A DNA stretch of 64,000 bases from Myroides oncorhynchi. Its GTDB lineage: Bacteria; Bacteroidota; Bacteroidia; Flavobacteriales; Flavobacteriaceae. This document shows, piece by piece, positions 1 to 64,000 of the stretch (positions are counted from its first letter, which is position 1; the number at the start of each line of letters is the position of its first letter). The stretch is taken from contig NZ_JAJJMP010000001.1 of assembly GCF_020905415.1 (NCBI RefSeq), forward strand, positions 1,127,501 through 1,191,500, given 5' to 3'. A program made the translations under genes and the position numbers. The notes under the pieces are model-generated. The model did no database searches and was not told the origin of the DNA. It was given only the letters and a program-made list of their open reading frames with translations.

Positions 1-720
<720 letters not shown>

Positions 721-852
721 TTACAATTCTTTCGAATCGTACTTTCTATAAATTTTAATATATTTCTATATCTTGTTTGTATTCTTTTCTAACTTTATTT
801 TGTTAGTTAAGTTATCAATATGTCAATGATCGTTTTGGCTTTGAAAGCCTAG

Positions 853-926
853 TGGAGAATATCGGAGTCGAACCGATGACCTCCTGCGTGCAAGGCAGGC
901 GCTCTAGCCAGCTGAGCTAATCCCCC
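853..926 (-). tRNA. tRNA-Ala (TGC)
   Basis: A 74-nt cloverleaf: the 7-bp acceptor stem GGGGGAT/ATTCTCC closes with two G-U pairs, the D-loop carries AGCTCAGCTGG, the anticodon loop is CTTGCAC with anticodon TGC, and the T-arm has GGTTCGACTCC. Discriminator base A; CCA is not encoded. It lies in the 16S-23S spacer, the usual place for Ala/Ile in flavobacterial rRNA operons. Confidence 0.97.
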
Positions 927-1009
927 GTTTTTTCTATCGGTATCACTACCACAAAAACGGTTAGCTAACCTCTAGTATTTCCTTTTAATACATAACCTTA
1001 AGTATTTAG

Positions 1010-1083
1010 TAGTCCCGGGCAGACTCGAACTGCCGACCCCTACATTATCAGTGTAGTACTCTAACCAGCTGAGCTACGAGACT
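1010..1083 (-). tRNA. tRNA-Ile (GAT)
   Basis: A 74-nt cloverleaf with acceptor stem AGTCTCG/CGGGACT, anticodon loop CTGATAA (anticodon GAT, Ile), T-arm GGCAGTTCGAGTCTGCC and discriminator A. It is the first tRNA of the 16S-23S spacer, about 77 nt from the 16S 3' end and 84 nt before tRNA-Ala. Confidence 0.97.
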
Positions 1084-1159
1084 CTATACTTATTGTTTGT
1101 ATCTTTTTTTTTTGGTATTAACAGCGAGAGTAAAGTTATTATAATCCTAATTATTCTCT

Positions 1160-2679
<1,520 letters not shown>

Positions 2680-2816
2680 ATATTTTTAATTTCGTAAATT
2701 AAAAACTATAATCCAAATCTTGCGATTTGCCTTACTCTCTTATTTGTATGCTGTCAATCCAATATGTCTATGAACGTATTCTTCTAGTCTTTATCACTTC
2801 TGTTTCAAAGCGAGTG

Positions 2817-2847
2817 CAAAAGTAAAAAACTTATTTGAATTAGCAAA
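2817..2847 (-). promoter_or_regulatory. rRNA operon promoter, proximal (exact consensus)
   Basis: On the minus strand TTTG (2844-2847), a 19-nt spacer and TACTTTTG (2817-2824) match the Bacteroidota housekeeping consensus TTTG-N19-TANNTTTG at every position. It lies about 140 nt upstream of the 16S 5' end. Confidence 0.85.
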
Positions 2848-2911
2848 ATTTATTTTGAGAAAATTTAACCCCTCTTTTTCGCTAACCCCTCGTTTTTACT
2901 GAAGCGGACTG

Positions 2912-2944
2912 CAAAGATACTACCTTATTTTATTGTTATCCAAA
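2912..2944 (-). promoter_or_regulatory. possible middle rRNA promoter (21-nt spacer)
   Basis: TTTG (2941-2944) and TATCTTTG (2912-2919) are both perfect elements but are 21 nt apart instead of 19. It lies between the two exact promoters. It could be weak or non-functional. Confidence 0.4.
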
Positions 2945-3060
2945 TTTATTTTTATAAATTTTTAAAACTATTTTTAAGTAATACTTGCTTCACTATTTTT
3001 ATATGATCGTCTGCTTTTCGATCCCTAGTTACCGTGGTAACTACTTCTCTAATGCGGATG

Positions 3061-3091
3061 CAAAAGTAGCATCTTTTCCTTTACTTGCAAA
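3061..3091 (-). promoter_or_regulatory. rRNA operon promoter, distal (exact consensus)
   Basis: TTTG (3088-3091), a 19-nt spacer and TACTTTTG (3061-3068) match the Bacteroidota consensus exactly, with the same -7 octamer as the proximal promoter. Together they form a tandem arrangement 244 nt apart, typical of strongly expressed rRNA operons. Confidence 0.82.
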
Positions 3092-3099
3092 CTTTATAT

Positions 3100-3774
3100 T
3101 GCCTTTTTTTGAAAGTATTTTATAACTCGCTATTATCCGACGTTTTAGCTAGTAAAGTTTTTTTTGCCTTTGGCAGGTTTCTCTTGTGGATGTGCTTCTG
3201 ATAGGGGTTTTGATGTTGTAGTCTATATATTATAGTGTACTCTTATATATAGCGAGCTTGTTTTGGTTGCTTTCTATTATATCGCGTCCTGAGGCTGTAA
3301 TACCTATTGTAGGTAAATATTGAGATTTCAAGTTCTTTCTTTACTCTTATATATAGATAGAAATGCGAATACCTCTTATATAACGTGTTTTTGATTAATT
3401 GTACCTTACTTTCTTGTTTTGGGCTGTGTCTATTTCTTATTATGTAAGTTTATTGTATTGTTTACAGCTACTTTTTTCTGTTAATCAGTTCTATTTTAAC
3501 CTTCTACCTAGCTTTTGGACAAAAAGTAATATGCTTTTTTCGTTCTCATTATGTGTGTTTAAATTTACAACTAATTGTTTTTCAGTTATTAATACATATT
3601 TCTACTACTTCCATATAAATTGCCTAATACCTCCTAAGCCCAACAAACATCTACCTCTATACCATCCCCTTCAACATTACCACAAGATTGCTCTGCTAGA
3701 ATACCTTTTTCTTGAAGAACTCTTGAAGAAGTATTGACGAAGTATTGAAGAGCTTACTTGAAAATAAAACGTAT
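3100..3774. other. T-rich non-coding spacer upstream of rRNA promoters
   Basis: No convincing gene. The + strand is strongly T-rich. A 112-codon TTG-started frame at 3399-3737 encodes an unstructured Phe/Tyr/Leu-rich string and looks like a composition artefact. A 14-nt repeat ACTCTTATATATAG occurs at 3239-3252 and 3343-3356, and a diverged CTTGAAGAA word repeats around 3717-3755. Confidence 0.6.
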
Positions 3775-3802
3775 AAAAAAACCCGAAGCTATTCGCTTCG
3801 GG
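3775..3802 (-). terminator. intrinsic terminator
   Basis: Perfect 8-bp stem CCCGAAGC/GCTTCGGG (3782-3789 with 3795-3802), a 5-nt loop, and seven T residues after it on the minus strand (3775-3781). It is the last of three hairpins separating tRNA-Asn from the rRNA operon. Confidence 0.75.
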
Positions 3803-3942
3803 GTCTTATTTAATATATATTGAAGTTAAAAACTATTTGATCTTTAAATATTTTGCTTCATTAACTCTGAAAACAATTCTACACTTTTAATTCTATCATC
3901 TGTATTATAATGTAGTTAAAAACCGCAGACTTATATAAAAGC

Positions 3943-3973
3943 GAAAAGCGATACCTAATGATATCGCTTTTCA
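3943..3973 (-). terminator. stem-loop, possible terminator
   Basis: Stem GAAAAGCGATA/TATCGCTTTTC with an 8-nt loop. On the minus strand it is followed by GCTTTTATATAAG rather than a clean T-run, so termination is plausible but unproven. Confidence 0.45.
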
Positions 3974-4040
3974 ATCCCCTTAAAAAGTAAATTTCTCTAC
4001 TTGTATTCTTGTTTTTAAAATTCTATAACCTTAAGGTTAT

Positions 4041-4068
4041 AAAAAAAAAGCCAGTCAATGACTGGCTT
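4041..4068 (-). terminator. terminator of tRNA-Asn
   Basis: Stem AAGCCAGTCA/TGACTGGCTT around one base, followed on the minus strand by a run of nine T, starting 5 nt after the tRNA-Asn 3' end. Confidence 0.85.
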
Positions 4069-4073
4069 CTCTG

Positions 4074-4147
4074 CTCCCTCTCTTGGGCTCGAACCAAGGA
4101 CCCTCTGATTAACAGTCAGATGCTCTAACCAACTGAGCTAAGAAGGA
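4074..4147 (-). tRNA. tRNA-Asn (GTT)
   Basis: A 74-nt cloverleaf with acceptor stem TCCTTCT/AGAGGGA, D-arm TAGCTCAGTTGG, anticodon loop CTGTTAA (GTT, Asn), T-arm CTTGGTTCGAGCCCAAG and discriminator G. It is a monocistronic unit with its own exact-consensus promoter 28 nt upstream and its own terminator. Confidence 0.97.
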
Positions 4148-4174
4148 AGGTGATATATTACCTTTATTGCGATG

Positions 4175-4205
4175 CAAATATAAAACGTTTTTTCATTCTT
4201 GCAAA
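4175..4205 (-). promoter_or_regulatory. tRNA-Asn promoter (exact consensus)
   Basis: TTTG (4202-4205), exactly 19 nt, TATATTTG (4175-4182) on the minus strand: a full match to TTTG-N19-TANNTTTG, placed between rseP and the tRNA. Confidence 0.85.
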
Positions 4206-4232
4206 CACAACAAGCATTTTTTTAATATTTTT

Positions 4233-5579
4233 TTATTTGCCGAAGATGGCTTTATAAATATCGTTACCATTAGCGAACAACAATAAACCTATAAGTATAA
4301 AGAAACCAATCATTTGTGCTTTCTCTAAGAACTTATCACTTGGTTTACGCCCTGAGATCATCTCGTATAATAAAAACATTACATGTCCACCATCTAGTGC
4401 AGGAATAGGCAATAAGTTCATTACACCAAGCATAATAGACAGCATCGCTGTAATGCTCCAAAAAACTTGCCAGCTCCAGAACTGTGGAAAAATATCATAG
4501 ATAGCTTTAAACCCACCTACTCCTTTATAAGCTCCTGTTTCAGGCTGTACAATTTTCTTTAACTGCCCAAAGTAACTAACTACTCTATCTTTTCCCATAT
4601 GTAATCCCGCTGGAATAGCTTCTACTAAAGAATACTCTTCTCTACTGATCTCATACAGTCCAAGTTTTTGCAAATTATCAAAAGGCAACGCAGGTGCATA
4701 ATATGTCTCCATCTTACCTTCTGCATTCACGTTTACATTAACTGTCATGTCATTTCCGTCACGATTAACAACAACAGGAATTGTCTTTCCTTTATTATCT
4801 TCTAGAACAGGGGCTACCATATCAAAAAATGGAGTATCAATTCCATTAATTGATTTCACGATGTCCTTAAGGGCTAATGTTTTTTCATTAATAGAATTCT
4901 CACTGAATCCAGAAACGATAAAAGGTATACGCAATCCAATAAAACCATTCCCTTTGTTCTCAGTAATTTGTCCTAAAAAATTAACAGGTAGTTTGACATG
5001 CTCTACTACACCATTTCGTTCAACTTCTATATCATTTCCCATAAGGATAGCCTCAGGAAGACTATTAAACTTCACAATCTCCTTACCATCTACAGTTAAA
5101 ACCTTATCACCTGTCTTAAGACCCGCTTCTTCTAAGATTGGATTTTGCACCCAAATACCATTATTAATATCTTTATTGGCGATGTACGATTCACCATAAG
5201 TATAAGCCATACCAATATATATAAGAAAGGCTAAAATAAAGTTAACTGTTACACCACCTAACATAATAATCAAACGTTGCCAAGCTGGTTTCGATCTAAA
5301 TTCCCAAGGTTGAGGCTCTCCTGCAAGTTGATCACTATCCATACTTTCATCCACCATACCAGATATCTTCACATATCCACCTAAAGGTAACCAACCTATT
5401 CCATAAACCGTATCTCCAATCTTCTTTTTAAAGAGAGAAAACTTAACATCAAAAAACAAGTAAAACTTCTCTACACGTGTTTTAAAAAGTTTAGCAGGAA
5501 TAAAATGCCCTAACTCGTGTAAGATAATTAACAAAGACAAGCTCAATAAGAATTGAGATAATTTAATAAGTATATCCAT
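4233..5579 (-). CDS. rseP: RIP zinc metalloprotease RseP (site-2 protease)
   Basis: Intramembrane zinc protease that cleaves membrane-bound substrates such as anti-sigma factors after a first cut outside the membrane. Residues 21-25 are HELGH (metal ligands and catalytic Glu) in the first membrane segment. A second ligand motif LDGG sits at 395-398 inside NLLPIPALDGG. The region about 130-290 has the spacing of two PDZ-like domains, followed by membrane segments near 370-390 and 422-437. At 448 aa it has normal family length. It is transcribed alone, divergently from serS across a 318-nt gap. Family assignment is firm; its substrates in this organism are unknown. Confidence 0.95.
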   Translation of the reverse strand: MDILIKLSQFLLSLSLLIILHELGHFIPAKLFKTRVEKFYLFFDVKFSLFKKKIGDTVYGIGWLPLGGYVKISGMVDESMDSDQLAGEPQPWEFRSKPAWQRLIIMLGGVTVNFILAFLIYIGMAYTYGESYIANKDINNGIWVQNPILEEAGLKTGDKVLTVDGKEIVKFNSLPEAILMGNDIEVERNGVVEHVKLPVNFLGQITENKGNGFIGLRIPFIVSGFSENSINEKTLALKDIVKSINGIDTPFFDMVAPVLEDNKGKTIPVVVNRDGNDMTVNVNVNAEGKMETYYAPALPFDNLQKLGLYEISREEYSLVEAIPAGLHMGKDRVVSYFGQLKKIVQPETGAYKGVGGFKAIYDIFPQFWSWQVFWSITAMLSIMLGVMNLLPIPALDGGHVMFLLYEMISGRKPSDKFLEKAQMIGFFILIGLLLFANGNDIYKAIFGK

Positions 5580-5612
5580 TTTTATTTTTTACAAACTGTA
5601 ATATTATTAAGA

Positions 5613-5643
5613 CAAAAGTAAAATTTTACTTTAACTAATCTTA
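5613..5643 (-). promoter_or_regulatory. possible rseP promoter
   Basis: TACTTTTG (5613-5620) matches the -7 consensus on the minus strand, 33 nt upstream of the rseP ATG; the tetramer 19 nt further (TAAG) is only half right. The rest of the 318-nt rseP-serS gap is AT-rich, with a serS-facing TAACTTTG at 5867-5874 and no clear -33 box. Confidence 0.35.
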
Positions 5644-5897
5644 CATTTTTTTAATTCAAGGCTTAAATTATCAATTCTTTCACATAAATCAAGAGAAGCA
5701 ATTCGATATAAACCTATAAAAGGAACCTAAATACTAGTCACACAGAATAATCGCTACTACACAATGTTGATTTAAAAAAAACAAAAAACTACCCAATAAA
5801 ATGCATATTGTTAGACAAAAGGCACAAAGAGGTAGGTAAAATAGCTGTTAATAGAAAACTATTTTCTAACTTTGCTTAACAATTAATATTTTATAAT

Positions 5898-7169
5898 ATG
5901 TTACAGATAGGTTTTATTAGAGAAAATCAAGATCAGGTAATAAAAGGACTTGCCAAAAGAAATCTTGATGTTGCTGATTTACTAAAAGAAGTGCTTGAAT
6001 TAGATGAGAAAAGAAGAAGCACACAGGTGGAGTTAGACAATGTATTAGCTGAATCTAATAAACTATCCAAAAGTATCGGAGAGTTAATGAAGAGTGGTGA
6101 GAAAGCTAAAGCAGAACTTATCAAAGAAAAAACTTCAAACTTACGCGACCAAAGCAAACAATTAACAGAAGATCTTAATAATGTATCTGTATTATTAACA
6201 GAGAAGTTATATACTATACCTAACGTTCCTACAGACATCGTACCTGCAGGTAAAGATGCTGATGATAACTTAAATGTATTCGAAGCAGGTGAAGTGCCAA
6301 CATTACATGAAGGAGCAATGCCTCACTGGGAACTTGCTAAAAAGTACGATATTATCGACTTTGAACTAGGTAATAAAATCACTGGAGCTGGATTTCCTGT
6401 ATACAAAGGTAAAGGAGCTCGTCTACAGAGAGCATTAATCTCTTACTTCTTAGATAAAAATACTGGAGCAGGATATAATGAATACCAAGTGCCTCACTTG
6501 ATTAATGAAGCATCAGGATTCGGTACAGGGCAGTTGCCAGATAAAGAAGGGCAAATGTATCACTCTACAGTTGATGATCTATACTTAATCCCAACAGCAG
6601 AGGTACCAGTAACAAATATCTTTAGAGATGTAATCTTACAGGAAAGCGAATTACCAGTTATGTGTACTGCTTATACACCATGTTTCCGTAGAGAGGCTGG
6701 ATCATATGGGGCGCATGTAAGAGGTTTAAACCGTCTTCACCAATTTGATAAAGTAGAGATTGTACGTATCGAACATCCAGAAAATTCTTATAAAGCTTTA
6801 GATGGAATGGTAGAACATATTAAAGGTCTATTAAACGAATTAAAACTGCCATACAGAATCTTGAGATTATGTGGTGGAGATATGGGATTCACATCTGCAC
6901 TGACTTATGACTTCGAAGTATTCTCTACAGCACAAGACAGATGGTTAGAAATAAGCTCTGTATCAAACTTCGAGACATTCCAAGCGAATAGACTAAAATT
7001 AAGATTTAGAGATAAAGAAGGAAAGAACCAATTAGCTCATACATTAAATGGTAGTTCATTAGCATTACCACGTGTCTTAGCAGGTATCTTAGAAAACTAC
7101 CAAACTCCAGAAGGAATCGTAATACCAGAAGTACTTCGTCCTTACACAGGGTTTGATATCATCGACTAA
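5898..7169 (+). CDS. serS: seryl-tRNA synthetase
   Basis: Class II aminoacyl-tRNA synthetase that charges tRNA-Ser (and tRNA-Sec) in the cytoplasm. Residues 1-105 form the two-helix antiparallel coiled-coil arm typical of SerRS. Motif 2 is at about 262-278 (CFRREAGS...), followed by the conserved HQFDKVE, and motif 3 at 384-402 (NGSSLALPRVLAGILENYQ). The TAEVPVTN serine-binding block is at 233-240. At 423 aa it has the usual length. It is monocistronic: a clear terminator follows at 7205-7247. The start was chosen because the arm begins MLQIGFIRENQD, as in homologues. Confidence 0.98.
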   Translation: MLQIGFIRENQDQVIKGLAKRNLDVADLLKEVLELDEKRRSTQVELDNVLAESNKLSKSIGELMKSGEKAKAELIKEKTSNLRDQSKQLTEDLNNVSVLLTEKLYTIPNVPTDIVPAGKDADDNLNVFEAGEVPTLHEGAMPHWELAKKYDIIDFELGNKITGAGFPVYKGKGARLQRALISYFLDKNTGAGYNEYQVPHLINEASGFGTGQLPDKEGQMYHSTVDDLYLIPTAEVPVTNIFRDVILQESELPVMCTAYTPCFRREAGSYGAHVRGLNRLHQFDKVEIVRIEHPENSYKALDGMVEHIKGLLNELKLPYRILRLCGGDMGFTSALTYDFEVFSTAQDRWLEISSVSNFETFQANRLKLRFRDKEGKNQLAHTLNGSSLALPRVLAGILENYQTPEGIVIPEVLRPYTGFDIID

Positions 7170-7204
7170 TTATTAAGTCAAATTAAAAGTATAATCTTAT
7201 AACT

Positions 7205-7247
7205 AAAAGCACCAAATACTAGTAAACAGAGTTTTGGTGCTTTTTTT
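7205..7247 (+). terminator. terminator of serS
   Basis: Stem AAAAGCACCAAA/TTTGGTGCTTTT (7205-7216 with 7233-7244) and a T-run. The TATCTTTG octamer of the next gene (7247-7254) directly abuts it, so the terminator and the next promoter are interleaved. Confidence 0.85.
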
Positions 7248-7285
7248 ATCTTTGCACAAATAAAATAATTCCGCTTATTTAAATT

Positions 7286-7600
7286 ATGATTATTTATAAC
7301 GTTACAATTAATATACATGAGACTGCCCACGATACGTGGATGCAGTGGACAAAGAATGCTTATATACCTGCCATGCTTGCTACAGGTAAGTTTGATAAAG
7401 CACGTATCATAAAAGTATTAATTGAAGAAGAAATGGGAGGTAAAACCTATTCACTTCAATTTGAAACAACAAATAAAGAACGACTTGACCAATTCTACAA
7501 AGAAGACTTTGATCGTTTTGAGAACGAAGCGAAGAAGTTATTTGGAGAACTAATGTTGACATTCAAAACAGAACTACAATTAATAAGCGAACATCAATAA
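7286..7600 (+). CDS. DUF4286 family protein
   Basis: A 104-aa cytoplasmic protein recognised as DUF4286 by its start MIIYNVTINI and the HDTWMQWTKNAYIPAMLATG segment, followed by a KTYSLQFET strand and a DQFYKEDF helix. The pattern looks like a small alpha/beta ferredoxin-like fold (inference). Function unknown. It sits 6 nt before rsmA and probably shares its transcript. A TATCTTTG -7 octamer lies 31 nt upstream, with no good -33 box. Confidence 0.85.
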   Translation: MIIYNVTINIHETAHDTWMQWTKNAYIPAMLATGKFDKARIIKVLIEEEMGGKTYSLQFETTNKERLDQFYKEDFDRFENEAKKLFGELMLTFKTELQLISEHQ

Positions 7601-7606
7601 CATACC

Positions 7607-8386
7607 ATGGATAAAGTAAAAGCAAAAAAACATCTAGGACAACACTTTCTAACTGACGAAAGTGTAGCTAAGCGTATCGCTGACACCCTGACACTAGATG
7701 GATATAAAAAAGTATTAGAGATAGGTCCTGGTATGGGAGTGCTTACAAAGTACATCCTAGACAAACCCACAGAAACCTTCGTCGTAGAGATAGATACAGA
7801 ATCTGTAGACTATTTAGGAGAACATTATCCTAAACTGCACGATCACATCTTTGCACAAGATTTCTTAAAATTTGACATTGTACGCGCCTTTAATCAAGAG
7901 CCGTTCGCTGTTATCGGTAACTTTCCTTATAACATCTCAACACAAATCGTGTTTAGAGCATTGGAATTAAGAGATTATATCCCTGAGTTCTCAGGAATGT
8001 TCCAAAAAGAAGTAGCACAACGTATCTGTGAGAAAAAAGGAACTAAAGCTTATGGAATACTTTCTGTACTAACACAAGCATTCTATGAAACTGAATATTT
8101 GTTCACTGTAGACGAGCATGTGTTTAACCCACCTCCAAAAGTTAAGTCGGGTGTGATGCGTATGCGTAGAAAAGAAGACTATAGCCTACCGTGTAACGAG
8201 AGACTGTTCTTCACTGTAGTAAAAACAGCTTTTAATCAACGAAGAAAAACGCTTCGCAATAGCTTAAAAACGTATAATCTACCTGAAGAAATCAGAGCAC
8301 AAGAAGTATTTAACTTAAGACCAGAACAATTAGACTATAAACAATTTATAGAACTAACTAAGATAATAGAAGCCTATGGAGTTTAA
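7607..8386 (+). CDS. rsmA: 16S rRNA (adenine(1518)-N(6)/adenine(1519)-N(6))-dimethyltransferase
   Basis: SAM-dependent methyltransferase (KsgA) that dimethylates two adjacent adenines in the 3' terminal hairpin of 16S rRNA during small-subunit maturation. The N-terminal KKHLGQHFL (7-15), SAM motif I LEIGPGMG (37-44) and the catalytic GNFPYNIS (104-111) are all present. The C-terminal [13 protein letters not shown] is the usual RNA-binding helix region. At 259 aa it is full length. Its 3' end overlaps the mgtE start by 11 nt, implying translational coupling. Confidence 0.97.
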
Positions 8387-9728
8387 AATCAGTAAAGAAT
8401 CTTTACAACAATTCGAAGAATTAATAGCTGAAAACAATGAACAAGGATTATTAGACATCCTAAAAGACATACACTATGCCGATATAGCCGAGATTATGAA
8501 TGAGCTTTCTGTAGAGGAAGCCATATACTTATTCGACATATTAGATAGTGAAGTCACAGCCGAAATACTTCTAGAATTAGATGAAGACGTCCGTGAAAAG
8601 ATATTAAAGAATCTGTCCCCAAAAGAAATTGCGGAGGAATTAGATGAATTAGACACGGATGACGCTGCTGATATTATCTCCGAATTACCTGAAGACAAAA
8701 AAGAGGAAGTTCTTTCTGAGTTAGAAGATTTAGAACACGCAAAAGATATTGTTGATCTTTTGCGTTATGATGAAGATACGGCTGGGGGACTTATGGCGAA
8801 GGAGTTTGTATCTGTCAATGAAAATTGGTCGATACTAACTTGTGTAAAAGAAATGCGTAAACAAGCAGAGAACGTATCACGCGTTCACTCTATTTATGTA
8901 TTAGATGACGATGGTCGTCTAAAAGGAAGGTTATCACTTAAAGATTTACTTACCTCTTCAACTACTACACACATTAGCGAGGTTTATATACGTAACGTAG
9001 ATTATGTAAAAGTAGATACTAAAGATGTAGAGGTAGCCCGTATCATGCAGAAATATGACTTAGAAGCTATTCCAGTAGTAGATGAGATGGGTCGATTAGT
9101 TGGTCGTATTACGATAGATGATATCGTAGACGTTATTAAAGAAGAAGCAGATAAAGATTATCAGTTAGCTGCGGGTATCTCTCAAGATGTAGAGGCTAAC
9201 GATAGTATTTTAATGCTTACACGTGCTAGATTACCATGGTTAGTATTAGCTATGATAGGAGGCTTCGTTGCCGTTAATGTATCGAGAAGTTTTGAAGGAG
9301 CTATGGAGAAATTCGGAGTATTGTTCTTCTTCACTCCCCTTATTGCAGCGATGGCAGGAAATGTAGGAGTACAATCTTCTGCTATTATCGTACAGGGATT
9401 AGCAAATAACACTATCACTGGTTCTATATGGAAACGATTAGGAAAGGAAGTAACACTTAGTTTACTAAATGGATTCTTACTAGCAATCTTGATGATGTTA
9501 GGTAGTCATTTCTTATTAGGAGTTGACTACATCATCGGTATTACTGTTTCTATTGCCTTAATCAGTGTAATAATTATAGCAAGCCTTATCGGTACTTTTG
9601 TACCTATTTTACTAAACAAATATGGCATAGACCCCGCATTAGCTACTGGTCCATTTATAACAACAAGTAATGACATCTTTGGTATTTTGATATATTTCTC
9701 TATTGCCAAAGTGATTTTAGGGTTTTAA
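8376..9728 (+). CDS. mgtE: magnesium transporter MgtE
   Basis: Inner-membrane Mg2+ channel of the MgtE family. Residues 1-130 form the acidic, helical MgtE N domain with repeated L-DELD/EDV motifs. Residues about 135-255 hold two CBS domains ([17 protein letters not shown]..., then [22 protein letters not shown]), which sense cytosolic Mg2+. Residues about 280-450 contain five membrane helices, including the pore region [15 protein letters not shown]. At 450 aa it is typical. The ATG lies inside the end of rsmA. Confidence 0.95.
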
Positions 9729-9758
9729 GTTCCTAATTTACACAACTAGATTTTTAAA

Positions 9759-10700
9759 ATGAATACTAAGAAAGTACTACATATCGACAGTAACCATCCT
9801 CTAATGATCACTCAGTTAGCAGCCCTAGGTTATACTAACGTAGAGAACTACACTGCTAGTAAGGCGGAGATAGAGGATATTATCCATGAGTATGAAGGAA
9901 TCATCATTCGAAGTCGCTTCTCTATAGACCAATCATTCTTAGAGAAAGCTACTAATCTAAAGTTCATTGGTCGCGTAGGTGCAGGACTAGAGAATATAGA
10001 CTGCATGTATGCAGAAAGCAAAGGCATCGCACTTATCGCAGCTCCGGAAGGCAATAGATCTGCTGTAGGAGAGCACGCTCTAGGGATGCTTCTAAGTCTA
10101 ATGAACAAGCTTAATCTAGTAGACCAAGAAGTAAGACAGGGCATCTGGATACGCGAGGGCAACAGAGGTTTTGAGATAGAAGGAAAGACAGTAGGTATTA
10201 TAGGATATGGCAATATGGGTAATGCTTTCGCTAAACGTCTTCAAGGATTCGACTGCGAAGTCATTTTTTATGACCTAAAAGATGGTCTAGAAAATCAATA
10301 TGCGAAACAAGTATCCCCACAAGAACTACAAGAGAGAGCTGATATATTAAGTCTACATACCCCTCAGACATCTGAGACAATGTACTTAATTAATGAATCG
10401 TTTATTAACGGCTTTGCTAAACCTTTTTGGTTTATTAATACAGCCAGAGGAAAATCAGTGAATACCTATGACTTAGTCAATGCTTTAAAATCAGGTAAAG
10501 TAAGAGGTGCTGCACTAGATGTACTAGAGTATGAGAAGTCTTCATTTGAAAATATGTTCTCTGACAATAGTCTTTCTGAACCTATGCAATACTTAATCCA
10601 AGCAAAGAATGTACTGTTATCTCCACATATAGCGGGATGGACATTCGAAAGCAAAGAGAAGTTAGCGCAAGTTATTATTGATAAAATCAAGTTACTTTAA
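9759..10700 (+). CDS. D-2-hydroxyacid dehydrogenase (phosphoglycerate dehydrogenase-like)
   Basis: NAD-dependent 2-hydroxyacid dehydrogenase. The Rossmann motif GYGNMG is at 149-154, and the catalytic triad is readable: Arg230 (NTARG), Glu257 (DVLEYE) and His290 (SPHIAGW). It resembles SerA but at 313 aa lacks a C-terminal ACT domain, as do short phosphoglycerate dehydrogenases. Substrate is therefore inferred: 3-phosphoglycerate is most likely, but no serC is adjacent. It follows mgtE by 30 nt and ends with a bidirectional terminator. Confidence 0.85.
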   Translation: MNTKKVLHIDSNHPLMITQLAALGYTNVENYTASKAEIEDIIHEYEGIIIRSRFSIDQSFLEKATNLKFIGRVGAGLENIDCMYAESKGIALIAAPEGNRSAVGEHALGMLLSLMNKLNLVDQEVRQGIWIREGNRGFEIEGKTVGIIGYGNMGNAFAKRLQGFDCEVIFYDLKDGLENQYAKQVSPQELQERADILSLHTPQTSETMYLINESFINGFAKPFWFINTARGKSVNTYDLVNALKSGKVRGAALDVLEYEKSSFENMFSDNSLSEPMQYLIQAKNVLLSPHIAGWTFESKEKLAQVIIDKIKLL

Positions 10701-10715
10701 GAGTAATACACGTAT

Positions 10716-10752
10716 AAAAAAGGCTTTATTCTGTAGAATAAAGCCTTTTTTA
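10716..10752. terminator. bidirectional terminator
   Basis: Near-perfect palindrome AAAAAGGCTTTATTCT/AGAATAAAGCCTTTTT with A-run and T-run on its two sides, just downstream of the dehydrogenase gene. Confidence 0.85.
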
Positions 10753-10879
10753 TTTCTCTTAGCTAGCATATAGTCAGCTAATACTACCCTCGTGTCCACC
10801 AATACACACTTATTCACTCTCCTAATCACATCATCATTGCGTATTATCAAGATGTTGATTCTTTGGGACTTTATTCCAT

Positions 10880-10905
10880 AAAAAAAGAGCTCACTATGGA
10901 GCTCT
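10880..10905 (-). terminator. terminator of the PlsC-GNAT acyltransferase gene
   Basis: Stem AGAGCTC/GAGCTCT (10886-10892 with 10899-10905), loop of six, followed by seven T on the minus strand, 18 nt past the stop codon. Confidence 0.8.
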
Positions 10906-10922
10906 CTCTTATATATACTGTC

Positions 10923-12743
10923 TTATTTTTTGTTTTGCTCTTCTTGGATTTTGCGTTCTAACTCAGCTTCGAACTCCTCCATTACAGGCTTCACTGTACT
11001 TTCAGGTAAGTCTGCAATCTTGATATACATCAGACCATCGATAGCATTATTAAACAGTGGATCCACATTAAACGCGATAACCTTAGCATTCTGCTTAATG
11101 TATTTCTTGATTAATACAGGTACTCTCAACTTCCCAGGCTCTACATCTTCGATGATTTTATCAAATTTATTTAGATCCGCCTCAGCATCTCCGAATATTA
11201 AGTCCTTCTCACTATCCTTCAGGTTTACCTTATACTCCATCTTCGGTGTTACATACTGTGCGATGTACGGATCGAAGTAGTGAGATCTCATAAACTCTAT
11301 CATTAATGATTTAGAGAAATCAGAGAACTGATTACTAATACTCACCCCTCCTATTAGGAACTTATGTTCTGGATATCTCAGCGTAGTGTGTATGATCCCC
11401 TTCCATAATAAGAACAGAGGCATAGGCTTCTGCTGATACTCTTTGATAATAAATGCACGTCCCATCTCTATAGACTGCGCCATCATAGGGTATAACTCAG
11501 ACTCGAATCGGAACAACTCATTAAGGTAAAACCCGTTAATCCCGTACTTCTTATATATCTCAGCACCTAATCCCATACGGTAAGCTCCACAGATCTTCTC
11601 TGTCTCACTGTCCCATAAGAACATATGATGATAATACTTATCGTATTTATCAAGATCAAGTTCATTATTCGTTCCCTCGCCTACTTCTCTAAAAGTAATC
11701 TCTCTAAGACGACCTAGTTCAGTAAGGATATGAGGTATTTTATCCGATTTACACAAGAAAATCTCGTAGTTCTTCGTTTGTAGTAAGCGATGATCACCTT
11801 CTCTAAGTGCATTAACCTCTTCTAATATCTTTTCTTGCGGTTGTGGTTCGATTATATCTTTCACACTCTTTGGAAATTTGAAATTAAATGAAGGTACTTT
11901 AATCCACTTACGTGTATCTTCATCTTTATAAGCGTTTGATAAAAGATATGTCTTAAAACGCAAGAAGTTACCATAATCATTAATATCGTAGTGCTCATTC
12001 TGCTCTTCTACAGATATAGGTCTACCGATTCTTACTTTGATTACACGGTTTTTCTGTGTTAATAATTCAGAAGGCAACTTTGCTGTACGCAACGTAGGAT
12101 TTATCTTTGACAAGAAATAGAATAACTTACTATTTGTTGCATGAAAATAAATAGGCACTACAGGTACATTTGCTTTCTTGATTAACTTAATAGCACCTTC
12201 TTCCCAAGGTTTATCTACTACAAGTTTATCATCTTGATAAGTAGATACTTCTCCTGCAGGAAAAATACCTAAAGGTTTGCCATCACTTAAGTGTCTTAAT
12301 GTATCTTTTAACCCTATAACGCTAGATTTAGCATCTTTATTGTTCTCGAATGGGTTCACTGGCATAATATAAGGCTTCAGTGGTTCGATTCTATGCAATA
12401 AGAAATTAGCGATTATCTTAAAGTCAGGGTCATGCTCTAACATTAGTTTTAATAATAATATACCATCTATCCCTCCTAATGGATGATTAGAAATGGTAAC
12501 ATATGGCCCTTTTTTAGGCAGTCTTTTAAGTTCTTCTGGATCTATTTCAAATTCAATTTGAAACTCTTCTAAGATAGCATTTAAGAAATCTAAGTTTGTC
12601 AAATGCTTATTGCGGTCGTAAATTTTGTTTAACGTAGTGATTTTTAGCGTTTTCATTAATAACCATCCTGAGAAAGTTCCTAATACACCGTATTTATCTA
12701 AGTTAATTGCTTTTGCTACTTCCTTCGCCGTTACTAACCCCAT
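10923..12743 (-). CDS. bifunctional acyltransferase, PlsC domain + GNAT (OlsF-like, ornithine lipid synthesis)
   Basis: A 606-aa two-domain protein. The N-terminal half is a lysophospholipid-type acyltransferase: NHPLGGIDG at 85-94 gives the His86...Asp93 acyltransfer motif, and GIFPAGEVS at 159-167 is the acceptor-binding block. The C-terminal half (about 330-480) resembles OlsB/hemolysin-type N-acyltransferases (REITFREVGEG, EMGRAFI, LLWKGI, FLIGGVSISNQFS). This fusion is the layout of OlsF, shown in Serratia to make ornithine lipid from ornithine and two acyl chains. The role here is inferred from architecture; the amino acid acylated could also be glycine or serine. It stands alone, with its own terminator. 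Confidence 0.8.
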   Translation of the reverse strand: MGLVTAKEVAKAINLDKYGVLGTFSGWLLMKTLKITTLNKIYDRNKHLTNLDFLNAILEEFQIEFEIDPEELKRLPKKGPYVTISNHPLGGIDGILLLKLMLEHDPDFKIIANFLLHRIEPLKPYIMPVNPFENNKDAKSSVIGLKDTLRHLSDGKPLGIFPAGEVSTYQDDKLVVDKPWEEGAIKLIKKANVPVVPIYFHATNSKLFYFLSKINPTLRTAKLPSELLTQKNRVIKVRIGRPISVEEQNEHYDINDYGNFLRFKTYLLSNAYKDEDTRKWIKVPSFNFKFPKSVKDIIEPQPQEKILEEVNALREGDHRLLQTKNYEIFLCKSDKIPHILTELGRLREITFREVGEGTNNELDLDKYDKYYHHMFLWDSETEKICGAYRMGLGAEIYKKYGINGFYLNELFRFESELYPMMAQSIEMGRAFIIKEYQQKPMPLFLLWKGIIHTTLRYPEHKFLIGGVSISNQFSDFSKSLMIEFMRSHYFDPYIAQYVTPKMEYKVNLKDSEKDLIFGDAEADLNKFDKIIEDVEPGKLRVPVLIKKYIKQNAKVIAFNVDPLFNNAIDGLMYIKIADLPESTVKPVMEEFEAELERKIQEEQNKK

Positions 12744-12937
12744 TAAAATTCAAAATTAAGTAATACAAATATACTAAAATCTTTAGCTATTCCATTTTAT
12801 TTTCTCAGACAAGACGTATTAAACTTCAAAAAGCGTTTATAATATATATAAATATCTGATTAAAACAAAGATAAGACATTTAATCAAAAGATATATTTTT
12901 TCTATTTTTGATTTTTCAAATTACTTAAATATTATAC

Positions 12938-13702
12938 ATGAAAGTTATCTCATATAATGTCAACGGCATTCGTGCTGCTATAAGCAAAGGATTTATAGAC
13001 TGGGTACAAGAAGAAAACCCAGATGTCATCTGCCTTCAAGAAATAAAAGCAAAAGAAGATCAAGTACCAGTGGCAGATATCGCAGCGGCAGGATACCCAT
13101 ATCAGTACTACTACCCTGCTCAAAAAGCAGGATATAGTGGTGTAGCTATCTTGTGCAAAACAGAGCCTAAGAACATCGTGTTCGGGACAGGAATAGACTA
13201 TATGGACTTCGAAGGACGCAACGTCAGAGTAGATTATGACACCGTATCTGTGATGTCACTATACCTACCATCTGCCTCTAATATAGAGAGACTTGACTTT
13301 AAATATAAGTATATGGACGACTTCTTTAACTACGTAGATACACTTAAAAAAGAAATCCCAAACCTTATCATCTGTGGTGACTATAACATTTGTCACGAAG
13401 CTATCGATATTCACGACCCTGTCCGCAATGCTAAGGTTTCAGGGTTCTTACCAGAAGAACGCGCATGGTTAGACAAGTTTATCAATAATGGCTTTATAGA
13501 CAGCTTCCGTATGTTTAATACAGAACCGCATAACTATAGTTGGTGGACATACAGAGCTAATGCACGTAATAATAACAAAGGATGGAGAATAGACTACCAC
13601 TTAGTGACTGAGTCATTAAGAGCTAAGATTAAGCATGCGACTATTCTACCAGACGTTAAGCACTCTGACCACTGCCCTATTTTAGTTGAAATAGATGCTT
13701 AA
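12938..13702 (+). CDS. xth: exodeoxyribonuclease III
   Basis: Mg2+-dependent AP endonuclease / 3'-5' exonuclease of the ExoIII-EEP superfamily acting in base excision repair. The start MKVISYNVNGIRAA supplies the catalytic Asn, VICLQEIKA (30-38) the metal-binding Glu, CGDYNI the Asp/Asn pair, and KHSDHCPI near the C-terminus the catalytic Asp-His. At 254 aa it is complete. TATTTTTG at 12903-12910 may be its -7 element. It is followed 24 nt later by the OmpA-family gene. Confidence 0.96.
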   Translation: MKVISYNVNGIRAAISKGFIDWVQEENPDVICLQEIKAKEDQVPVADIAAAGYPYQYYYPAQKAGYSGVAILCKTEPKNIVFGTGIDYMDFEGRNVRVDYDTVSVMSLYLPSASNIERLDFKYKYMDDFFNYVDTLKKEIPNLIICGDYNICHEAIDIHDPVRNAKVSGFLPEERAWLDKFINNGFIDSFRMFNTEPHNYSWWTYRANARNNNKGWRIDYHLVTESLRAKIKHATILPDVKHSDHCPILVEIDA

Positions 13703-13726
13703 ATATACCCACTAAAAACAACAAAT

Positions 13727-14635
13727 ATGATAGCTATAAAACGTATTGGTTTAGGATTACTAGCCGTTGTTATGTTCTCTTCTTGTGTAACTAGAAAGCT
13801 TTATAACGAATTAGATCAACAATATAAAGATGCTCTAGCAGAAAACGAAAGAATTAATGGTGAACTAGATCTAATGAATAGTTCAAACACAGATTTAGAG
13901 AATATTAAACGCAAACTAGCTGACCAACTAAAAGAGCTTCAACAAGAGCGAAGTAATCTAAATGCCGAGATTTCGGCTGCTCAAAACAAATTAAAGGACT
14001 TAGAAAGTTCATATAACAATCTAGAACAACACAGTGCAGAGACGCTAAAAGCTGAGGCTGCGCGCCTAGCAAAAGCAAAAACTGAACTTGAAGCTAAATC
14101 AAAACGAGTAGCAGAACTAGAGAGTATCTTAGCAGCTAATGATAAACAAATGCGCACTTTAAAAGACAATTTGTCTAGTGCTCTTAATGCTTTTGAAGGA
14201 AGAGGATTAACTATCGAGCAGAAGAACGGGAAGGTATATGTCTCTATGGAGAACAAACTACTGTTTAAATCAGGTAGCTGGACTATCAGTGATGAAGGGA
14301 AGGGCGCTGTAGTCGAACTAGGAAAGGTATTAGCTGATAATCCTGATATCACTGTACTCATCGAAGGACATACTGATAACGATAAAATACTAGGTAATCT
14401 AGGTGAGGGAATAAAGACCAACTGGGATCTATCTACTAAACGTGCTTTAACTATCGTCTCTATATTAGAACAAACACCTAGTATAGATAAACGCAACCTA
14501 ACTGCCGCAGGTAGAAGTGAGTTCGCTCCCCTAATGAGTAATAATACTCCTGAAGGAAAAGCTAAAAACAGACGTATAGAAGTAATCTTAACGCCTAACT
14601 TAGATAAAATCAACTCGATGTTGAATCAATTGTAA
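13727..14635 (+). CDS. OmpA-family peptidoglycan-binding lipoprotein with coiled coil
   Basis: A 302-aa lipoprotein with lipobox VMFSSC (Cys20). Residues about 25-150 form a long heptad-rich coiled coil (repeated LEN/KRK/AELES), and residues about 175-300 form an OmpA C-terminal domain with the peptidoglycan-binding signature (VLIEGHTDND ... NRRIEV). It likely tethers the outer membrane to the cell wall. The C-domain carries a slightly extended GHTDNDKILGNLG loop. Partners unknown. It is followed by a strong terminator. Confidence 0.9.
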   Translation: MIAIKRIGLGLLAVVMFSSCVTRKLYNELDQQYKDALAENERINGELDLMNSSNTDLENIKRKLADQLKELQQERSNLNAEISAAQNKLKDLESSYNNLEQHSAETLKAEAARLAKAKTELEAKSKRVAELESILAANDKQMRTLKDNLSSALNAFEGRGLTIEQKNGKVYVSMENKLLFKSGSWTISDEGKGAVVELGKVLADNPDITVLIEGHTDNDKILGNLGEGIKTNWDLSTKRALTIVSILEQTPSIDKRNLTAAGRSEFAPLMSNNTPEGKAKNRRIEVILTPNLDKINSMLNQL

Positions 14636-14676
14636 TCTACATTAAGATAATTTTTCTATCATACCTCTAATAACAT

Positions 14677-14709
14677 AAAAAGCGAAGTACAATTTTACTT
14701 CGCTTTTTT
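14677..14709 (+). terminator. terminator of the OmpA-family gene
   Basis: 13-bp stem AAAAGCGAAGTA/TACTTCGCTTTT with a short loop and a T-run. Confidence 0.85.
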
Positions 14710-14784
14710 GGTTTTACGAATAATCTTTAAATCAAACACGAAATACATCAATATACTATAGCATTTTTTGGTACTGAAATAGGG

Positions 14785-14854
14785 GTGGTCGGCTAGTGGT
14801 CGGCATGTGATGGGCATGTGATGGGCTAAAAAACACTATAAACAAGCCGACCAC
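14785..14854. repeat. clustered tandem and inverted short repeats
   Basis: In the gap before the mscS gene, GTGGTCGGC occurs twice in tandem (14785-14793, 14796-14804) and once inverted (GCCGACCAC, 14846-14854), and ATGTGATGGGC is duplicated exactly head-to-tail (14805-14815, 14816-14826). The cluster is far more G-rich than its surroundings. No gene lies in 14713-15018 apart from this. It could fold into alternative hairpins. Confidence 0.8.
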
Positions 14855-15090
14855 ATACCTATGACCTTGCCATTACTTTTCTATCACAATAACCTAAGTA
14901 CAACTTTAATATCCTGAAACTTACTCTAGCATTAAAGAGCAAATAAAATCTGTCATAAAAACAATGATAACATGAGGTAGTTTCTATAAAATTATTTAAT
15001 TTTCAACTTATGTAAGACATGAGTATTTGCCATTGGGTTAAATATTATGTATCTTATAAATATTCAAATAAAAAAAGGCAAACATACACT

Positions 15091-16413
15091 ATGATTAATA
15101 GCTTACTAGTTACTAATATCGATCACATTCTAGATCCACAAAACTTCAATGGATTATATCAATGGTTTTTTAATCTCTTAGATTTTCTAAATCTATCAGA
15201 CTACGCTACCCATGTGATGACAGCTATATTACTAGTATCTTCATTCACGATTTGTATGTTTATACTAGACTATATCTTGAAGAATTTCTTTTTAGTCTTG
15301 GTAAAAGTTTTTTCTACTAAAACAAAAACTACTTTTGATGACCTATTAGTGAATAACAAGTTCTTTCACAATATAACACACTTAATACCTATCACTTTAG
15401 CGAAAATATTGTTTCCTATTTTCTTTTTAGGCTTTCCTAATATCACGAAGTTTATGATGTCTGTCACAGATATCTTATTTATTCTAGCGATAACACTCTT
15501 ATTCCGATCACTTATCCGTAGTGTACGTGATTATATGAAGACTAAACCTCGTATGATAGATAAGCCACTAGATAGTTATGCTCAGGTATTCAGTATTATC
15601 TTATACTTCTTCTCTGGAGTCATTATATTTTCTATTGTTACAGGTACAGATCCTATCAAATTCTTAATCTCTTTAGGAGCAGCCTCTGCTATCTTAATCT
15701 TAGTATTTAAAGATACAATTATGGGATTTGTCGCTAGTATACAGGTCTCTTCTAATGATATGGTACGCGTGGGAGATTGGATAGAAATGTCTAAATATGG
15801 TGCAGATGGTACAGTACTAGAGATGAATCTAAGCACAGTGAAGGTTCAGAACTTTGATAAAACAATCTCGACTATCCCTACTCACCTCTTAATAAGTGAC
15901 TCTTTTAAGAACTATAGAGGAATGCAAACTTCTGGTGGTAGAAGGATAAAGCGAAGTATTAATATCAAGATTTCTTCTATACGTTATCTGGATGCTGATG
16001 AGATTAATATGCTTAAGAAAATACAATTGCTCGCTCCTTATATAGAGGAACGTCAGCAGGAAATAGCAGATTATAATGAACTAACTCAAGCTGATCAGTC
16101 TATGCCAATAAATGGTAGAAGAATCACAAATATAGGTATGTTTAGAGCGTATGTAACGAGATATATAAAGCAAAATCCTAACATACATAAGGAGTATCCT
16201 CTAATGGTAAGACACCTCCAACCAACGGAGCATGGTCTACCAGTAGAACTGTATATGTTCACGAATACTATTATCTGGGCGGAGTACGAAAATATAATGG
16301 CCGATATCTTTGACCACGTATTAGCAGCAGTAGATTACTTCCACTTAGAAGTATTTGAGTTGCCATCATCGGATGATGTGAGACATTTCCTACAGAATAA
16401 TATTATGAAGTAG
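15091..16413 (+). CDS. MscS-family mechanosensitive ion channel
   Basis: Inner-membrane protein with membrane segments at about residues 30-55, 90-110, 120-140 and 170-190, then the pore helix of the MscS family (ISLGAASAILILVFKDTIMGF) and the cytoplasmic beta domain (VGDWIEM, VEIPT-like TIPTHLL). It releases solutes under hypo-osmotic stress (family role). An ATG at 15019 would add 24 residues (MSICHWVKYY...), but that stretch overlaps a promoter-like TTTG-N20-TATCTTAT, so MINSLLV at 15091 is preferred. It resembles the YbdG/YnaI type with a long C-terminus. The 3' end is bounded by a bidirectional terminator. Confidence 0.88.
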   Translation: MINSLLVTNIDHILDPQNFNGLYQWFFNLLDFLNLSDYATHVMTAILLVSSFTICMFILDYILKNFFLVLVKVFSTKTKTTFDDLLVNNKFFHNITHLIPITLAKILFPIFFLGFPNITKFMMSVTDILFILAITLLFRSLIRSVRDYMKTKPRMIDKPLDSYAQVFSIILYFFSGVIIFSIVTGTDPIKFLISLGAASAILILVFKDTIMGFVASIQVSSNDMVRVGDWIEMSKYGADGTVLEMNLSTVKVQNFDKTISTIPTHLLISDSFKNYRGMQTSGGRRIKRSINIKISSIRYLDADEINMLKKIQLLAPYIEERQQEIADYNELTQADQSMPINGRRITNIGMFRAYVTRYIKQNPNIHKEYPLMVRHLQPTEHGLPVELYMFTNTIIWAEYENIMADIFDHVLAAVDYFHLEVFELPSSDDVRHFLQNNIMK

Positions 16414-16414
16414 G

Positions 16415-16459
16415 AATAAAACAATGGTTTTGGATATGATCCAAAACCATTGTTTTATT
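16415..16459. terminator. bidirectional terminator between mscS and xseB
   Basis: A perfect 20-bp stem (16415-16434 with 16440-16459) around the loop TATGA, A-rich on the left and T-rich on the right. It begins 2 nt after the mscS stop and its right arm reaches the xseB stop codon, so it serves both convergent genes. Confidence 0.9.
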
Positions 16460-16653
16460 TATAACCCTAATTTCTCTATAATTCCTTCTACTTGTTGTTC
16501 CGTAGAGGTAAGTTTCTCTTTACAAAATACGATAAGTTTAGATGCACGTTCTACCTTATTCGCTAGATCGTCCACTGTTACTTCATCGTTCTTAAGGTCG
16601 TTTAGAATATCTTCTAATTCTAAAGCTGCTTGTTCGTAAGTAAGTTGTTCCAT
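16459..16653 (-). CDS. xseB: exodeoxyribonuclease VII small subunit
   Basis: A 64-aa small subunit of ExoVII; several copies bind one XseA. The sequence is typical: LTYEQAALELEDILNDL, then VDDLANKVERASKLIVFCKEKL, a helical hairpin. It starts inside the end of xseA (34-nt overlap), as expected for subunits made in fixed proportion. Confidence 0.95.
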   Translation of the reverse strand: MEQLTYEQAALELEDILNDLKNDEVTVDDLANKVERASKLIVFCKEKLTSTEQQVEGIIEKLGL

Positions 16654-18101
16654 TGATTGATTTCTTTTATTTCTGCTAATTTGATTCTATATTTCTTGTT
16701 GTAGACAGTTATTTCTAGCTCATCTCCTATCTGTAAAGTACTCTTGTCATCTAGTCGTTCGCCGTTGTGATATACTATTGCGAAGCCTTTCTTAAGAATA
16801 TTACCTAATTCATAAGCAGTGGTAACTTCATTAAAAGTATTTAATCTGACCTTCTCTTTCTTAATTGTGTTGTGTACTTGATATTTTAGACGCTCAGCAA
16901 TATTGTTTAATTTATACTTCGCCATTTCTAAATTCTGCTGACTGAAGAAGGTGATTAATCTTGCTTTTTCGACAAGAGATTGTGACTCTCTATGCGTGAT
17001 ACGTTGTGCACGATGAGAAATAGTCTGTGTAACCCCTACTACGAAAGCCTCTTCTTTATTAAGATGCTTCCTGATTTCGGTAACCATGCGATTAGAAAGT
17101 ATATGTAATTCATCTTTCTTTTGTTTAAAATGTCCTAATCCATATAAACGGATTTCTCGCTCATTCACATTTAACTGATGTGCCTCACTCATCATCTTCT
17201 GTTTATAAATCTGTCTAATCTCTTCAAAAGAACGAAATACACTGACATAATACATAGTAGCTTTTTCTACGATAGCAGCTGCCACAGCACTAGGTGTTTT
17301 AAAATATCTCGAAGACACATAATCTGCTATCGTACTATCTGTCTCATGTCCTATCCCAGTGAGTACTGGTGTATGAGCCGTAGCTATCTTTACTGCCAAA
17401 TCATAGTTATTAAATACATCTAGATCTAATGGCGATCCTCCTCCCCTAATCACTACGATGGCACCATAGGTATCGGCAGGTATCTGATCTATAGCAGCTA
17501 TAATACTGCTGACAGCCTGCTCTCCCTGTACTTGACAGTCAAAGTGTGTAATGTGAAAAACAAAGTTGTTCTCATTCACTTCTAGCTGCTTAATAAAATC
17601 CGCATGTCCTGCAGTGCCAACAGAGCTAACTAAAGCGATATGCTGTATTACTATTGGTATAGGAAGTGTTCTATTAAGATCTAGGTACCCTCTCTCCTTA
17701 AGTTTGACTAAGTTTTCTTGTTTGATGCGTTCTACTTCCCCTAATGAATAAGACAAATCAATACGATGGATATTAATAGATAGACCATATACATTACTAA
17801 ATGTGACCTCGCAGTAACACATAATCTCTGCTCCTTCTTTTAATATCTCCTTAGCATTATCTCCTAGCATATTCTTAATAACACTAGCGTTACTTTGCCA
17901 AATATTTGCTCGACACTTTGCTAAGGTTATACCCTCATAATTTTCTACTAATTCTAGATAGATATGACCTTTTCGATCTTCCTTAAGCTGACCTATTTCC
18001 GTCTTTAACCAGAAGAAATTATTCGCGATAGCACTATCCACGATTTCCTTTACCCTCGAGAGGATAGTACTCAGTCGGTGATATCTGTTACCTTCATACA
18101 T
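16620..18101 (-). CDS. xseA: exodeoxyribonuclease VII large subunit
   Basis: Catalytic subunit of ExoVII, which degrades single-stranded DNA from both ends without metal. The N-terminal OB fold spans about 1-110 (TILSRVKEIVDSAI ... WLKTEIGQLK). The catalytic region follows (VSSVGTAGHADF, VVIRGGGSPLDL, TGIGHETDSTIADYVSSRYFKTPSAVA), then a long helical region binding XseB. At 493 aa it is slightly longer than the ~450-aa norm, through the helical C-terminus. TATTTTTG at 18130-18137 may be its -7 box. It faces dut across a 357-nt gap. Confidence 0.96.
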   Translation of the reverse strand: MYEGNRYHRLSTILSRVKEIVDSAIANNFFWLKTEIGQLKEDRKGHIYLELVENYEGITLAKCRANIWQSNASVIKNMLGDNAKEILKEGAEIMCYCEVTFSNVYGLSINIHRIDLSYSLGEVERIKQENLVKLKERGYLDLNRTLPIPIVIQHIALVSSVGTAGHADFIKQLEVNENNFVFHITHFDCQVQGEQAVSSIIAAIDQIPADTYGAIVVIRGGGSPLDLDVFNNYDLAVKIATAHTPVLTGIGHETDSTIADYVSSRYFKTPSAVAAAIVEKATMYYVSVFRSFEEIRQIYKQKMMSEAHQLNVNEREIRLYGLGHFKQKKDELHILSNRMVTEIRKHLNKEEAFVVGVTQTISHRAQRITHRESQSLVEKARLITFFSQQNLEMAKYKLNNIAERLKYQVHNTIKKEKVRLNTFNEVTTAYELGNILKKGFAIVYHNGERLDDKSTLQIGDELEITVYNKKYRIKLAEIKEINQWNNLLTNKQL

Positions 18102-18458
18102 ATACTACTTGCTTAAAAAACGTTTTGTCCAAAAATACAATGTTTAGAAGAGATAAATATCTTTTTCATTACTTAGTCTTATCATTTACATCACTTAAAA
18201 AGTAAAAAGTCATACTTTATCTTTATAATTACACTATCACTTCTAATGTAAAAATACTTCCTTTAATAATTAAAAAACTCATAATCAACAAATTTGCTAT
18301 AACTTATATCAATATTAAACAATTAAATGACATACTTTGACGTTATCTATATATATAACAGTCAATGAAAAAAACACTGTATATAATGTAGTAAATAGCA
18401 TTAAACACGAATATTAGGTATATCTTTTTTATCTTTGTTATCCAAAACAAAAAAAGAT
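18102..18458. other. AT-rich intergenic region between xseA and dut
   Basis: Divergent promoter region of 357 nt. -7 octamers are present on both sides: TATTTTTG on the minus strand (18130-18137) and TATCTTTG on the plus strand (18430-18437). Neither has a good TTTG box at 19 nt. No gene, repeat or RNA was seen. Confidence 0.5.
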
Positions 18459-18896
18459 ATGACGTCTATAAAAATCATCAATAAATCAAAGCATGCTTTG
18501 CCTAACTATGAGACTAATCAGTCTGCTGGTATGGATCTAAGAGCTAACATAGAAGAGCCTATTACCTTAAACTCTTTAGAAAGAGCTATCGTTCCTACTG
18601 GTTTATTCATCGAATTACCTGAAGGATACGAAGCACAGATAAGACCTAGAAGCGGACTAGCTGCTAAAAAAGGAATTACTCTACTAAATAGTCCTGGTAC
18701 TATAGATGCTGATTATAGAGGTGAAATCGGAGTAATCTTAGTAAATCTATCTAAAGAACCATTTGTTATCGAAAATGGAGAACGTATCGCTCAGATGGTT
18801 ATAGCAAAGTTTGAACAAATCCAATGGGCTCCTGTAGAAGTACTTTCTGAGACAGAAAGAGGTGCTGGTGGTTTTGGAAGTACTGGAGTAAAATAG
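18459..18896 (+). CDS. dut: dUTP diphosphatase
   Basis: Trimeric dUTPase that hydrolyses dUTP to dUMP and PPi. Five family motifs are readable: [54 protein letters not shown] and the C-terminal [11 protein letters not shown] that closes the active site. The ATG at 18459 gives 145 aa and fits homologues; a TTG 24 nt upstream lies in the -7 region. It is followed after 29 nt by the nucleotidyltransferase. Confidence 0.97.
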
Positions 18897-18925
18897 TGAA
18901 TGAAAATATATAAGAAAGTAAGGAA

Positions 18926-19936
18926 ATGAAAATAATTGTACCAATGGCAGGTCGTGGGTCTAGACTACGTCCCCATACATTAACTGTACCTAAGCCATTA
19001 ATACCTATCGCTGGTAAACCTATTGTACATAGATTAGTAGAGGATATCGCTAAAGTACTTAATGATAAAATAGACGAAATAGCGTTTATCATTCATGAAA
19101 GCTTTGGTAAGCAGGTTGAGAATGACTTAATCGCTATCGCAACTAAACTTGGAGCTAAAGGTACTATCTGTTACCAAAACGAAGCTTTAGGTACCGCTCA
19201 TGCAATTTTATGTGCTAAGGAAGCGATGCAAGGTCCTATCGTAGTAGCTTATGCAGACACACTATTCCGTGCTGATTTTAACTTAGAGAAAGATGCTGAT
19301 AGTGTAATCTGGGTAAAACAAGTAGAAGATCCTAGCGCTTTCGGTGTAGTACAGTTAAATGAGAACAATGATATCGTAGACTTCGTAGAGAAGCCTAAAG
19401 AATTCGTATCTGACTTAGCTATTATTGGTATCTATTACTTTAAAAGTGGTGAGGCATTGCGTAAAGAATTAGAATATCTATTAGACAATAATATTATCAA
19501 AGGTGGTGAATACCAACTGACTGATGCTTTAGAAAACATGAAACAAAAAGGTATGCGTTTCGTACCTGGTCAAGTAGATGAGTGGATGGATTGTGGTAAT
19601 AAGAATGTGACTGTAGATACTAACAATAGAATGTTAGGTTTCTTAGAAAACGACAATGAGAACTATATCGCTGCTAATGCTACATTAGAAAACAGTACAA
19701 TTATTCGTCCATGTTATATCGGTGAGAATGTAGTATTAGTAAATGCTATTATAGGTCCTAATGTATCATTAGGTGATAACTGTAAAGTAGAAAATGCTAC
19801 AATAAAAAACAGTCTTATCCAGACTAACTCAACAATTAAGAATGCTAATCTAGATAATGCTATGGTGGGTAACCATGCTACATATGATGGTAAGTATACT
19901 AGCATTAGTATCGGTGACTATTCTGTATTAGATTAA
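18926..19936 (+). CDS. sugar-phosphate nucleotidyltransferase with left-handed beta-helix C-terminus
   Basis: A 336-aa NTP-transferase. The N-terminal MAGRGSRLRPHT...PKPLIPIAGKP (7-30) is the nucleotide-binding signature of the GlmU/RmlA superfamily, and DEWMDCGNK at about 210 is the sugar-1-phosphate region. After about residue 245, hexapeptide-like repeats (YIGENVVLVNAIIG, NVSLGDNCKVENATI) form a short left-handed beta helix. The activated sugar (glucose, mannose or other) cannot be decided from sequence alone. It is co-directional with dut and ends at a terminator. Confidence 0.88.
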   Translation: MKIIVPMAGRGSRLRPHTLTVPKPLIPIAGKPIVHRLVEDIAKVLNDKIDEIAFIIHESFGKQVENDLIAIATKLGAKGTICYQNEALGTAHAILCAKEAMQGPIVVAYADTLFRADFNLEKDADSVIWVKQVEDPSAFGVVQLNENNDIVDFVEKPKEFVSDLAIIGIYYFKSGEALRKELEYLLDNNIIKGGEYQLTDALENMKQKGMRFVPGQVDEWMDCGNKNVTVDTNNRMLGFLENDNENYIAANATLENSTIIRPCYIGENVVLVNAIIGPNVSLGDNCKVENATIKNSLIQTNSTIKNANLDNAMVGNHATYDGKYTSISIGDYSVLD

Positions 19937-19974
19937 AAGGCAAATATGCACTGATGAACCGTGCAAAAAATACT

Positions 19975-20012
19975 AAATCCGTTTTAAACTTTATTTAAAA
20001 CGGATTTTTTTT
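19975..20012 (+). terminator. terminator after the nucleotidyltransferase gene
   Basis: Stem AAATCCGTTTTA/TAAAACGGATTT followed by eight T; it separates dut-nucleotidyltransferase from the downstream DUF4292-envC pair. Confidence 0.85.
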
Positions 20013-20052
20013 ATATACCTTGCTACATAAAATGTGTTTATACTAAATACTT

Positions 20053-20838
20053 ATGAGAAAAATAACCTTGCTTATTCTGTGTGCTTTATTTTTAGCTGTT
20101 GGCTGTAAAAAGAAAAACGCGAATAATATATTAGATGAAGGAGAAGCGAATAATGCTAAGACGGTACTTAACATCTTAAACAATCACAATAAACAGATCT
20201 TAGACTTCCAAACCGCAGCTATTAGAACAACATCTACCTATGAGGATAATGGTGATTCTAAAAAAGTTTCTATGGATATCTTTATAGAAAAAGATAAACA
20301 AATACTACTAAACATCCGTTTTATAGGTATTCCTATTGCTAAGGCGTATGTGACTCCTAAGGGGGTACAGTACTATGAGAAGTGGAATAAAGTGTATTTT
20401 GAAGGAGACTTTAGTATGCTGAGCAAATGGATTGGAACAGATCTGAATTACAACAAATTTCAAAACTTATTACTAGGACAGGCATTAGATACTCAATCTG
20501 AAACAACAAAATATGTTGCTACTGTAGAAGATGGTTTACACAAAATAAAATCTAAAGTACAAGAGGACATCGAGTCTGCTTACTTCTTCGAAGATCAGAA
20601 CGGATTATTAAAAAAAGAACAGATAACTCAGGCTTCTAGTAACAGATTAGTGACAATCTCTTATCCAGAATATAAAAAAGTAGAAAAATATACCACTCCT
20701 ACTGAAATAAATATAGACGCAAGACAAGAAAAAACCATACATTTGAACATTCGTTATGACAACGTGACTTTTAATGAGAATCTCAACTTTAATTACAAAG
20801 TACCAGCGGGTTATAAACAAATCGGAATAAAACAATAA
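20053..20838 (+). CDS. DUF4292 lipoprotein
   Basis: A 261-aa predicted lipoprotein with signal MRKITLLILCALFLAVGC (lipobox Cys19). The mature part is beta-rich, with the internal signature KKVSMDIFIEKDKQILLNIRFIGIPIAKAYVTP, recognised as DUF4292; it resembles the LolA/LolB-like fold in layout (inference). It sits 68 nt before an EnvC-like gene, the usual flavobacterial neighbour, which suggests an envelope role. Exact function unknown. Confidence 0.82.
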   Translation: MRKITLLILCALFLAVGCKKKNANNILDEGEANNAKTVLNILNNHNKQILDFQTAAIRTTSTYEDNGDSKKVSMDIFIEKDKQILLNIRFIGIPIAKAYVTPKGVQYYEKWNKVYFEGDFSMLSKWIGTDLNYNKFQNLLLGQALDTQSETTKYVATVEDGLHKIKSKVQEDIESAYFFEDQNGLLKKEQITQASSNRLVTISYPEYKKVEKYTTPTEINIDARQEKTIHLNIRYDNVTFNENLNFNYKVPAGYKQIGIKQ

Positions 20839-20906
20839 GAGTAAAAACAGAATATCCATAAGCCTAATTTATGGTTCATTCTACTTAACAAAGAAGTAAT
20901 CTACAA

Positions 20907-22166
20907 ATGACACGAGCGTATTTATCCTTATTTATACTACTATGTACAGTTTTTGCATACGGGCAAAAGAAAGAAACGCAAGAACAACTTGAACGTAGAA
21001 AACAACAAATTCTCGTTGAGATTAATATTGTCAAAGATTTACTTAAAAAAGAAAAATCTAAGGAACGCAATATATTATTAGAGATAGATGATAACAACAG
21101 AAAGATTAACTTAAACAAACAGTTGATTGGTAATGTACAGAAACAAATTGCTGTAACAAATACCAATATCTCTAATACCCAAAAAGAAGTAGATACTCAA
21201 GAGACAGAATTAGCAAAACAAAGAAAAGAGTACGCTGATCTAGTGCTAAAGTCATATAAAACAAAGTCTAGTCAAAGTAGACTTATGTTTGTCTTATCAT
21301 CTGACAACTTTCTTCAAGCCTATAAACGTGTTCAATATATGAAGCAATATGCTGATTATAGAAAGTCTCAAGCTGAAGAAGTAAGAGTTAAGGCTGAAGC
21401 ACTGAAAGTATCTGTAACTAGGTTAAATGCCCAGAAAAATACGCAACAAAAGTTATTAGCAGAGCAACAACAAAACGAAAAAACATTAAAAGAAGACCTA
21501 GGTGAACAACAGAACTTAATGTCTATCGTACAAAAAGATCAAAAGAAATATAACGAACATATCAAGAAGAAACAAGATGAATCAAAAGCTATCGATAGAA
21601 AGATCAAACAATTGATCAAAGAAGCTATTGAAGAAGCTAACCGTATAGCGCGTGAAAAAGCAGCTAAAGAAGGTAAAAAGACGACTAAATCTACTTCTTC
21701 TAGCAAATCATCTACAACGTTCGAACTTACTCCTGAAGGCAAGTTAGTCGCTGATAACTTTAAAGCTAATCAAGGTAAGTTACCTTGGCCTGTAGCGAAG
21801 GGATATATTTCTCTTCCTTATGGTGATCAGCCACACCCAATACAAACTCAACTGACAATACACAATAGTGGAGTAGAAATCACTACTGAATCTGGTACTA
21901 GAGCAAGAGCTGTATTCGGAGGAGAGGTACTCCAAGTACAAGTATTGCCAGGAGGAAATAAAGCAGTATTAATACAACACGGGGATTACATCACAGTTTA
22001 CCAAAACTTAGGTAGTGTCTCTGTGCAAAAAGGTGATAAAGTAACTACAAAACAGGATATAGGCTCTATTAGCACTAATAGTACAGGTCAGACTGTACTT
22101 AAATTCTTATTATCTCGAAATACAGATATCTATAACCCACAAAGCTGGTTAAGTAGAAGTAATTAA
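20907..22166 (+). CDS. EnvC-like murein hydrolase activator (degenerate LytM domain)
   Basis: A 419-aa secreted protein: signal peptide 1-19 (ends FAYGQ), a long coiled coil from about 22 to 250, a Lys/Ser-rich linker and an M23/LytM domain from about 290. The metal site looks degraded: the motif that is normally HxGxD reads HNSGVE (319-324), and in the HG...YxxL block the second His is replaced by Asn (HGDYITVYQNL, 358-368). This fits EnvC/NlpD-type activators, which switch on amidases at the septum and do not cut murein themselves. No amidase gene is adjacent. Confidence 0.85.
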   Translation: MTRAYLSLFILLCTVFAYGQKKETQEQLERRKQQILVEINIVKDLLKKEKSKERNILLEIDDNNRKINLNKQLIGNVQKQIAVTNTNISNTQKEVDTQETELAKQRKEYADLVLKSYKTKSSQSRLMFVLSSDNFLQAYKRVQYMKQYADYRKSQAEEVRVKAEALKVSVTRLNAQKNTQQKLLAEQQQNEKTLKEDLGEQQNLMSIVQKDQKKYNEHIKKKQDESKAIDRKIKQLIKEAIEEANRIAREKAAKEGKKTTKSTSSSKSSTTFELTPEGKLVADNFKANQGKLPWPVAKGYISLPYGDQPHPIQTQLTIHNSGVEITTESGTRARAVFGGEVLQVQVLPGGNKAVLIQHGDYITVYQNLGSVSVQKGDKVTTKQDIGSISTNSTGQTVLKFLLSRNTDIYNPQSWLSRSN

Positions 22167-22181
22167 TACGTATTTAAAATT

Positions 22182-22706
22182 ATGAATCTAAAATCGTCTT
22201 TCAATATATTTACTTGGATAAAAGAAAATAAGGATTTATTAAAACCACCTGTTGGTAATAAAAACATCTATCCAGAGGCGTCTGACTATATCATTATGGT
22301 AGTAGGAGGACCTAATGCTAGAAAGGATTTTCACTATAACGAAGCAGAAGAATTCTTCTTTCAATTAGAGGGAACAATCCACATTGATATACAAGAAGAT
22401 AACGAACGAAAACGCATTACTCTTAATGAGGGTGATATATATCTTTTACCCGCAAAGGTACCTCACTCGCCTATACGTACTGAAAACTCAGTAGGATTAG
22501 TAGTAGAAAAAAAGAGAAAAGATGACAGTGCAGTAGATGGTCTTATGTGGTTCTGTGAGAACTGTAATCATAAACTATATGAAGTATACTTTAAACTTAC
22601 TGATATAGAAAAAGACTTTCTTCCTCATTTTAAACACTTCTATTCTTCAGAAGAGTTGAGAACATGTGATTGTTGCCAAACAATTATGCCTGCAGATTTC
22701 AGGTAG
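22182..22706 (+). CDS. nbaC: 3-hydroxyanthranilate 3,4-dioxygenase
   Basis: Fe(II) ring-cleaving dioxygenase of the kynurenine pathway; its product cyclises to quinolinate, a precursor of NAD. The cupin metal ligands are His51, Glu57 (HYNEAEEFFFQ) and His95 (VPHSP). A C-terminal rubredoxin-like iron site is present: Cys125-x2-Cys128 and Cys162-x2-Cys165, as in bacterial enzymes. At 174 aa it is full length. It starts 15 nt after envC, and an ALDH gene follows after 84 nt. Other kynurenine-pathway genes are not in the window. Confidence 0.95.
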   Translation: MNLKSSFNIFTWIKENKDLLKPPVGNKNIYPEASDYIIMVVGGPNARKDFHYNEAEEFFFQLEGTIHIDIQEDNERKRITLNEGDIYLLPAKVPHSPIRTENSVGLVVEKKRKDDSAVDGLMWFCENCNHKLYEVYFKLTDIEKDFLPHFKHFYSSEELRTCDCCQTIMPADFR

Positions 22707-22790
22707 TATACTGAACATTACACACATAGTCAACTATTTTTTTTATATATTAGCAAGTAACAATCAATTACAAACTATAAACAAAAAGAA

Positions 22791-24338
22791 ATGACTACAC
22801 CTAATAACCAATTTGGTATATCGGAAGTATTAGAAAAATTAGGACTTGTAGCAGAGAACAAAGGTTCATCTACTGGTCTTAATTCGTTTTCTAATGGAAA
22901 AATCATAGAATCATACTCACCAGTTGATGGTCAACTTATCGCTAAAGTACAAGCGTCTACAAAAGAAGATTATCAGCAAGTAATGGCTAAAGCAGAAGAA
23001 GCATTTAAAAGCTGGCGCCTAGTACCTGCTCCTAAAAGAGGAGAAATCGTAAGACAAATCGGAGAAGAACTAAGAAACAAGAAAGAATACTTAGGTAAGC
23101 TTGTCTCTTATGAAATGGGAAAAAGCTTACAAGAAGGATTAGGAGAAGTACAAGAGATGATAGATATCTGTGACTTCGCTGTAGGACTATCTCGTCAATT
23201 ATACGGATTAACAATGCACTCTGAACGCCCAATGCATAGAATGTATGAACAATGGCATCCAATGGGTGTAGTAGGTATCATCTCTGCATTTAACTTTCCT
23301 GTGGCAGTATGGAGTTGGAACACTATGTTAGCTTGGGTATGTGGTGACGTTTGTATTTGGAAACCTAGTTCTAAAACACCTTTATGTGGTGTAGCTTGTC
23401 AAAATATAGTGGCAGGAGTTTTTAAAAAGAATGATATTCCAGAAGGAGTATGTAATCTAGTTATCGGTAATGAATGTGGTGATCTTATCAACACGGATCC
23501 TAGAATACCTCTAGTATCATTTACAGGATCTACGCGAATCGGAAGACATGTATCTAAAACTGTTGCAGAGCGTTTTGGTAACACTATTCTAGAATTAGGA
23601 GGTAATAATGCTATAATTGTATCAGAACATGCAGACATCAATATGGTATTAGTAGGAGCTGTATTCGGTGCTGTAGGTACTGCAGGGCAACGCTGTACTA
23701 GTACTAGAAGACTTATCATCCACGAAAGCGTATATGATAAAACAATCGATGTACTACAAAAAGCGTATGCTCAACTAAAAATAGGCAACCCTTTAGATGC
23801 TAATAATCACGTAGGTCCACTTATTGACAAAGGAGCTGTAAAAGATTATTTGGATGCTATCGAAAAAGCAAAAGCTGAAGGAGGAAAGATTATCGTGGAG
23901 GGTGGTGTCCTAAATGGTGCTGGCTATGAAAGTGGTTGTTATGTGAAACCGTGTATCATAGAGGGTAAAAACAGCTTCGAGATTATACAAGCAGAAACCT
24001 TCGCTCCTATCTTATATGTAATGAAGTATAAAGATATCGAAGAGGCTATCGCTATGCAAAATGGTGTACCTCAAGGACTATCTTCTTCTATCTTTACAAA
24101 TAGTATGAGAGAGATGGAATTATTCTTATCACAAGCGGGTTCTGACTGTGGTATCGCTAATGTGAATATCGGTACGTCTGGTGCAGAGATAGGTGGAGCC
24201 TTCGGAGGAGAGAAAGAAACCGGAGGAGGTAGAGAGTCTGGATCAGATGCATGGAAAGCATATATGAGAAGACAGACTAATACAATTAACTACGGTACTC
24301 AACTGCCATTAGCACAAGGTATCAAGTTTGACTTCTAA
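22791..24338 (+). CDS. aldehyde dehydrogenase, ALDH7 (antiquitin) type
   Basis: NAD-dependent aldehyde dehydrogenase, 515 aa. The active-site Cys302 lies in GQRCTSTRRL and Glu268 in LELGGNNA. The EQWHPMGVVGIISAFNFPVA block and the C-terminal GGAFGGEKETGGGRESGSDAWK resemble ALDH7A1, whose known substrate is alpha-aminoadipic semialdehyde of lysine catabolism. Although it follows nbaC, it looks unlike aminomuconate-semialdehyde dehydrogenase (ALDH8), so a shared pathway is not assured. It ends at a strong terminator. Confidence 0.88.
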   Translation: MTTPNNQFGISEVLEKLGLVAENKGSSTGLNSFSNGKIIESYSPVDGQLIAKVQASTKEDYQQVMAKAEEAFKSWRLVPAPKRGEIVRQIGEELRNKKEYLGKLVSYEMGKSLQEGLGEVQEMIDICDFAVGLSRQLYGLTMHSERPMHRMYEQWHPMGVVGIISAFNFPVAVWSWNTMLAWVCGDVCIWKPSSKTPLCGVACQNIVAGVFKKNDIPEGVCNLVIGNECGDLINTDPRIPLVSFTGSTRIGRHVSKTVAERFGNTILELGGNNAIIVSEHADINMVLVGAVFGAVGTAGQRCTSTRRLIIHESVYDKTIDVLQKAYAQLKIGNPLDANNHVGPLIDKGAVKDYLDAIEKAKAEGGKIIVEGGVLNGAGYESGCYVKPCIIEGKNSFEIIQAETFAPILYVMKYKDIEEAIAMQNGVPQGLSSSIFTNSMREMELFLSQAGSDCGIANVNIGTSGAEIGGAFGGEKETGGGRESGSDAWKAYMRRQTNTINYGTQLPLAQGIKFDF

Positions 24339-24356
24339 GATTAAAATATAAATAGC

Positions 24357-24388
24357 AAAAGCACTTACGAGAGTAGGTGCTTTTTTTA
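24357..24388 (+). terminator. terminator of the ALDH gene
   Basis: Stem AAAAGCACTTAC/GTAGGTGCTTTT (one G-U pair), loop GAGA and a T-run. Confidence 0.85.
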
Positions 24389-24627
24389 TTTCTAAGGCTT
24401 CATTACACGAGAAGAGCTTCTTGACTTTTAAAAACAGAATCTATTTTAGCCTATTTCTTTCATATATACTCAATTTAAATTTGTGTTTTCACAATTATAA
24501 ATCAAAGAGATTAATCCACTTAAGGATTATATATTCTACCTTATCTCAAGATAAAACTTTATTGTCACCAATTCCTATTTAGGAGGTTACTATACAGCTT
24601 TGCCTAAAAGCATATTGACAGCATGGA

Positions 24628-24681
24628 GTGTCCATATTGACTCCATTAAAAAGCTTGTTCTAATGGAGTCACTATGGACTC
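24628..24681. repeat. palindromic intergenic repeat, copy 1
   Basis: Core stem GACTCCATTA/TAATGGAGTC (24639-24648 with 24661-24670) extends outward through ATGGA/TCCAT words to about 20 bp with two mismatches; the loop is 12 nt. It shares ATGGACTCA-type words, the loop-flanking CATTAAAAA and a trailing AACCAAA with the longer palindrome at 55394-55445. The rest of the gap (24391-24868) has no gene; CATGAAGATTG is directly repeated near 24756 and 24779. Confidence 0.8.
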
Positions 24682-24812
24682 AACTGAACCAAAGCCGCAT
24701 AAATATACCTAGGTATTCCTATTAACGTATGATATGGTTATTTTAAATATTAGCCATGAAGATTGGCTCTAGAAATGCTCATGAAGATTGATATTCATTA
24801 CTCTATAAATAT

Positions 24813-25782
24813 ATGTATTTTGAGTTATTAAATTAACTTCCGTACATTAGTATCTTAAAATCAACAGTATGGAAATTTTTAAGGGTCAAAACATTCTTAA
24901 CTTAGTAAAAGAACTACCAGATGACGAATCTTGTAAAGCTTATCTAAGTAAAATAAAGTGGTCAAACGGTTTTACTTGTGTAAAATGTGGACACAAAAAA
25001 GGTTGCTTAAAATCTAATCATTCATACTATTGCTATAACTGTGAGCATGTTGAAAGCTCAACAGCTAATACCTTATTTCACAAAGTCAAATTTGGTTTAC
25101 ATAAAGCATTTATGATTGTGTTTGAAATGACAACTTCTACCAAAAGCATATCTAGTATTCAAATGGGTAAACGCTATGGTATAAGCCAGCCAACAGCGTG
25201 GGGCTTTATGCATAAAGTTCGTTTAGCTATGCAAAGTAGCGAGCAATCTCCTATGACTGAGACAGTCCATGTTGATGAGTTTGTTGTAGGGGGATACGAA
25301 CAAGGAAAACCAGGAAGAAGTTACGACACCAAAAAAGCTAAAGCAGTGATAGCTGTAGAGTTAAATACTGAAAGAAAAGTAAAAAGAGCCTATGTTAAGT
25401 GTATTGACGATTACTCTGCTAAGTCATTAACTACTATATTCGAACAACACATTTCAGAAGATGCTAATGTAGTTACAGATAAATGGAGGGGATACAATCC
25501 CTTGAAAAAAAAGTATAACATCACTCAAAAAGAAAGTGATAAAGGTGCTAATTTTAAAGAATTACACGTGATAATTCACCAACTTAAATCCTGGATTAGG
25601 ACTGTACCTTCACATATCAATAAGAAATACATCCAAGCTTACTTTAATGAGTTCGTATATAGATTAAATAGATCCTTATTTAAGGAAACTATTTTTCATA
25701 ACACAATTGTAAAGATGGTTAAAGCGAAACCAACTACTTTAAATATGATTAGCGGAAACTGAACAGATAACTCAATATGTAT
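24813..25782 (+). mobile_element. IS1595-family element (boundaries uncertain)
   Basis: The transposase gene is flanked by an imperfect inverted repeat: positions 24813-24828 match the reverse complement of 25767-25782 at 13 of 16 bases, with TGAGTTAT/ATAACTCA exact. No 8-bp target duplication was found at these ends, so the true limits may differ. Confidence 0.4.
24869..25762 (+). CDS. IS1595-family transposase
   Basis: A 297-aa transposase. The N-terminal zinc ribbon is CVKCGHKKGC...YCYNCEH (37-59), followed by a helix-turn-helix (MGKRYGISQPTAWGFMHKVR) and the ISXO2-like DDE domain. Catalytic Asp candidates are VHVDEFVVGG and VVTDKWRGY. The third position, usually Asn or Glu before LK, reads HQLKSW here, so Gln or His occupies it. 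The C-terminal YFNEFVYRLNR is typical. The reading frame is intact. Activity is uncertain because of the third residue and the unclear ends. Confidence 0.92.
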   Translation: MEIFKGQNILNLVKELPDDESCKAYLSKIKWSNGFTCVKCGHKKGCLKSNHSYYCYNCEHVESSTANTLFHKVKFGLHKAFMIVFEMTTSTKSISSIQMGKRYGISQPTAWGFMHKVRLAMQSSEQSPMTETVHVDEFVVGGYEQGKPGRSYDTKKAKAVIAVELNTERKVKRAYVKCIDDYSAKSLTTIFEQHISEDANVVTDKWRGYNPLKKKYNITQKESDKGANFKELHVIIHQLKSWIRTVPSHINKKYIQAYFNEFVYRLNRSLFKETIFHNTIVKMVKAKPTTLNMISGN

Positions 25783-25960
25783 TAATTACTTATGTTTTTA
25801 CTACACCCTTATATTTTATAATTATTTAAATAAAATTAGCTTTCCTTCTTTACCCAATAAAATTGATATGCCTATGGCGAGTAGATTTGTCTATTCTCTT
25901 ATAGGTACTTTCTTGAATTATAGAATAGTGTAATTTAGAATGTCAAAATATTTCAGAACT

Positions 25961-26000
25961 AAAAAAAGGAGTTAATCAAATTTGATTAACTCCTTTTTTT
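25961..26000. terminator. bidirectional terminator (perfect palindrome)
   Basis: A perfect 20-bp palindrome with no spacer (AAAAAAAGGAGTTAATCAAA and its complement), serving the minus-strand barrel gene and any read-through from the transposase. Confidence 0.88.
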
Positions 26001-26015
26001 ATATACTCTTAGAGA

Positions 26016-26573
26016 TTAAAATCTATATCCTAAGTTAATTCCTGCATTAAACTCTATAGCAGAGAATCTGTTATTCACTTCACTACTAAAGTTTCTAGCT
26101 ATAGAAGCAAATGGGTTGATTGTAAAAGAATCTCCTAAAGCCCATTTATATCCACCACCTACACCGAAGATAAAACTATTCATATCTGTCTCTGTTCTTA
26201 TAGCTATATTATCCGTAGCATTCCAAATATCTTCTTTAAAATTACCAAAACGGTACTTTAGAAAAGGAGATACTACATAGCCACTTCCGTGTTCTCCATT
26301 CTTTCCACCAAAGTAATAGTTATAGTTTACTACTAAACTGTTTGTATTAAACTTTTGATCTTTGCCTCCTTTCTCTTTGTGATAAGCAAAACGATCGTTG
26401 ATATTAAAATTAGCACCTATTGATTGATTGTGTCCAATAAAATGCTCATAACCTAACTCTACAGAAGCTAAAGCTAAAGTATTAAATACGTTAATTTTCA
26501 CTTCATTCACAGCTTGGGCTTTGGCCCCTATTGTACCTGCTACAAACAGCAGTACCAGACATAATTTTCTCAT
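26016..26573 (-). CDS. outer-membrane beta-barrel protein
   Basis: A 185-aa protein with signal peptide MRKLCLVLLFVAGTIGAKAQ. The mature part alternates polar/apolar strands (NTNSLVVNYNYYFGG, GYVVSPFLKYRFGN, SFIFGVGGGYKWAL) and ends on INLGYRF with the C-terminal Phe typical of barrels. It resembles DUF3575/OmpW-sized eight-stranded barrels. Function unknown. TATATTTG at 26593-26600 on the minus strand is a good -7 element. Confidence 0.75.
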   Translation of the reverse strand: MRKLCLVLLFVAGTIGAKAQAVNEVKINVFNTLALASVELGYEHFIGHNQSIGANFNINDRFAYHKEKGGKDQKFNTNSLVVNYNYYFGGKNGEHGSGYVVSPFLKYRFGNFKEDIWNATDNIAIRTETDMNSFIFGVGGGYKWALGDSFTINPFASIARNFSSEVNNRFSAIEFNAGINLGYRF

Positions 26574-26616
26574 ATAACCTTTTTATTTTAGACAAATATA
26601 CTAAAAGCGTTTATTA

Positions 26617-27357
26617 TTAATGATTTCTCCCTTGTTCATTAGGATACAAGCTCGCAACAGAGTCACTCTGCCAGAATTCCTTAGTATTCACATCTAGAAT
26701 GGATATACATCCATAAAAGGCAGCACCAGTATCAATATTCCAGACATTAGCATAATTCGTAGGGAATTTAAAGCCAAAGTTAGTCACAGGTGTATGTCCA
26801 ATAAATATTTCACTGTGATGAAGTAATCTTCTAGGATAACGAGAATCACCTTCAGAGATAGAAGAATCCATAGCCATCACCATCTCCCATAAAGTGCGAT
26901 CCCAATATAGGTATTCGCTAAAGAATTCCGTTTTTACTCCTCTTGGATTTGTAAAACCAGCATGAACAAATAATCTATTATCTTGATCTATGTGATAATC
27001 TACTAATAAATCCTCAAAAAACACTAGGTGTTCATCGCGTTTCTCTTGTGTGATATTATCTAAAGCATACGACTTCATAGATGCATTACCTCCATTGCCT
27101 TCCCATATTTTATTCTCTATACCCGTTTGAAGCCATTTTACTAATAACGTCTCATGGTTTCCTCTTAAGAATATACATGTATGTGTTTCTCTTAATTGCA
27201 ATAAATAACCAACTACTTTCTCAGATTCACTCCATCCGTCAACGTAATCACCTAAGAAAATCAGTTTATCCTGTAGAGTAACTTTAGCACGCTCCATGAC
27301 TTGTAACAGCGCTTTATATCCTCCGTGTATATCACCTATAACTAACGTTCTACTCAT
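26617..27357 (-). CDS. PPP-type metallophosphoesterase
   Basis: A 246-aa phosphatase of the PPP/calcineurin-like superfamily. GDIHGG (8-13), GDYVDGWSES (about 36-45) and RGNHE (about 60-64) are the dimetal motifs, followed by FVHAGF and GHTPV. It resembles bacterial PrpA/PrpE-like or bis(5'-nucleosyl)-tetraphosphatase enzymes; substrate (phosphoprotein or Ap4A) not decidable here. Its start codon overlaps the end of the upstream AlbA_2 gene by 8 nt, so the two are likely co-translated. Confidence 0.88.
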   Translation of the reverse strand: MSRTLVIGDIHGGYKALLQVMERAKVTLQDKLIFLGDYVDGWSESEKVVGYLLQLRETHTCIFLRGNHETLLVKWLQTGIENKIWEGNGGNASMKSYALDNITQEKRDEHLVFFEDLLVDYHIDQDNRLFVHAGFTNPRGVKTEFFSEYLYWDRTLWEMVMAMDSSISEGDSRYPRRLLHHSEIFIGHTPVTNFGFKFPTNYANVWNIDTGAAFYGCISILDVNTKEFWQSDSVASLYPNEQGRNH

Positions 27358-28498
27358 CTATTTCTGTTTCATATTTTAGTTTACGCAAGATACGCATTAC
27401 TTCCTTAAAGGCTATAAATAGCTGAGGGTCATCTGAATATTTTAAATAATCTTTAACGGAGATTAGTTCATCTTTAGCATTTTCGAAACCATTTAGATAG
27501 CATAGCATCAAATTAAAACATAGTTTTCCCAATACCCGTTCTTCTTTTATCGTAAGTTTTAGATTGTTTTGAACTTTAAAAATAACATTTAAACTACTTC
27601 CATAGATATGTCCTAATATATTTCTATTATATGAAGGAGCTTTAAATAATACTGTATTAGTCATAGAGTAAGTACCGTTCTCTGAGAATGTAATCATTAC
27701 TTCTTCGAATGGATAGAAACTCGTTTTATCATTTAGTCCTAAGTTAAGATATTCAGTAATAACAAACTTATGTCCATTATAAGCAATCGTTACCGAATCT
27801 AAGTCCGAATAGAACAACTTAATATGTTCATTAACGAACTCTATATCTACTCGAGAATAAAAAGGCATTCCCCTGACCATTTTCTTATTACCAGCCCAAC
27901 AGATAATAAACTGCTCTCTAAACACATTATATCTAGGTTTCATATCCCTATGGGTATCTGTCATAAAAGAGATAACACTGTCTAGGATACTCGCTAAATC
28001 GTTCTGAGAGTTTTTCTCTATACTGTTCACTATCTCCTTGTTTGTGCTACGAGGAACAATTACATCAGGCATAGAGGTACTTCCTATACGTACAAAATAA
28101 CTTCCTTCTACTACCTCGCCAATGGTTCTCTTGAAAGTTGTCAATCCATTTATTGAACGAATCGATACTAAACCTACTACCCTATCTTTAGGCAGATCAT
28201 TAAACGCTACATTGTCATACGTAATAAAAGGAGGATTCTCGAGATAAGCATTCACTAAATTCTGAATCTTACTATCATCATAGAAGTCTACTCCCACTAT
28301 TTCATTATCTTCGTCTTCAATACCCACTAATAAATAAGAACTATTATCAGGGTTCGAATTGGCTAAGGCACAGATATGTTTTAGAAACTTAGCCTTGCCA
28401 GATTTACTGTGCAAATTGAGTTGTCGCTTCTTGTCATAGAAGCTATTTTCATCATAATGTGCCAGTAAATTTTTAATAAGTAATCTCTTATTAATCAC
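27350..28498 (-). CDS. AlbA_2 (Schlafen-type) domain protein
   Basis: A 382-aa protein. Residues about 22-150 match the AlbA_2 domain: KAKFLKHICALANSN, SSYLLVGIEDEDNEIVGVDF, then KIQNLVNAYLENPPF and a YFVRIGSTS strand. AlbA_2 domains occur in transcription regulators and in Schlafen-type proteins. The C-terminal ~230 residues have no motif I recognise. The downstream phosphatase gene overlaps it. Whether the pair is regulatory or part of a stress/defence module is open. Confidence 0.72.
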   Translation of the reverse strand: MINKRLLIKNLLAHYDENSFYDKKRQLNLHSKSGKAKFLKHICALANSNPDNSSYLLVGIEDEDNEIVGVDFYDDSKIQNLVNAYLENPPFITYDNVAFNDLPKDRVVGLVSIRSINGLTTFKRTIGEVVEGSYFVRIGSTSMPDVIVPRSTNKEIVNSIEKNSQNDLASILDSVISFMTDTHRDMKPRYNVFREQFIICWAGNKKMVRGMPFYSRVDIEFVNEHIKLFYSDLDSVTIAYNGHKFVITEYLNLGLNDKTSFYPFEEVMITFSENGTYSMTNTVLFKAPSYNRNILGHIYGSSLNVIFKVQNNLKLTIKEERVLGKLCFNLMLCYLNGFENAKDELISVKDYLKYSDDPQLFIAFKEVMRILRKLKYETEIDE

Positions 28499-28617
28499 AA
28501 CATTTTTGTTTTTGTTCTTAAAATTATAAAAAGAAAGTCACAATTCAGACCTAAATGCGAAAACTCAATGTTATATTTAACCATACATTAACAACTAGGT
28601 AAAGAATATTTTTTGAA

Positions 28618-28651
28618 TTTGCGTTAAGAATCAAAAAAGTATATTACTTTA
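28618..28651 (+). promoter_or_regulatory. possible promoter of the moxR-bat operon
   Basis: TTTG (28618-28621) is followed after about 20 nt by TATTACTTTA, an imperfect -7 element, 17 nt before the moxR ATG. Confidence 0.35.
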
Positions 28652-28667
28652 GAAAAAAACTAACTAT

Positions 28668-29672
28668 ATGGACACAACAGGATCTAATTATGATATCCGT
28701 GAACTAAACGAATTAATAGAAAAAGAAAGTGCCTTTATCGACATTCTTACAATGGAAATGAATAAAGTTATTGTTGGTCAAAGACATATGATCGATAGGT
28801 TATTGATAGGATTGTTGGGTCAGGGACATATATTACTAGAAGGAGTACCTGGTCTAGCAAAGACTTTAGCCATTAATACTTTATCTAAAGCAGTACATGG
28901 ATCGTTTAATCGTATCCAGTTTACGCCAGACTTACTCCCTGCTGATGTAATCGGTACCATGATATACAATGTAAAGGAGAATGACTTTTCTATTAGAAAG
29001 GGGCCAATATTCGCTAATTTCATCTTAGCGGATGAGATTAACCGTGCTCCTGCAAAAGTACAATCTGCCTTATTAGAGGCGATGCAAGAGAAGCAAGTAA
29101 CAATTAGTGATGAGACTTATATATTAGATAAACCATTCTTAGTAATGGCTACTCAAAACCCTGTAGAGCAAGAAGGTACATATCCTCTTCCAGAGGCACA
29201 GATGGACCGTTTTATGCTTAAAACAGTTATTGATTATCCGAAGTTAGAAGACGAAAGATTAGTTATCCGTCAAAACTTAGCGGGTGAGAAACCTCAAGTT
29301 AATGCTGTAGTCACTCTAGAACAGATACAAAGAGCTCAAGAAGCGGTAAAGAAAGTGTATATGGATGAGAAGATCGAGAAATACATCTTAGATATCATAT
29401 TCGCTACACGTTATCCAGAACAATTTAAACTTGAGAAACTAAAGCCTATGATTAGTTTTGGTGCATCTCCTCGTGGAAGTATTAACTTAGCACTAGCAGC
29501 AAAATGTTATGCGTTCATTAAAAAGAGAGGATATGTTATCCCAGAAGATGTAAGAGCTGTAGTCATAGATGTACTACGTCACAGAATCGGTGTTACTTAT
29601 GAGGCTGAAGCTGAAAGTATAACTTCTGTTGATATTATTAACCAAATCGTAAATGAGATAGAAGTTCCTTAG
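28668..29672 (+). CDS. MoxR-family AAA+ ATPase
   Basis: A 334-aa MoxR-type ATPase, a chaperone-like partner of VWA proteins. Walker A is GVPGLAKT (59-66), Walker B ILADEINRAP (Asp122-Glu123), sensor 1 MATQNP, and the arginine-finger region EAQMDRFMLK. It is the first gene of the moxR-DUF58-bat operon, in which MoxR is thought to remodel or activate the BatA/BatB complex in the membrane. DUF58 starts 89 nt downstream. Confidence 0.93.
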   Translation: MDTTGSNYDIRELNELIEKESAFIDILTMEMNKVIVGQRHMIDRLLIGLLGQGHILLEGVPGLAKTLAINTLSKAVHGSFNRIQFTPDLLPADVIGTMIYNVKENDFSIRKGPIFANFILADEINRAPAKVQSALLEAMQEKQVTISDETYILDKPFLVMATQNPVEQEGTYPLPEAQMDRFMLKTVIDYPKLEDERLVIRQNLAGEKPQVNAVVTLEQIQRAQEAVKKVYMDEKIEKYILDIIFATRYPEQFKLEKLKPMISFGASPRGSINLALAAKCYAFIKKRGYVIPEDVRAVVIDVLRHRIGVTYEAEAESITSVDIINQIVNEIEVP

Positions 29673-29761
29673 TAGAGAAGTATTTCATATAATACAAAAC
29701 CTATTTATAAAGAGTTGTAGATAGGTTTTGATGATTTTGTTAATTAGAAAGTTGAATTGTC

Positions 29762-30625
29762 ATGGAAACGAAAGATATCTTAAAAAAGGTCAAAAAGATA
29801 GAGATAAAAACTAAACGCCTAAGCGACCATATTTTTTCAGGAGAGTATCATACTTCTTTTAAAGGAAAAGGTATGACCTTCTCTGAAGTTCGTCAATACC
29901 AATTCGGTGATGATATAAGAGCTATTGATTGGAATGTTACAGCGAGATATAACGAACCTTATATTAAGGTATTTGAAGAAGAGCGCGAATTGACAATGAT
30001 GCTTTTGGTAGATGTAAGTGGTTCTGAAAACTTTGGTTCTTCTGATCAATTTAAAGAAGATATCGTATTAGAAATCGCTGCTACACTTGCCTTTTCTGCT
30101 ACTCAGAACAATGATAAGATAGGTTTAATCCTATTCTCTGATCAGATTGAATTATTCATTCCTCCTAAAAAAGGAAAGACACATGTATTAAGGATTATAC
30201 GCGAGCTTATTGATTTTAAGCCTAAAAGCTTAAAAACTGATGTTGGTTTTGCATTAGAGTACCTGTCTAAAGTCGTTAAGAAGAAAGCCATCGTATTCGT
30301 TCTATCTGACTTCTTAACAAATTCCTTTGAGCAAACTTTAAAAATATCAGCTAAAAAACATGATATTACGGGTATTAGAATCTATGACAAAAGAGAAAAA
30401 GAGTTACCTAATGTAGGTCTAATCAATGTGTTTGATGCTGAATATCATACTGAACAACTAATTAACACTTCAGATGCCTCTGTGAGAAATGCTTATACTT
30501 CTCACTTTAATAAGCAAGAAGAAAACTTTAAAAAGGTATTTCAAAAATGTGGAGCAGGAACTATCAATATAGAAGTAAATGATAGTTATGTAAAGAAATT
30601 ATTAGGATACTTTAAAACAAGATAA
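29762..30625 (+). CDS. DUF58 domain protein
   Basis: A 287-aa cytoplasmic DUF58 protein. The family signature FSEVRQYQFGDDIRAIDWNVTARYNEPYIK spans about 40-69, and the VWA-like MIDAS DVSGS follows at about 83-87. A second acidic motif FVLSDFL is near 178. In moxR operons it acts with the ATPase and the VWA membrane proteins. The next gene starts 5 nt after its stop. Confidence 0.92.
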   Translation: METKDILKKVKKIEIKTKRLSDHIFSGEYHTSFKGKGMTFSEVRQYQFGDDIRAIDWNVTARYNEPYIKVFEEERELTMMLLVDVSGSENFGSSDQFKEDIVLEIAATLAFSATQNNDKIGLILFSDQIELFIPPKKGKTHVLRIIRELIDFKPKSLKTDVGFALEYLSKVVKKKAIVFVLSDFLTNSFEQTLKISAKKHDITGIRIYDKREKELPNVGLINVFDAEYHTEQLINTSDASVRNAYTSHFNKQEENFKKVFQKCGAGTINIEVNDSYVKKLLGYFKTR

Positions 30626-30630
30626 GTAAC

Positions 30631-32253
30631 ATGAAATCTAATTTTCTACATATCGTTATATTTTGTATAATAACTACTTTTTCGTCTCTAGCACAGAATA
30701 GAATAGAGACTTCAGTAGATACTACTTCTATTAAACTAGGAGATACCTTTCTATATACGATTAAAGCCCATACTAAAGCAGGTACATTAGTTACATTCCC
30801 TGCTACAGAACAATTGGGTAATTTTGATGTAGTTGAGTCTTTCCCAATAGATACAATCAGTAACGACAATACTCTAGAATTAATAAAAAAATATCATCTT
30901 ACACAGTTTGATGCGGGAGATTTTAGTGTCCCTTCTATACCTGTCATTGTAGATTCTAAGTTATTTCATACAGATTCTATTAAGATAAATGTACAGGACA
31001 TAGAAGTAGATACTATCAAAAAGCCTCTATTCGAAATCAAAAACATCTCAAAAGAAGGGGCTTCATTCTCTACATACTGGTATTACATCTTATTTATTGT
31101 ATTTGCTATAATCCTAGGTATTGGTATGTACTGGTATATCAAAAAACAACAAGAGAAGAACCTTACAGAAGATGATAAATATAAAACTCCTTTTGAGAAA
31201 GCTGTAAAAAAGCTTAAAAAATTAGAAGAGAAGAAAAATTGGAATCGTGGTGATGCTAAGCCATATTATTCTGATATGAGTATTATTACTAGAAACTTTA
31301 TAGAAGAAACTTTCGGTATTTCAGCTAAAGAATTAACTACATTTGAAATCATTACTATACTTAAAGCTACTCTAAACGATAAAGAAATTAAGTTAGATCC
31401 GAATATCATTAAAGACTTAAAAAGAGTATTAGAAGCTGCCGATTTAGTAAAATTTGCAAAATCACAACCTACAGAGGGAGAGATAACAGCTGATACATCT
31501 AAGATACAACATATCGTTAATGGCATTAATATAGCTTATCCTATCTCTGCTGCTACTCAAACTGAGTTAATCAGATTAAGAGAAGAACGCAAGAAAAAGA
31601 AGAAAAGAGTACGTATTTGGATACCTACTATAGTAACTTCTGTTCTGGTAATCATTACAGGTATCATATATCTAGTTAATGTTACTTCAGAAGAGGATTA
31701 TCATTGGCTAACGTTTAACAACACTAAGAAATTGTTAAACAAGGAATGGGTTACTAGTGAATATGGTACTAGTCCTGGTATAACCGTCTCTACTCCTGAA
31801 GTATTAATACGTAAAAACGAACCAATATTAGAACAGACTAAACCTGATGGAATAACATCTTTAAATCAGTTCAAGTTTGGTGTATTAGAAGACCCTATTC
31901 ATATTGTTGTGAATAATGTTGTGACAACTGAAGAATTTAAATACTCTCAAAAAGAACTAATTACCTATTCTATTTCTATTTTAACTCAAAACAATAAAAC
32001 AGATAATCTAGAATATAAGGATGAAGAATTTGAGAATGCTAATGGTATCACTGGAACAAAAGTAAAAGGTTCTTTTTCTTTTAAAAATTCTGAAAACAAA
32101 AAAGAAGAAAACATATCTTTCCAAGGTGTTATAACTGGCCATGGTTACAACAAAGATCAAGTGTGGGTATTCTATCTAACAGAAGATACTAATGCCGGAG
32201 CATTAGTAGAGCGTATATTTGATTCGATACTTTATAAACAAGAGCAGAAATAA
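30631..32253 (+). CDS. BatD-like membrane protein of the bat operon (540 aa)
   Basis: Signal peptide 1-22 (ends FSSLAQ), an N-terminal beta domain like the oxygen-tolerance (BatD/DUF4381-like) Ig-type domain (about 25-130), a membrane helix near 150-168, a charged cytoplasmic region, a second membrane helix near 330-350, and a ~190-residue extracytoplasmic C-terminal domain that I do not recognise. Position between DUF58 and batA is conserved in related operons from memory; the role is inferred as a scaffold for the VWA proteins. Confidence 0.7.
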   Translation: MKSNFLHIVIFCIITTFSSLAQNRIETSVDTTSIKLGDTFLYTIKAHTKAGTLVTFPATEQLGNFDVVESFPIDTISNDNTLELIKKYHLTQFDAGDFSVPSIPVIVDSKLFHTDSIKINVQDIEVDTIKKPLFEIKNISKEGASFSTYWYYILFIVFAIILGIGMYWYIKKQQEKNLTEDDKYKTPFEKAVKKLKKLEEKKNWNRGDAKPYYSDMSIITRNFIEETFGISAKELTTFEIITILKATLNDKEIKLDPNIIKDLKRVLEAADLVKFAKSQPTEGEITADTSKIQHIVNGINIAYPISAATQTELIRLREERKKKKKRVRIWIPTIVTSVLVIITGIIYLVNVTSEEDYHWLTFNNTKKLLNKEWVTSEYGTSPGITVSTPEVLIRKNEPILEQTKPDGITSLNQFKFGVLEDPIHIVVNNVVTTEEFKYSQKELITYSISILTQNNKTDNLEYKDEEFENANGITGTKVKGSFSFKNSENKKEENISFQGVITGHGYNKDQVWVFYLTEDTNAGALVERIFDSILYKQEQK

Positions 32254-32255
32254 CA

Positions 32256-33260
32256 ATGATAAAGAATATAACTTTTGCAAACCCTGAATTCTTTTGGCTA
32301 TTCATATTATTGCCTATAGCAATATTTATATGGTATAGCAATAGAAAAAAACAACGTGCTACAGTAAAATTAAGCACCATCAAAGGTGTACAAGAGCAAA
32401 CTTCACTATTAGTTAAGTTATTGCCTATCTCTATTGTTTTAAGAATACTTGCTCTTAGTGCAATTATAGTGGGGATGGCAAGGCCACAGATTGTTAATGT
32501 TAACTCACAGATACACTCTAGTCATGGGATTGATATAGTGATGGCAATGGACGTATCTGGTAGTATGCTTGCAAAAGACTTAAAGCCAAATCGACTAGAA
32601 GCCTTAAAAGCTGTAGCTGCAGACTTCATTGAACAGCGAATGTCAGACCGTATAGGTACAGTTATTTACGCGGCAGAAGCTTACACTAAGACACCTGTAA
32701 CTAGTGACAAGATACTTATCTTAAACGACCTAAAAAGTATTAAATATGACAATGTCTTAAGAGATGGTACTGCCATAGGTGTAGGATTGGCAACAGCTGT
32801 TAACAGATTAAAAGATAGCCCTGCCAAAAGCAAGGTGATTATCTTACTTACAGATGGTGTTAACAACACAGGTACAGTAGACCCTAAGTTAGCTTCTGAA
32901 ATAGCAAAAGAATACAATATAAAAGTATACACTATTGGTATTGGGACGAATGGACTAGCAGAGTCTCCTGTTGGAATCAAAGAAAACGGAGAAATTGTCT
33001 ATGAAAGAATACCTGTAGAACTAGATGAAGCCTTGATGAAGTCAATAGCTAAAACTACTGGAGGCAAATATTTTAGAGCAACAGACACTAAGAAACTTAA
33101 AGAAATTTATGAAGAAATCAATCAGCTAGAAAAGACTAAGATAGACGAACAGAAGTTTGTCAAAGCAAATGATCAGTTCCAATTACTTGTTCTTTTTGCT
33201 TTTATTCTTTTATGCCTTGATTTCATCTTACAAAAAACAATCTTCAGAGGATTTATATAA
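32256..33260 (+). CDS. batA: BatA, VWA-domain membrane protein
   Basis: A 334-aa aerotolerance-operon protein. N-terminal membrane helices at about 10-27 and 55-75 precede a VWA domain with an intact MIDAS: DVSGS (Asp99, Ser101, Ser103), a Thr in KTPVTSD and LLTDGVNN. A C-terminal helix (about 310-328) anchors it again. In other Bacteroidota Bat proteins support oxygen or stress tolerance. The start lies 2 nt after the previous stop. Confidence 0.93.
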   Translation: MIKNITFANPEFFWLFILLPIAIFIWYSNRKKQRATVKLSTIKGVQEQTSLLVKLLPISIVLRILALSAIIVGMARPQIVNVNSQIHSSHGIDIVMAMDVSGSMLAKDLKPNRLEALKAVAADFIEQRMSDRIGTVIYAAEAYTKTPVTSDKILILNDLKSIKYDNVLRDGTAIGVGLATAVNRLKDSPAKSKVIILLTDGVNNTGTVDPKLASEIAKEYNIKVYTIGIGTNGLAESPVGIKENGEIVYERIPVELDEALMKSIAKTTGGKYFRATDTKKLKEIYEEINQLEKTKIDEQKFVKANDQFQLLVLFAFILLCLDFILQKTIFRGFI

Positions 33261-33266
33261 TAGATT

Positions 33267-34298
33267 ATGTGGGAGTTAGACAATAAAAAATATCTATTTC
33301 TTTTTTTAATAGTAGCTATACTGATACTAATCTTTATAGCAAATAATCTATGGAAGAAAAAGAAGCAACAATCTTTTGCTACACATAAAGCCATTAAAGC
33401 TTTAGCACCAAATAGATCTAAGAACAAATCTATTATTAAAGCATCTCTATATCTCGCTGCTTTAGGTTTTATCGTGATAGCATTGGTTAATCCAAAGATT
33501 GGAACCAAAGTAGTTACTGTTAAACGTCAGGGAGTAGATATTGTATTTACACTAGATGTTTCTAAAAGTATGTTAGCTCAAGATATGGCTCCTGATAGGT
33601 TGAGTAAAATGAAACAATTAGTTTCTCAGATCATCAATAATCTAGGTCCAGATAGAGTTGGTATAGTAGGTTATGCAGGAACAGCTTTCCCATTATTACC
33701 TATAACTACAGATCACTATGTATCAAAGATGTACTTGCAAACGATGAATACTGATATGGTTTCATCACAAGGAACAGCATTTGAAGATGCCATATATGTA
33801 GCAAGTAACTTTTTTGATAACCCTAATACGAGTAAGGTCATGATTCTTATCTCGGATGGAGAAGATCACGGAGAAGAAATGGAAAATGCTATTAAGATTG
33901 CTAAAGAAAAGAAAATTAAAATTATAACCATTGGGGTGGGGACAGAAACTGGAGGTCCTATACCTATCAAAATTGCAAAAGGAACAGAATACAAAAGAGA
34001 TTGGGATAATGAAATAGTAACCACTAAACTTAATCCTTCTACTCTCAAACACATTGCAGATGCTACGGGTGGGAAATATTATTATGGTTCAAACACGCAA
34101 GAGATCGTTGATCTAATTAAAAACGACTTAAACAAAATAGAAAAAACAGACTTTGAAGATCAACAAATAGCAGAATATCAAGCACAGTACCAATGGTTTT
34201 TAGGATTTGCTTTCTTGCTAATCTTTATAGATCTATTCATACTAGAAAGAAAAACGATTTGGATGAAAAAACTTAATCTGTTTAATGAAAAAGAATAG
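33267..34298 (+). CDS. batB: BatB, VWA-domain membrane protein
   Basis: A 343-aa paralogue of BatA. Membrane helices lie at about 10-27 and 58-75, the MIDAS motif is DVSKS (Asp97, Ser99, Ser101) with ILISDGEDHGEE as the acidic motif, and a C-terminal helix is near 313-330. BatA and BatB are thought to form a complex. The start is 6 nt after batA; its end touches batC. Confidence 0.93.
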   Translation: MWELDNKKYLFLFLIVAILILIFIANNLWKKKKQQSFATHKAIKALAPNRSKNKSIIKASLYLAALGFIVIALVNPKIGTKVVTVKRQGVDIVFTLDVSKSMLAQDMAPDRLSKMKQLVSQIINNLGPDRVGIVGYAGTAFPLLPITTDHYVSKMYLQTMNTDMVSSQGTAFEDAIYVASNFFDNPNTSKVMILISDGEDHGEEMENAIKIAKEKKIKIITIGVGTETGGPIPIKIAKGTEYKRDWDNEIVTTKLNPSTLKHIADATGGKYYYGSNTQEIVDLIKNDLNKIEKTDFEDQQIAEYQAQYQWFLGFAFLLIFIDLFILERKTIWMKKLNLFNEKE

Positions 34299-34299
34299 C

Positions 34300-35139
34300 A
34301 TGTCACTTATTATGAAAAACTCATTATACCTACTACTTTTTTTGTTATTCTCTCTTAGCTCTTTTGCTCAATCTGTAGGTAGAGCACTAAGCAAGGGAAA
34401 TGAAGGATATGAAAGCAAGCATTATAGTCAAGCAGAAGCAGCTTATAGAATAGCAAACTCTAGAGATGCTAAATCTACTGCTGATTATAATATGGGGAAC
34501 TCTATGTATAAACAGAAGCTGAATAAAGAGGCTGAAACGGCATACTTAAGAGCTGCTCAGAAAGCATCTACTAAAGAAGCTAAACACCTTGCCTATCACA
34601 ATCTAGGAAATGCTTATATGAAATCTAAAAACTACCAAGCAGCAGAGCAAGCATATAAAAAGGCATTACTGAACAATCCTAAAGATGATGAAACTCGTTA
34701 CAACTACGCTGTTGCAAAGAAGATGAATAAAGAAAATCCTCAAGACAACAAAGATCAGAACAAAGATCAGAACAAGGATAACAAAGATCAGAACAAGGAT
34801 AACGAAGATCAAGACAAAGATCAAAAGGACAAAGACAATAAAGACGATAAAGGAAAAGACGATAAAGGAAAAGACGATCAGAAAGATAAGAATGACAAAG
34901 GGGATCAAGATCAAAAAGACAAAGGAGATCAAGACAGCAAGGACAAGGATAAAGAGGGACAAGATAAACCTCAACAGAACAATCCTAATGCTCCAAGTAG
35001 AGATCAAATAGACCGTATCTTAGATGCTATGAACAAAGATGAAAAAGGCGTACAACAAAGGTTAATAGAAAGAAACCCTAAAGGTGGCGAAAAAGCGAAA
35101 ACTGCTGGACAACCTGAAAAAAGAAAAAAAGACTGGTAG
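34300..35139 (+). CDS. batC: BatC, TPR protein with Lys/Asp/Gln/Asn-rich repeat tract
   Basis: Signal peptide (ends SLSSFAQ), then TPR units over about residues 25-140 (NEGYESKHYSQAEAAYRIA, HNLGNAYMKSKNYQAAEQAYKKAL), then a ~75-residue low-complexity tract of KDQN/KDNK/DDKG units and a short charged tail. The TPR part probably binds the other Bat proteins. Starts at 34285 (overlapping batB), 34300 and 34312 are possible; 34300 gives the close spacing used in the rest of the operon. The repeat tract is also repetitive at DNA level. Confidence 0.87.
   Translation: MSLIMKNSLYLLLFLLFSLSSFAQSVGRALSKGNEGYESKHYSQAEAAYRIANSRDAKSTADYNMGNSMYKQKLNKEAETAYLRAAQKASTKEAKHLAYHNLGNAYMKSKNYQAAEQAYKKALLNNPKDDETRYNYAVAKKMNKENPQDNKDQNKDQNKDNKDQNKDNEDQDKDQKDKDNKDDKGKDDKGKDDQKDKNDKGDQDQKDKGDQDSKDKDKEGQDKPQQNNPNAPSRDQIDRILDAMNKDEKGVQQRLIERNPKGGEKAKTAGQPEKRKKDW
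34740..34970 (+). repeat. degenerate short tandem repeats inside batC
   Basis: Runs of imperfect units such as CAAAGATCAGAACAAGGATAA and GACGATAAAGGAAAA encode the KDQNKD/DDKGKD tract. The near-identical units make length change by slippage plausible. Confidence 0.8.
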
Positions 35140-35145
35140 ATTACA

Positions 35146-36909
35146 ATGAAAACACTGCGTTACTACATATTATTATTTGCTCTAATCTCCACACAGATTA
35201 TCTTAGCTCAGGTGAGCTTTGAGGCCACTGTCAGTAGAGATAACATTCCTCTTAATGAAAACATCCGTGTTGATTTTGTTATGAATCAAGATGGAGACAA
35301 TTTTGTACCTCCTAAGTTTGATAACTTCAATATAGTAGGAGGTCCTAATCAGGCTGTAAACTTCTCGTGGGTTAATGGTAAAAAAACATTTAATAAAACC
35401 TACTCTTATTTCTTACAAGCAAAGAGAAAAGGTAAATTCACTATAGGATCAGCATCTATAGATATAGAAGGTCAAGTATATAAGACTAAACCTATCAGTG
35501 TTACCATAACAGATGCAGTTGTTAGACAAGACCCTCGTCAACAACAGTACAACCAAATACAACAACAAGCTTTAGCAGATATCCATTTAGTTGCGGAAGT
35601 CAATAATACCTCTCCTTATCTTAATGAGCCAATAACCATTACGTATAAGTTATATTTTAATACTAACATAGCAGGATTCACAGGTAAGAATATTCCAACT
35701 TATGAAAAGTTTTGGGTTCATAATGTAAATCTACCTCAAAGACCTGATGTAAAAATTGGAAAATTTAAAGGAAAAGAGACTAACTACATCTTATTAAAAC
35801 AGGACGTTTTAATGCCTCAAGAAGCAGGTGCTATAACTATAGATCCCTTAGCTTTACTAATTCAGGCTGAAATTCCAACAGGCAGAAGAGACTTTTTTGG
35901 ACATCCTGAGTTTGGATACACTGAAAAAGAATACAGTACTGGCAAAATAACAATTCGTGTAAAAGATTTACCTGAAGTGGATAAGCCAGCTAACTTCTCA
36001 GGTGCGGTAGGTACTTTTGACTTTAAAGTAACCCCTACTAAAACTAGTTTAAAAGCAGGGGAGCAATTGAACTTGAAACTGGAGGTATCAGGTAAAGGAA
36101 ACCTGAACTTACTAACTATGCCTACCCCTCATGCACACTCTGCCCTTGAGATGTATGATCCCACTACAGCTGATAAGATTACTTCAGGCGTAAATGGTAT
36201 GCAAGGAAGCCGTGTGAATAACTATATTATTATTCCACAATATAAAGGGGACTATGCTATAGATCCTATGGAATTCTCATACTTTGACTTAAATACAAAG
36301 AAGTATAAAACGATAAACATAGACAGTTTAGCAATACATGTGTTAGAAGGACCAACACTTCCTAAGAATAATGAAGCTAAAAGTACGACTGTAGTTGATA
36401 AAAGTGAATTGTTTCAAGCTAATATAGCTAAACCAACTATTGTTAAACCTTATGCTAGTTCATATTGGGGTAGTACCTTATTCTATGTATTTACAGCATT
36501 GCCTTTCTTAGCCATACCTTTCTTTATTATTGTAGTTAGACAGCGTCGTAGATCTGCATCAGACTTTGATGGTATTAGACTGAGAAATAACAATAGATTA
36601 GCAAAGAAATATTTAGGAGAAGCGAAGAAGCATATGAACAACAAAGAATTGTTCTACGAAGCATTAGAACGATGTCTACATAACTTCCTAAAAGCGAAGC
36701 TTGATATGGTAACAAGCGAAATGAGTAACGAAAACATAATAGATATACTATCAGATAAAAACATAACAGAAGAGGCTGTAAAAGACTTTATGGATTTAAA
36801 GAATGCTTGTGAGTGGGCGCGATATGCTCCGACTGACCAAGTCAATGTAAATAAAGACTATGACAATGCAATTACTGTTATCTCTGAATTAGAAAAACAA
36901 TTCAAATAG
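35146..36909 (+). CDS. batD: BatD, aerotolerance protein with Ig-like domains
   Basis: A 587-aa protein with signal peptide (ends QIILAQ), a large periplasmic part of repeated beta domains of the BatD family (VSFEATVSRDNIPLNENIRVDF, FNIVGGPNQAVNFSWVNGKK, GKFTIGSASIDIEGQVYKTKP), one membrane helix at about 446-465 and a cytoplasmic helical tail. Residues about 285-320 resemble a second BatD unit (VGTFDFKVTPTKTSLKAGEQ). It likely links the VWA proteins to the periplasm. Start 6 nt after batC. Confidence 0.92.
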   Translation: MKTLRYYILLFALISTQIILAQVSFEATVSRDNIPLNENIRVDFVMNQDGDNFVPPKFDNFNIVGGPNQAVNFSWVNGKKTFNKTYSYFLQAKRKGKFTIGSASIDIEGQVYKTKPISVTITDAVVRQDPRQQQYNQIQQQALADIHLVAEVNNTSPYLNEPITITYKLYFNTNIAGFTGKNIPTYEKFWVHNVNLPQRPDVKIGKFKGKETNYILLKQDVLMPQEAGAITIDPLALLIQAEIPTGRRDFFGHPEFGYTEKEYSTGKITIRVKDLPEVDKPANFSGAVGTFDFKVTPTKTSLKAGEQLNLKLEVSGKGNLNLLTMPTPHAHSALEMYDPTTADKITSGVNGMQGSRVNNYIIIPQYKGDYAIDPMEFSYFDLNTKKYKTINIDSLAIHVLEGPTLPKNNEAKSTTVVDKSELFQANIAKPTIVKPYASSYWGSTLFYVFTALPFLAIPFFIIVVRQRRRSASDFDGIRLRNNNRLAKKYLGEAKKHMNNKELFYEALERCLHNFLKAKLDMVTSEMSNENIIDILSDKNITEEAVKDFMDLKNACEWARYAPTDQVNVNKDYDNAITVISELEKQFK

Positions 36910-36915
36910 ACCATC

Positions 36916-37674
36916 ATGAAACATATCATCACTCTTTTTATATTTGTTATGAGCTTTCATACTTGGGCGCAAACAGATTCTTGGGAGAAACAATTCGAAA
37001 AAGCCAATTCGCTTTTTCAAAAAGAGAAATATACAGATGCTATCTCTGCTTATCAGCAGATAGAGAAACAAGGGATTACTTCTCCTGAAGTATATTTTAA
37101 TCTAGGTAATACATACTATAAAACACAGGATTATGTCAATGCAGTATACTATTATGAGAAAGCACTAAAATTAACTCCTGAGAACAAATCAATAGATACT
37201 AATCTGAACTATGCCCGCAAGGAGTTAGTAGATGATATCACTATCATTAAGGAATATGACAATCAGGATATCATACACCAAAGTTTAAAGAAACTATCAG
37301 TTGATGGTTGGGCTACACTAGCTACAGTATTAGCTTTCTTCGTTTTTGTAGGCTTTGTAGTTTATTATCTAAATAATAGTAGTACTGTTAAACGTATATG
37401 TTTTGTCTTTATAGGGCTATCTATTATTCTAATTGGAGGAGCAATGTATGCTGCTTCTTTTGAACAAAAGTATGCCTCAAAGGAAGTGACGGGAATCTTG
37501 TTTACGAAAGAGGTTAATCTTAAAGAAGAAGCTAAAAACACATCTAAAACTATCAAAGAGCTACACGAGGGCACTAAAGTTTATATATTAGAAAAAAAAG
37601 CTCGCTGGGTTAAAGTTAAATTAGATAACCAAGAAGAAGGGTGGATAGAAGAAAGTACATTGAAGTACATCTAA
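36916..37674 (+). CDS. batE: BatE, TPR and SH3b-domain membrane protein
   Basis: A 252-aa protein: signal peptide (ends HTWAQ), TPR units at about 25-105 (EKYTDAISAYQQIEK, EVYFNLGNTYYKTQDYVNAVYYYEKALK), two membrane helices near 132-150 and 160-181, and a C-terminal bacterial SH3 domain (KTIKELHEGTKVYIL...WVKVKLDNQEEGWIEESTL). Last gene of the operon. Its stop is 16 nt before the end of the IS1182 element, so the original operon terminator may have been lost or displaced. Confidence 0.9.
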   Translation: MKHIITLFIFVMSFHTWAQTDSWEKQFEKANSLFQKEKYTDAISAYQQIEKQGITSPEVYFNLGNTYYKTQDYVNAVYYYEKALKLTPENKSIDTNLNYARKELVDDITIIKEYDNQDIIHQSLKKLSVDGWATLATVLAFFVFVGFVVYYLNNSSTVKRICFVFIGLSIILIGGAMYAASFEQKYASKEVTGILFTKEVNLKEEAKNTSKTIKELHEGTKVYILEKKARWVKVKLDNQEEGWIEESTLKYI

Positions 37675-37690
37675 CAATCGCATTAAAAAA

Positions 37691-39506
37691 GGGGCTGTCT
37701 CATTGCAAAAAGAGACAGCTCTCTTTGTTCTGATATTTTAGATATTGTTTTTAGAGGATTTTCTTAAAATATGCAAACCTCAGAGGATTGAAAAAGGATA
37801 TTAAAGAAAAAAGGAACTAAAAGAGCCTTTTTAGGCAGCTCTCTTTCTAATATTTTGTACAATTGCCAATAATCCCCATTCTATTGCGACTTTTTCCTTA
37901 CCACGAAGCATAAATCGGCGGAACCCATGGTTCTGTTTAATGTTTCCGAAAACTGTTTCTACATCGTGACACCTTTGTGTACGCTTGTCAACACCTTCTT
38001 TTGTAGTGAGTAATTTACTTGCTTTTTTTCGGTGTCGTTGTAATTCAAAGTTTATTTCTATAGTCCGATTGCCTTTTGCTTTATGGCATACACCATTTAA
38101 AGGACAACCTTGACAATTTTTAGCTTGATATTGCCTTAATGTTTGGATAAAGCCTGTAGTTGTAGCTTTTGTTGTATCTCCAATATAGTGCATTTCTTGT
38201 CCCATAGGACATACAAAATAATCACCTTTGTGTTGGTAAAATAATTTATCTGTTGCAAAAGGCTTTGTACTTTGCTTAGCATTCTTCCTGGTTTTTTTTT
38301 CTACTTGTTCTTGCTCTTGCTCAAAAGTATTATACTTCACAAAAGCTTTAATTTGTTGATCCTCTAAATAGGTGTAATTTTCTTGACTACCATACCCTGC
38401 GTCTGCTATAACAGACTTTGGATATTCGCCATAATTCTCTTTGAATTTTTCTAAGTGAGGTATTAATGTAGTTGTATCAGTTGGGTTTGAATGTATACTA
38501 TAGGCAAGGATATATTGATTGTTGGTTGATATTTGAACATTGTAGCCTGCTTTTAGAAAACCACTATTCATATGATCTTCCTTCATACGCATAAAAGTAG
38601 CATCCTTATCTGTTTTAGAATAAGAATTGCGATCTTCTAGTATAGCTTCATGCTCTTGGTACTCTTGAATTTTTGTAGGGTACTCTTTGCTGATATACTT
38701 AAGTTTGTTCTTTACTTTCTGGTCAACATCTGGATTGTCTTTTAACGCTGCATTTAATGTGTCAATGGCTTGATTTATAGTCTCTGCATCTATTTTCTTA
38801 AAGTCTGGGGGTGGTGGAAGTTCACTTTCTTGTCTGGCAATAGAGTCTGCATAACCCCATATTTCTAGAATCTGCTGAACCATCTTTTCTTTATAATTTG
38901 AAATAGCTTTCTTCCAAACAAAGGTGAATTTATTAGCATTGGCCTCGATTTTAGTTCCATCAATATAAGCCTCTTCAATACTAATAAAACCTTCCGCTAT
39001 GAATAACTCAACAACCTGAGTAAAGATTTGCTCTATATAATCCTTAAGTTTTGAAGAGCGAAAACGATTAATTGTATTGTGGTCTGGGTAGGACATACCA
39101 CTTAACCACATATAATGAACATTCTCTAAACAGGCTTGCTCAAGCTTGCGACTACTGTACACATTGTTTAGGTAACCATAAATTAGAACCTTTAGTAACA
39201 TCTTTGGATGATAACTGATACCACCACATTTAGAGTAGCTATCATATAAGCTTTCTAAGTCTAACTTATCTATTACTGTATTAATAATACGTACAGGATG
39301 TAACTTAGGGATAAAATCATCTAAGGAATGAGGAATTAAGCTCATTTGATTCTGAGCGTAGTATTTAAATCTAGGGGATTGTTTTGCCATAAACACATTG
39401 ATTTATCAACTTAAAAATACTGATAATCAACTAAATAAACAAATAATAAGAGTGTAAATATACTAAATATGACTAAAAAAAGAGGCTGTCTTTATGAGAC
39501 AGCCCC
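37691..39506 (-). mobile_element. IS1182-family insertion sequence, complete
   Basis: A 1816-bp element with inverted ends starting GGGGCTGTCTCAT on both sides (37691-37703 and the complement of 39494-39506). Each end also contains its own hairpin (GCTGTCTC...GAGACAGC on the left, GGCTGTCT...AGACAGCC on the right) resembling a terminator. One intact transposase gene fills it on the minus strand. No target duplication is visible (AAAA on the left, GTAC on the right). It sits between convergent batE and cvpA and breaks no gene. Confidence 0.88.
37831..39396 (-). CDS. IS1182-family transposase
   Basis: A 521-aa DDE transposase. The N-terminal DUF772-type domain reads FIPKLHPVRIINTVID...YHPKMLLKVLIYGYLNNVYSSRKLEQAC. 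Catalytic candidates are Asp in AYIDGTKIEANA, Asp in VIADAGYGSQ and Glu in RCHDVETVFGNIKQNHGFRR. A Cys cluster (CPMGQEM, CQGCPLNGVC) precedes the last block, as is usual. Full length and uninterrupted, so the element may be active. A start at the second Met (39390) is also possible. Confidence 0.95.
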   Translation of the reverse strand: MFMAKQSPRFKYYAQNQMSLIPHSLDDFIPKLHPVRIINTVIDKLDLESLYDSYSKCGGISYHPKMLLKVLIYGYLNNVYSSRKLEQACLENVHYMWLSGMSYPDHNTINRFRSSKLKDYIEQIFTQVVELFIAEGFISIEEAYIDGTKIEANANKFTFVWKKAISNYKEKMVQQILEIWGYADSIARQESELPPPPDFKKIDAETINQAIDTLNAALKDNPDVDQKVKNKLKYISKEYPTKIQEYQEHEAILEDRNSYSKTDKDATFMRMKEDHMNSGFLKAGYNVQISTNNQYILAYSIHSNPTDTTTLIPHLEKFKENYGEYPKSVIADAGYGSQENYTYLEDQQIKAFVKYNTFEQEQEQVEKKTRKNAKQSTKPFATDKLFYQHKGDYFVCPMGQEMHYIGDTTKATTTGFIQTLRQYQAKNCQGCPLNGVCHKAKGNRTIEINFELQRHRKKASKLLTTKEGVDKRTQRCHDVETVFGNIKQNHGFRRFMLRGKEKVAIEWGLLAIVQNIRKRAA

Positions 39507-39544
39507 GTACTATTGTCGATGTAGATTGTCGATAATGATGGTAG

Positions 39545-40096
39545 TTACTGTACAGAAACAGGTTGTTGTTCATTTACCTCTTTCAATAGGTCAATGCTCT
39601 TGCTGAATAGAGATTTTACCAAATCATATAAGCTAGGAAGAATAGACTCTGATAATGTCATATATATCTTATAACTCACAGAGTTCATCAATGTATCATG
39701 TTGAACAAAAGTGAATATATTATTAATCTCATCAAATATAGATAAGAATATACTTCCTATTAAAACAACAATCAAAATCTGAAATACTGCTCCAAATACT
39801 CGATTAAAGAACCCTAAAAAAACAGTCTCAAAAAACTTAGTCACCACCTTCGCTACAAATCTAGCTGCTAGAATAGCTAAAAAGAAAGCAACAACAAAAG
39901 CCAATAATGGGATTGATGGCGATTCCCATCCTAATGAATTCATTAAGAAATCCTTAATGATATTAGAGAATTTTAGAGCTCCTATCATTCCTATAAATAA
40001 AGATAAGAAAGAAACTACAGAGATGAATAAACCATCCTTTGCTCCTTTAAATATGGCAAAGCCAATAGCAATAAGGAATAAAAAATCTAAAAACAT
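39545..40096 (-). CDS. CvpA family membrane protein
   Basis: A 183-aa inner-membrane protein with four predicted helices (residues about 2-20, 26-44, 63-85, 101-122) and the family motif DGLFISVVSFLSLFIGM. CvpA proteins are linked to colicin V export and to envelope stress resistance in other bacteria; function here inferred. It diverges from the 118-aa gene and ends 38 nt from the IS1182 element. Confidence 0.85.
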   Translation of the reverse strand: MFLDFLFLIAIGFAIFKGAKDGLFISVVSFLSLFIGMIGALKFSNIIKDFLMNSLGWESPSIPLLAFVVAFFLAILAARFVAKVVTKFFETVFLGFFNRVFGAVFQILIVVLIGSIFLSIFDEINNIFTFVQHDTLMNSVSYKIYMTLSESILPSLYDLVKSLFSKSIDLLKEVNEQQPVSVQ

Positions 40097-40190
40097 AATA
40101 ACTCTAAATCTATTTTGATGCGAAGATATTATAAATCTATCAATTACAATAAAGCAATAATAGTATCTTTGCTCCTATATAAATAACATT

Positions 40191-40547
40191 ATGGCAAGAG
40201 ATGAACAATTAAAAGTTAGATGGGACGCCGTGGTTCAGAAGGTATCTGATCGTTTTGGTGACGGAGAAACACTAGACTTAGAAGCTATCATATATTTAAT
40301 CGGAGTACAAGAATTAGGTAAAATCAAAAAGAGATATAAAAAAGACGACAAACTTAATCTGATGCATATTGCAATATGTCGTTTATTAGAACCTTATGGT
40401 TATTACGAGTTTGATCACTTCGATCAAGATGGATGGCCACACTACCACGTGAAAGAAAGCTTACCAAATCTTAAAGCTGGTGAACAGTCAGTTTTAATGA
40501 AAGAAGCTATTGTAAACTACTTTTTAGAAAGCAAGTTTATTAACTAA
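40191..40547 (+). CDS. conserved hypothetical protein, 118 aa
   Basis: I do not recognise a named family. The protein is soluble and compact, with a helical N-terminus (EQLKVRWDAVVQKVSDRFG), a central IIYLIGVQELGKIKKRYKKDDKLNLMHIAICRLLEPYGYYEF pattern and a His/Trp/Tyr-rich turn (DQDGWPHYHV). A TATCTTTG octamer at 40164-40171 lies 20 nt upstream. Codon use resembles the neighbours, so it looks like a native gene between cvpA and pheS. Confidence 0.7.
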   Translation: MARDEQLKVRWDAVVQKVSDRFGDGETLDLEAIIYLIGVQELGKIKKRYKKDDKLNLMHIAICRLLEPYGYYEFDHFDQDGWPHYHVKESLPNLKAGEQSVLMKEAIVNYFLESKFIN

Positions 40548-40584
40548 CTATAGTAACAATTAATAAAATTATAGGGCTTTATAA

Positions 40585-40615
40585 TTTTATGTCTAATTGA
40601 AAAGCAGTAAATTTG
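40585..40615 (+). promoter_or_regulatory. pheS promoter
   Basis: TTTT (40585-40588), exactly 19 nt, TAAATTTG (40608-40615): one mismatch from consensus, placed 19 nt before the ATG at 40634. It argues against the in-frame start at 40613, which would fall inside the -7 element. Confidence 0.65.
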
Positions 40616-40633
40616 CTTTTTACTTTACTTAAG

Positions 40634-41650
40634 ATGATAGATAAAATAAAGGAATACATCGGTGAGGCGGAATACTTTACCACTGATAACAAAGAGACGC
40701 TTGAAGCATTTAGAATAAAATTCTTATCTAAAAAGGGAATTTTAAACGACTTATTTGCACACTTTAAAACTGTGTCTAATGAGCAAAAGAAAGAGTTTGG
40801 TCAAGCTATCAATCTATTAAAAAACACTGTCGAGAATAAAGTAAAATCTATTCAAGATGAACTAGAATCTAAAGATGTACAAGGTCTTTACGGTGACTTG
40901 ACACGTCCTGGATACCCTTTAGACTTAGGTTCTAGACACCCAATATCTCTAGTTAAAAACCAAATTGTAGATATTTTTAATAACATTGGTTTTAATATTT
41001 CTGAAGGGCCAGAGATTGAAGATGACTGGCATAACTTCTCTGCGTTGAACTTCCCAGAGTATCACCCTGCGCGTGATATGCAAGATACGTTCTTCGTTCA
41101 GACTAATCCAGAACAACTATTGCGTACACATACATCTTCTGTACAGACTCGTTATATGGAGAAGAATACACCACCATTGAGAACTATATCTCCAGGGCGT
41201 GTATTCAGAAACGAAGCTATATCATCTCGTTCACACTGTATATTCCACCAAGTAGAAGGTCTTTACATTGATAAAGATGTTTCTTTTGCTGACTTAAAAC
41301 AGACTTTGTTATACTTCACGAAAGAGATGTTTGGTAAATCTAAGATTAGACTACGTCCATCATACTTCCCATTTACTGAGCCTAGTGCTGAGGTAGATAT
41401 CTACTGGGGATTAAAGACTGAGACAGACTACCGTATTACTAAAGGTACTGGATGGTTAGAAATAATGGGATGTGGTATGGTTGACCCTAACGTTCTTAAG
41501 AACTGTAATATCGACCCTACTGAGTACAGTGGTTTTGCCTTTGGTATGGGGATAGAGCGTATTGCTATGCTGTTATACCAAATCGGAGATATCCGTATGT
41601 TCTTTGAGAACGATGTACGTTTCTTAGAACAATTTAAATCGAACTTCTAA
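40634..41650 (+). CDS. pheS: phenylalanyl-tRNA synthetase alpha subunit
   Basis: Catalytic alpha subunit of the alpha2beta2 PheRS. The N-terminal coiled coil covers about 1-85, followed by the class II core: [34 protein letters not shown], motif 2 ([23 protein letters not shown]) and motif 3 ([19 protein letters not shown]). 338 aa from ATG 40634, the usual length. pheT is not adjacent, as is common in this phylum. A terminator follows directly. Confidence 0.96.
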
Positions 41651-41670
41651 TAAGAAAACGATATATACTA

Positions 41671-41706
41671 AAAACACCTCATCTGATCTAGATGAGGTGT
41701 TTTTTT
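41671..41706 (+). terminator. terminator of pheS
   Basis: Stem AAACACCTCATCT/AGATGAGGTGTTT with loop GATCT and a T-run. Confidence 0.88.
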
Positions 41707-41786
41707 ATACCCTTATACATATAAGCCCTTATAATCACAACATGGATCATAAGGACTGTTTATATCTAAAAATAAATGATAATTAA

Positions 41787-44273
41787 CTAAAAGCTTTTCT
41801 TCACTCCTATCATAATACCATCTTTAGCAAATGACCCTCCCTGATAAGAGCGTACGTAGTCTATACGGAAGAAATTAATCTTTCCAAATCCGAAGTTAGA
41901 CAAACCGGCTGTAAACTCGTGATATGGCTTTATATCACTTACCATAGCATTGTGGTATCCTAGTACTACATTCCACCCCGTCTCTCTTAACAAAGGAACC
42001 TTATTAATTAAGAATCCTTTAAAATCATACTCAAAATGACTCTCTACATAAGACTTATTTGTACTCAGAGCATAATACGGTAATAGATTAAACGAAGTCA
42101 GTCTATCATTCGTGATATTTAGATGAGTCTCGTTACCTGTGAAATGTTTTCTATCCACATAAGAGATTCCATCAGCACCAAAATATTTACCCATCAATAC
42201 ATTATACTCAAATCTCCCTTTATTACTCACCGTTAGTCCTTGGCTAAACCTAGCTTCCAGCTTATCGTATTCTAGCCCTTTATTACTACCACTAAATCCC
42301 TTTTCATAGTTCACCTCTATCAGAGGATAGCTAGGATTTCGCATATAGATACGCTTGTCAGGATAGCTTACATAGTTCATCCCTAATGATAGTGTAGTCC
42401 CTACTCTAAACTTGTATAAGTGATGATCTCTGATAGGGCTACTATTCATATCTAGAGGCGCTAGTGGGTCATTAGACGTATATGCTCTACCGCCTTTATA
42501 GAATGAGCCATTAGCATTATTATACAGAGGACTTCTATCCTCATACCCTATCGCAGTATGTACTTTTAGAGCCTCATTGAAGAACTGACCGTAATACCCT
42601 ACATATATATCATTGTGATTATAGTACTTCGCATAGTTCTTTCTCATTAATAGTGAGAATGCAGTATTTAGTAGCTCTGGTATATTCTCTTTATTATACT
42701 GATCTATTTTACTTCCTCCTTCTATATACACTGCTGATTTAGATTCCCCTTTAAACTGGCGCAATAACTTTCCATACACCCTCAGTCTATCAGAAGCAAA
42801 CCCATAGTCAAAACTAGCTCTACCATATGTATACCCTACCTTATCCTTATCATAGATAGAACCATATACATCTGTCTTCATATTGAACCCCTGCACAGTA
42901 TTAAATCCAGGCTTATCTATGCCTATTAATCCAGTATATCCAATACTATACTTATTATCTTCTCCTCTATAGTTATAACCACCGAATACATCACCTACTT
43001 TAAATCTATTATATTTTTTTCGAATACTATCTTTATACGCAGGAGACTCTTTCACTAGCCTTATACTATCCTTCACACGATAATCATTCAATTCTGTTTC
43101 TGACAAAGCAAATAATCTATTCTGCTCCCAGAAGTCATCCCCTTTCTTATTTACATCCTTTGCAAAAGATAAAATCTCTTTATCAAAACTCGCTCTAGTG
43201 AAGTTAGGTGTAAAGTTATAGTTGTTAAACACACTTAAAAACACTGCTTGTATCTGTACTCCTAATGCTCCAAACACTAAGTCAAGGTTCTGCGAGCGCT
43301 TCACCCAGCTCTTATTGTCCTCATTATAACTAAAGTTCTGACTCACATTGATTTCTTCTATCAGTGGTTGTTGTACACTTACACCTGTTACTTTTAAGTC
43401 TACACCATATATAGCTCCTATACCGTCTACTAGATAAATATCTCCAGAGAACACAGGCTGAGCAGCAGACTTAGGCATCACCTTGATCTTATTTATCAAT
43501 ACACCTTGATCTCTGAAGGTAGCCTCTAGCGTGTATTTATAGTATGAGAACGCTGCATCTGCTATCGGAGAGATTAGTTTAGTGTCCATCTCACCGATCA
43601 CGATATGATTATCATAGAAGTCATAGAATGACTCATCCGCAGTATTAAAGCTATATCCACTATTACTACCACTTACCTTAGACGCGATGATATGTTCCTT
43701 TAGTTTGTTCGGTTTTTGATACTTTAGGCTAGACACGGTCTCTGACAGATACACTATTCCTCTACCCAGTGAATCCACACCAGATAATCCACTTCCATTC
43801 ACCTGTACCTTCTTTTGAAAAAATTTAGACATCTTCAGCGTCTTCAACATCCCTTTAGAATAAAAATCTGCGGTAAAAGCAGACATACCTTCCGTATTCT
43901 TCTGTTTGTTCTTTATCGCTAGTCTGATCAAATCATCTGCAGGGTTCTTACCTGCCGTGATCACGATATCTTCTAATATAAAGTCTTCAGACTCCAGCAC
44001 CACATTTACCTCTTGGACAGCTCCAGTATGGGTAATATTCTTTCGCAACGTCTTATAGCCTAAGAATTGATATACGACTGTGTACTCCCCCTTCTGAGAT
44101 AGATTTAATTCATATAATCCCTGTTCATTACTTATTGTATTCTGTTGGCTTTTCTCTAGATATACCGTAGTATAACTAATGGGCTTACCCTCTTTGTCTT
44201 TTATACTTCCCTTTAGTTGACCGAATACAGCCAAACCAAACAGAAGCGTAAAAAGTGTAATAAATTGTTTCAT
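41787..44273 (-). CDS. DUF5686 / carboxypeptidase-like regulatory domain protein
   Basis: An 828-aa outer-membrane protein. After the signal peptide (ends LAVFGQ), residues about 20-105 form a CarboxypepD_reg-like domain (LKGSIKDKEGKPISYTTVYLE...LGYKTLRKN). The rest matches the DUF5686 layout: ITAGKNPADDLIRLAIKNK, then a long beta-strand region ending SYQGGSFAKDGIMIGVKKSF, consistent with a barrel. It is not a canonical TonB receptor (no plug motif seen). Function unknown; possibly cell-surface or transport related. Monocistronic. Confidence 0.85.
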   Translation of the reverse strand: MKQFITLFTLLFGLAVFGQLKGSIKDKEGKPISYTTVYLEKSQQNTISNEQGLYELNLSQKGEYTVVYQFLGYKTLRKNITHTGAVQEVNVVLESEDFILEDIVITAGKNPADDLIRLAIKNKQKNTEGMSAFTADFYSKGMLKTLKMSKFFQKKVQVNGSGLSGVDSLGRGIVYLSETVSSLKYQKPNKLKEHIIASKVSGSNSGYSFNTADESFYDFYDNHIVIGEMDTKLISPIADAAFSYYKYTLEATFRDQGVLINKIKVMPKSAAQPVFSGDIYLVDGIGAIYGVDLKVTGVSVQQPLIEEINVSQNFSYNEDNKSWVKRSQNLDLVFGALGVQIQAVFLSVFNNYNFTPNFTRASFDKEILSFAKDVNKKGDDFWEQNRLFALSETELNDYRVKDSIRLVKESPAYKDSIRKKYNRFKVGDVFGGYNYRGEDNKYSIGYTGLIGIDKPGFNTVQGFNMKTDVYGSIYDKDKVGYTYGRASFDYGFASDRLRVYGKLLRQFKGESKSAVYIEGGSKIDQYNKENIPELLNTAFSLLMRKNYAKYYNHNDIYVGYYGQFFNEALKVHTAIGYEDRSPLYNNANGSFYKGGRAYTSNDPLAPLDMNSSPIRDHHLYKFRVGTTLSLGMNYVSYPDKRIYMRNPSYPLIEVNYEKGFSGSNKGLEYDKLEARFSQGLTVSNKGRFEYNVLMGKYFGADGISYVDRKHFTGNETHLNITNDRLTSFNLLPYYALSTNKSYVESHFEYDFKGFLINKVPLLRETGWNVVLGYHNAMVSDIKPYHEFTAGLSNFGFGKINFFRIDYVRSYQGGSFAKDGIMIGVKKSF

Positions 44274-44581
44274 TGGTTAGGTTTTATTTAATACTAACTA
44301 TTAGTCAGTGTATTTATTGCATTGTTACACCTTGACTATTATATTGTTCTAAAAATGTCAACACTACATTGAGCCTCTATCTCTTATCAGTACCTCATCA
44401 CATCGCCAACTTCTATATTCATTGACTTCATACTACTACATCAACTCACAGAATAAGACAATACCTAAGTAGAGAAAGTTCTAAAGCGTTAATTAACTGT
44501 AAAAGAATTAGTCATTATAACATTAAATTCACCTTTAACTCATTCTCTTTTGTATTTTTGTCAGTTCAAACTAAACTACCT

Positions 44582-45634
44582 ATGTCAAGATTCAACCTAT
44601 TAACTGTAAAAGAAGTTCGCAGAGAAACTCCTAATGCAGTATCAATAGTATTTGATATTCCTGCCAACCTAAAAGAGGAATTTGCATTCACAGCAGGTCA
44701 ATATCTTAATATTAAATACCAACACGAGGGGAAAGAGATTCGTAGAGCTTACTCTATCTGCTCTACTCCTACTAGTGGAGAAGTACGTGTAGCAGTAAAA
44801 AAAGTAGAACACGGTGTGTTCTCTACTTTTGCAAACGAAACACTGAAAGCCGGTGATCAGCTAGAAGTAGAGAGCCCAGAAGGAAGATTCATGTTAGAGC
44901 CTAACCCTACTGTCGCGAATAACTATGCAGCATTTGTAGCAGGTAGTGGTATCACTCCTGTGATGGCTATCCTAAAGACAGTATTAGAACAAGAGCCTAA
45001 CAGCAAGTTCGTATTAGTATATGGAAACAAGAATGCTGAAGAAACAATATTCTACAAAGAATTACACGACTTACAAGCACAATATCCTGAACGTCTAAAT
45101 GTGTACTTCGTATACTCACGTATCAGAGAGAATGACTCTATCTTTGGGCGAATTGACAAAGCGAACATTAACTTCGTCGTAAACAATAAACATAAAGATA
45201 CTGCATTTGACCACTACTACTTATGCGGGCCAGAAGATATGATCAATACAGTGAGCACTACGCTTCAAGAGAAAGGTGTCTCTAAAGACAAAATCGCTTT
45301 TGAGATCTTTACTCCTAATACAGATGGTGTAGATCCTGTACAAGCAGACGGAGGTACTACTAGAGTAACTACACTAGTAGATGATGAAGAAACTACTTTT
45401 GAGATGCCGAAGAGCGAAGTATTGCTTAATGGTGTTCTTAAAGCAGGTGTTGACGCACCCTATTCTTGTCAAGGAGGTATCTGTAGCTCTTGTATGTGTA
45501 AGATAGTAAAAGGATCTGCTGTGATGAAAAAGAACAGTATCCTGTCTGACGACGAAATAGCAGACGGTATAATCCTATCGTGTCAAGCTATCGTTACTTC
45601 AGACGAAATTTATGTAGACTACGACGACGTTTAA
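44582..45634 (+). CDS. PaaE-like ferredoxin-NAD(P)H reductase with 2Fe-2S domain
   Basis: A 350-aa flavoprotein: FAD domain at about 1-105 (RRAYSICSTPTSGEVRVAVK), NAD domain at about 110-230 (AGSGITPVMAILKTVL ... YLCGPEDM), and a C-terminal plant-type ferredoxin domain with cluster Cys residues in CQGGICSSCMC and ILSCQA. This layout is that of PaaE, the reductase of phenylacetyl-CoA epoxidase, but no paaABCD genes are near, so its oxygenase partner is unknown. ATG 44582 is preferred; the TTG at 44558 falls in a TATTTTTG -7 octamer. Confidence 0.85.
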   Translation: MSRFNLLTVKEVRRETPNAVSIVFDIPANLKEEFAFTAGQYLNIKYQHEGKEIRRAYSICSTPTSGEVRVAVKKVEHGVFSTFANETLKAGDQLEVESPEGRFMLEPNPTVANNYAAFVAGSGITPVMAILKTVLEQEPNSKFVLVYGNKNAEETIFYKELHDLQAQYPERLNVYFVYSRIRENDSIFGRIDKANINFVVNNKHKDTAFDHYYLCGPEDMINTVSTTLQEKGVSKDKIAFEIFTPNTDGVDPVQADGGTTRVTTLVDDEETTFEMPKSEVLLNGVLKAGVDAPYSCQGGICSSCMCKIVKGSAVMKKNSILSDDEIADGIILSCQAIVTSDEIYVDYDDV

Positions 45635-45655
45635 TAGACGTATATATAATATACT

Positions 45656-45684
45656 AGCTCTCCCACAGTGGAGAGCTTTTTTTG
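45656..45684 (+). terminator. terminator of the PaaE-like gene
   Basis: Stem AGCTCTCC/GGAGAGCT (45656-45663 with 45670-45677) followed by a T-run. Confidence 0.85.
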
Positions 45685-45756
45685 TTGCACTCTTTACTAT
45701 AATCAACATATACTACACAAGTAATAGATCTCTCTCATAGCCGTAAATTTGACACC

Positions 45757-46320
45757 CTACCTCTTATCTAACTTCCTCCAATAGTCTAATACATAATCCT
45801 GAACAGTATTAGGTAATGTACTAAAATTAGAACTGTACGTATCATCTGTAAAGTTTGAACTAGATGTACTAGATACCCAATACAACTGATGCTTGTGAAA
45901 CAATAAGCCTATAATCTCAATAGGGTTATCCATATCACCCCTATTATTTCGCGTATATATAAATAATGCATCGACTAAACCATCTTTCTCTACATCATTA
46001 AATGCCTTGCGGTTATTATAAACAGAAGTAACGATACCCTCATCAGCTATTACTTTATTAACTTTAAGTTCCCACTTATCGTTCTCTTTAGTGAATTGCT
46101 GTATATAGAGTATATCCTGCTCTTCTTCTCGTTTATTCTTAGCGAAGACAAATATGTTCTCTTCTTTAGAACCATTTATTCGATCTACCAGAAGCACCCT
46201 GTCTCCTTTATAAGGAAAGTCTGACTTCTCAAAAGAAGATTTATTTACAGCAATATCTGTAATCTGAGCGGATACCAAAGATGTCGCACAGATAAATAAT
46301 AAACATAATAATCTCTTCAT
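45757..46320 (-). CDS. secreted hypothetical protein, 187 aa
   Basis: Not recognised. The start at 46320 gives a clean signal peptide MKRLLCLLFICATSLVSAQ; the upstream in-frame extension is not supported. The mature part has mixed strands (VLLVDRINGSKEENIFVFAKN, WELKVNKVIADEGIVTSV, GLVDALFIYTRNNRG) and resembles M949/RS01-type surface modules only loosely, so no family is claimed. It lies between the PaaE-like gene and argH, downstream of neither. Confidence 0.65.
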   Translation of the reverse strand: MKRLLCLLFICATSLVSAQITDIAVNKSSFEKSDFPYKGDRVLLVDRINGSKEENIFVFAKNKREEEQDILYIQQFTKENDKWELKVNKVIADEGIVTSVYNNRKAFNDVEKDGLVDALFIYTRNNRGDMDNPIEIIGLLFHKHQLYWVSSTSSSNFTDDTYSSNFSTLPNTVQDYVLDYWRKLDKR

Positions 46321-46480
46321 TATCTTCTTTTTAAGAACATTAAAGATAATTAAATAAAACAAAAAAGAGCTGCACAAAGTTTATCACTTCATACAACTCT
46401 TAATCAATTATAGTTAACATTGATAAATTAATAAATAGCAAGAGGCCCTCCCACCGCGTGGAAAAGCCTCTTTCAATCTA

Positions 46481-47812
46481 TCACAACACTAAACTTACTA
46501 GTTTCTCATTTACTTGGTCAAAGTTGAATGCCCCATATACACGGTCAAACTCTCCTTTGATTGCATCGTTCATCAGGTTACCTACACTACCTTCGTGTGT
46601 ATGATTTACCTCTTTTGACGGTTGATAAGTACCTGCCTCTATCGACAGCCCTATCTCTTTATATGCTTCTCTAAATGGCATCCCTTTTAGCACATATTCA
46701 TTCACGACCTCAACACTAAACAAATAGTCGTATTTCGGATCGCTTAATATCTCTTTATTCACCTCTATATTATCTAACATCAGTCTCAAGATATCTAAAC
46801 ACTCTTTTAACGATGTAAAAGCAGGAAATAAATTCTCTTTTAACAACTGAAGATCCCTGTGGTATCCAGAAGGCAAATTAGTAGTCATTAAAGCTATTTC
46901 ATTAGGCAAAGCTTGTATCTTATTACATTTTGACCTAATTAGCTCTAATACGTCAGGATTCTTCTTATGAGGCATAATACTCGAGCCTGTAGTCAAATGA
47001 TCTGGGAATTTGATAAAGCCCATATTCTGACTCATATATAGACAACCATCCATCGCGAACTTCGCTAAAGTAGCCGCTATAGAACTTAGTCCCTGTGCTA
47101 ATATACGCTCTGTCTTCCCTCTCCCCATCTGAGCATAGACCACATTATAGTTCATAGATTGAAATCCTAATAGATCTGTAGTCATCTGCCTATTTAATGG
47201 GAATGACGAACCATAACCTGCAGCAGATCCTAACGGATTCTTATTCGTTACTTTCCACGCTGCTAACATCATCTCTAGATCATCTACTAAACTCTCTGCA
47301 TATGCTCCAAACCACAATCCAAATGAAGAAGGCATCGCTATCTGCAGGTGAGTATACCCAGGTAATAAGACATCTTTATACTGATTACTCAACTGCTGTA
47401 GCGTATCGAACACCTCTTTAGTCTTGATCACTATCTCTTCTATCTCATGGCGAAAATAAAGTTTAAGGTCTACTAATACTTGGTCGTTTCTTGAACGTCC
47501 TGAATGTATCTTTTTACCAGCGTCACCTATTCTTCTAGTCAATAACAACTCTACTTGAGAGTGTATATCTTCTACATCATCTTCTATCTCGAATTGACCA
47601 GCTAATATCTCTTGGTATATTTGTTTTAATTCTTTTTGAATCACTACTAAATCTTCTGACTCTAGTAATCCTATGCTTTCTAACATCTGTGTATGTGCCA
47701 GTGACCCCATAACGTCAAATGCCGCAAGGTTCATATCTAACACTCTATCTTGTCCTACTGTGAAAGTGTCTACAGAACTATCTACAGTAGTATTCTTTTG
47801 CCATAATTTCAT
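46481..47812 (-). CDS. argH: argininosuccinate lyase
   Basis: Last step of arginine synthesis: argininosuccinate to arginine and fumarate. Fumarase-superfamily signature GSSIMPHKKNP at 276-286, HSGRSRNDQV at 103-112 and the catalytic-His block PGYTHLQIAMP at 151-161. 443 aa, typical. Last gene of the arg operon, starting 3 nt after argE. A GC-rich hairpin (AGAGGC...GCCTCT, 46441-46474) follows but lacks a T-run on this strand. Confidence 0.97.
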   Translation of the reverse strand: MKLWQKNTTVDSSVDTFTVGQDRVLDMNLAAFDVMGSLAHTQMLESIGLLESEDLVVIQKELKQIYQEILAGQFEIEDDVEDIHSQVELLLTRRIGDAGKKIHSGRSRNDQVLVDLKLYFRHEIEEIVIKTKEVFDTLQQLSNQYKDVLLPGYTHLQIAMPSSFGLWFGAYAESLVDDLEMMLAAWKVTNKNPLGSAAGYGSSFPLNRQMTTDLLGFQSMNYNVVYAQMGRGKTERILAQGLSSIAATLAKFAMDGCLYMSQNMGFIKFPDHLTTGSSIMPHKKNPDVLELIRSKCNKIQALPNEIALMTTNLPSGYHRDLQLLKENLFPAFTSLKECLDILRLMLDNIEVNKEILSDPKYDYLFSVEVVNEYVLKGMPFREAYKEIGLSIEAGTYQPSKEVNHTHEGSVGNLMNDAIKGEFDRVYGAFNFDQVNEKLVSLVL

Positions 47813-47815
47813 TTG

Positions 47816-48874
47816 CTACACGATTTGTTTTAACATCTCTATATACAAGGCTATTCCCTCTTCGATCTCATTTACATAGACGAATTCGTCTGCTGTATGT
47901 GAGCGAGCAGAGTCTCCAGGTCCACACTTAAGCGATGGAATACTTAATAAAGCTTGGTCACTCGTAGTCGGCGAACCATAAGTCGTTCTGCCTAATGCGA
48001 TACCCGCCTGTACGATCGGATGATCCTTTGCTATCGAAGATGGTTTTAATCGAGTAGAACGCGCATTGACATCACAGTCTACGTGTTTTCTGACCATATC
48101 TAACACCTCTTCGTTCGTATAAGCATCTGTCACACGTACATCCACCACGAAGTCACATGTAGATGGAACCACGTTATGTTGTGTACCTGCGTTGATCATC
48201 GTTACACTCATCTTAATCGGTCCAAACTCTTCAGATACCTTAGGGAACTGATAGGTATTAAACCACTCTATATCTTTTATCGCTTTAAATATCGCATTAT
48301 CTCCTTCATTACGCGCTGCATGTCCTGAGCGCCCATGAGCTACACAGTCGAGTACCATTAGTCCACGTTCTGCTACAGCTAAGTGCATTTGTGTAGGTTC
48401 TCCTACAATAGCGAACTCTAATTCTCCTAATTTAGGTATTACATATTCTAAGCCATCATTACCCGATATCTCTTCTTCTGCCGTAGCAGCGATACAGAAG
48501 TTATATTTTAACCCTTCTTGCTCGTAGAAATAAAGAAATGTAGCGATAAGCGATACTAAGCATCCCCCTGCATCATTACTCCCTAATCCATATAATTTTC
48601 CATCTATCACCTCAGGTTTAAAAGGGTCACGAGTATAATCTTTATTCGGTCTCACCGTATCGTGGTGAGAGTTTAATAGAATAGTCGGTTTACTCGGATC
48701 ATAATGTTTATTAAAAGCCCAAACATTAAAAAGTTCTCGGTGTATAGATACTCCATGCTTCTCTAAGAAATTAGAAATAAGATCAGAAGTAAGGTGTTCT
48801 TCCTTACTAAATGATGGAGTAGCTATTAACTGCTCTAATAAAGCTATAGCCTGTTGTGATAAGTTATCTTTCAT
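47816..48874 (-). CDS. argE: M20 deacylase, ArgE type (N-acylcitrulline or N-acylornithine)
   Basis: Zinc-dependent M20 amidohydrolase, 352 aa. Metal and catalytic residues are visible: NSHHDTV (His70-x-Asp72), GSNDAGG (Asp101) and AEEE (133-135), with SGHAAR in the dimerisation domain. Because ArgF' in this operon acts on acylated ornithine, the substrate is expected to be N-acetyl- or N-succinylcitrulline rather than acetylornithine (inference from known pathways in Xanthomonas and Bacteroides). Classical ArgE and DapE are close relatives. Confidence 0.9.
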   Translation of the reverse strand: MKDNLSQQAIALLEQLIATPSFSKEEHLTSDLISNFLEKHGVSIHRELFNVWAFNKHYDPSKPTILLNSHHDTVRPNKDYTRDPFKPEVIDGKLYGLGSNDAGGCLVSLIATFLYFYEQEGLKYNFCIAATAEEEISGNDGLEYVIPKLGELEFAIVGEPTQMHLAVAERGLMVLDCVAHGRSGHAARNEGDNAIFKAIKDIEWFNTYQFPKVSEEFGPIKMSVTMINAGTQHNVVPSTCDFVVDVRVTDAYTNEEVLDMVRKHVDCDVNARSTRLKPSSIAKDHPIVQAGIALGRTTYGSPTTSDQALLSIPSLKCGPGDSARSHTADEFVYVNEIEEGIALYIEMLKQIV

Positions 48875-48918
48875 TATGGTTATCTAATAGTTAGTGGTCT
48901 TTGTGTTTTATTCTGTTT

Positions 48919-49698
48919 TTAGAGTTTAATCGTAGTACCAGCCATTTCATCTAATAGATCCTCAGCCTTCTTGATACATACTCTGTTTACTCCTTGGTTG
49001 ACAGCCGCCAAAGCGTTTGTTATCTTTGGCAACATACCATCTGCTATCACCCCTTGTTGTTTTAGTTGTGTGAAGTTCTCTTGATTAATGGTCGTTATCA
49101 CAGAGTCTTCGTTGTTCATGTCTTGCAACACACCTTTGCGTTCAAAACAGTACACTAAAGCCACCTTGTATTCAGCAGCTAAAGCAACAGCTAAATTAGA
49201 AGCTATGGTATCTGCATTAGTGTTTAGTAGTTGGCCTTCCTTATCAGCCGTAATTGCAGAGAATACAGGGTTAATCCCAATCTCTATCAATTGTTTTAGA
49301 CGAACCACATTCACATCGCTTGCTTCAAAATCTCCCACATAACCATAATTAATTGGTTCTATAGGGCGTTTACGACTCTGTATAAGCTTAGCATCTGCTC
49401 CTGAGATTCCCATCGCATCACAACCTCTCGCCTGAAGCTGAGCCGTGATTTGTTTATTTATTAATCCTGCATACACCATTACAGCTATGGGTAACATCGC
49501 ATCATCTGTGATACGACGCCCATTGACCATTTGAGTTTCTATCCCCAACTGCGTAGCCATACGCGTAGCTAACTTTCCACCACCATGCACTAAGACCTTC
49601 GGTCCTTCTATTTTTGCATAAGTGTCTAAAAAAACGCTTAACGCAGACTCATTATCAACGATATTCCCTCCTATCTTAATAACTGTAAGGCTTTGCAT
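48919..49698 (-). CDS. argB: acetylglutamate kinase family (possibly N-succinylglutamate kinase)
   Basis: Amino-acid kinase family, 259 aa. KIGGNIVD (8-15) and VHGGGKLATRMA (37-48) are the ATP/substrate glycine motifs; NADTIASNLAVALAAEYK is the typical C-terminal block. It phosphorylates N-acylglutamate. The usual acetylglutamate-binding arginine region reads VNGRRITDDAMLP (58-70). The acyl group is likely succinyl if ArgF' is a succinylornithine enzyme. Two nt separate it from argF'. Confidence 0.92.
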   Translation of the reverse strand: MQSLTVIKIGGNIVDNESALSVFLDTYAKIEGPKVLVHGGGKLATRMATQLGIETQMVNGRRITDDAMLPIAVMVYAGLINKQITAQLQARGCDAMGISGADAKLIQSRKRPIEPINYGYVGDFEASDVNVVRLKQLIEIGINPVFSAITADKEGQLLNTNADTIASNLAVALAAEYKVALVYCFERKGVLQDMNNEDSVITTINQENFTQLKQQGVIADGMLPKITNALAAVNQGVNRVCIKKAEDLLDEMAGTTIKL

Positions 49699-49700
49699 AA

Positions 49701-50699
49701 TTATTGTTTTTTAAGCATTTCTTTTAATACTGACTGTGCAGCCCATACTCTGTTACCCGCTTCTTGGATCACGATAGCGTGCTCACTATCTAATACTTCA
49801 GAAGAGATTACTAAATCACGTCTAACCGGCAGACAGTGCATTACTTTCGCTTGGTTAGTTGCCTTTAATTTATCTAAAGTTAACATCCAAGAAGAGTCTG
49901 TACATGTTATCTGTCCGTAGTTTTCATAACTTGACCAGTTTTTTACATAGATGAAATCTGCATCAGCTAATGCCTCATCTTGATTCATAGTCACTGTCGC
50001 CCCTTGAGTAAACTCTTCTTTAAGCGCATATCCTTCAGGATGAGTAACTACAAAATCAACAAGACCTTCTGCTTGTGCTCTACACATCCACTCTGCGAAA
50101 GAGTTCGGTACTGCCTGTGGCAATGCCTTTACGTGAGGAGCCCAAGTAAGTACTACTTTAGGTTTCTTCCCTTGAGGGACTAACTTCTCTTGTGCTTCGT
50201 CATATTTATAATCAAAGTGCTCTACGATAGTGATTAAGTCCGTAAAACTCTGTAAAGGATGTCTTGTCGCACTCTCTAAACTCACTACAGGTTTTCCACA
50301 ATATTTAGCGAACTTGCTAAATAGCTCTTCACTATAATCCTCTTCTGCATCTTTAAGTCCTGGGAAAGAACGAAGTCCTAAGATATCACAGTACTCCCCC
50401 ATCACAGCTGCAGCTTCTCTAATATGTTCTGCTGTATTTCCATCCATCACGACACCGTCTTTCGTCTCTAAAGCCCATCCATCAGATGTCATATTCATCA
50501 CCATAACATTCATCCCTAAGTTAGCCGCAGCCTTCTGAGTACTCATCCTCGTACGCAAACTTGGGTTTAAGAATACTAAACCTATCGTCTTATGCTTACC
50601 AAGAGTCTCTTCTGCAAAAGGATTTGCCTTACATGCTAATGCGTCTTTTACAGCATTAGATAGAGATGATATATCGTTAACGGAGAAAAATTGTTTCAT
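49701..50699 (-). CDS. argF': N-acylornithine transcarbamylase (likely N-succinylornithine)
   Basis: Carbamoylates the delta amino group of an N-acylated ornithine. The carbamoyl-phosphate loop is SLRTR (47-51) rather than the STRTR of ordinary ornithine transcarbamylase, and HCLPVRR is near the C-terminus, both as in the AOTCase/SOTCase subfamily. The specificity position in the loop MDGNTAEH is Ala90; from memory it is Pro90 in Bacteroides fragilis SOTCase and Glu92 in Xanthomonas AOTCase, and small replacements favour succinylornithine. 332 aa. Operon position supports the role. Confidence 0.88.
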   Translation of the reverse strand: MKQFFSVNDISSLSNAVKDALACKANPFAEETLGKHKTIGLVFLNPSLRTRMSTQKAAANLGMNVMVMNMTSDGWALETKDGVVMDGNTAEHIREAAAVMGEYCDILGLRSFPGLKDAEEDYSEELFSKFAKYCGKPVVSLESATRHPLQSFTDLITIVEHFDYKYDEAQEKLVPQGKKPKVVLTWAPHVKALPQAVPNSFAEWMCRAQAEGLVDFVVTHPEGYALKEEFTQGATVTMNQDEALADADFIYVKNWSSYENYGQITCTDSSWMLTLDKLKATNQAKVMHCLPVRRDLVISSEVLDSEHAIVIQEAGNRVWAAQSVLKEMLKKQ

Positions 50700-50712
50700 T
50701 GTAATTGTCTTT

Positions 50713-51852
50713 TTAGAATTGTTGTAATCTGCTGTTGAATTTGTCCAAGAATAAATCAGCCTCTACTTGAGTTAGATTTAATGCTGGCAACAGCCGAATT
50801 ACATTAGGACTTGCTGTCCCTGTAAAGATGTGATCTTTCACTAAAAGTTCTTTACGAACATCTTTTAATTCAGGAGCAAGGTCTATTCCGATCATTAATC
50901 CTTTCCCTCTTACTTCCTGTATCTTATCCATTTTCTTTAATTCACTAATTAAGTAATTTCCTACCTTAGCTGTATTTGCCATTAGGTTATCTTGCTTCAT
51001 TACTTCTAATACAGATAATGCGGCTGCACATGCTAAGTGATTACCCCCAAAAGTCGTACCTAACTGTCCATGCCAAGGTTTAAACTGCTCACCGATAGCA
51101 ATCGCACCAATAGGAAATCCATTCCCCATCCCTTTAGCCATCGTATAAATATCAGCTTCTACGCCACCATCATTCACTCCATAGAACTGACCAGTACGCC
51201 CATATCCACACTGCACTTCATCAGCTATAAACACTGCTCCATACTTTGTAGTTAAGCTTTTGATCTTCGCTAAGAAGCTATCTGTAGCTACCTTAATACC
51301 TCCTACACCTTGAATTGCTTCAATAATAACTGCTGTAACTTCATCGCCATAAGCCGCAAATGCTGTTTCAAGCGCTTGTTCATCATTAAATGGTAAGAAC
51401 ACGATATTATCCGTTTGATTCACTGGAGCAACTATCTTTGGGTTGTCAGTAGCTGATACCGCAAGAGATGTTCTACCGTGAAACGCCTTGTCAAAAGCGA
51501 TTACTTTCTTCTTTCCATTGTAAAAAGAAGCTAACTTTAAAGCATTTTCATTTGCTTCAGCACCAGAATTACACAAGAATAATTGGTATTTATCTAATCC
51601 TGCTACTTCTCCTAATAAAGCAGCTAACTCCTGCTGAAGAGGAATTTCTATCGAATTAGAATAGAATCCTATTTTATTTAATTGGTCTGTTACCCTTTTC
51701 ACATAGTGTGGATGTGTGTGTCCAATAGAGATCACAGCGTGTCCACCATATAAATCTAAGTACTCTTGACCTTTGTTGTCATATACATAACTCCCTTGAC
51801 CTCTTACTATTTCGATAGGGTTTAGGGGATATACATCATATAATTTCATCAT
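50713..51852 (-). CDS. argD: N-acylornithine aminotransferase
   Basis: Class III PLP aminotransferase converting N-acylglutamate semialdehyde to N-acylornithine. Signature FIADEVQCGYGRTG (208-221), PLP lysine Lys240 in YTMAKGMGNGFPIGA, and LFLCNSGAEANENALKLA (91-108). 379 aa. In this operon the acyl group may be succinyl. The start has two adjacent ATG codons; either is possible. Confidence 0.93.
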   Translation of the reverse strand: MMKLYDVYPLNPIEIVRGQGSYVYDNKGQEYLDLYGGHAVISIGHTHPHYVKRVTDQLNKIGFYSNSIEIPLQQELAALLGEVAGLDKYQLFLCNSGAEANENALKLASFYNGKKKVIAFDKAFHGRTSLAVSATDNPKIVAPVNQTDNIVFLPFNDEQALETAFAAYGDEVTAVIIEAIQGVGGIKVATDSFLAKIKSLTTKYGAVFIADEVQCGYGRTGQFYGVNDGGVEADIYTMAKGMGNGFPIGAIAIGEQFKPWHGQLGTTFGGNHLACAAALSVLEVMKQDNLMANTAKVGNYLISELKKMDKIQEVRGKGLMIGIDLAPELKDVRKELLVKDHIFTGTASPNVIRLLPALNLTQVEADLFLDKFNSRLQQF

Positions 51853-51864
51853 AATTACTTCTCT

Positions 51865-52836
51865 TTAGAAAGCCGAAGCTTTAAGTTGTAAACCTGTATT
51901 CTCTTCTAATCCGAATAACAAGTTCATATTTTGAACAGCTTGTCCACTTGCCCCTTTTAATAGGTTATCTATAGCACTCGTTATCAACACATCATTACCT
52001 TCCTTCACAATAGACACAAGGCATTTATTGGTATTAACTACTTGCTTTAAATCAATTCCTTTCTTGCTAACATGCGTAAAAGGATGAGGTGCATAGTAGT
52101 TAGTATACATTGCGTAAAGCTCTTCTACTGATAAAGTCGATTCAAACATCACACTTGCAAATATCCCTCTCGCAAAATCTCCACGTTCAGGTATAAACTT
52201 GATGTTCTTTACATAATCAAGCTGTAGCTGTACAAGGCTTTCTCCTATCTCATTTAAATGTTGGTGAGTGAATGCTTTATATACTGATACATTATTCGCT
52301 CTCCAGCTAAAGTGAGAAGTAGAAGATAAACTCTGTCCTGCTCCTGTAGATCCTGTCAGCGCATTGATATAAACAGACTCAGGCAACTTACCTGCATCAG
52401 CTAATGGCAATAACGCCAACTGTAATGCTGTAGCAAAACAACCCGGATTAGCGATATAATGTGCCTTCTTTATCTTCTCTTTATTCAACTCAGGCAATCC
52501 ATAAACGAACTCACCTGCTGTCTCTTTTAATCTAAAATCCTGACTAAGGTCAATGATCTTGATCTCTTTATCTATCTTATTCTCTGCTAAGAATACTTTA
52601 GAATCACCATGTCCCATACACAAGAACAATACATCTATATCGTCCATCAACACATTAGTAAAGTGCAAATCCGTATCGCCAAATAAGTCGCTGTGTACAT
52701 CATACACAGGCTTACCCGCACTACTGTTAGAGTGTACAAAGGCAATCTCTACTGCGGGATGAGGTAGCAATAAACGCAATAACTCTCCTCCTGTATAACC
52801 TGCACCCCCTACTATTCCTACTTTTATCTCTTGCAT
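51865..52836 (-). CDS. argC: N-acyl-gamma-glutamyl-phosphate reductase
   Basis: NADPH-dependent reductase, 323 aa. GIVGGAGYTGGELLRLL (7-23) is the nucleotide-binding loop, ANPGCFAT carries the catalytic Cys133, and the HSNSSAGKP block follows the short ArgC form. It starts one nt before the argG stop region, so the two are tightly coupled. Confidence 0.95.
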   Translation of the reverse strand: MQEIKVGIVGGAGYTGGELLRLLLPHPAVEIAFVHSNSSAGKPVYDVHSDLFGDTDLHFTNVLMDDIDVLFLCMGHGDSKVFLAENKIDKEIKIIDLSQDFRLKETAGEFVYGLPELNKEKIKKAHYIANPGCFATALQLALLPLADAGKLPESVYINALTGSTGAGQSLSSTSHFSWRANNVSVYKAFTHQHLNEIGESLVQLQLDYVKNIKFIPERGDFARGIFASVMFESTLSVEELYAMYTNYYAPHPFTHVSKKGIDLKQVVNTNKCLVSIVKEGNDVLITSAIDNLLKGASGQAVQNMNLLFGLEENTGLQLKASAF

Positions 52837-52837
52837 A

Positions 52838-54037
52838 TTATTCTTGGTCTTGGTTATTAACTTTATGCCAAATCATTACTTGGTTTCCGAATATCTTAGA
52901 GAACCCTTTTACGTCCTCACCTGACCAAGCATTATTCATCTCTCCGTAGCTACCAAATTTATTAGACATTAGGTCATGTGCTGACTCTATACCTATCACT
53001 ACGAAACGATGTGGGTGCAACTCTACGATCACTTTACCACTTACAGTCTGCTGTGTACTCGTTAAGAATGCTTCCATATCTCTCATCACTGGATCGTGAA
53101 ATTGTCCTTCGTGTAGGTAGTTACCGTAGAAAGAAGCCAACTGCTCTTTCCAACTTAGTTGCCATTTTGTCAACGTGTGCTTCTCTAAAGTGTGGTGTGC
53201 TTTTACAAGGATGATAGGTCCTGCTGCCTCAAAACCAACTCTTCCTTTGATCCCGATAATCGTATCCCCTACGTGAATATCTCTACCGATACCAAATGGT
53301 TGAGCCATATCTTGCAACTGTTGGATGACCTCAGTAGGTTTAAGTTTCTTACCATTTAACGCCACAGGCTCCCCTTTTTCAAATTCGATTTCCACTGTTT
53401 CAGGAGTTGATTTTGTAATCGGTGTAGGCCATGCCGCCTCAGGTAAATATAGATTAGAAGTTAGGGTTTCTTTTCCTCCTACTGAAGTTCCCCATAATCC
53501 TTTATTAATTGAATATTTAGCTTTCTCTGCATTGATTTCGACACCGTGTTTTTGTAAAAACGCAATCTCTTTCTCTCTGCTTAATTTTAGATCTCTAATC
53601 GGCGTAATAATCTGAACATTAGGCACTAATATATTAAAGATCATATCGAAACGCACTTGGTCATTTCCAGCTCCTGTACTACCGTGAGCCACTGCCTCAG
53701 CACCAATCTTCTTAGCGTAGTTAGCGATAGCTGTAGCCTGGCATACACGCTCTGCACTCACTGATAATGGATAAGTCGCATTCTTTAAAACGTTTCCGAA
53801 TATCAAGTATTTCACACTGTCATTATAGTAATCTTCCGTTTCGTCTATAGTCTTGTGAGATGCTACACCTAAAGCAAAAGCTCTCTCCTCAATAGCTTTA
53901 ACCTCTTCTGCATCAAATCCTCCAGTGTTAACTGCTACAGAGTGTACCTCATACCCTAATTCTTCTTTTAAATAAATTACACAGAAACTAGTGTCTAATC
54001 CTCCACTAAATGCTAATACTACTTTTTTATTGTTCAT
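52838..54037 (-). CDS. argG: argininosuccinate synthase
   Basis: ATP-dependent condensation of citrulline with aspartate. The PP-loop is AFSGGLDTSFC (9-19), with AHGSTGAGNDQVRFD and SINKGLWGTSVGG as family blocks. 399 aa, the expected length. Second gene of the operon, 18 nt after the GNAT gene. Confidence 0.97.
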   Translation of the reverse strand: MNNKKVVLAFSGGLDTSFCVIYLKEELGYEVHSVAVNTGGFDAEEVKAIEERAFALGVASHKTIDETEDYYNDSVKYLIFGNVLKNATYPLSVSAERVCQATAIANYAKKIGAEAVAHGSTGAGNDQVRFDMIFNILVPNVQIITPIRDLKLSREKEIAFLQKHGVEINAEKAKYSINKGLWGTSVGGKETLTSNLYLPEAAWPTPITKSTPETVEIEFEKGEPVALNGKKLKPTEVIQQLQDMAQPFGIGRDIHVGDTIIGIKGRVGFEAAGPIILVKAHHTLEKHTLTKWQLSWKEQLASFYGNYLHEGQFHDPVMRDMEAFLTSTQQTVSGKVIVELHPHRFVVIGIESAHDLMSNKFGSYGEMNNAWSGEDVKGFSKIFGNQVMIWHKVNNQDQE

Positions 54038-54055
54038 GATCGATGTGTTTAAAAA

Positions 54056-54736
54056 TTAAAATAGATTTGTTTTTTTGACTGTTTTCTTTAATTGCAATTG
54101 CAATCTTTTAAGCAAAGAGACTTTCTTTTGCATGTTCTTAAGTCGCTCTTTTGCTTTGGTCTTTTGGTCTATTTTATTCCGAAGCTCCTTTTCTTTGTCT
54201 TCAGGGTTCCAAAGCATTGCTGTACACAGACAGTTCTTCTTTTCCTTACTTTGTAATATTTGGAAGTTCACACAGCTCTCACACCCTTTCCAGAATGTCT
54301 CATCTTGAGTTAATTCTGAATAAGGAACAGGTTCATACCCTAAATCTGAGTTGATCTTCATTACAGCAAAACCAGTAGTTAAGCCGAATATTTTAGCCTT
54401 TGGATATTTTGTTCTCGATAGGTCGAATACGCATTTCTTAATCGCTTTAGCCAATCCCTCTTTTCTAAAAACAGGATTAACAATCAGTCCAGAATTGGCT
54501 ACATAATCACCGTGACTCCAAGTCTCGATGTAGCAAAAACCAGCCCAAGTACCATCTACATGTAGGGCGATAACAGCCTTACCTTCAACCATTTTATTGG
54601 CAACGTACTCTGGTTTTCTTCTAGCGATACCAGTCCCTCTAGCTAGAGCAGACTGAGCCATTTCTTCACAAATTTGTTCCGCATATCCTACGTGTGTTTC
54701 ATTCGCAGGAATAACGATAAACTGACTTGAATTCAT
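54056..54736 (-). CDS. GNAT-family acyltransferase heading the arg operon (candidate glutamate N-acyltransferase)
   Basis: A 226-aa protein. Residues about 5-140 form a GNAT domain; the acyl-CoA loop is VNPVFRKEGLAKAI (Arg91-x2-Gly94-x-Ala96). After it comes a Cys-rich segment (Cys152, Cys155, Cys169, Cys171) that could bind a metal, then a very basic predicted helix (KAKERLKNMQKKVSLLKRLQ). It is the first gene of a complete arginine operon that has no argJ or classical argA, so it is the natural candidate for N-acetyl- or N-succinylglutamate synthase. This role is inference from context; GNAT proteins have many substrates. Confidence 0.78.
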   Translation of the reverse strand: MNSSQFIVIPANETHVGYAEQICEEMAQSALARGTGIARRKPEYVANKMVEGKAVIALHVDGTWAGFCYIETWSHGDYVANSGLIVNPVFRKEGLAKAIKKCVFDLSRTKYPKAKIFGLTTGFAVMKINSDLGYEPVPYSELTQDETFWKGCESCVNFQILQSKEKKNCLCTAMLWNPEDKEKELRNKIDQKTKAKERLKNMQKKVSLLKRLQLQLKKTVKKTNLF

Positions 54737-54843
54737 TTCAAAACAAGTGATTAAGAATCAAACGAGTCAAGGTATTAATACCAAATAGGTACAATAATCC
54801 TCAGACTGTATGAAAAAGCATTAAAAATCAATGATATATGTAC

Positions 54844-54873
54844 AGATATAATGCCAAAAAAGACATTATATCT
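54844..54873 (-). promoter_or_regulatory. hairpin between leader ORF and arg operon
   Basis: Perfect 10-bp stem AGATATAATG/CATTATATCT with a 10-nt T-rich loop. On the minus strand it is preceded by two T6 runs, the first of which can sit in a GGGCT...AGCCT hairpin ending in T6 (about 54873-54900). The arrangement suits alternative structures of an attenuator. Confidence 0.5.
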
Positions 54874-54891
54874 AAAAAAGGCTAAAAAAGA

Positions 54892-54999
54892 TTAAGCCCG
54901 GACGCGAGTTGACCGCGATATAGAAACAGAAGTAACCGCAACAATTGCTAGAGCAAGGTTGTTAGAAATAAAAGTTATATTTAAACCGGTTCTGTTCAT
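54892..54999 (-). CDS. arginine-rich leader peptide of the arg operon (candidate)
   Basis: A 35-codon ORF starting ATG at 54999 and ending TAA at 54892, 155 nt before the GNAT gene. The peptide starts MNRTGLNIT and ends SISRSTRVRA, so three of its last seven residues are Arg, encoded by the rare codons CGG, CGC and CGG in an AT-rich genome. It lies just after a promoter-like sequence and before hairpins and T-runs. The pattern is that of a leader whose ribosome stalling senses arginyl-tRNA. No homologue is known to me; the assignment is inference from position and codon content. Confidence 0.6.
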   Translation of the reverse strand: MNRTGLNITFISNNLALAIVAVTSVSISRSTRVRA

Positions 55000-55028
55000 A
55001 AGTTAATTCTCTGCTTAATAAGCATGAA

Positions 55029-55061
55029 CAAAGTTTTCTAATTATTATTTGATTTTGCAAG
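55029..55061 (-). promoter_or_regulatory. possible arg operon promoter
   Basis: CTTG (55058-55061) and AAACTTTG (55029-55036) on the minus strand, 21 nt apart: a degenerate consensus, 30 nt upstream of the leader ATG. Confidence 0.4.
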
Positions 55062-55393
55062 TGTTTTCTTAAAAAATTAAAACACCTTTCAATCCCTTAT
55101 AAATTAAGAGATTATAAGGAATTAATAAAAATTACTTTTAAGAAGCAACATAGTATATCTATTATTTTACGTCGAATAGCTTCTAAATTTATCTTTTTAT
55201 TAATTAACTTTGTTGCAAACAAAATCACTCATTTCCCAGTGATGATTATACCTTCTATTTTCCTAAATAAGAGGATTACAGACACAAAATAGAGTCAATA
55301 AATAAGTAATTCTTACTTGTTTTACTCCCCCCTAATTCAAATACTATCTTATCGCATTCTCATTCCATATGAATGAATAATAACTACATAGTA
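55062..55393. other. non-coding gap between the arg leader and the palindrome
   Basis: About 330 nt of AT-rich sequence without a supported gene. I see no further promoter, RNA or repeat in it. Confidence 0.5.
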
Positions 55394-55445
55394 AGTCCAT
55401 AGTGAGTCCATTAAAAACGCTGTTTTAATGGACTCACTATGGACT
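55394..55445. repeat. palindromic intergenic repeat, copy 2 (23-bp perfect stem)
   Basis: Arms 55394-55416 and 55423-55445 are exact reverse complements (23 bp) around the loop ACGCTG. Each arm contains AGTCCAT twice. The sequence family matches the imperfect copy at 24628-24681. There is no ORF inside and no T-run directly after, so it is not an ordinary terminator. Confidence 0.88.
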
Positions 55446-55462
55446 CACCCAAACCAAAAGTC

Positions 55463-55508
55463 AAAAAAAAACCTATCCGATACCTTATGTTATAAGATAT
55501 TGGATAGG
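55463..55508 (-). terminator. terminator of apt
   Basis: Stem CCTATCC/GGATAGG extended by imperfect pairs (GATACCTTAT with ATAAGATATT), followed on the minus strand by nine T. Confidence 0.8.
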
Positions 55509-55533
55509 CCCTAAATCGTATATATCAATGTAT

Positions 55534-56046
55534 TTAGTAGCTAATCAAGCTCTTTACCTCATAGTTACCTAACTTGTCTCTTCCGTGTAAGAACGAAAGC
55601 TCCATTAAGAAGTTAACTTGTACTATCTCCCCTCCAAGGCGTTCTACTAATTTACATACAGCTCCTGCGGTACCACCTGTAGCTAATACATCATCATGGA
55701 TAAGTACTTTCTCTCCTGGCTTAATCGAATCAGTGTGTATCTCTAAAACATCTGTTCCGTACTCTAAACCATAGGCTTCAGATATAGTGTCAAAAGGTAG
55801 TTTACCTGGCTTACGCACAGGGACAAAACCAGCACCTAATTTCTCTGCTAACAAAGTAGCAAAAAAGTAACCTCTACTCTCCATACCCACTACTCTATCT
55901 ATCTTCTTATCACCTACTAATGCTAATAATTGCTTAGCAGCTTCCAGCATGGCAGCATGGTCATTTAATAATGGAGTGATATCTTTAAAGCCTATACCTT
56001 CCTTCGGAAAATCTTGAATATCTCTAATATAATCTGCTATGTTCAT
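55534..56046 (-). CDS. apt: adenine phosphoribosyltransferase
   Basis: Purine salvage: adenine plus PRPP to AMP. The PRPP loop is VLIHDDVLATGGTA, with GMESRGYFFATLLAEKLGAGFVPVRKPGKLP as the conserved core. Start MNIADYIRDIQDFPKEGI at 56046 gives 170 aa, the family length; the longer in-frame start overlaps a TATTTTTG -7 octamer (56065-56072). Confidence 0.96.
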   Translation of the reverse strand: MNIADYIRDIQDFPKEGIGFKDITPLLNDHAAMLEAAKQLLALVGDKKIDRVVGMESRGYFFATLLAEKLGAGFVPVRKPGKLPFDTISEAYGLEYGTDVLEIHTDSIKPGEKVLIHDDVLATGGTAGAVCKLVERLGGEIVQVNFLMELSFLHGRDKLGNYEVKSLISY

Positions 56047-56075
56047 AGTCAATGTTTTATATTGCAAAAATACAA

Positions 56076-57122
56076 TTATTTATCTGATTTAATTACTTCA
56101 ATTATCTTATCACACACTATTTGTGGATCTATGGTGTACATTGCTTCTTCATACCCTTCTACCTTCTTATTTCCATACACTGAAGTAGGTAATAATGGGT
56201 ATTTTTCTCTATCTGCTGTGATACAATAATCCGCAGGCTGATTAAATGGTGCAAACCCCGCATAAGGATGTGTTGCCCCCCATAACGTAACAACTTTCTT
56301 GCCAAGCATAGCTGCGATATGTGCATTTCCTGAATCCATAGATAACATAGCGTCTAAATGCTGAATCAGGTTGATTTCTACATCAAACTTCACCTTACCA
56401 GCCATCACGATTACATTATAATTATCTCGCTTCAATTGGTTTAATAATGCAATCTCTTTCTCTCCACCTCCAAACAAGAAAATAATAGACTTCTCACGCT
56501 CAGCAAGAGTATCTACTACCTGTTGCATAAAGTTTAATGGGTATACTTTAGTCTCATATTGTGCGAAAGGAGCTATACCTATCCATATCGTATCTTTCTC
56601 TTTTACATACTGTAATAGTTCTGACGCTAATGCTGGTATTTCTGGAAACTGTGGATTAGTTAAATCAACATTAAATCCAAGTTTTGCAAGGGTTGACTGA
56701 TGATTAGAGAACATCGTAGGCAACTGTTTAAATACCTTATTCTCTGCACGAGTCAATTCTTTTTTCCCTTCTCTTCCCTTGTCTAAAGCAGCCACTTTGA
56801 CTCCTGTCAAACTAAAAAGTGTACGGATAATCTGTGAGCGAAGAACATTGTGAAAATCGGCAAAATAGTCAACTTTCAGCTTCTTCAGATCACTAAATAA
56901 GCGGATTAATCCCAAGAAGCCTTTGTGTCTTTTCTTTACATCTATTGCAAAAAATTCGACTCTATCTATATCCTTAAAGAATGGTTTAAAAAAAGGACGA
57001 GATACAATAGTAACTCGAACATCAGGATGCTGTGCTATTAAAGCACGAACTACAGGTACAGTCATAGCGACATCCCCCATAGCAGACAATCTAAATACCG
57101 ATATATGTTTCAACTGTGCCAC
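56076..57122 (-). CDS. glycosyltransferase family 9 (heptosyltransferase-like)
   Basis: A 348-aa GT9 enzyme: FRLSAMGDVAMTVPVVRAL at the N-terminus, IGIAPFAQYETKVYPL in the middle and the donor-site block MDSGNAHIAAMLGKKVVTLWGATHPY. GT9 members add heptose or related sugars to LPS core. Donor and acceptor are not known here. DUF4254 lies upstream in the same direction, a combination I recall from other flavobacteria. Confidence 0.88.
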   Translation of the reverse strand: MAQLKHISVFRLSAMGDVAMTVPVVRALIAQHPDVRVTIVSRPFFKPFFKDIDRVEFFAIDVKKRHKGFLGLIRLFSDLKKLKVDYFADFHNVLRSQIIRTLFSLTGVKVAALDKGREGKKELTRAENKVFKQLPTMFSNHQSTLAKLGFNVDLTNPQFPEIPALASELLQYVKEKDTIWIGIAPFAQYETKVYPLNFMQQVVDTLAEREKSIIFLFGGGEKEIALLNQLKRDNYNVIVMAGKVKFDVEINLIQHLDAMLSMDSGNAHIAAMLGKKVVTLWGATHPYAGFAPFNQPADYCITADREKYPLLPTSVYGNKKVEGYEEAMYTIDPQIVCDKIIEVIKSDK

Positions 57123-57149
57123 AACAGATTAAATTAGGTTAAGAACAAG

Positions 57150-57172
57150 AAAAGCGTGATGACTCACGCTTT
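57150..57172 (-). terminator. hairpin between DUF4254 and GT9 genes
   Basis: Stem AAAGCGTGA/TCACGCTTT, loop TGAC, only a short T-run on the minus strand; a partial terminator at best. Confidence 0.5.
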
Positions 57173-57197
57173 CTATATATTTTTATCAAAGATATAA

Positions 57198-57803
57198 TTA
57201 TTTCTTGTTTTGATACAACACTGGATTTAATTCCTCGTCATTGTACATTTTCATTTGTTTATACACTTTCATGTACTTGTCTCCACTAGCGATATCATTT
57301 AATAAGTCATCAATAGCGGTAGTTAAATCTTTCTTTTGTTCTAAAAGAACGTCTAACTTAACTTGACATTTATCTCTGTGATCTTGAGTAGCTTCAGCTC
57401 TTGTAGCCTCTTCATTCATATGATAAATCTTAAGAGATAAGATAGAAAGTCTGTCAATAGCCCACGCAGGACTTTCAGAATTAATCTTAGCACCCGCTTT
57501 TACTTGTACATCTTTATGTAGTTGTAAGAAATAGCTATCGATATACTCTACCATATCTGTACGTTCTTGATTAGAAGCATCAATTCTTCTTTTTAGAGTT
57601 AGCGCTGCTACAGGATCAATCTGTGGATCGCGAATAATATCTTCGAAATGCCATTGTACAGTGTCAATCCAGTTCTTTAAATACAATAAATGTTTGATAT
57701 CATCTTTTGGATATGGATTGTTGATTGGTTGATCAACATTATCAAATTTATGATAGTCGCGAATACTCTCTTCGAATATTGGAAATGCTAATTCTGAAAA
57801 CAT
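57198..57803 (-). CDS. DUF4254 family protein
   Basis: A 201-aa soluble, all-helical protein recognised as DUF4254 (YHKFDNVDQPINNPYPKDDIKHLLYLKNWIDTVQWHFEDIIRDP is split by the family's conserved DTVQWHFED motif). SRLSILSLKIYHMNEE-like helix RLSILSLKIYHM follows. Its neighbour GT9 suggests a role in surface polysaccharide synthesis, but no activity is known. TATATTTG at 57821-57828 on the minus strand is a good -7 box. Confidence 0.85.
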   Translation of the reverse strand: MFSELAFPIFEESIRDYHKFDNVDQPINNPYPKDDIKHLLYLKNWIDTVQWHFEDIIRDPQIDPVAALTLKRRIDASNQERTDMVEYIDSYFLQLHKDVQVKAGAKINSESPAWAIDRLSILSLKIYHMNEEATRAEATQDHRDKCQVKLDVLLEQKKDLTTAIDDLLNDIASGDKYMKVYKQMKMYNDEELNPVLYQNKK

Positions 57804-57862
57804 ACTAAATATTTTATTTACAAATATAGTTTTTATACCTTTATCGTACTAATTATACCGAG

Positions 57863-58516
57863 ATGAAAATTCATTATATTTCCGCAGAAAACAGTATTCT
57901 AAACCACTTTTTAGCACAATTAAGAGACGTCGTTATCCAAAAAGATAGTATGCGCTTCAGAAAAAACATCGAGCGTATCGGTGAGATTATGGCTTATGAG
58001 CTAAGTAAGAAATTGCCGTTTAAGGATATTGCTGTACAGACACCATTAGGGGTAAAACACACAACGTGTATCGAAGACAATGTAGTATTATGTTCTATCC
58101 TACGCGCAGGATTAGCACTACACACAGGGTTTATGAACTTCTATGACAATGCTGAGAATGGATTCGTATCCGCTTATCGTCGTCATGGAAAACATGGAGA
58201 GGCAAGTGAGATCTTAGTAGAATATCAAGCTGCACCTTCATTCCAAGATAAGATACTAATCCTTATCGATCCAATGTTAGCTACAGGACAATCTCTAGTA
58301 GCTGTGATCAACAAATTAATGGCTGAAGAAAAGCCAAAAGAACTACATATCGCAGTAGTTATCGCTGCTCCAGAAGGAATCAAGTTCTTAGAAGAGAATC
58401 TTCCTGACAATGTGAATTTATGGGTAGCTACATTAGATGAGAAACTAGATGACCATAACTATATCGTACCAGGTCTAGGAGACGCAGGAGATTTAGCTTA
58501 TGGACACAAATTATAG
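57863..58516 (+). CDS. upp: uracil phosphoribosyltransferase
   Basis: Pyrimidine salvage: uracil plus PRPP to UMP. The PRPP loop is LIDPMLATGQSLVAVI, and the C-terminal uracil-binding region YIVPGLGDAGDLAYG is intact. 217 aa, usual length. A TTTA-N19-TACCTTTA sequence just upstream may be the promoter. Its last 6 nt overlap the convergent DUF6427 gene. Confidence 0.96.
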   Translation: MKIHYISAENSILNHFLAQLRDVVIQKDSMRFRKNIERIGEIMAYELSKKLPFKDIAVQTPLGVKHTTCIEDNVVLCSILRAGLALHTGFMNFYDNAENGFVSAYRRHGKHGEASEILVEYQAAPSFQDKILILIDPMLATGQSLVAVINKLMAEEKPKELHIAVVIAAPEGIKFLEENLPDNVNLWVATLDEKLDDHNYIVPGLGDAGDLAYGHKL

Positions 58517-59449
58517 TATTAGCTGCATGATATAAAAGAATACTCCTAGTCCAAATACACTGTATACGACAGCTTCTCTTCTCCATCTCTGAGGGATACT
58601 CTCAATGTAGTTAGCTCCCAACACTGATAAAGGAAAGAATGTAAAAAGAAGTGTTCCATTATTCTTATCAGCCGAAACAACATATATCGCAATACCTATA
58701 AGGAATGACAAAATGATTTTCTTATAGGTTCCTTGCATATTATATGGTTTTGAAGAAATCGTTAGCGCTTGACTAACAAAAAACAGCAAAGCAATAGGTA
58801 CAAATACTGCTAATGAAATGTTTTGATACTGATTCTCAAAGTACATAAAGTCAAAACTCACTCTACACTTATCCCAAAACCAATCATAATAACTGATATT
58901 CTCTATCACTAGATAGATCTCTAAGAATATTGACACACAAAAGAAAGCGATAACAGGTATAAACCAGTTGCGATAATCTTTGGTTCCAAAAAAAGCTATA
59001 GCAACAAAAAGAAGTAAAAAGAATAATACACTCCAAAAATGGAATAAACTCGCTACAAATATCCATAACGAAGTATCGAATATTTTCTCTTTGGATTGGT
59101 TAAGTGAATGCAAAGAAAATATTCTACGCAAAGCAAGCATAACAAAGTAATTAGCTATAATAACCTTACTATGTACTAAAACCGTAGGGAAGAGCATTAG
59201 AAAAGAGACAAATAGCAAAGGAACATATGCATTATCCTTCACTAACCTATTCTTAGTAACGACGAACTGTGATAAGAACATCATTACCATCAACAAGCCT
59301 AATAAAACAGTTCTTTTACCAAATTCATAACTAGTCCAAATCAACTGATCTTGGTCTATAAATAGATACAAAACACTGATCAATAAGATTAAGATGGTCA
59401 GTATAATGTAATTAATTGGTTTTGTTTTACTAAAAATACTTGCTAACAT
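58511..59449 (-). CDS. DUF6427 family membrane protein
   Basis: A 312-aa integral membrane protein with about nine to ten hydrophobic helices (for example INYIILTILILLISVLYLF, LWIFVASLFHFWSVLFFLLLF, WFIPVIAFFCVSIFLEIYLV). Recognised by context and pattern as DUF6427, common in Flavobacteriia next to upp, DUF6341 and purD. Function unknown. Convergent with upp and overlapping its stop codon. Confidence 0.78.
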   Translation of the reverse strand: MLASIFSKTKPINYIILTILILLISVLYLFIDQDQLIWTSYEFGKRTVLLGLLMVMMFLSQFVVTKNRLVKDNAYVPLLFVSFLMLFPTVLVHSKVIIANYFVMLALRRIFSLHSLNQSKEKIFDTSLWIFVASLFHFWSVLFFLLLFVAIAFFGTKDYRNWFIPVIAFFCVSIFLEIYLVIENISYYDWFWDKCRVSFDFMYFENQYQNISLAVFVPIALLFFVSQALTISSKPYNMQGTYKKIILSFLIGIAIYVVSADKNNGTLLFTFFPLSVLGANYIESIPQRWRREAVVYSVFGLGVFFYIMQLIL

Positions 59450-59560
59450 TTATATATTTTATATTTTTGTACATACTTAAGCTATTCTCACTTTTTCAAA
59501 GTAGGATATCTCTAGTAACGGATTGATAAAATAGTTTTATTTAATTTAAAATAAAGTACG

Positions 59561-59791
59561 ATGACTTCATTTTTTCTTGGTTTAGGATTCCTATTTGAAA
59601 AAGTTCTATTTATTCCAATGGATCTTTTTGCAAAATTAGAATTAACAAATTGGTGGACTGCAAATATTATTACTTGGGCGTTTATCCTTATTACTTGTTA
59701 CTTTTTCGTTTTTTGGTTGAAACAACTAAAAATGTTCAAGGCAAATAATGAAGATAACCAAGATACTACAGCCCACTCATTTTTAAAATAG
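59561..59791 (+). CDS. DUF6341 family small membrane protein
   Basis: A 76-aa protein with one or two membrane segments (FLGLGFLFEKVLFIPMDLF; TANIITWAFILITCYFFVFWL) and a charged C-terminal tail. Matches DUF6341, a small flavobacterial family encoded beside purD and upp. Function unknown. It converges on purD with a 9-nt gap. Confidence 0.8.
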   Translation: MTSFFLGLGFLFEKVLFIPMDLFAKLELTNWWTANIITWAFILITCYFFVFWLKQLKMFKANNEDNQDTTAHSFLK

Positions 59792-59800
59792 TTTCGATTT

Positions 59801-61072
59801 TTACAAATCGAAACCTATATCTGAACGGAAATAAATCTTATCGAAATTTAGCTTGTCTATATTTTGATAAGATTTTTTTAATGCCTCATCATAAGTATTT
59901 CCAAAAGAAGTCACTGCTAATACACGTCCTCCATTAGTCACTACTTCTCCATCTTTAAGAGCTGTTCCAGCATGGAATACGATAGAATCTTCTACATCTT
60001 CTATCCCAGTAATCACTTTTCCTTTCTCGTAGTCTTCAGGATATCCACCCGATACTAACATAACAGTAGTCGCTGTACGTTCGTCAAGCTCAATATCCAT
60101 ATTACCTAAAGTCTCATTCGCTACAGCTTCAAAAAGATCTACTAAGTCAGTTTTAACTCTTGGCATTACGACCTCAGTCTCTGGATCTCCCATACGTACA
60201 TTATACTCAATAACATAAGGATCATCTCCTACCTTAATAATACCAATAAATACGAAACCTTTGAAATCTAATTTATCTTCTTGTAATCCTCTAACAGTAG
60301 GAATAACAACTCTATCTTCCACTTTCTTTAAGAACTCAGGTGTCGCAAAAGGAACTGGAGAAACTGCCCCCATACCTCCTGTATTCAATCCTTTATCTCC
60401 TTCGCCAATACGTTTATAGTCTTTAGCTGTAGGCAATAATTTATAAGACTTACCATCTGTTAGTACAAAACAACTAAGCTCTATACCAGACAAGAATTCT
60501 TCAATAACTACTTTAGAACTTGCATCGCCAAACTTAGCATCTACTAACATATTCTCAAGTTCAGCTTTAGCTTCATTGATGTCTTCTAAGATTACTACTC
60601 CCTTACCTGCAGCTAATCCATCCGCTTTCAATACATAAGGAGCTTTAAGTGTCTCTAAGAATCTCTTCCCTTCCTCTACTGTATCTTTCGTGAATGTAGC
60701 ATAGGCCGCAGTTGGTATATTGTGTTTAAACAAAAACTCTTTAGCAAAGTCTTTACTTCCTTCTAATTGAGCCCCCTTCATAGATGGTCCTATAACAGGA
60801 ATATGATTGACTTGTTCATCTTTTTTAAAGAAATCAACAATTCCTTTTACAAGTGGGTCTTCAGGTCCTACCACCACCATATCAATCTTTAGTTCCAGAA
60901 CAGTAGCTTTCACTGCCTCGAAGTCATTTGGATTGACATTTACATTCTTCGCTATCTTCGCAGTACCAGCATTACCTGGACCTACGAATAACTCTTCACA
61001 TTTAGAACTTTGAAGCATTTTCCAAGCAAGTGCGTGCTCACGTCCTCCTGAACCTAATAGTAAAATTTTCAT
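59801..61072 (-). CDS. purD: phosphoribosylamine-glycine ligase
   Basis: GAR synthetase, second step of purine synthesis. N-terminal LLLGSGGREHALAWK, ATP-grasp core YVLKADGLAAGKGVVIL and the YNVRMGDPETEVVMPR block with metal ligands. 423 aa, typical. A near-consensus promoter lies 27 nt upstream. Confidence 0.97.
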   Translation of the reverse strand: MKILLLGSGGREHALAWKMLQSSKCEELFVGPGNAGTAKIAKNVNVNPNDFEAVKATVLELKIDMVVVGPEDPLVKGIVDFFKKDEQVNHIPVIGPSMKGAQLEGSKDFAKEFLFKHNIPTAAYATFTKDTVEEGKRFLETLKAPYVLKADGLAAGKGVVILEDINEAKAELENMLVDAKFGDASSKVVIEEFLSGIELSCFVLTDGKSYKLLPTAKDYKRIGEGDKGLNTGGMGAVSPVPFATPEFLKKVEDRVVIPTVRGLQEDKLDFKGFVFIGIIKVGDDPYVIEYNVRMGDPETEVVMPRVKTDLVDLFEAVANETLGNMDIELDERTATTVMLVSGGYPEDYEKGKVITGIEDVEDSIVFHAGTALKDGEVVTNGGRVLAVTSFGNTYDEALKKSYQNIDKLNFDKIYFRSDIGFDL

Positions 61073-61098
61073 TAATTGTGTTGTTTGTTATTAAGCAT

Positions 61099-61129
61099 CA
61101 AAAATAAATATAAATAAGACAATAACGAA
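61099..61129 (-). promoter_or_regulatory. purD promoter
   Basis: TTCG (61126-61129), exactly 19 nt, TATTTTTG (61099-61106) on the minus strand: one mismatch from the Bacteroidota consensus. Confidence 0.65.
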
Positions 61130-61243
61130 AGTAACGTATAAAATAAAAGCATCTAATTTAAACTAGATACTTTTATCTTATCTTCTCGTAAAAATAGTAT
61201 TGTTAATACTATACGTATTCTCTTCTTATCTATAGGTTCTGTT

Positions 61244-62227
61244 CTAATAAATATACTTTGAAAAATCTTTGTGTTCTTCTTTTAATAAATCACAATCTGA
61301 AAAAGTCTTGAAATATTCATAAGTTATTTTCATCCCTTGACTTCTTCCTATTTGAGGTGTCCAGTCTAGAATATTCTTTGCTTTTGTAATATCTGGACAT
61401 CTCTGTAAAGGATCATTAACTGGCAAATCTTTGTAAACTATCTTTTGCTCAGAATTAGTCAAAGCAATTATCTCTTTTGCAAAGTCGAGAATAGTAATTT
61501 CATCTGGATTACCAATATTAACAGGTAAATTGTAGTTTGATAGTAATAACCTATATATACCCTCAACCTGATCATCTACATAACAAAATGACCTTGTCTG
61601 GCTTCCATCTCCAAAAACTGTCAAATCTTCTCCCCTTAGAGCCTGTCCTATAAATGCAGGAATAACTCTTCCATCATTTAAACGCATCCTAGGCCCATAG
61701 GTATTAAATATTCTTACTATTCTAGTTTCTACATTGTGGAATGTATGATACGCCATCGTTATAGATTCTTGAAAACGCTTTGCTTCATCATATACCCCTC
61801 TAGGTCCTATTGTATTGACATTGCCATAGTATTCTTCAGTCTGGGGATGTACTAATGGATCTCCATAAACCTCAGAAGTAGATGCTATCAATATCCTAGC
61901 TCCTTTGACACGAGCTAATCCCAACAAATTATGGGTTCCTAAAGAACCTACTTTTAAAGTTTGAATAGGAATCTTTAAATAATCAATAGGACTTGCTGGT
62001 GAGGCAAAATGCAATATATAGTCTAATTGTCCAGGAACATTAACAAACTTAGTCACATCATGATGGTAAAACTCAAAATTTTCAAGTTTGAATAGATGTT
62101 CTATATTTTTTAGATCTCCTGTTATTAAATTATCCATCCCAATAACGTGATATCCTTCTTTAATAAATCTATCACATAAATGAGATCCTAAAAAACCTGC
62201 TGCTCCAGTAATTAATACTCTTTTCAT
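61244..62227 (-). CDS. UDP-glucuronate decarboxylase-like SDR (UXS type)
   Basis: Extended short-chain dehydrogenase, 327 aa. NAD loop GAAGFLGSH (8-16), [13 protein letters not shown], catalytic YDEAK (in [11 protein letters not shown]) and [20 protein letters not shown] are those of UDP-xylose synthase-type decarboxylases. It would make UDP-xylose from UDP-glucuronate for surface glycans. The C-terminal ~15 residues ([15 protein letters not shown]) exceed the core. 86 nt separate it from rfbD. No UDP-glucose dehydrogenase is in the window. Confidence 0.85.
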
Positions 62228-62313
62228 TCTTATATCAAACTTTAATCACACAAAATTAAACCAAATCAATAATGATAACACCATAAATAAGCTAAAACTA
62301 GACATACTTAGCT

Positions 62314-63087
62314 CTACAACTCTAATACACTATATCTAGGTCTTCTAGCCTTAGTAGGATACTCCTCTGTACTTATGGGATTAACCTTTATGTCTATACT
62401 ACTCTCTTTAAATATAGATATAGCAAAATCGTACCATGTACAAATCACTGATCCTCTATAATTATAGACACCATACGCCTTATTCTCTCTCACTAAAATC
62501 AATATAAAATGACATAAATCAACAGCATGGGTAGGGCTACCTATCTGATCATTCACTACGCTAATTTCATCTCGAGTCTGCGCTAGTCTAAGCATCGTGT
62601 TCTTAAAATTATGTCCGTAATCAGAATAAACCCAAGATGTACGCACGATATAGAACTTCTCTAATGACGCCTTAATATATTCCTCTCCTTTTAGCTTAGA
62701 TGCCCCATATACATTGATAGGATTAGGTATATCCGATATTGTGTAAGGAGTATTCTTCTCTCCACCAAAGATAAAATCAGTAGATATATGAACTAAGGTA
62801 ACACGATATTTAGTACACATCTCAGCTAATGACAATACTGCCGAGGCATTAACCTTATAAGCCAATTCTACCTCATCCTCTGCTTTATCTACCGCAGTAT
62901 AAGCAGCAAGATTAATACAGTAATCAGGTTGTTGATTACTAAATACTTCTTCAATCTGATTTGCATTAGTAAGGTCTAGTTCTTTTGAATTTAGAAAAAC
63001 AAATTCCATATCACTGTATTCATTAGCAATAGATTGTAAGCACTGACCCGTCTGACCTTTTGCTCCCGTTACTAATACTTTAATCAT
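62314..63087 (-). CDS. rfbD: dTDP-4-dehydrorhamnose reductase
   Basis: Last step of dTDP-L-rhamnose synthesis. NADPH loop VTGAKGQTGQCL (6-17), CINLAAYTAVDKAEDE, catalytic YGASKLKGE and the closing ARRPRYSVLEL. At 257 aa it is shorter than the usual ~285-300 but both ends look complete, so it is a compact form and not a truncation. Its ATG overlaps the rfbC stop by 4 nt. Confidence 0.92.
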   Translation of the reverse strand: MIKVLVTGAKGQTGQCLQSIANEYSDMEFVFLNSKELDLTNANQIEEVFSNQQPDYCINLAAYTAVDKAEDEVELAYKVNASAVLSLAEMCTKYRVTLVHISTDFIFGGEKNTPYTISDIPNPINVYGASKLKGEEYIKASLEKFYIVRTSWVYSDYGHNFKNTMLRLAQTRDEISVVNDQIGSPTHAVDLCHFILILVRENKAYGVYNYRGSVICTWYDFAISIFKESSIDIKVNPISTEEYPTKARRPRYSVLEL

Positions 63088-63632
63088 AGTGCTAAAGCAT
63101 TTTTAAATATAGGCAAAACTGCATCTTTTTCTGATACTATAATATCCTTCAAGTCAAAGTCCCAATTAATACCCAAACTAGGATCATTATATATAATTCC
63201 CCCCTCAGACTCTTTATTATAGATATTATCACACTTATACGCAAATATTGCAGTTTCACTTCTTACTAGAAACCCATGTGCACATCCTCTAGGGATAAAA
63301 ACTTGCTTAAAGTTATCCTCAGACAACACTTGTGTAAAATGTTGTCCATACGTAATAGAGTCCGTACGTAAATCTACAACGACATCTAATACTTCACCTT
63401 GTAATACATGTACTAATTTTGCCTGCTGATACTCTCCTCTTTGATAATGAAGTCCTCTAAGAACTCCTTTTGAAGACTTAGATTGATTATCTTGAATAAA
63501 GCGCACAGATAATCCTGTCTCCTTCTCAAAAACACTTTCATTAAAACTCTCAAAAAAATACCCTCTCTCATCGCAGAACACTTTAGGTTCTATTATTAAA
63601 CAATCGCTAATAGGTGTGCTGATAACTTTCAT
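63084..63632 (-). CDS. rfbC: dTDP-4-dehydrorhamnose 3,5-epimerase
   Basis: Cupin epimerase of dTDP-rhamnose synthesis. The catalytic His lies in LRGLHYQRGEYQQAKLVHV, followed by VLDVVVDLRTDSITYGQ, FIPRGCAHGFLV and YKCDNIYNKESEGGIIYND. 182 aa, full length. rfbA and rfbB, needed for the pathway, are not seen in the window. Coupled to rfbD by a 4-nt overlap. Confidence 0.96.
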   Translation of the reverse strand: MKVISTPISDCLIIEPKVFCDERGYFFESFNESVFEKETGLSVRFIQDNQSKSSKGVLRGLHYQRGEYQQAKLVHVLQGEVLDVVVDLRTDSITYGQHFTQVLSEDNFKQVFIPRGCAHGFLVRSETAIFAYKCDNIYNKESEGGIIYNDPSLGINWDFDLKDIIVSEKDAVLPIFKNALAL

Positions 63633-63690
63633 TCTTATCTAATAAATTCTAAGTTTATAAAATTACATTTAAAATCACAATTGAACATAT

Positions 63691-63735
63691 AAAAAAAACA
63701 AAAAGCCATAGTAAAGAAATCTTTACTATGGCTTT
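63691..63735 (-). terminator. terminator of the gene at the right edge
   Basis: Stem AAAGCCATAGTAAAG/CTTTACTATGGCTTT (63702-63716 with 63721-63735), loop AAAT, followed on the minus strand by T-rich sequence. Confidence 0.85.
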
Positions 63736-63763
63736 AACTTATCTTAATTCATTTAAGTAATAA

Positions 63764-64000
63764 TTACTTAACGTTAAATATCTGTTCTAATATCTTAATT
63801 GTGATTAAGTATGTAGGTTTTACTCCTGTTGTACCTAATCCTCCTGATGCAAGAGTACTACCTGTTTCTAATGGATTATCAGAAGCATAGTATGCATATC
63901 TTACTTTTACATTTGGATTGATACTTTTTCTAATTTTAGAAGCAGACTGTATCGCTTTTTGATAATGTGCTCCTTCCATCTCTAGGCCGATTACACCCCA
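63764..64000 (-). CDS. C-terminal fragment of an unidentified protein with an EMEGAHY motif
   Basis: The frame is open to the window edge, so only the last 78 residues are seen (from WGVIGLEMEGAHYQ to EQIFNVK). EMEGA resembles the ribose-binding motif of nucleoside phosphorylases, and a flavobacterial DUF6909-like protein is another possibility; neither is certain. The segment RYAYYASDNPLETGSTLASGG does not look like a common phosphorylase end. It has its own terminator. Confidence 0.6.
   Translation of the reverse strand, partial: WGVIGLEMEGAHYQKAIQSASKIRKSINPNVKVRYAYYASDNPLETGSTLASGGLGTTGVKPTYLITIKILEQIFNVK

Follow-up and report, generated by a model that had tools for sequence, protein, structure and literature searches.

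A candidate arginine-sensing leader ORF upstream of the arginine operon of Myroides oncorhynchi and its relatives in Bacteroidia

What controls arginine biosynthesis in Myroides oncorhynchi? Control of arginine genes in bacteria is usually ascribed to the ArgR repressor or to T-boxes, and we found no match to the ArgR domains PF01316 and PF02863 in the 4.16 Mb host genome. An earlier note on the 64,000-nucleotide stretch of DNA analyzed here (the window) had pointed to a 35-codon minus-strand ORF ending in SRSTRVRA, located 155 nt before the first gene of a complete arginine operon, and had interpreted this layout as a transcription attenuator in which ribosomes stalling at Arg codons sense arginyl-tRNA. 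The ORF is present as described; its final three Arg codons read CGG, CGC, and CGG, and 155 nt separate its stop codon from the first-gene start at 54736 (Table 1). The operon is also complete, consisting of a GNAT-like gene followed by argG, argC, argD, a carbamoyltransferase-like gene, argB, an argE-like gene, and argH. NCBIfam models matched argG, argC, argB, and argH above their curated cut-offs and argD, the carbamoyltransferase, and argE below them. The Pfam matches of the first gene were below cut-off (GNAT-like, E = 0.015 and 0.026), and its best PDB match was PA4794 (E = 3.5e-6).

Table 1. Positions in the window of the leader ORF, its surroundings, and the downstream operon
Feature	Position	Strand	Remarks
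Promoter-like stretch	55061-55029	-	TTG at 55060-55058; TAGAAAACTTTG at 55040-55029, with TTTG at 55032-55029
Leader ORF	54999-54892	-	35 codons, MNRTGLNITFISNNLALAIVAVTSVSISRSTRVRA, C-terminal end SRSTRVRA
Hairpin H0, inside the ORF	54917-54903	-	CGCGG/CGCG over Arg codons; minimum free energy fold
Putative regulatory Arg codon CGG, codon -7 from stop	54915-54913	-	CGG in 11/11 Myroides loci
Putative regulatory Arg codon CGC, codon -4	54906-54904	-	Arg in 11/11 Myroides loci, CGG in 7/11
Putative regulatory Arg codon CGG, codon -2	54900-54898	-	Overlaps start of H1; Arg in 10/11 Myroides loci, all 10 CGG
Hairpin H1, across the stop codon	54899-54879	-	GGGCU/AGCCU, then U5 (54878-54874); -4.7 kcal/mol, weak terminator-like
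Hairpin H2	54874-54843	-	UAGAUAUAAUGUC/GGCAUUAUAUCUG; from the fold; no U-run behind
First operon gene, GNAT-like acetyltransferase	54736-54056	-	Weak Pfam matches; best PDB match PA4794
argG, argC, argD, N-acetylornithine carbamoyltransferase-like, argB, argE-like, argH	54037-46481	-	NCBIfam matches

A promoter-like sequence had also been proposed upstream of the ORF. The stretch contains the TTG and TTTG elements and fits TTG/TAnnTTTG, which we take to be the Bacteroidota-type promoter motif; AAANNTTTG is invariant or nearly so across 15 aligned Myroides-type loci, as is TTTG, but a scan with a generic sigma-70 model found no excess of sites (3 vs. 4.5 expected). At Flavobacterium-type loci (e.g., L019 and L174), a promoter-like TTTG is separated from the leader ATG by only ~5 nt, so that the leader mRNA may be nearly leaderless there. 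Farther upstream in the window, the neighboring gene (55534-56067) looks like apt and is accompanied by a hairpin with 17-nt arms and a T-run behind it on the minus strand (55472-55508), probably the terminator of that gene. Between this gene and the leader, we also observed a 26-nt inverted repeat (55391-55448; 96% complementary, 6-nt gap) that gave low matches to microRNA models, below gathering scores.

A 35-codon ORF could have arisen by chance, given how many short ORFs the window contains (131 of at least 20 aa overlap 13 kb). Across the 51 ATG-initiated ORFs of at least 150 aa in the window, CGG makes up 4 of 600 Arg codons and CGC 58 of 600, so the suggestion that the leader uses rare Arg codons stands for CGG and is weaker for CGC. 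Of the three Arg codons nearest the leader stop, two are CGG, and the probability of at least two CGG among three Arg codons at the window codon frequency is 1.3e-4. The rarity of CGG, the excess of such leaders over shuffled sequences, and the conservation of the open frame and its codons in related genomes (both described below) argue against a chance ORF, an explanation to which we give virtually no weight. A search by DNA similarity found no second copy of the leader elsewhere in the host genome.

Alignment with relatives, the check that the earlier note had proposed, indicated that both the ORF and its Arg codons are conserved. As a strict test for leaders, we required an ATG start, a length of 12-70 codons, and at least three Arg among the last 12 residues. 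An ORF passing this test was present upstream of the first gene at 73 of 80 loci, these being the best 80 of 555 loci from a contig scan for relatives of the first gene. With whole-genome loci added, 136 of 218 loci passed, a set that contains the window itself (L001) and counts two pairs with identical upstream stretches twice (L003/L042 and L064/L111); without identical upstream stretches, 134 of 216 passed. For comparison, on 217 loci, dinucleotide shuffling predicted 10.4 passes and the reverse strand gave 17. Among the best 80 of the 555 loci, the leader ends follow clade: SRSSRSRA in Myroides, RFRRPILPRA in Sphingobacterium and Parapedobacter, PSRRRLFIPRV in Mucilaginibacter, and RFRRPFMPRT in Daejeonella. 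The Flavobacterium-type leader differs (..SR......TSPEVR..), and the strict test misses most leaders of this type.

Within a class sample of 296 genomes, 108 encode the first gene at E <=0.001, one of them weakly. Fifty-seven of the 107 loci examined, in 21 of 34 families, passed the strict test, a count that includes one internal ORF of an ArgR locus (L184) and with it one spurious family (f81). Only 4.6 of the 98 loci without ArgR were expected to pass; 42 of the 98 failed. Some of the failures (the Flavobacterium-type loci L171, L174, and L175) have clear leaders with fewer terminal Arg codons, and some loci without ArgR among the 107 have no recognizable leader. We likewise found no Arg-rich leader ORF at L004, L015, L094, and L101, where the first gene is present. 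Taken as sequence comparison, these data support the conservation of a leader ORF with putative regulatory Arg codons in Flavobacteriales, Sphingobacteriales, and other families of the class.

The loci that do encode ArgR allowed a comparison. A strong PF01316 match (E <1e-17) was present in 13 of the 296 genomes. Nine of the 13 also encode the first gene, in each case on the same strand as the ArgR match and 290-377 nt downstream of it. We found no credible leader at these nine loci, the sole strict pass being the internal ORF at L184. The test was thus passed at one of nine ArgR loci vs. 56 of 98 loci without ArgR (Fisher p = 0.012; p = 0.0008 without L184, and p = 0.043 if the borderline genome G209 is taken as ArgR-bearing), although these values serve as a guide only, since related genomes are not independent. 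Weak PF01316 matches occur in G209, G102, and G218, and leaders are present in two of these genomes, G209 (L193) and G218 (L122). We regard the contrast between ArgR and leader across the class sample as modest.

To what extent is the leader conserved as a reading frame? For this comparison, we drew up four clade sets, using terminal motif and length as the criteria for inclusion. The Myroides set leaves out L040, L042, L058, and L076 (33 to 38 codons), the Mucilaginibacter set leaves out L103, L104, L106, L107, L109, and L118 (39 codons in L104 and L107), the Flavobacterium set comprises only loci with PEVR, and the set of 33 from Sphingobacterium and Parapedobacter includes L064 and its duplicate L111. 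An ATG at a fixed distance and an open frame were found in every member: 11/11 in Myroides (35 codons), 33/33 in Sphingobacterium and Parapedobacter (44 codons), 11/11 in Mucilaginibacter (41 codons), and 18/18 in Flavobacterium. Because the sets were picked by terminal motif, they are biased toward that motif, but this selection did not act on the fixed ATG of the 33 or on the variable but open middle. The other two forward frames were open in 0 and 2 of 11 Myroides, 0 and 5 of 33 Sphingobacterium and Parapedobacter, 0 and 2 of 11 Mucilaginibacter, and 0 and 4 of 18 Flavobacterium loci. One antisense frame was often open (9/11, 10/33, 6/11, and 17/18, in the same order), which weighs on the other side. 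The N-terminal residues of the leader vary widely in all four sets, and the terminal residues are constant. We rejected a functional small protein as the product of the ORF, since its N-terminal residues vary while the frame and the Arg codons persist.

Certain Arg codons are invariant within these sets: CGG at codon -7 in 11/11 Myroides loci, CGG at both positions in 18/18 Flavobacterium loci, and CGA CGA in 11/11 Mucilaginibacter and 33/33 Sphingobacterium and Parapedobacter loci. CGG accounts for 0.7% of Arg codons in coding sequences of Myroides and 2.3% in Flavobacterium, and CGA for 2.9% in Mucilaginibacter, 9.7% in Sphingobacterium, and 7% in Parapedobacter. The chosen codon is therefore the rarest Arg codon in Myroides, Flavobacterium, and Mucilaginibacter and the second rarest in Sphingobacterium and Parapedobacter. 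Judged by sequence, the fixation of rare Arg codons fits the pattern that sensing of codon reading would produce. Against this, an excerpt of PMC1183508 describes the rare-codon account of attenuator leaders as an oversimplification. The codon fixation in Sphingobacterium and Parapedobacter may also serve base pairing, as discussed below.

The terminal residues could be conserved for another reason. The fungal arginine attenuator peptide and SpeFL act through arrest by the nascent peptide, and an arginine-induced arrest of this kind, in which the C-terminal peptide and not the codons would sense free arginine or a relative, might account for RxRRPILPRA in 33/33 Sphingobacterium and Parapedobacter loci (where PRA was the selection motif) and for PEVR in 18/18 Flavobacterium loci (itself the selection motif). 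However, the leader ends differ between families while Arg stays, and the synonymous choice is fixed (CGA CGA in 33/33, CGG in 11/11), which a peptide sensor would not need. Since the conserved codons of Sphingobacterium and Parapedobacter lie in RNA predicted to pair, that pairing can explain the conservation of the amino acids. We consider nascent-peptide arrest improbable.

The earlier note had placed hairpins and T-runs between the leader and the operon; these are present, and the 221-nt stretch 54945-54725 folds with z = -4.53. A hairpin over the stop codon, corresponding to H1 in the window, forms in 14 of 15 individual Myroides-type folds and is absent from the consensus fold of 11 aligned Myroides sequences; predicted stop-codon hairpins appear in the consensus folds of Flavobacterium, Sphingobacterium, Parapedobacter, and Daejeonella. 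A hairpin near H2 recurs in individual Myroides folds with differing sequences, and in the consensus of the 11 Myroides sequences three of the five H2 pairs are broken in more than a quarter of the sequences. The hairpin within the Flavobacterium ORF pairs ACTTC or GCTTC with GAAGT at 15 of 18 loci and ACCTC with GAGGT at the other 3, a compensatory change. Comparison thus recovers the ORF, its frame, its Arg codons with their wide conservation, and the hairpin at the stop codon, all at the level of sequence.

Strong folding (z = -4.53) and covarying hairpins would also suit a structured RNA, such as a T-box or riboswitch, to which the ORF is incidental. No Rfam family reached its gathering score in the region, however, and the frame and the ATG are kept while the N-terminal residues vary, which makes this explanation very improbable. 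A T-box or other Rfam element was rejected as a candidate, with no T-box among the 16 matches up to E = 10 in 54700-55530.

We consider it probable that the leader belongs to a ribosome-mediated arginine attenuator in which the Arg codons sense charged Arg-tRNA, and we are more confident still of the sensor, i.e., that the leader ORF reads arginyl-tRNA through its Arg codons. We infer that the leader is translated, that the ribosome stalls on it, and in which direction expression responds; the readout is the most inferential part of the model. If charged Arg-tRNA runs low, the ribosome would slow at the leader codons CGG, CGC, and CGG, and the RNA at the leader stop codon would fold according to where the ribosome stands. 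With the ribosome halted at codon -4 or -2, the 5' arm of H1 would be covered; otherwise, H1 would form on the stop codon and would most likely cause premature termination at the adjoining U-run. Since the stalled ribosome would block H1, arginine shortage should raise expression of the arg operon.

Simulated ribosomes on eight Myroides sequences are consistent with this mechanism. A ribosome placed at codon -4, at codon -2, or at the stop reduced H1 from 6.3 to 0.1-0 mean pairs, and one placed at codon -7 left it in place (5.8 mean pairs), a measure that is unsuited to Flavobacterium, where the 3' arm overlaps the stop codon. We selected H1 as a weak, ribosome-occluded terminator because a stall at codon -4 or -2 abolishes it in these masked folds. 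Since a ribosome at the stop also covers H1, however, H1 alone cannot separate starved from fed cells unless release is fast.

H1 is the best terminator-like site in the window, and a pattern scan for terminators near the leader returned 0 sites (0.3 expected). Some Myroides relatives lack the U-run of H1. At a threshold of <=-4 kcal/mol, terminator-like sites were more frequent than expected at Myroides-type (11/15, 2.4 expected), Daejeonella-type (7/10, 0.7 expected), and Sphingobacterium (7/23, 2.4 expected) loci and were not enriched in Flavobacterium (1/18, 3.7 expected), Parapedobacter (1/8, 1.0 expected), or Mucilaginibacter (1/13, 1.1 expected). The enrichment of weak terminator-like sites in some clades suggests that a transcriptional readout is possible there.

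These data bear on classic transcription attenuation, in which a stall at the Arg codons would favor an antiterminator over an intrinsic terminator located ahead of the first gene. Such a layout is seen for the his and ilv leaders of the host (see below), and the enrichment at Myroides-type and Daejeonella-type loci would agree with it. On the other hand, the best hairpin of the window reaches just -4.7 kcal/mol and escaped the pattern scan, Flavobacterium falls below shuffled sequences, and we found no mutually exclusive antiterminator in the window, all of which leaves classic attenuation doubtful. The original interpretation therefore survives as a conserved leader ORF with putative regulatory Arg codons before the arg operon, but the transcription attenuator itself comes down to one weak terminator-like hairpin with no antiterminator. 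For the readout in the window, we tentatively put forward termination at the modeled H1, regard Rho or another readout as a serious possibility, and consider control of translation start unlikely.

The Sphingobacterium and Parapedobacter loci point to a different readout. RNAalifold, unprompted, paired the Arg codons (CGACCY) with an RGGTCG located immediately ahead of the first-gene start codon. GGTC is present at this position in 37/37 loci of the Sphingobacterium/Parapedobacter type, some of which are near-identical. Counted from ungapped strings, the leader/start combinations were ACGACCT/AGGTCGA at 18 of the 37 loci, ACGACCC/GGGTCGT at 12, and others at 7; in this last group, the covarying position has an A-A mismatch at one locus and a C-A mismatch at another. 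Compared to shuffled start regions, p 0.05 was reached at 17 of 23 Sphingobacterium loci, of which 16 use the CGACC-type pairing and one (L051) another, and at 2 of 8 Parapedobacter loci.

Ribosome masking would disrupt this pairing. For 10 Sphingobacterium sequences, the leader:start pairs numbered 11.9 when unmasked, 10.3 with a ribosome at the stop, and 1.5-3.8 with a ribosome at codons -10 to -6; the corresponding values for six Parapedobacter sequences were 9.6, 9.1, and 2.9-3.8. The mean unpaired probability of the start region rose from 0.38 to 0.46-0.48 with a stalled ribosome and to 0.43 with a ribosome at the stop in Sphingobacterium, and a stalled ribosome produced about no opening in Parapedobacter. 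The predicted pairing of the Arg codons with the first-gene start region makes control of translation start the more likely readout in Sphingobacterium and Parapedobacter.

Could such translational attenuation operate everywhere, with the Arg-codon region pairing with the first-gene start region and a stalled ribosome freeing the start? The covarying pairing that RNAalifold chose in Sphingobacterium and Parapedobacter speaks for it, as does the tuning of initiation by structure at the start in F. johnsoniae, as described in the available part of PMC6847099. Against it, leader:start-region pairing beyond shuffles was found at 0/15 Myroides-type loci (window included), 0/18 Flavobacterium, 0/10 Daejeonella-type, and 0/13 Mucilaginibacter loci, and the predicted opening of the start region ranges from small in Sphingobacterium to about none in Parapedobacter. 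We consider a translational readout in all clades rather unlikely. Four of 38 loci from other families showed pairing beyond shuffles. Pairing of the leader with the start region was rejected for the window, since it holds only in Sphingobacterium and Parapedobacter; long duplexes with bulges, for which there was no control, were not relied on.

A second complementarity was seen at Sphingobacterium- and Parapedobacter-type loci. The CGAGC or CGGGC of the leader has a 5-nt complement (G-U allowed) 20-75 nt past the stop at 31/37 loci, mostly in the H2 loop, a count made without a shuffle control. At L064, L053, and other loci, the last leader codons (CGAGCT or CGGGCT) are complementary to a sequence in the second hairpin's loop (AGCTCG or GTCCG). 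This complementarity, which covaries between the two groups, is possibly a kissing contact between the loop and the leader end.

What would this arrangement mean for Bacteroidia? We propose that arginine synthesis in the class is often under leader ORFs that sense Arg-tRNA in the place of ArgR; that the CGG/CGA sensor is old and conserved and its readout has been swapped between clades; and that in Sphingobacteriaceae the sensing codons themselves close the start codon of the first gene, with the loop-loop contact between the leader end and the downstream hairpin as a second switch. We see the chances of this wider proposal as evenly balanced. If true, an arginine leader-peptide sensor would add arginine to the attenuator repertoire and give Bacteroidota that lack ArgR a regulator. 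It would also offer a handle on whether ribosomes in Bacteroidota follow closely enough behind RNA polymerase for attenuation. Because the sensor is kept and the readout apparently changes by clade, this set of loci allows transcriptional and translational versions of one switch to be compared directly.

Among known regulators of arginine genes, ArgR resembles the proposed leader in what it controls and, in nine genomes, in its location, with its match directly upstream of the same first gene; it differs in being a DNA-binding protein and in not having been found in the host genome. An arginine T-box would similarly sense arginine tRNA charging. T-boxes bind tRNA directly, without translation, and there was no T-box match at the arg leader. 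T-box regulation of arginine genes is named in the accessible portion of PMC1262725 (Seliverstov 2005). The same portion describes the LEU element of actinobacterial leuA, in which base pairing between a run of product codons and the first-gene translation start region encloses an inner pseudoknot, resembling the Sphingobacterium and Parapedobacter form. The LEU element involves leucine and a Shine-Dalgarno box, whereas the leader described here involves arginine, and the pairing was not found at Myroides-type loci; the authors of that text also cite experiments against a role of the codons.

The nearest proposal within Flavobacteriaceae comes from F. psychrophilum, in which structured 5' regions upstream of amino-acid operons were proposed to act by leader-peptide attenuation (PMC9723704, seen in excerpt). 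The excerpt names pheA and hisG for the elements shared with other genera, and its section 19 names no arginine operon. In B. thetaiotaomicron, short ORFs reminiscent of leader peptides are mentioned in the available text of PMC7366714. Among the matches listed in our literature search, which covered titles and abstract openings and set subscription papers and supplements outside its scope, we found no bacterial arginine leader peptide, Bacteroidota included. The novelty that the earlier note had suggested for leader-peptide control may thus hold for arginine but not for Flavobacteriaceae amino-acid operons in general, given the proposal excerpted from PMC9723704.

The host genome itself provides the closest points of reference. 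A his leader, MYPSQLHHHHHFTCTLTSW, lies before hisG with five His codons (CAT) and a terminator of -16.1 kcal/mol (L220, reverse complement, about 1157-1290), and an Ile/Val/Leu-rich ilv leader, MRNLVSILVVLIIVIVVNTFARELLC, lies before ilvD with a terminator of -17.4 kcal/mol (L219, reverse complement, about 1183-1330). Leader-peptide attenuators of the enterobacterial type are known for the his, ilv, trp, thr, leu, and phe operons. The arg leader resembles these attenuators in being a short ORF ahead of the operon, in carrying codons for the amino acid that the operon makes, and in having a hairpin over the leader stop; it differs in that it would sense arginine, has no strong terminator in the window, and has a readout that apparently depends on clade. 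A single genome therefore offers the contrast between his and ilv leaders with strong terminators and an arg leader with a weak terminator-like hairpin.
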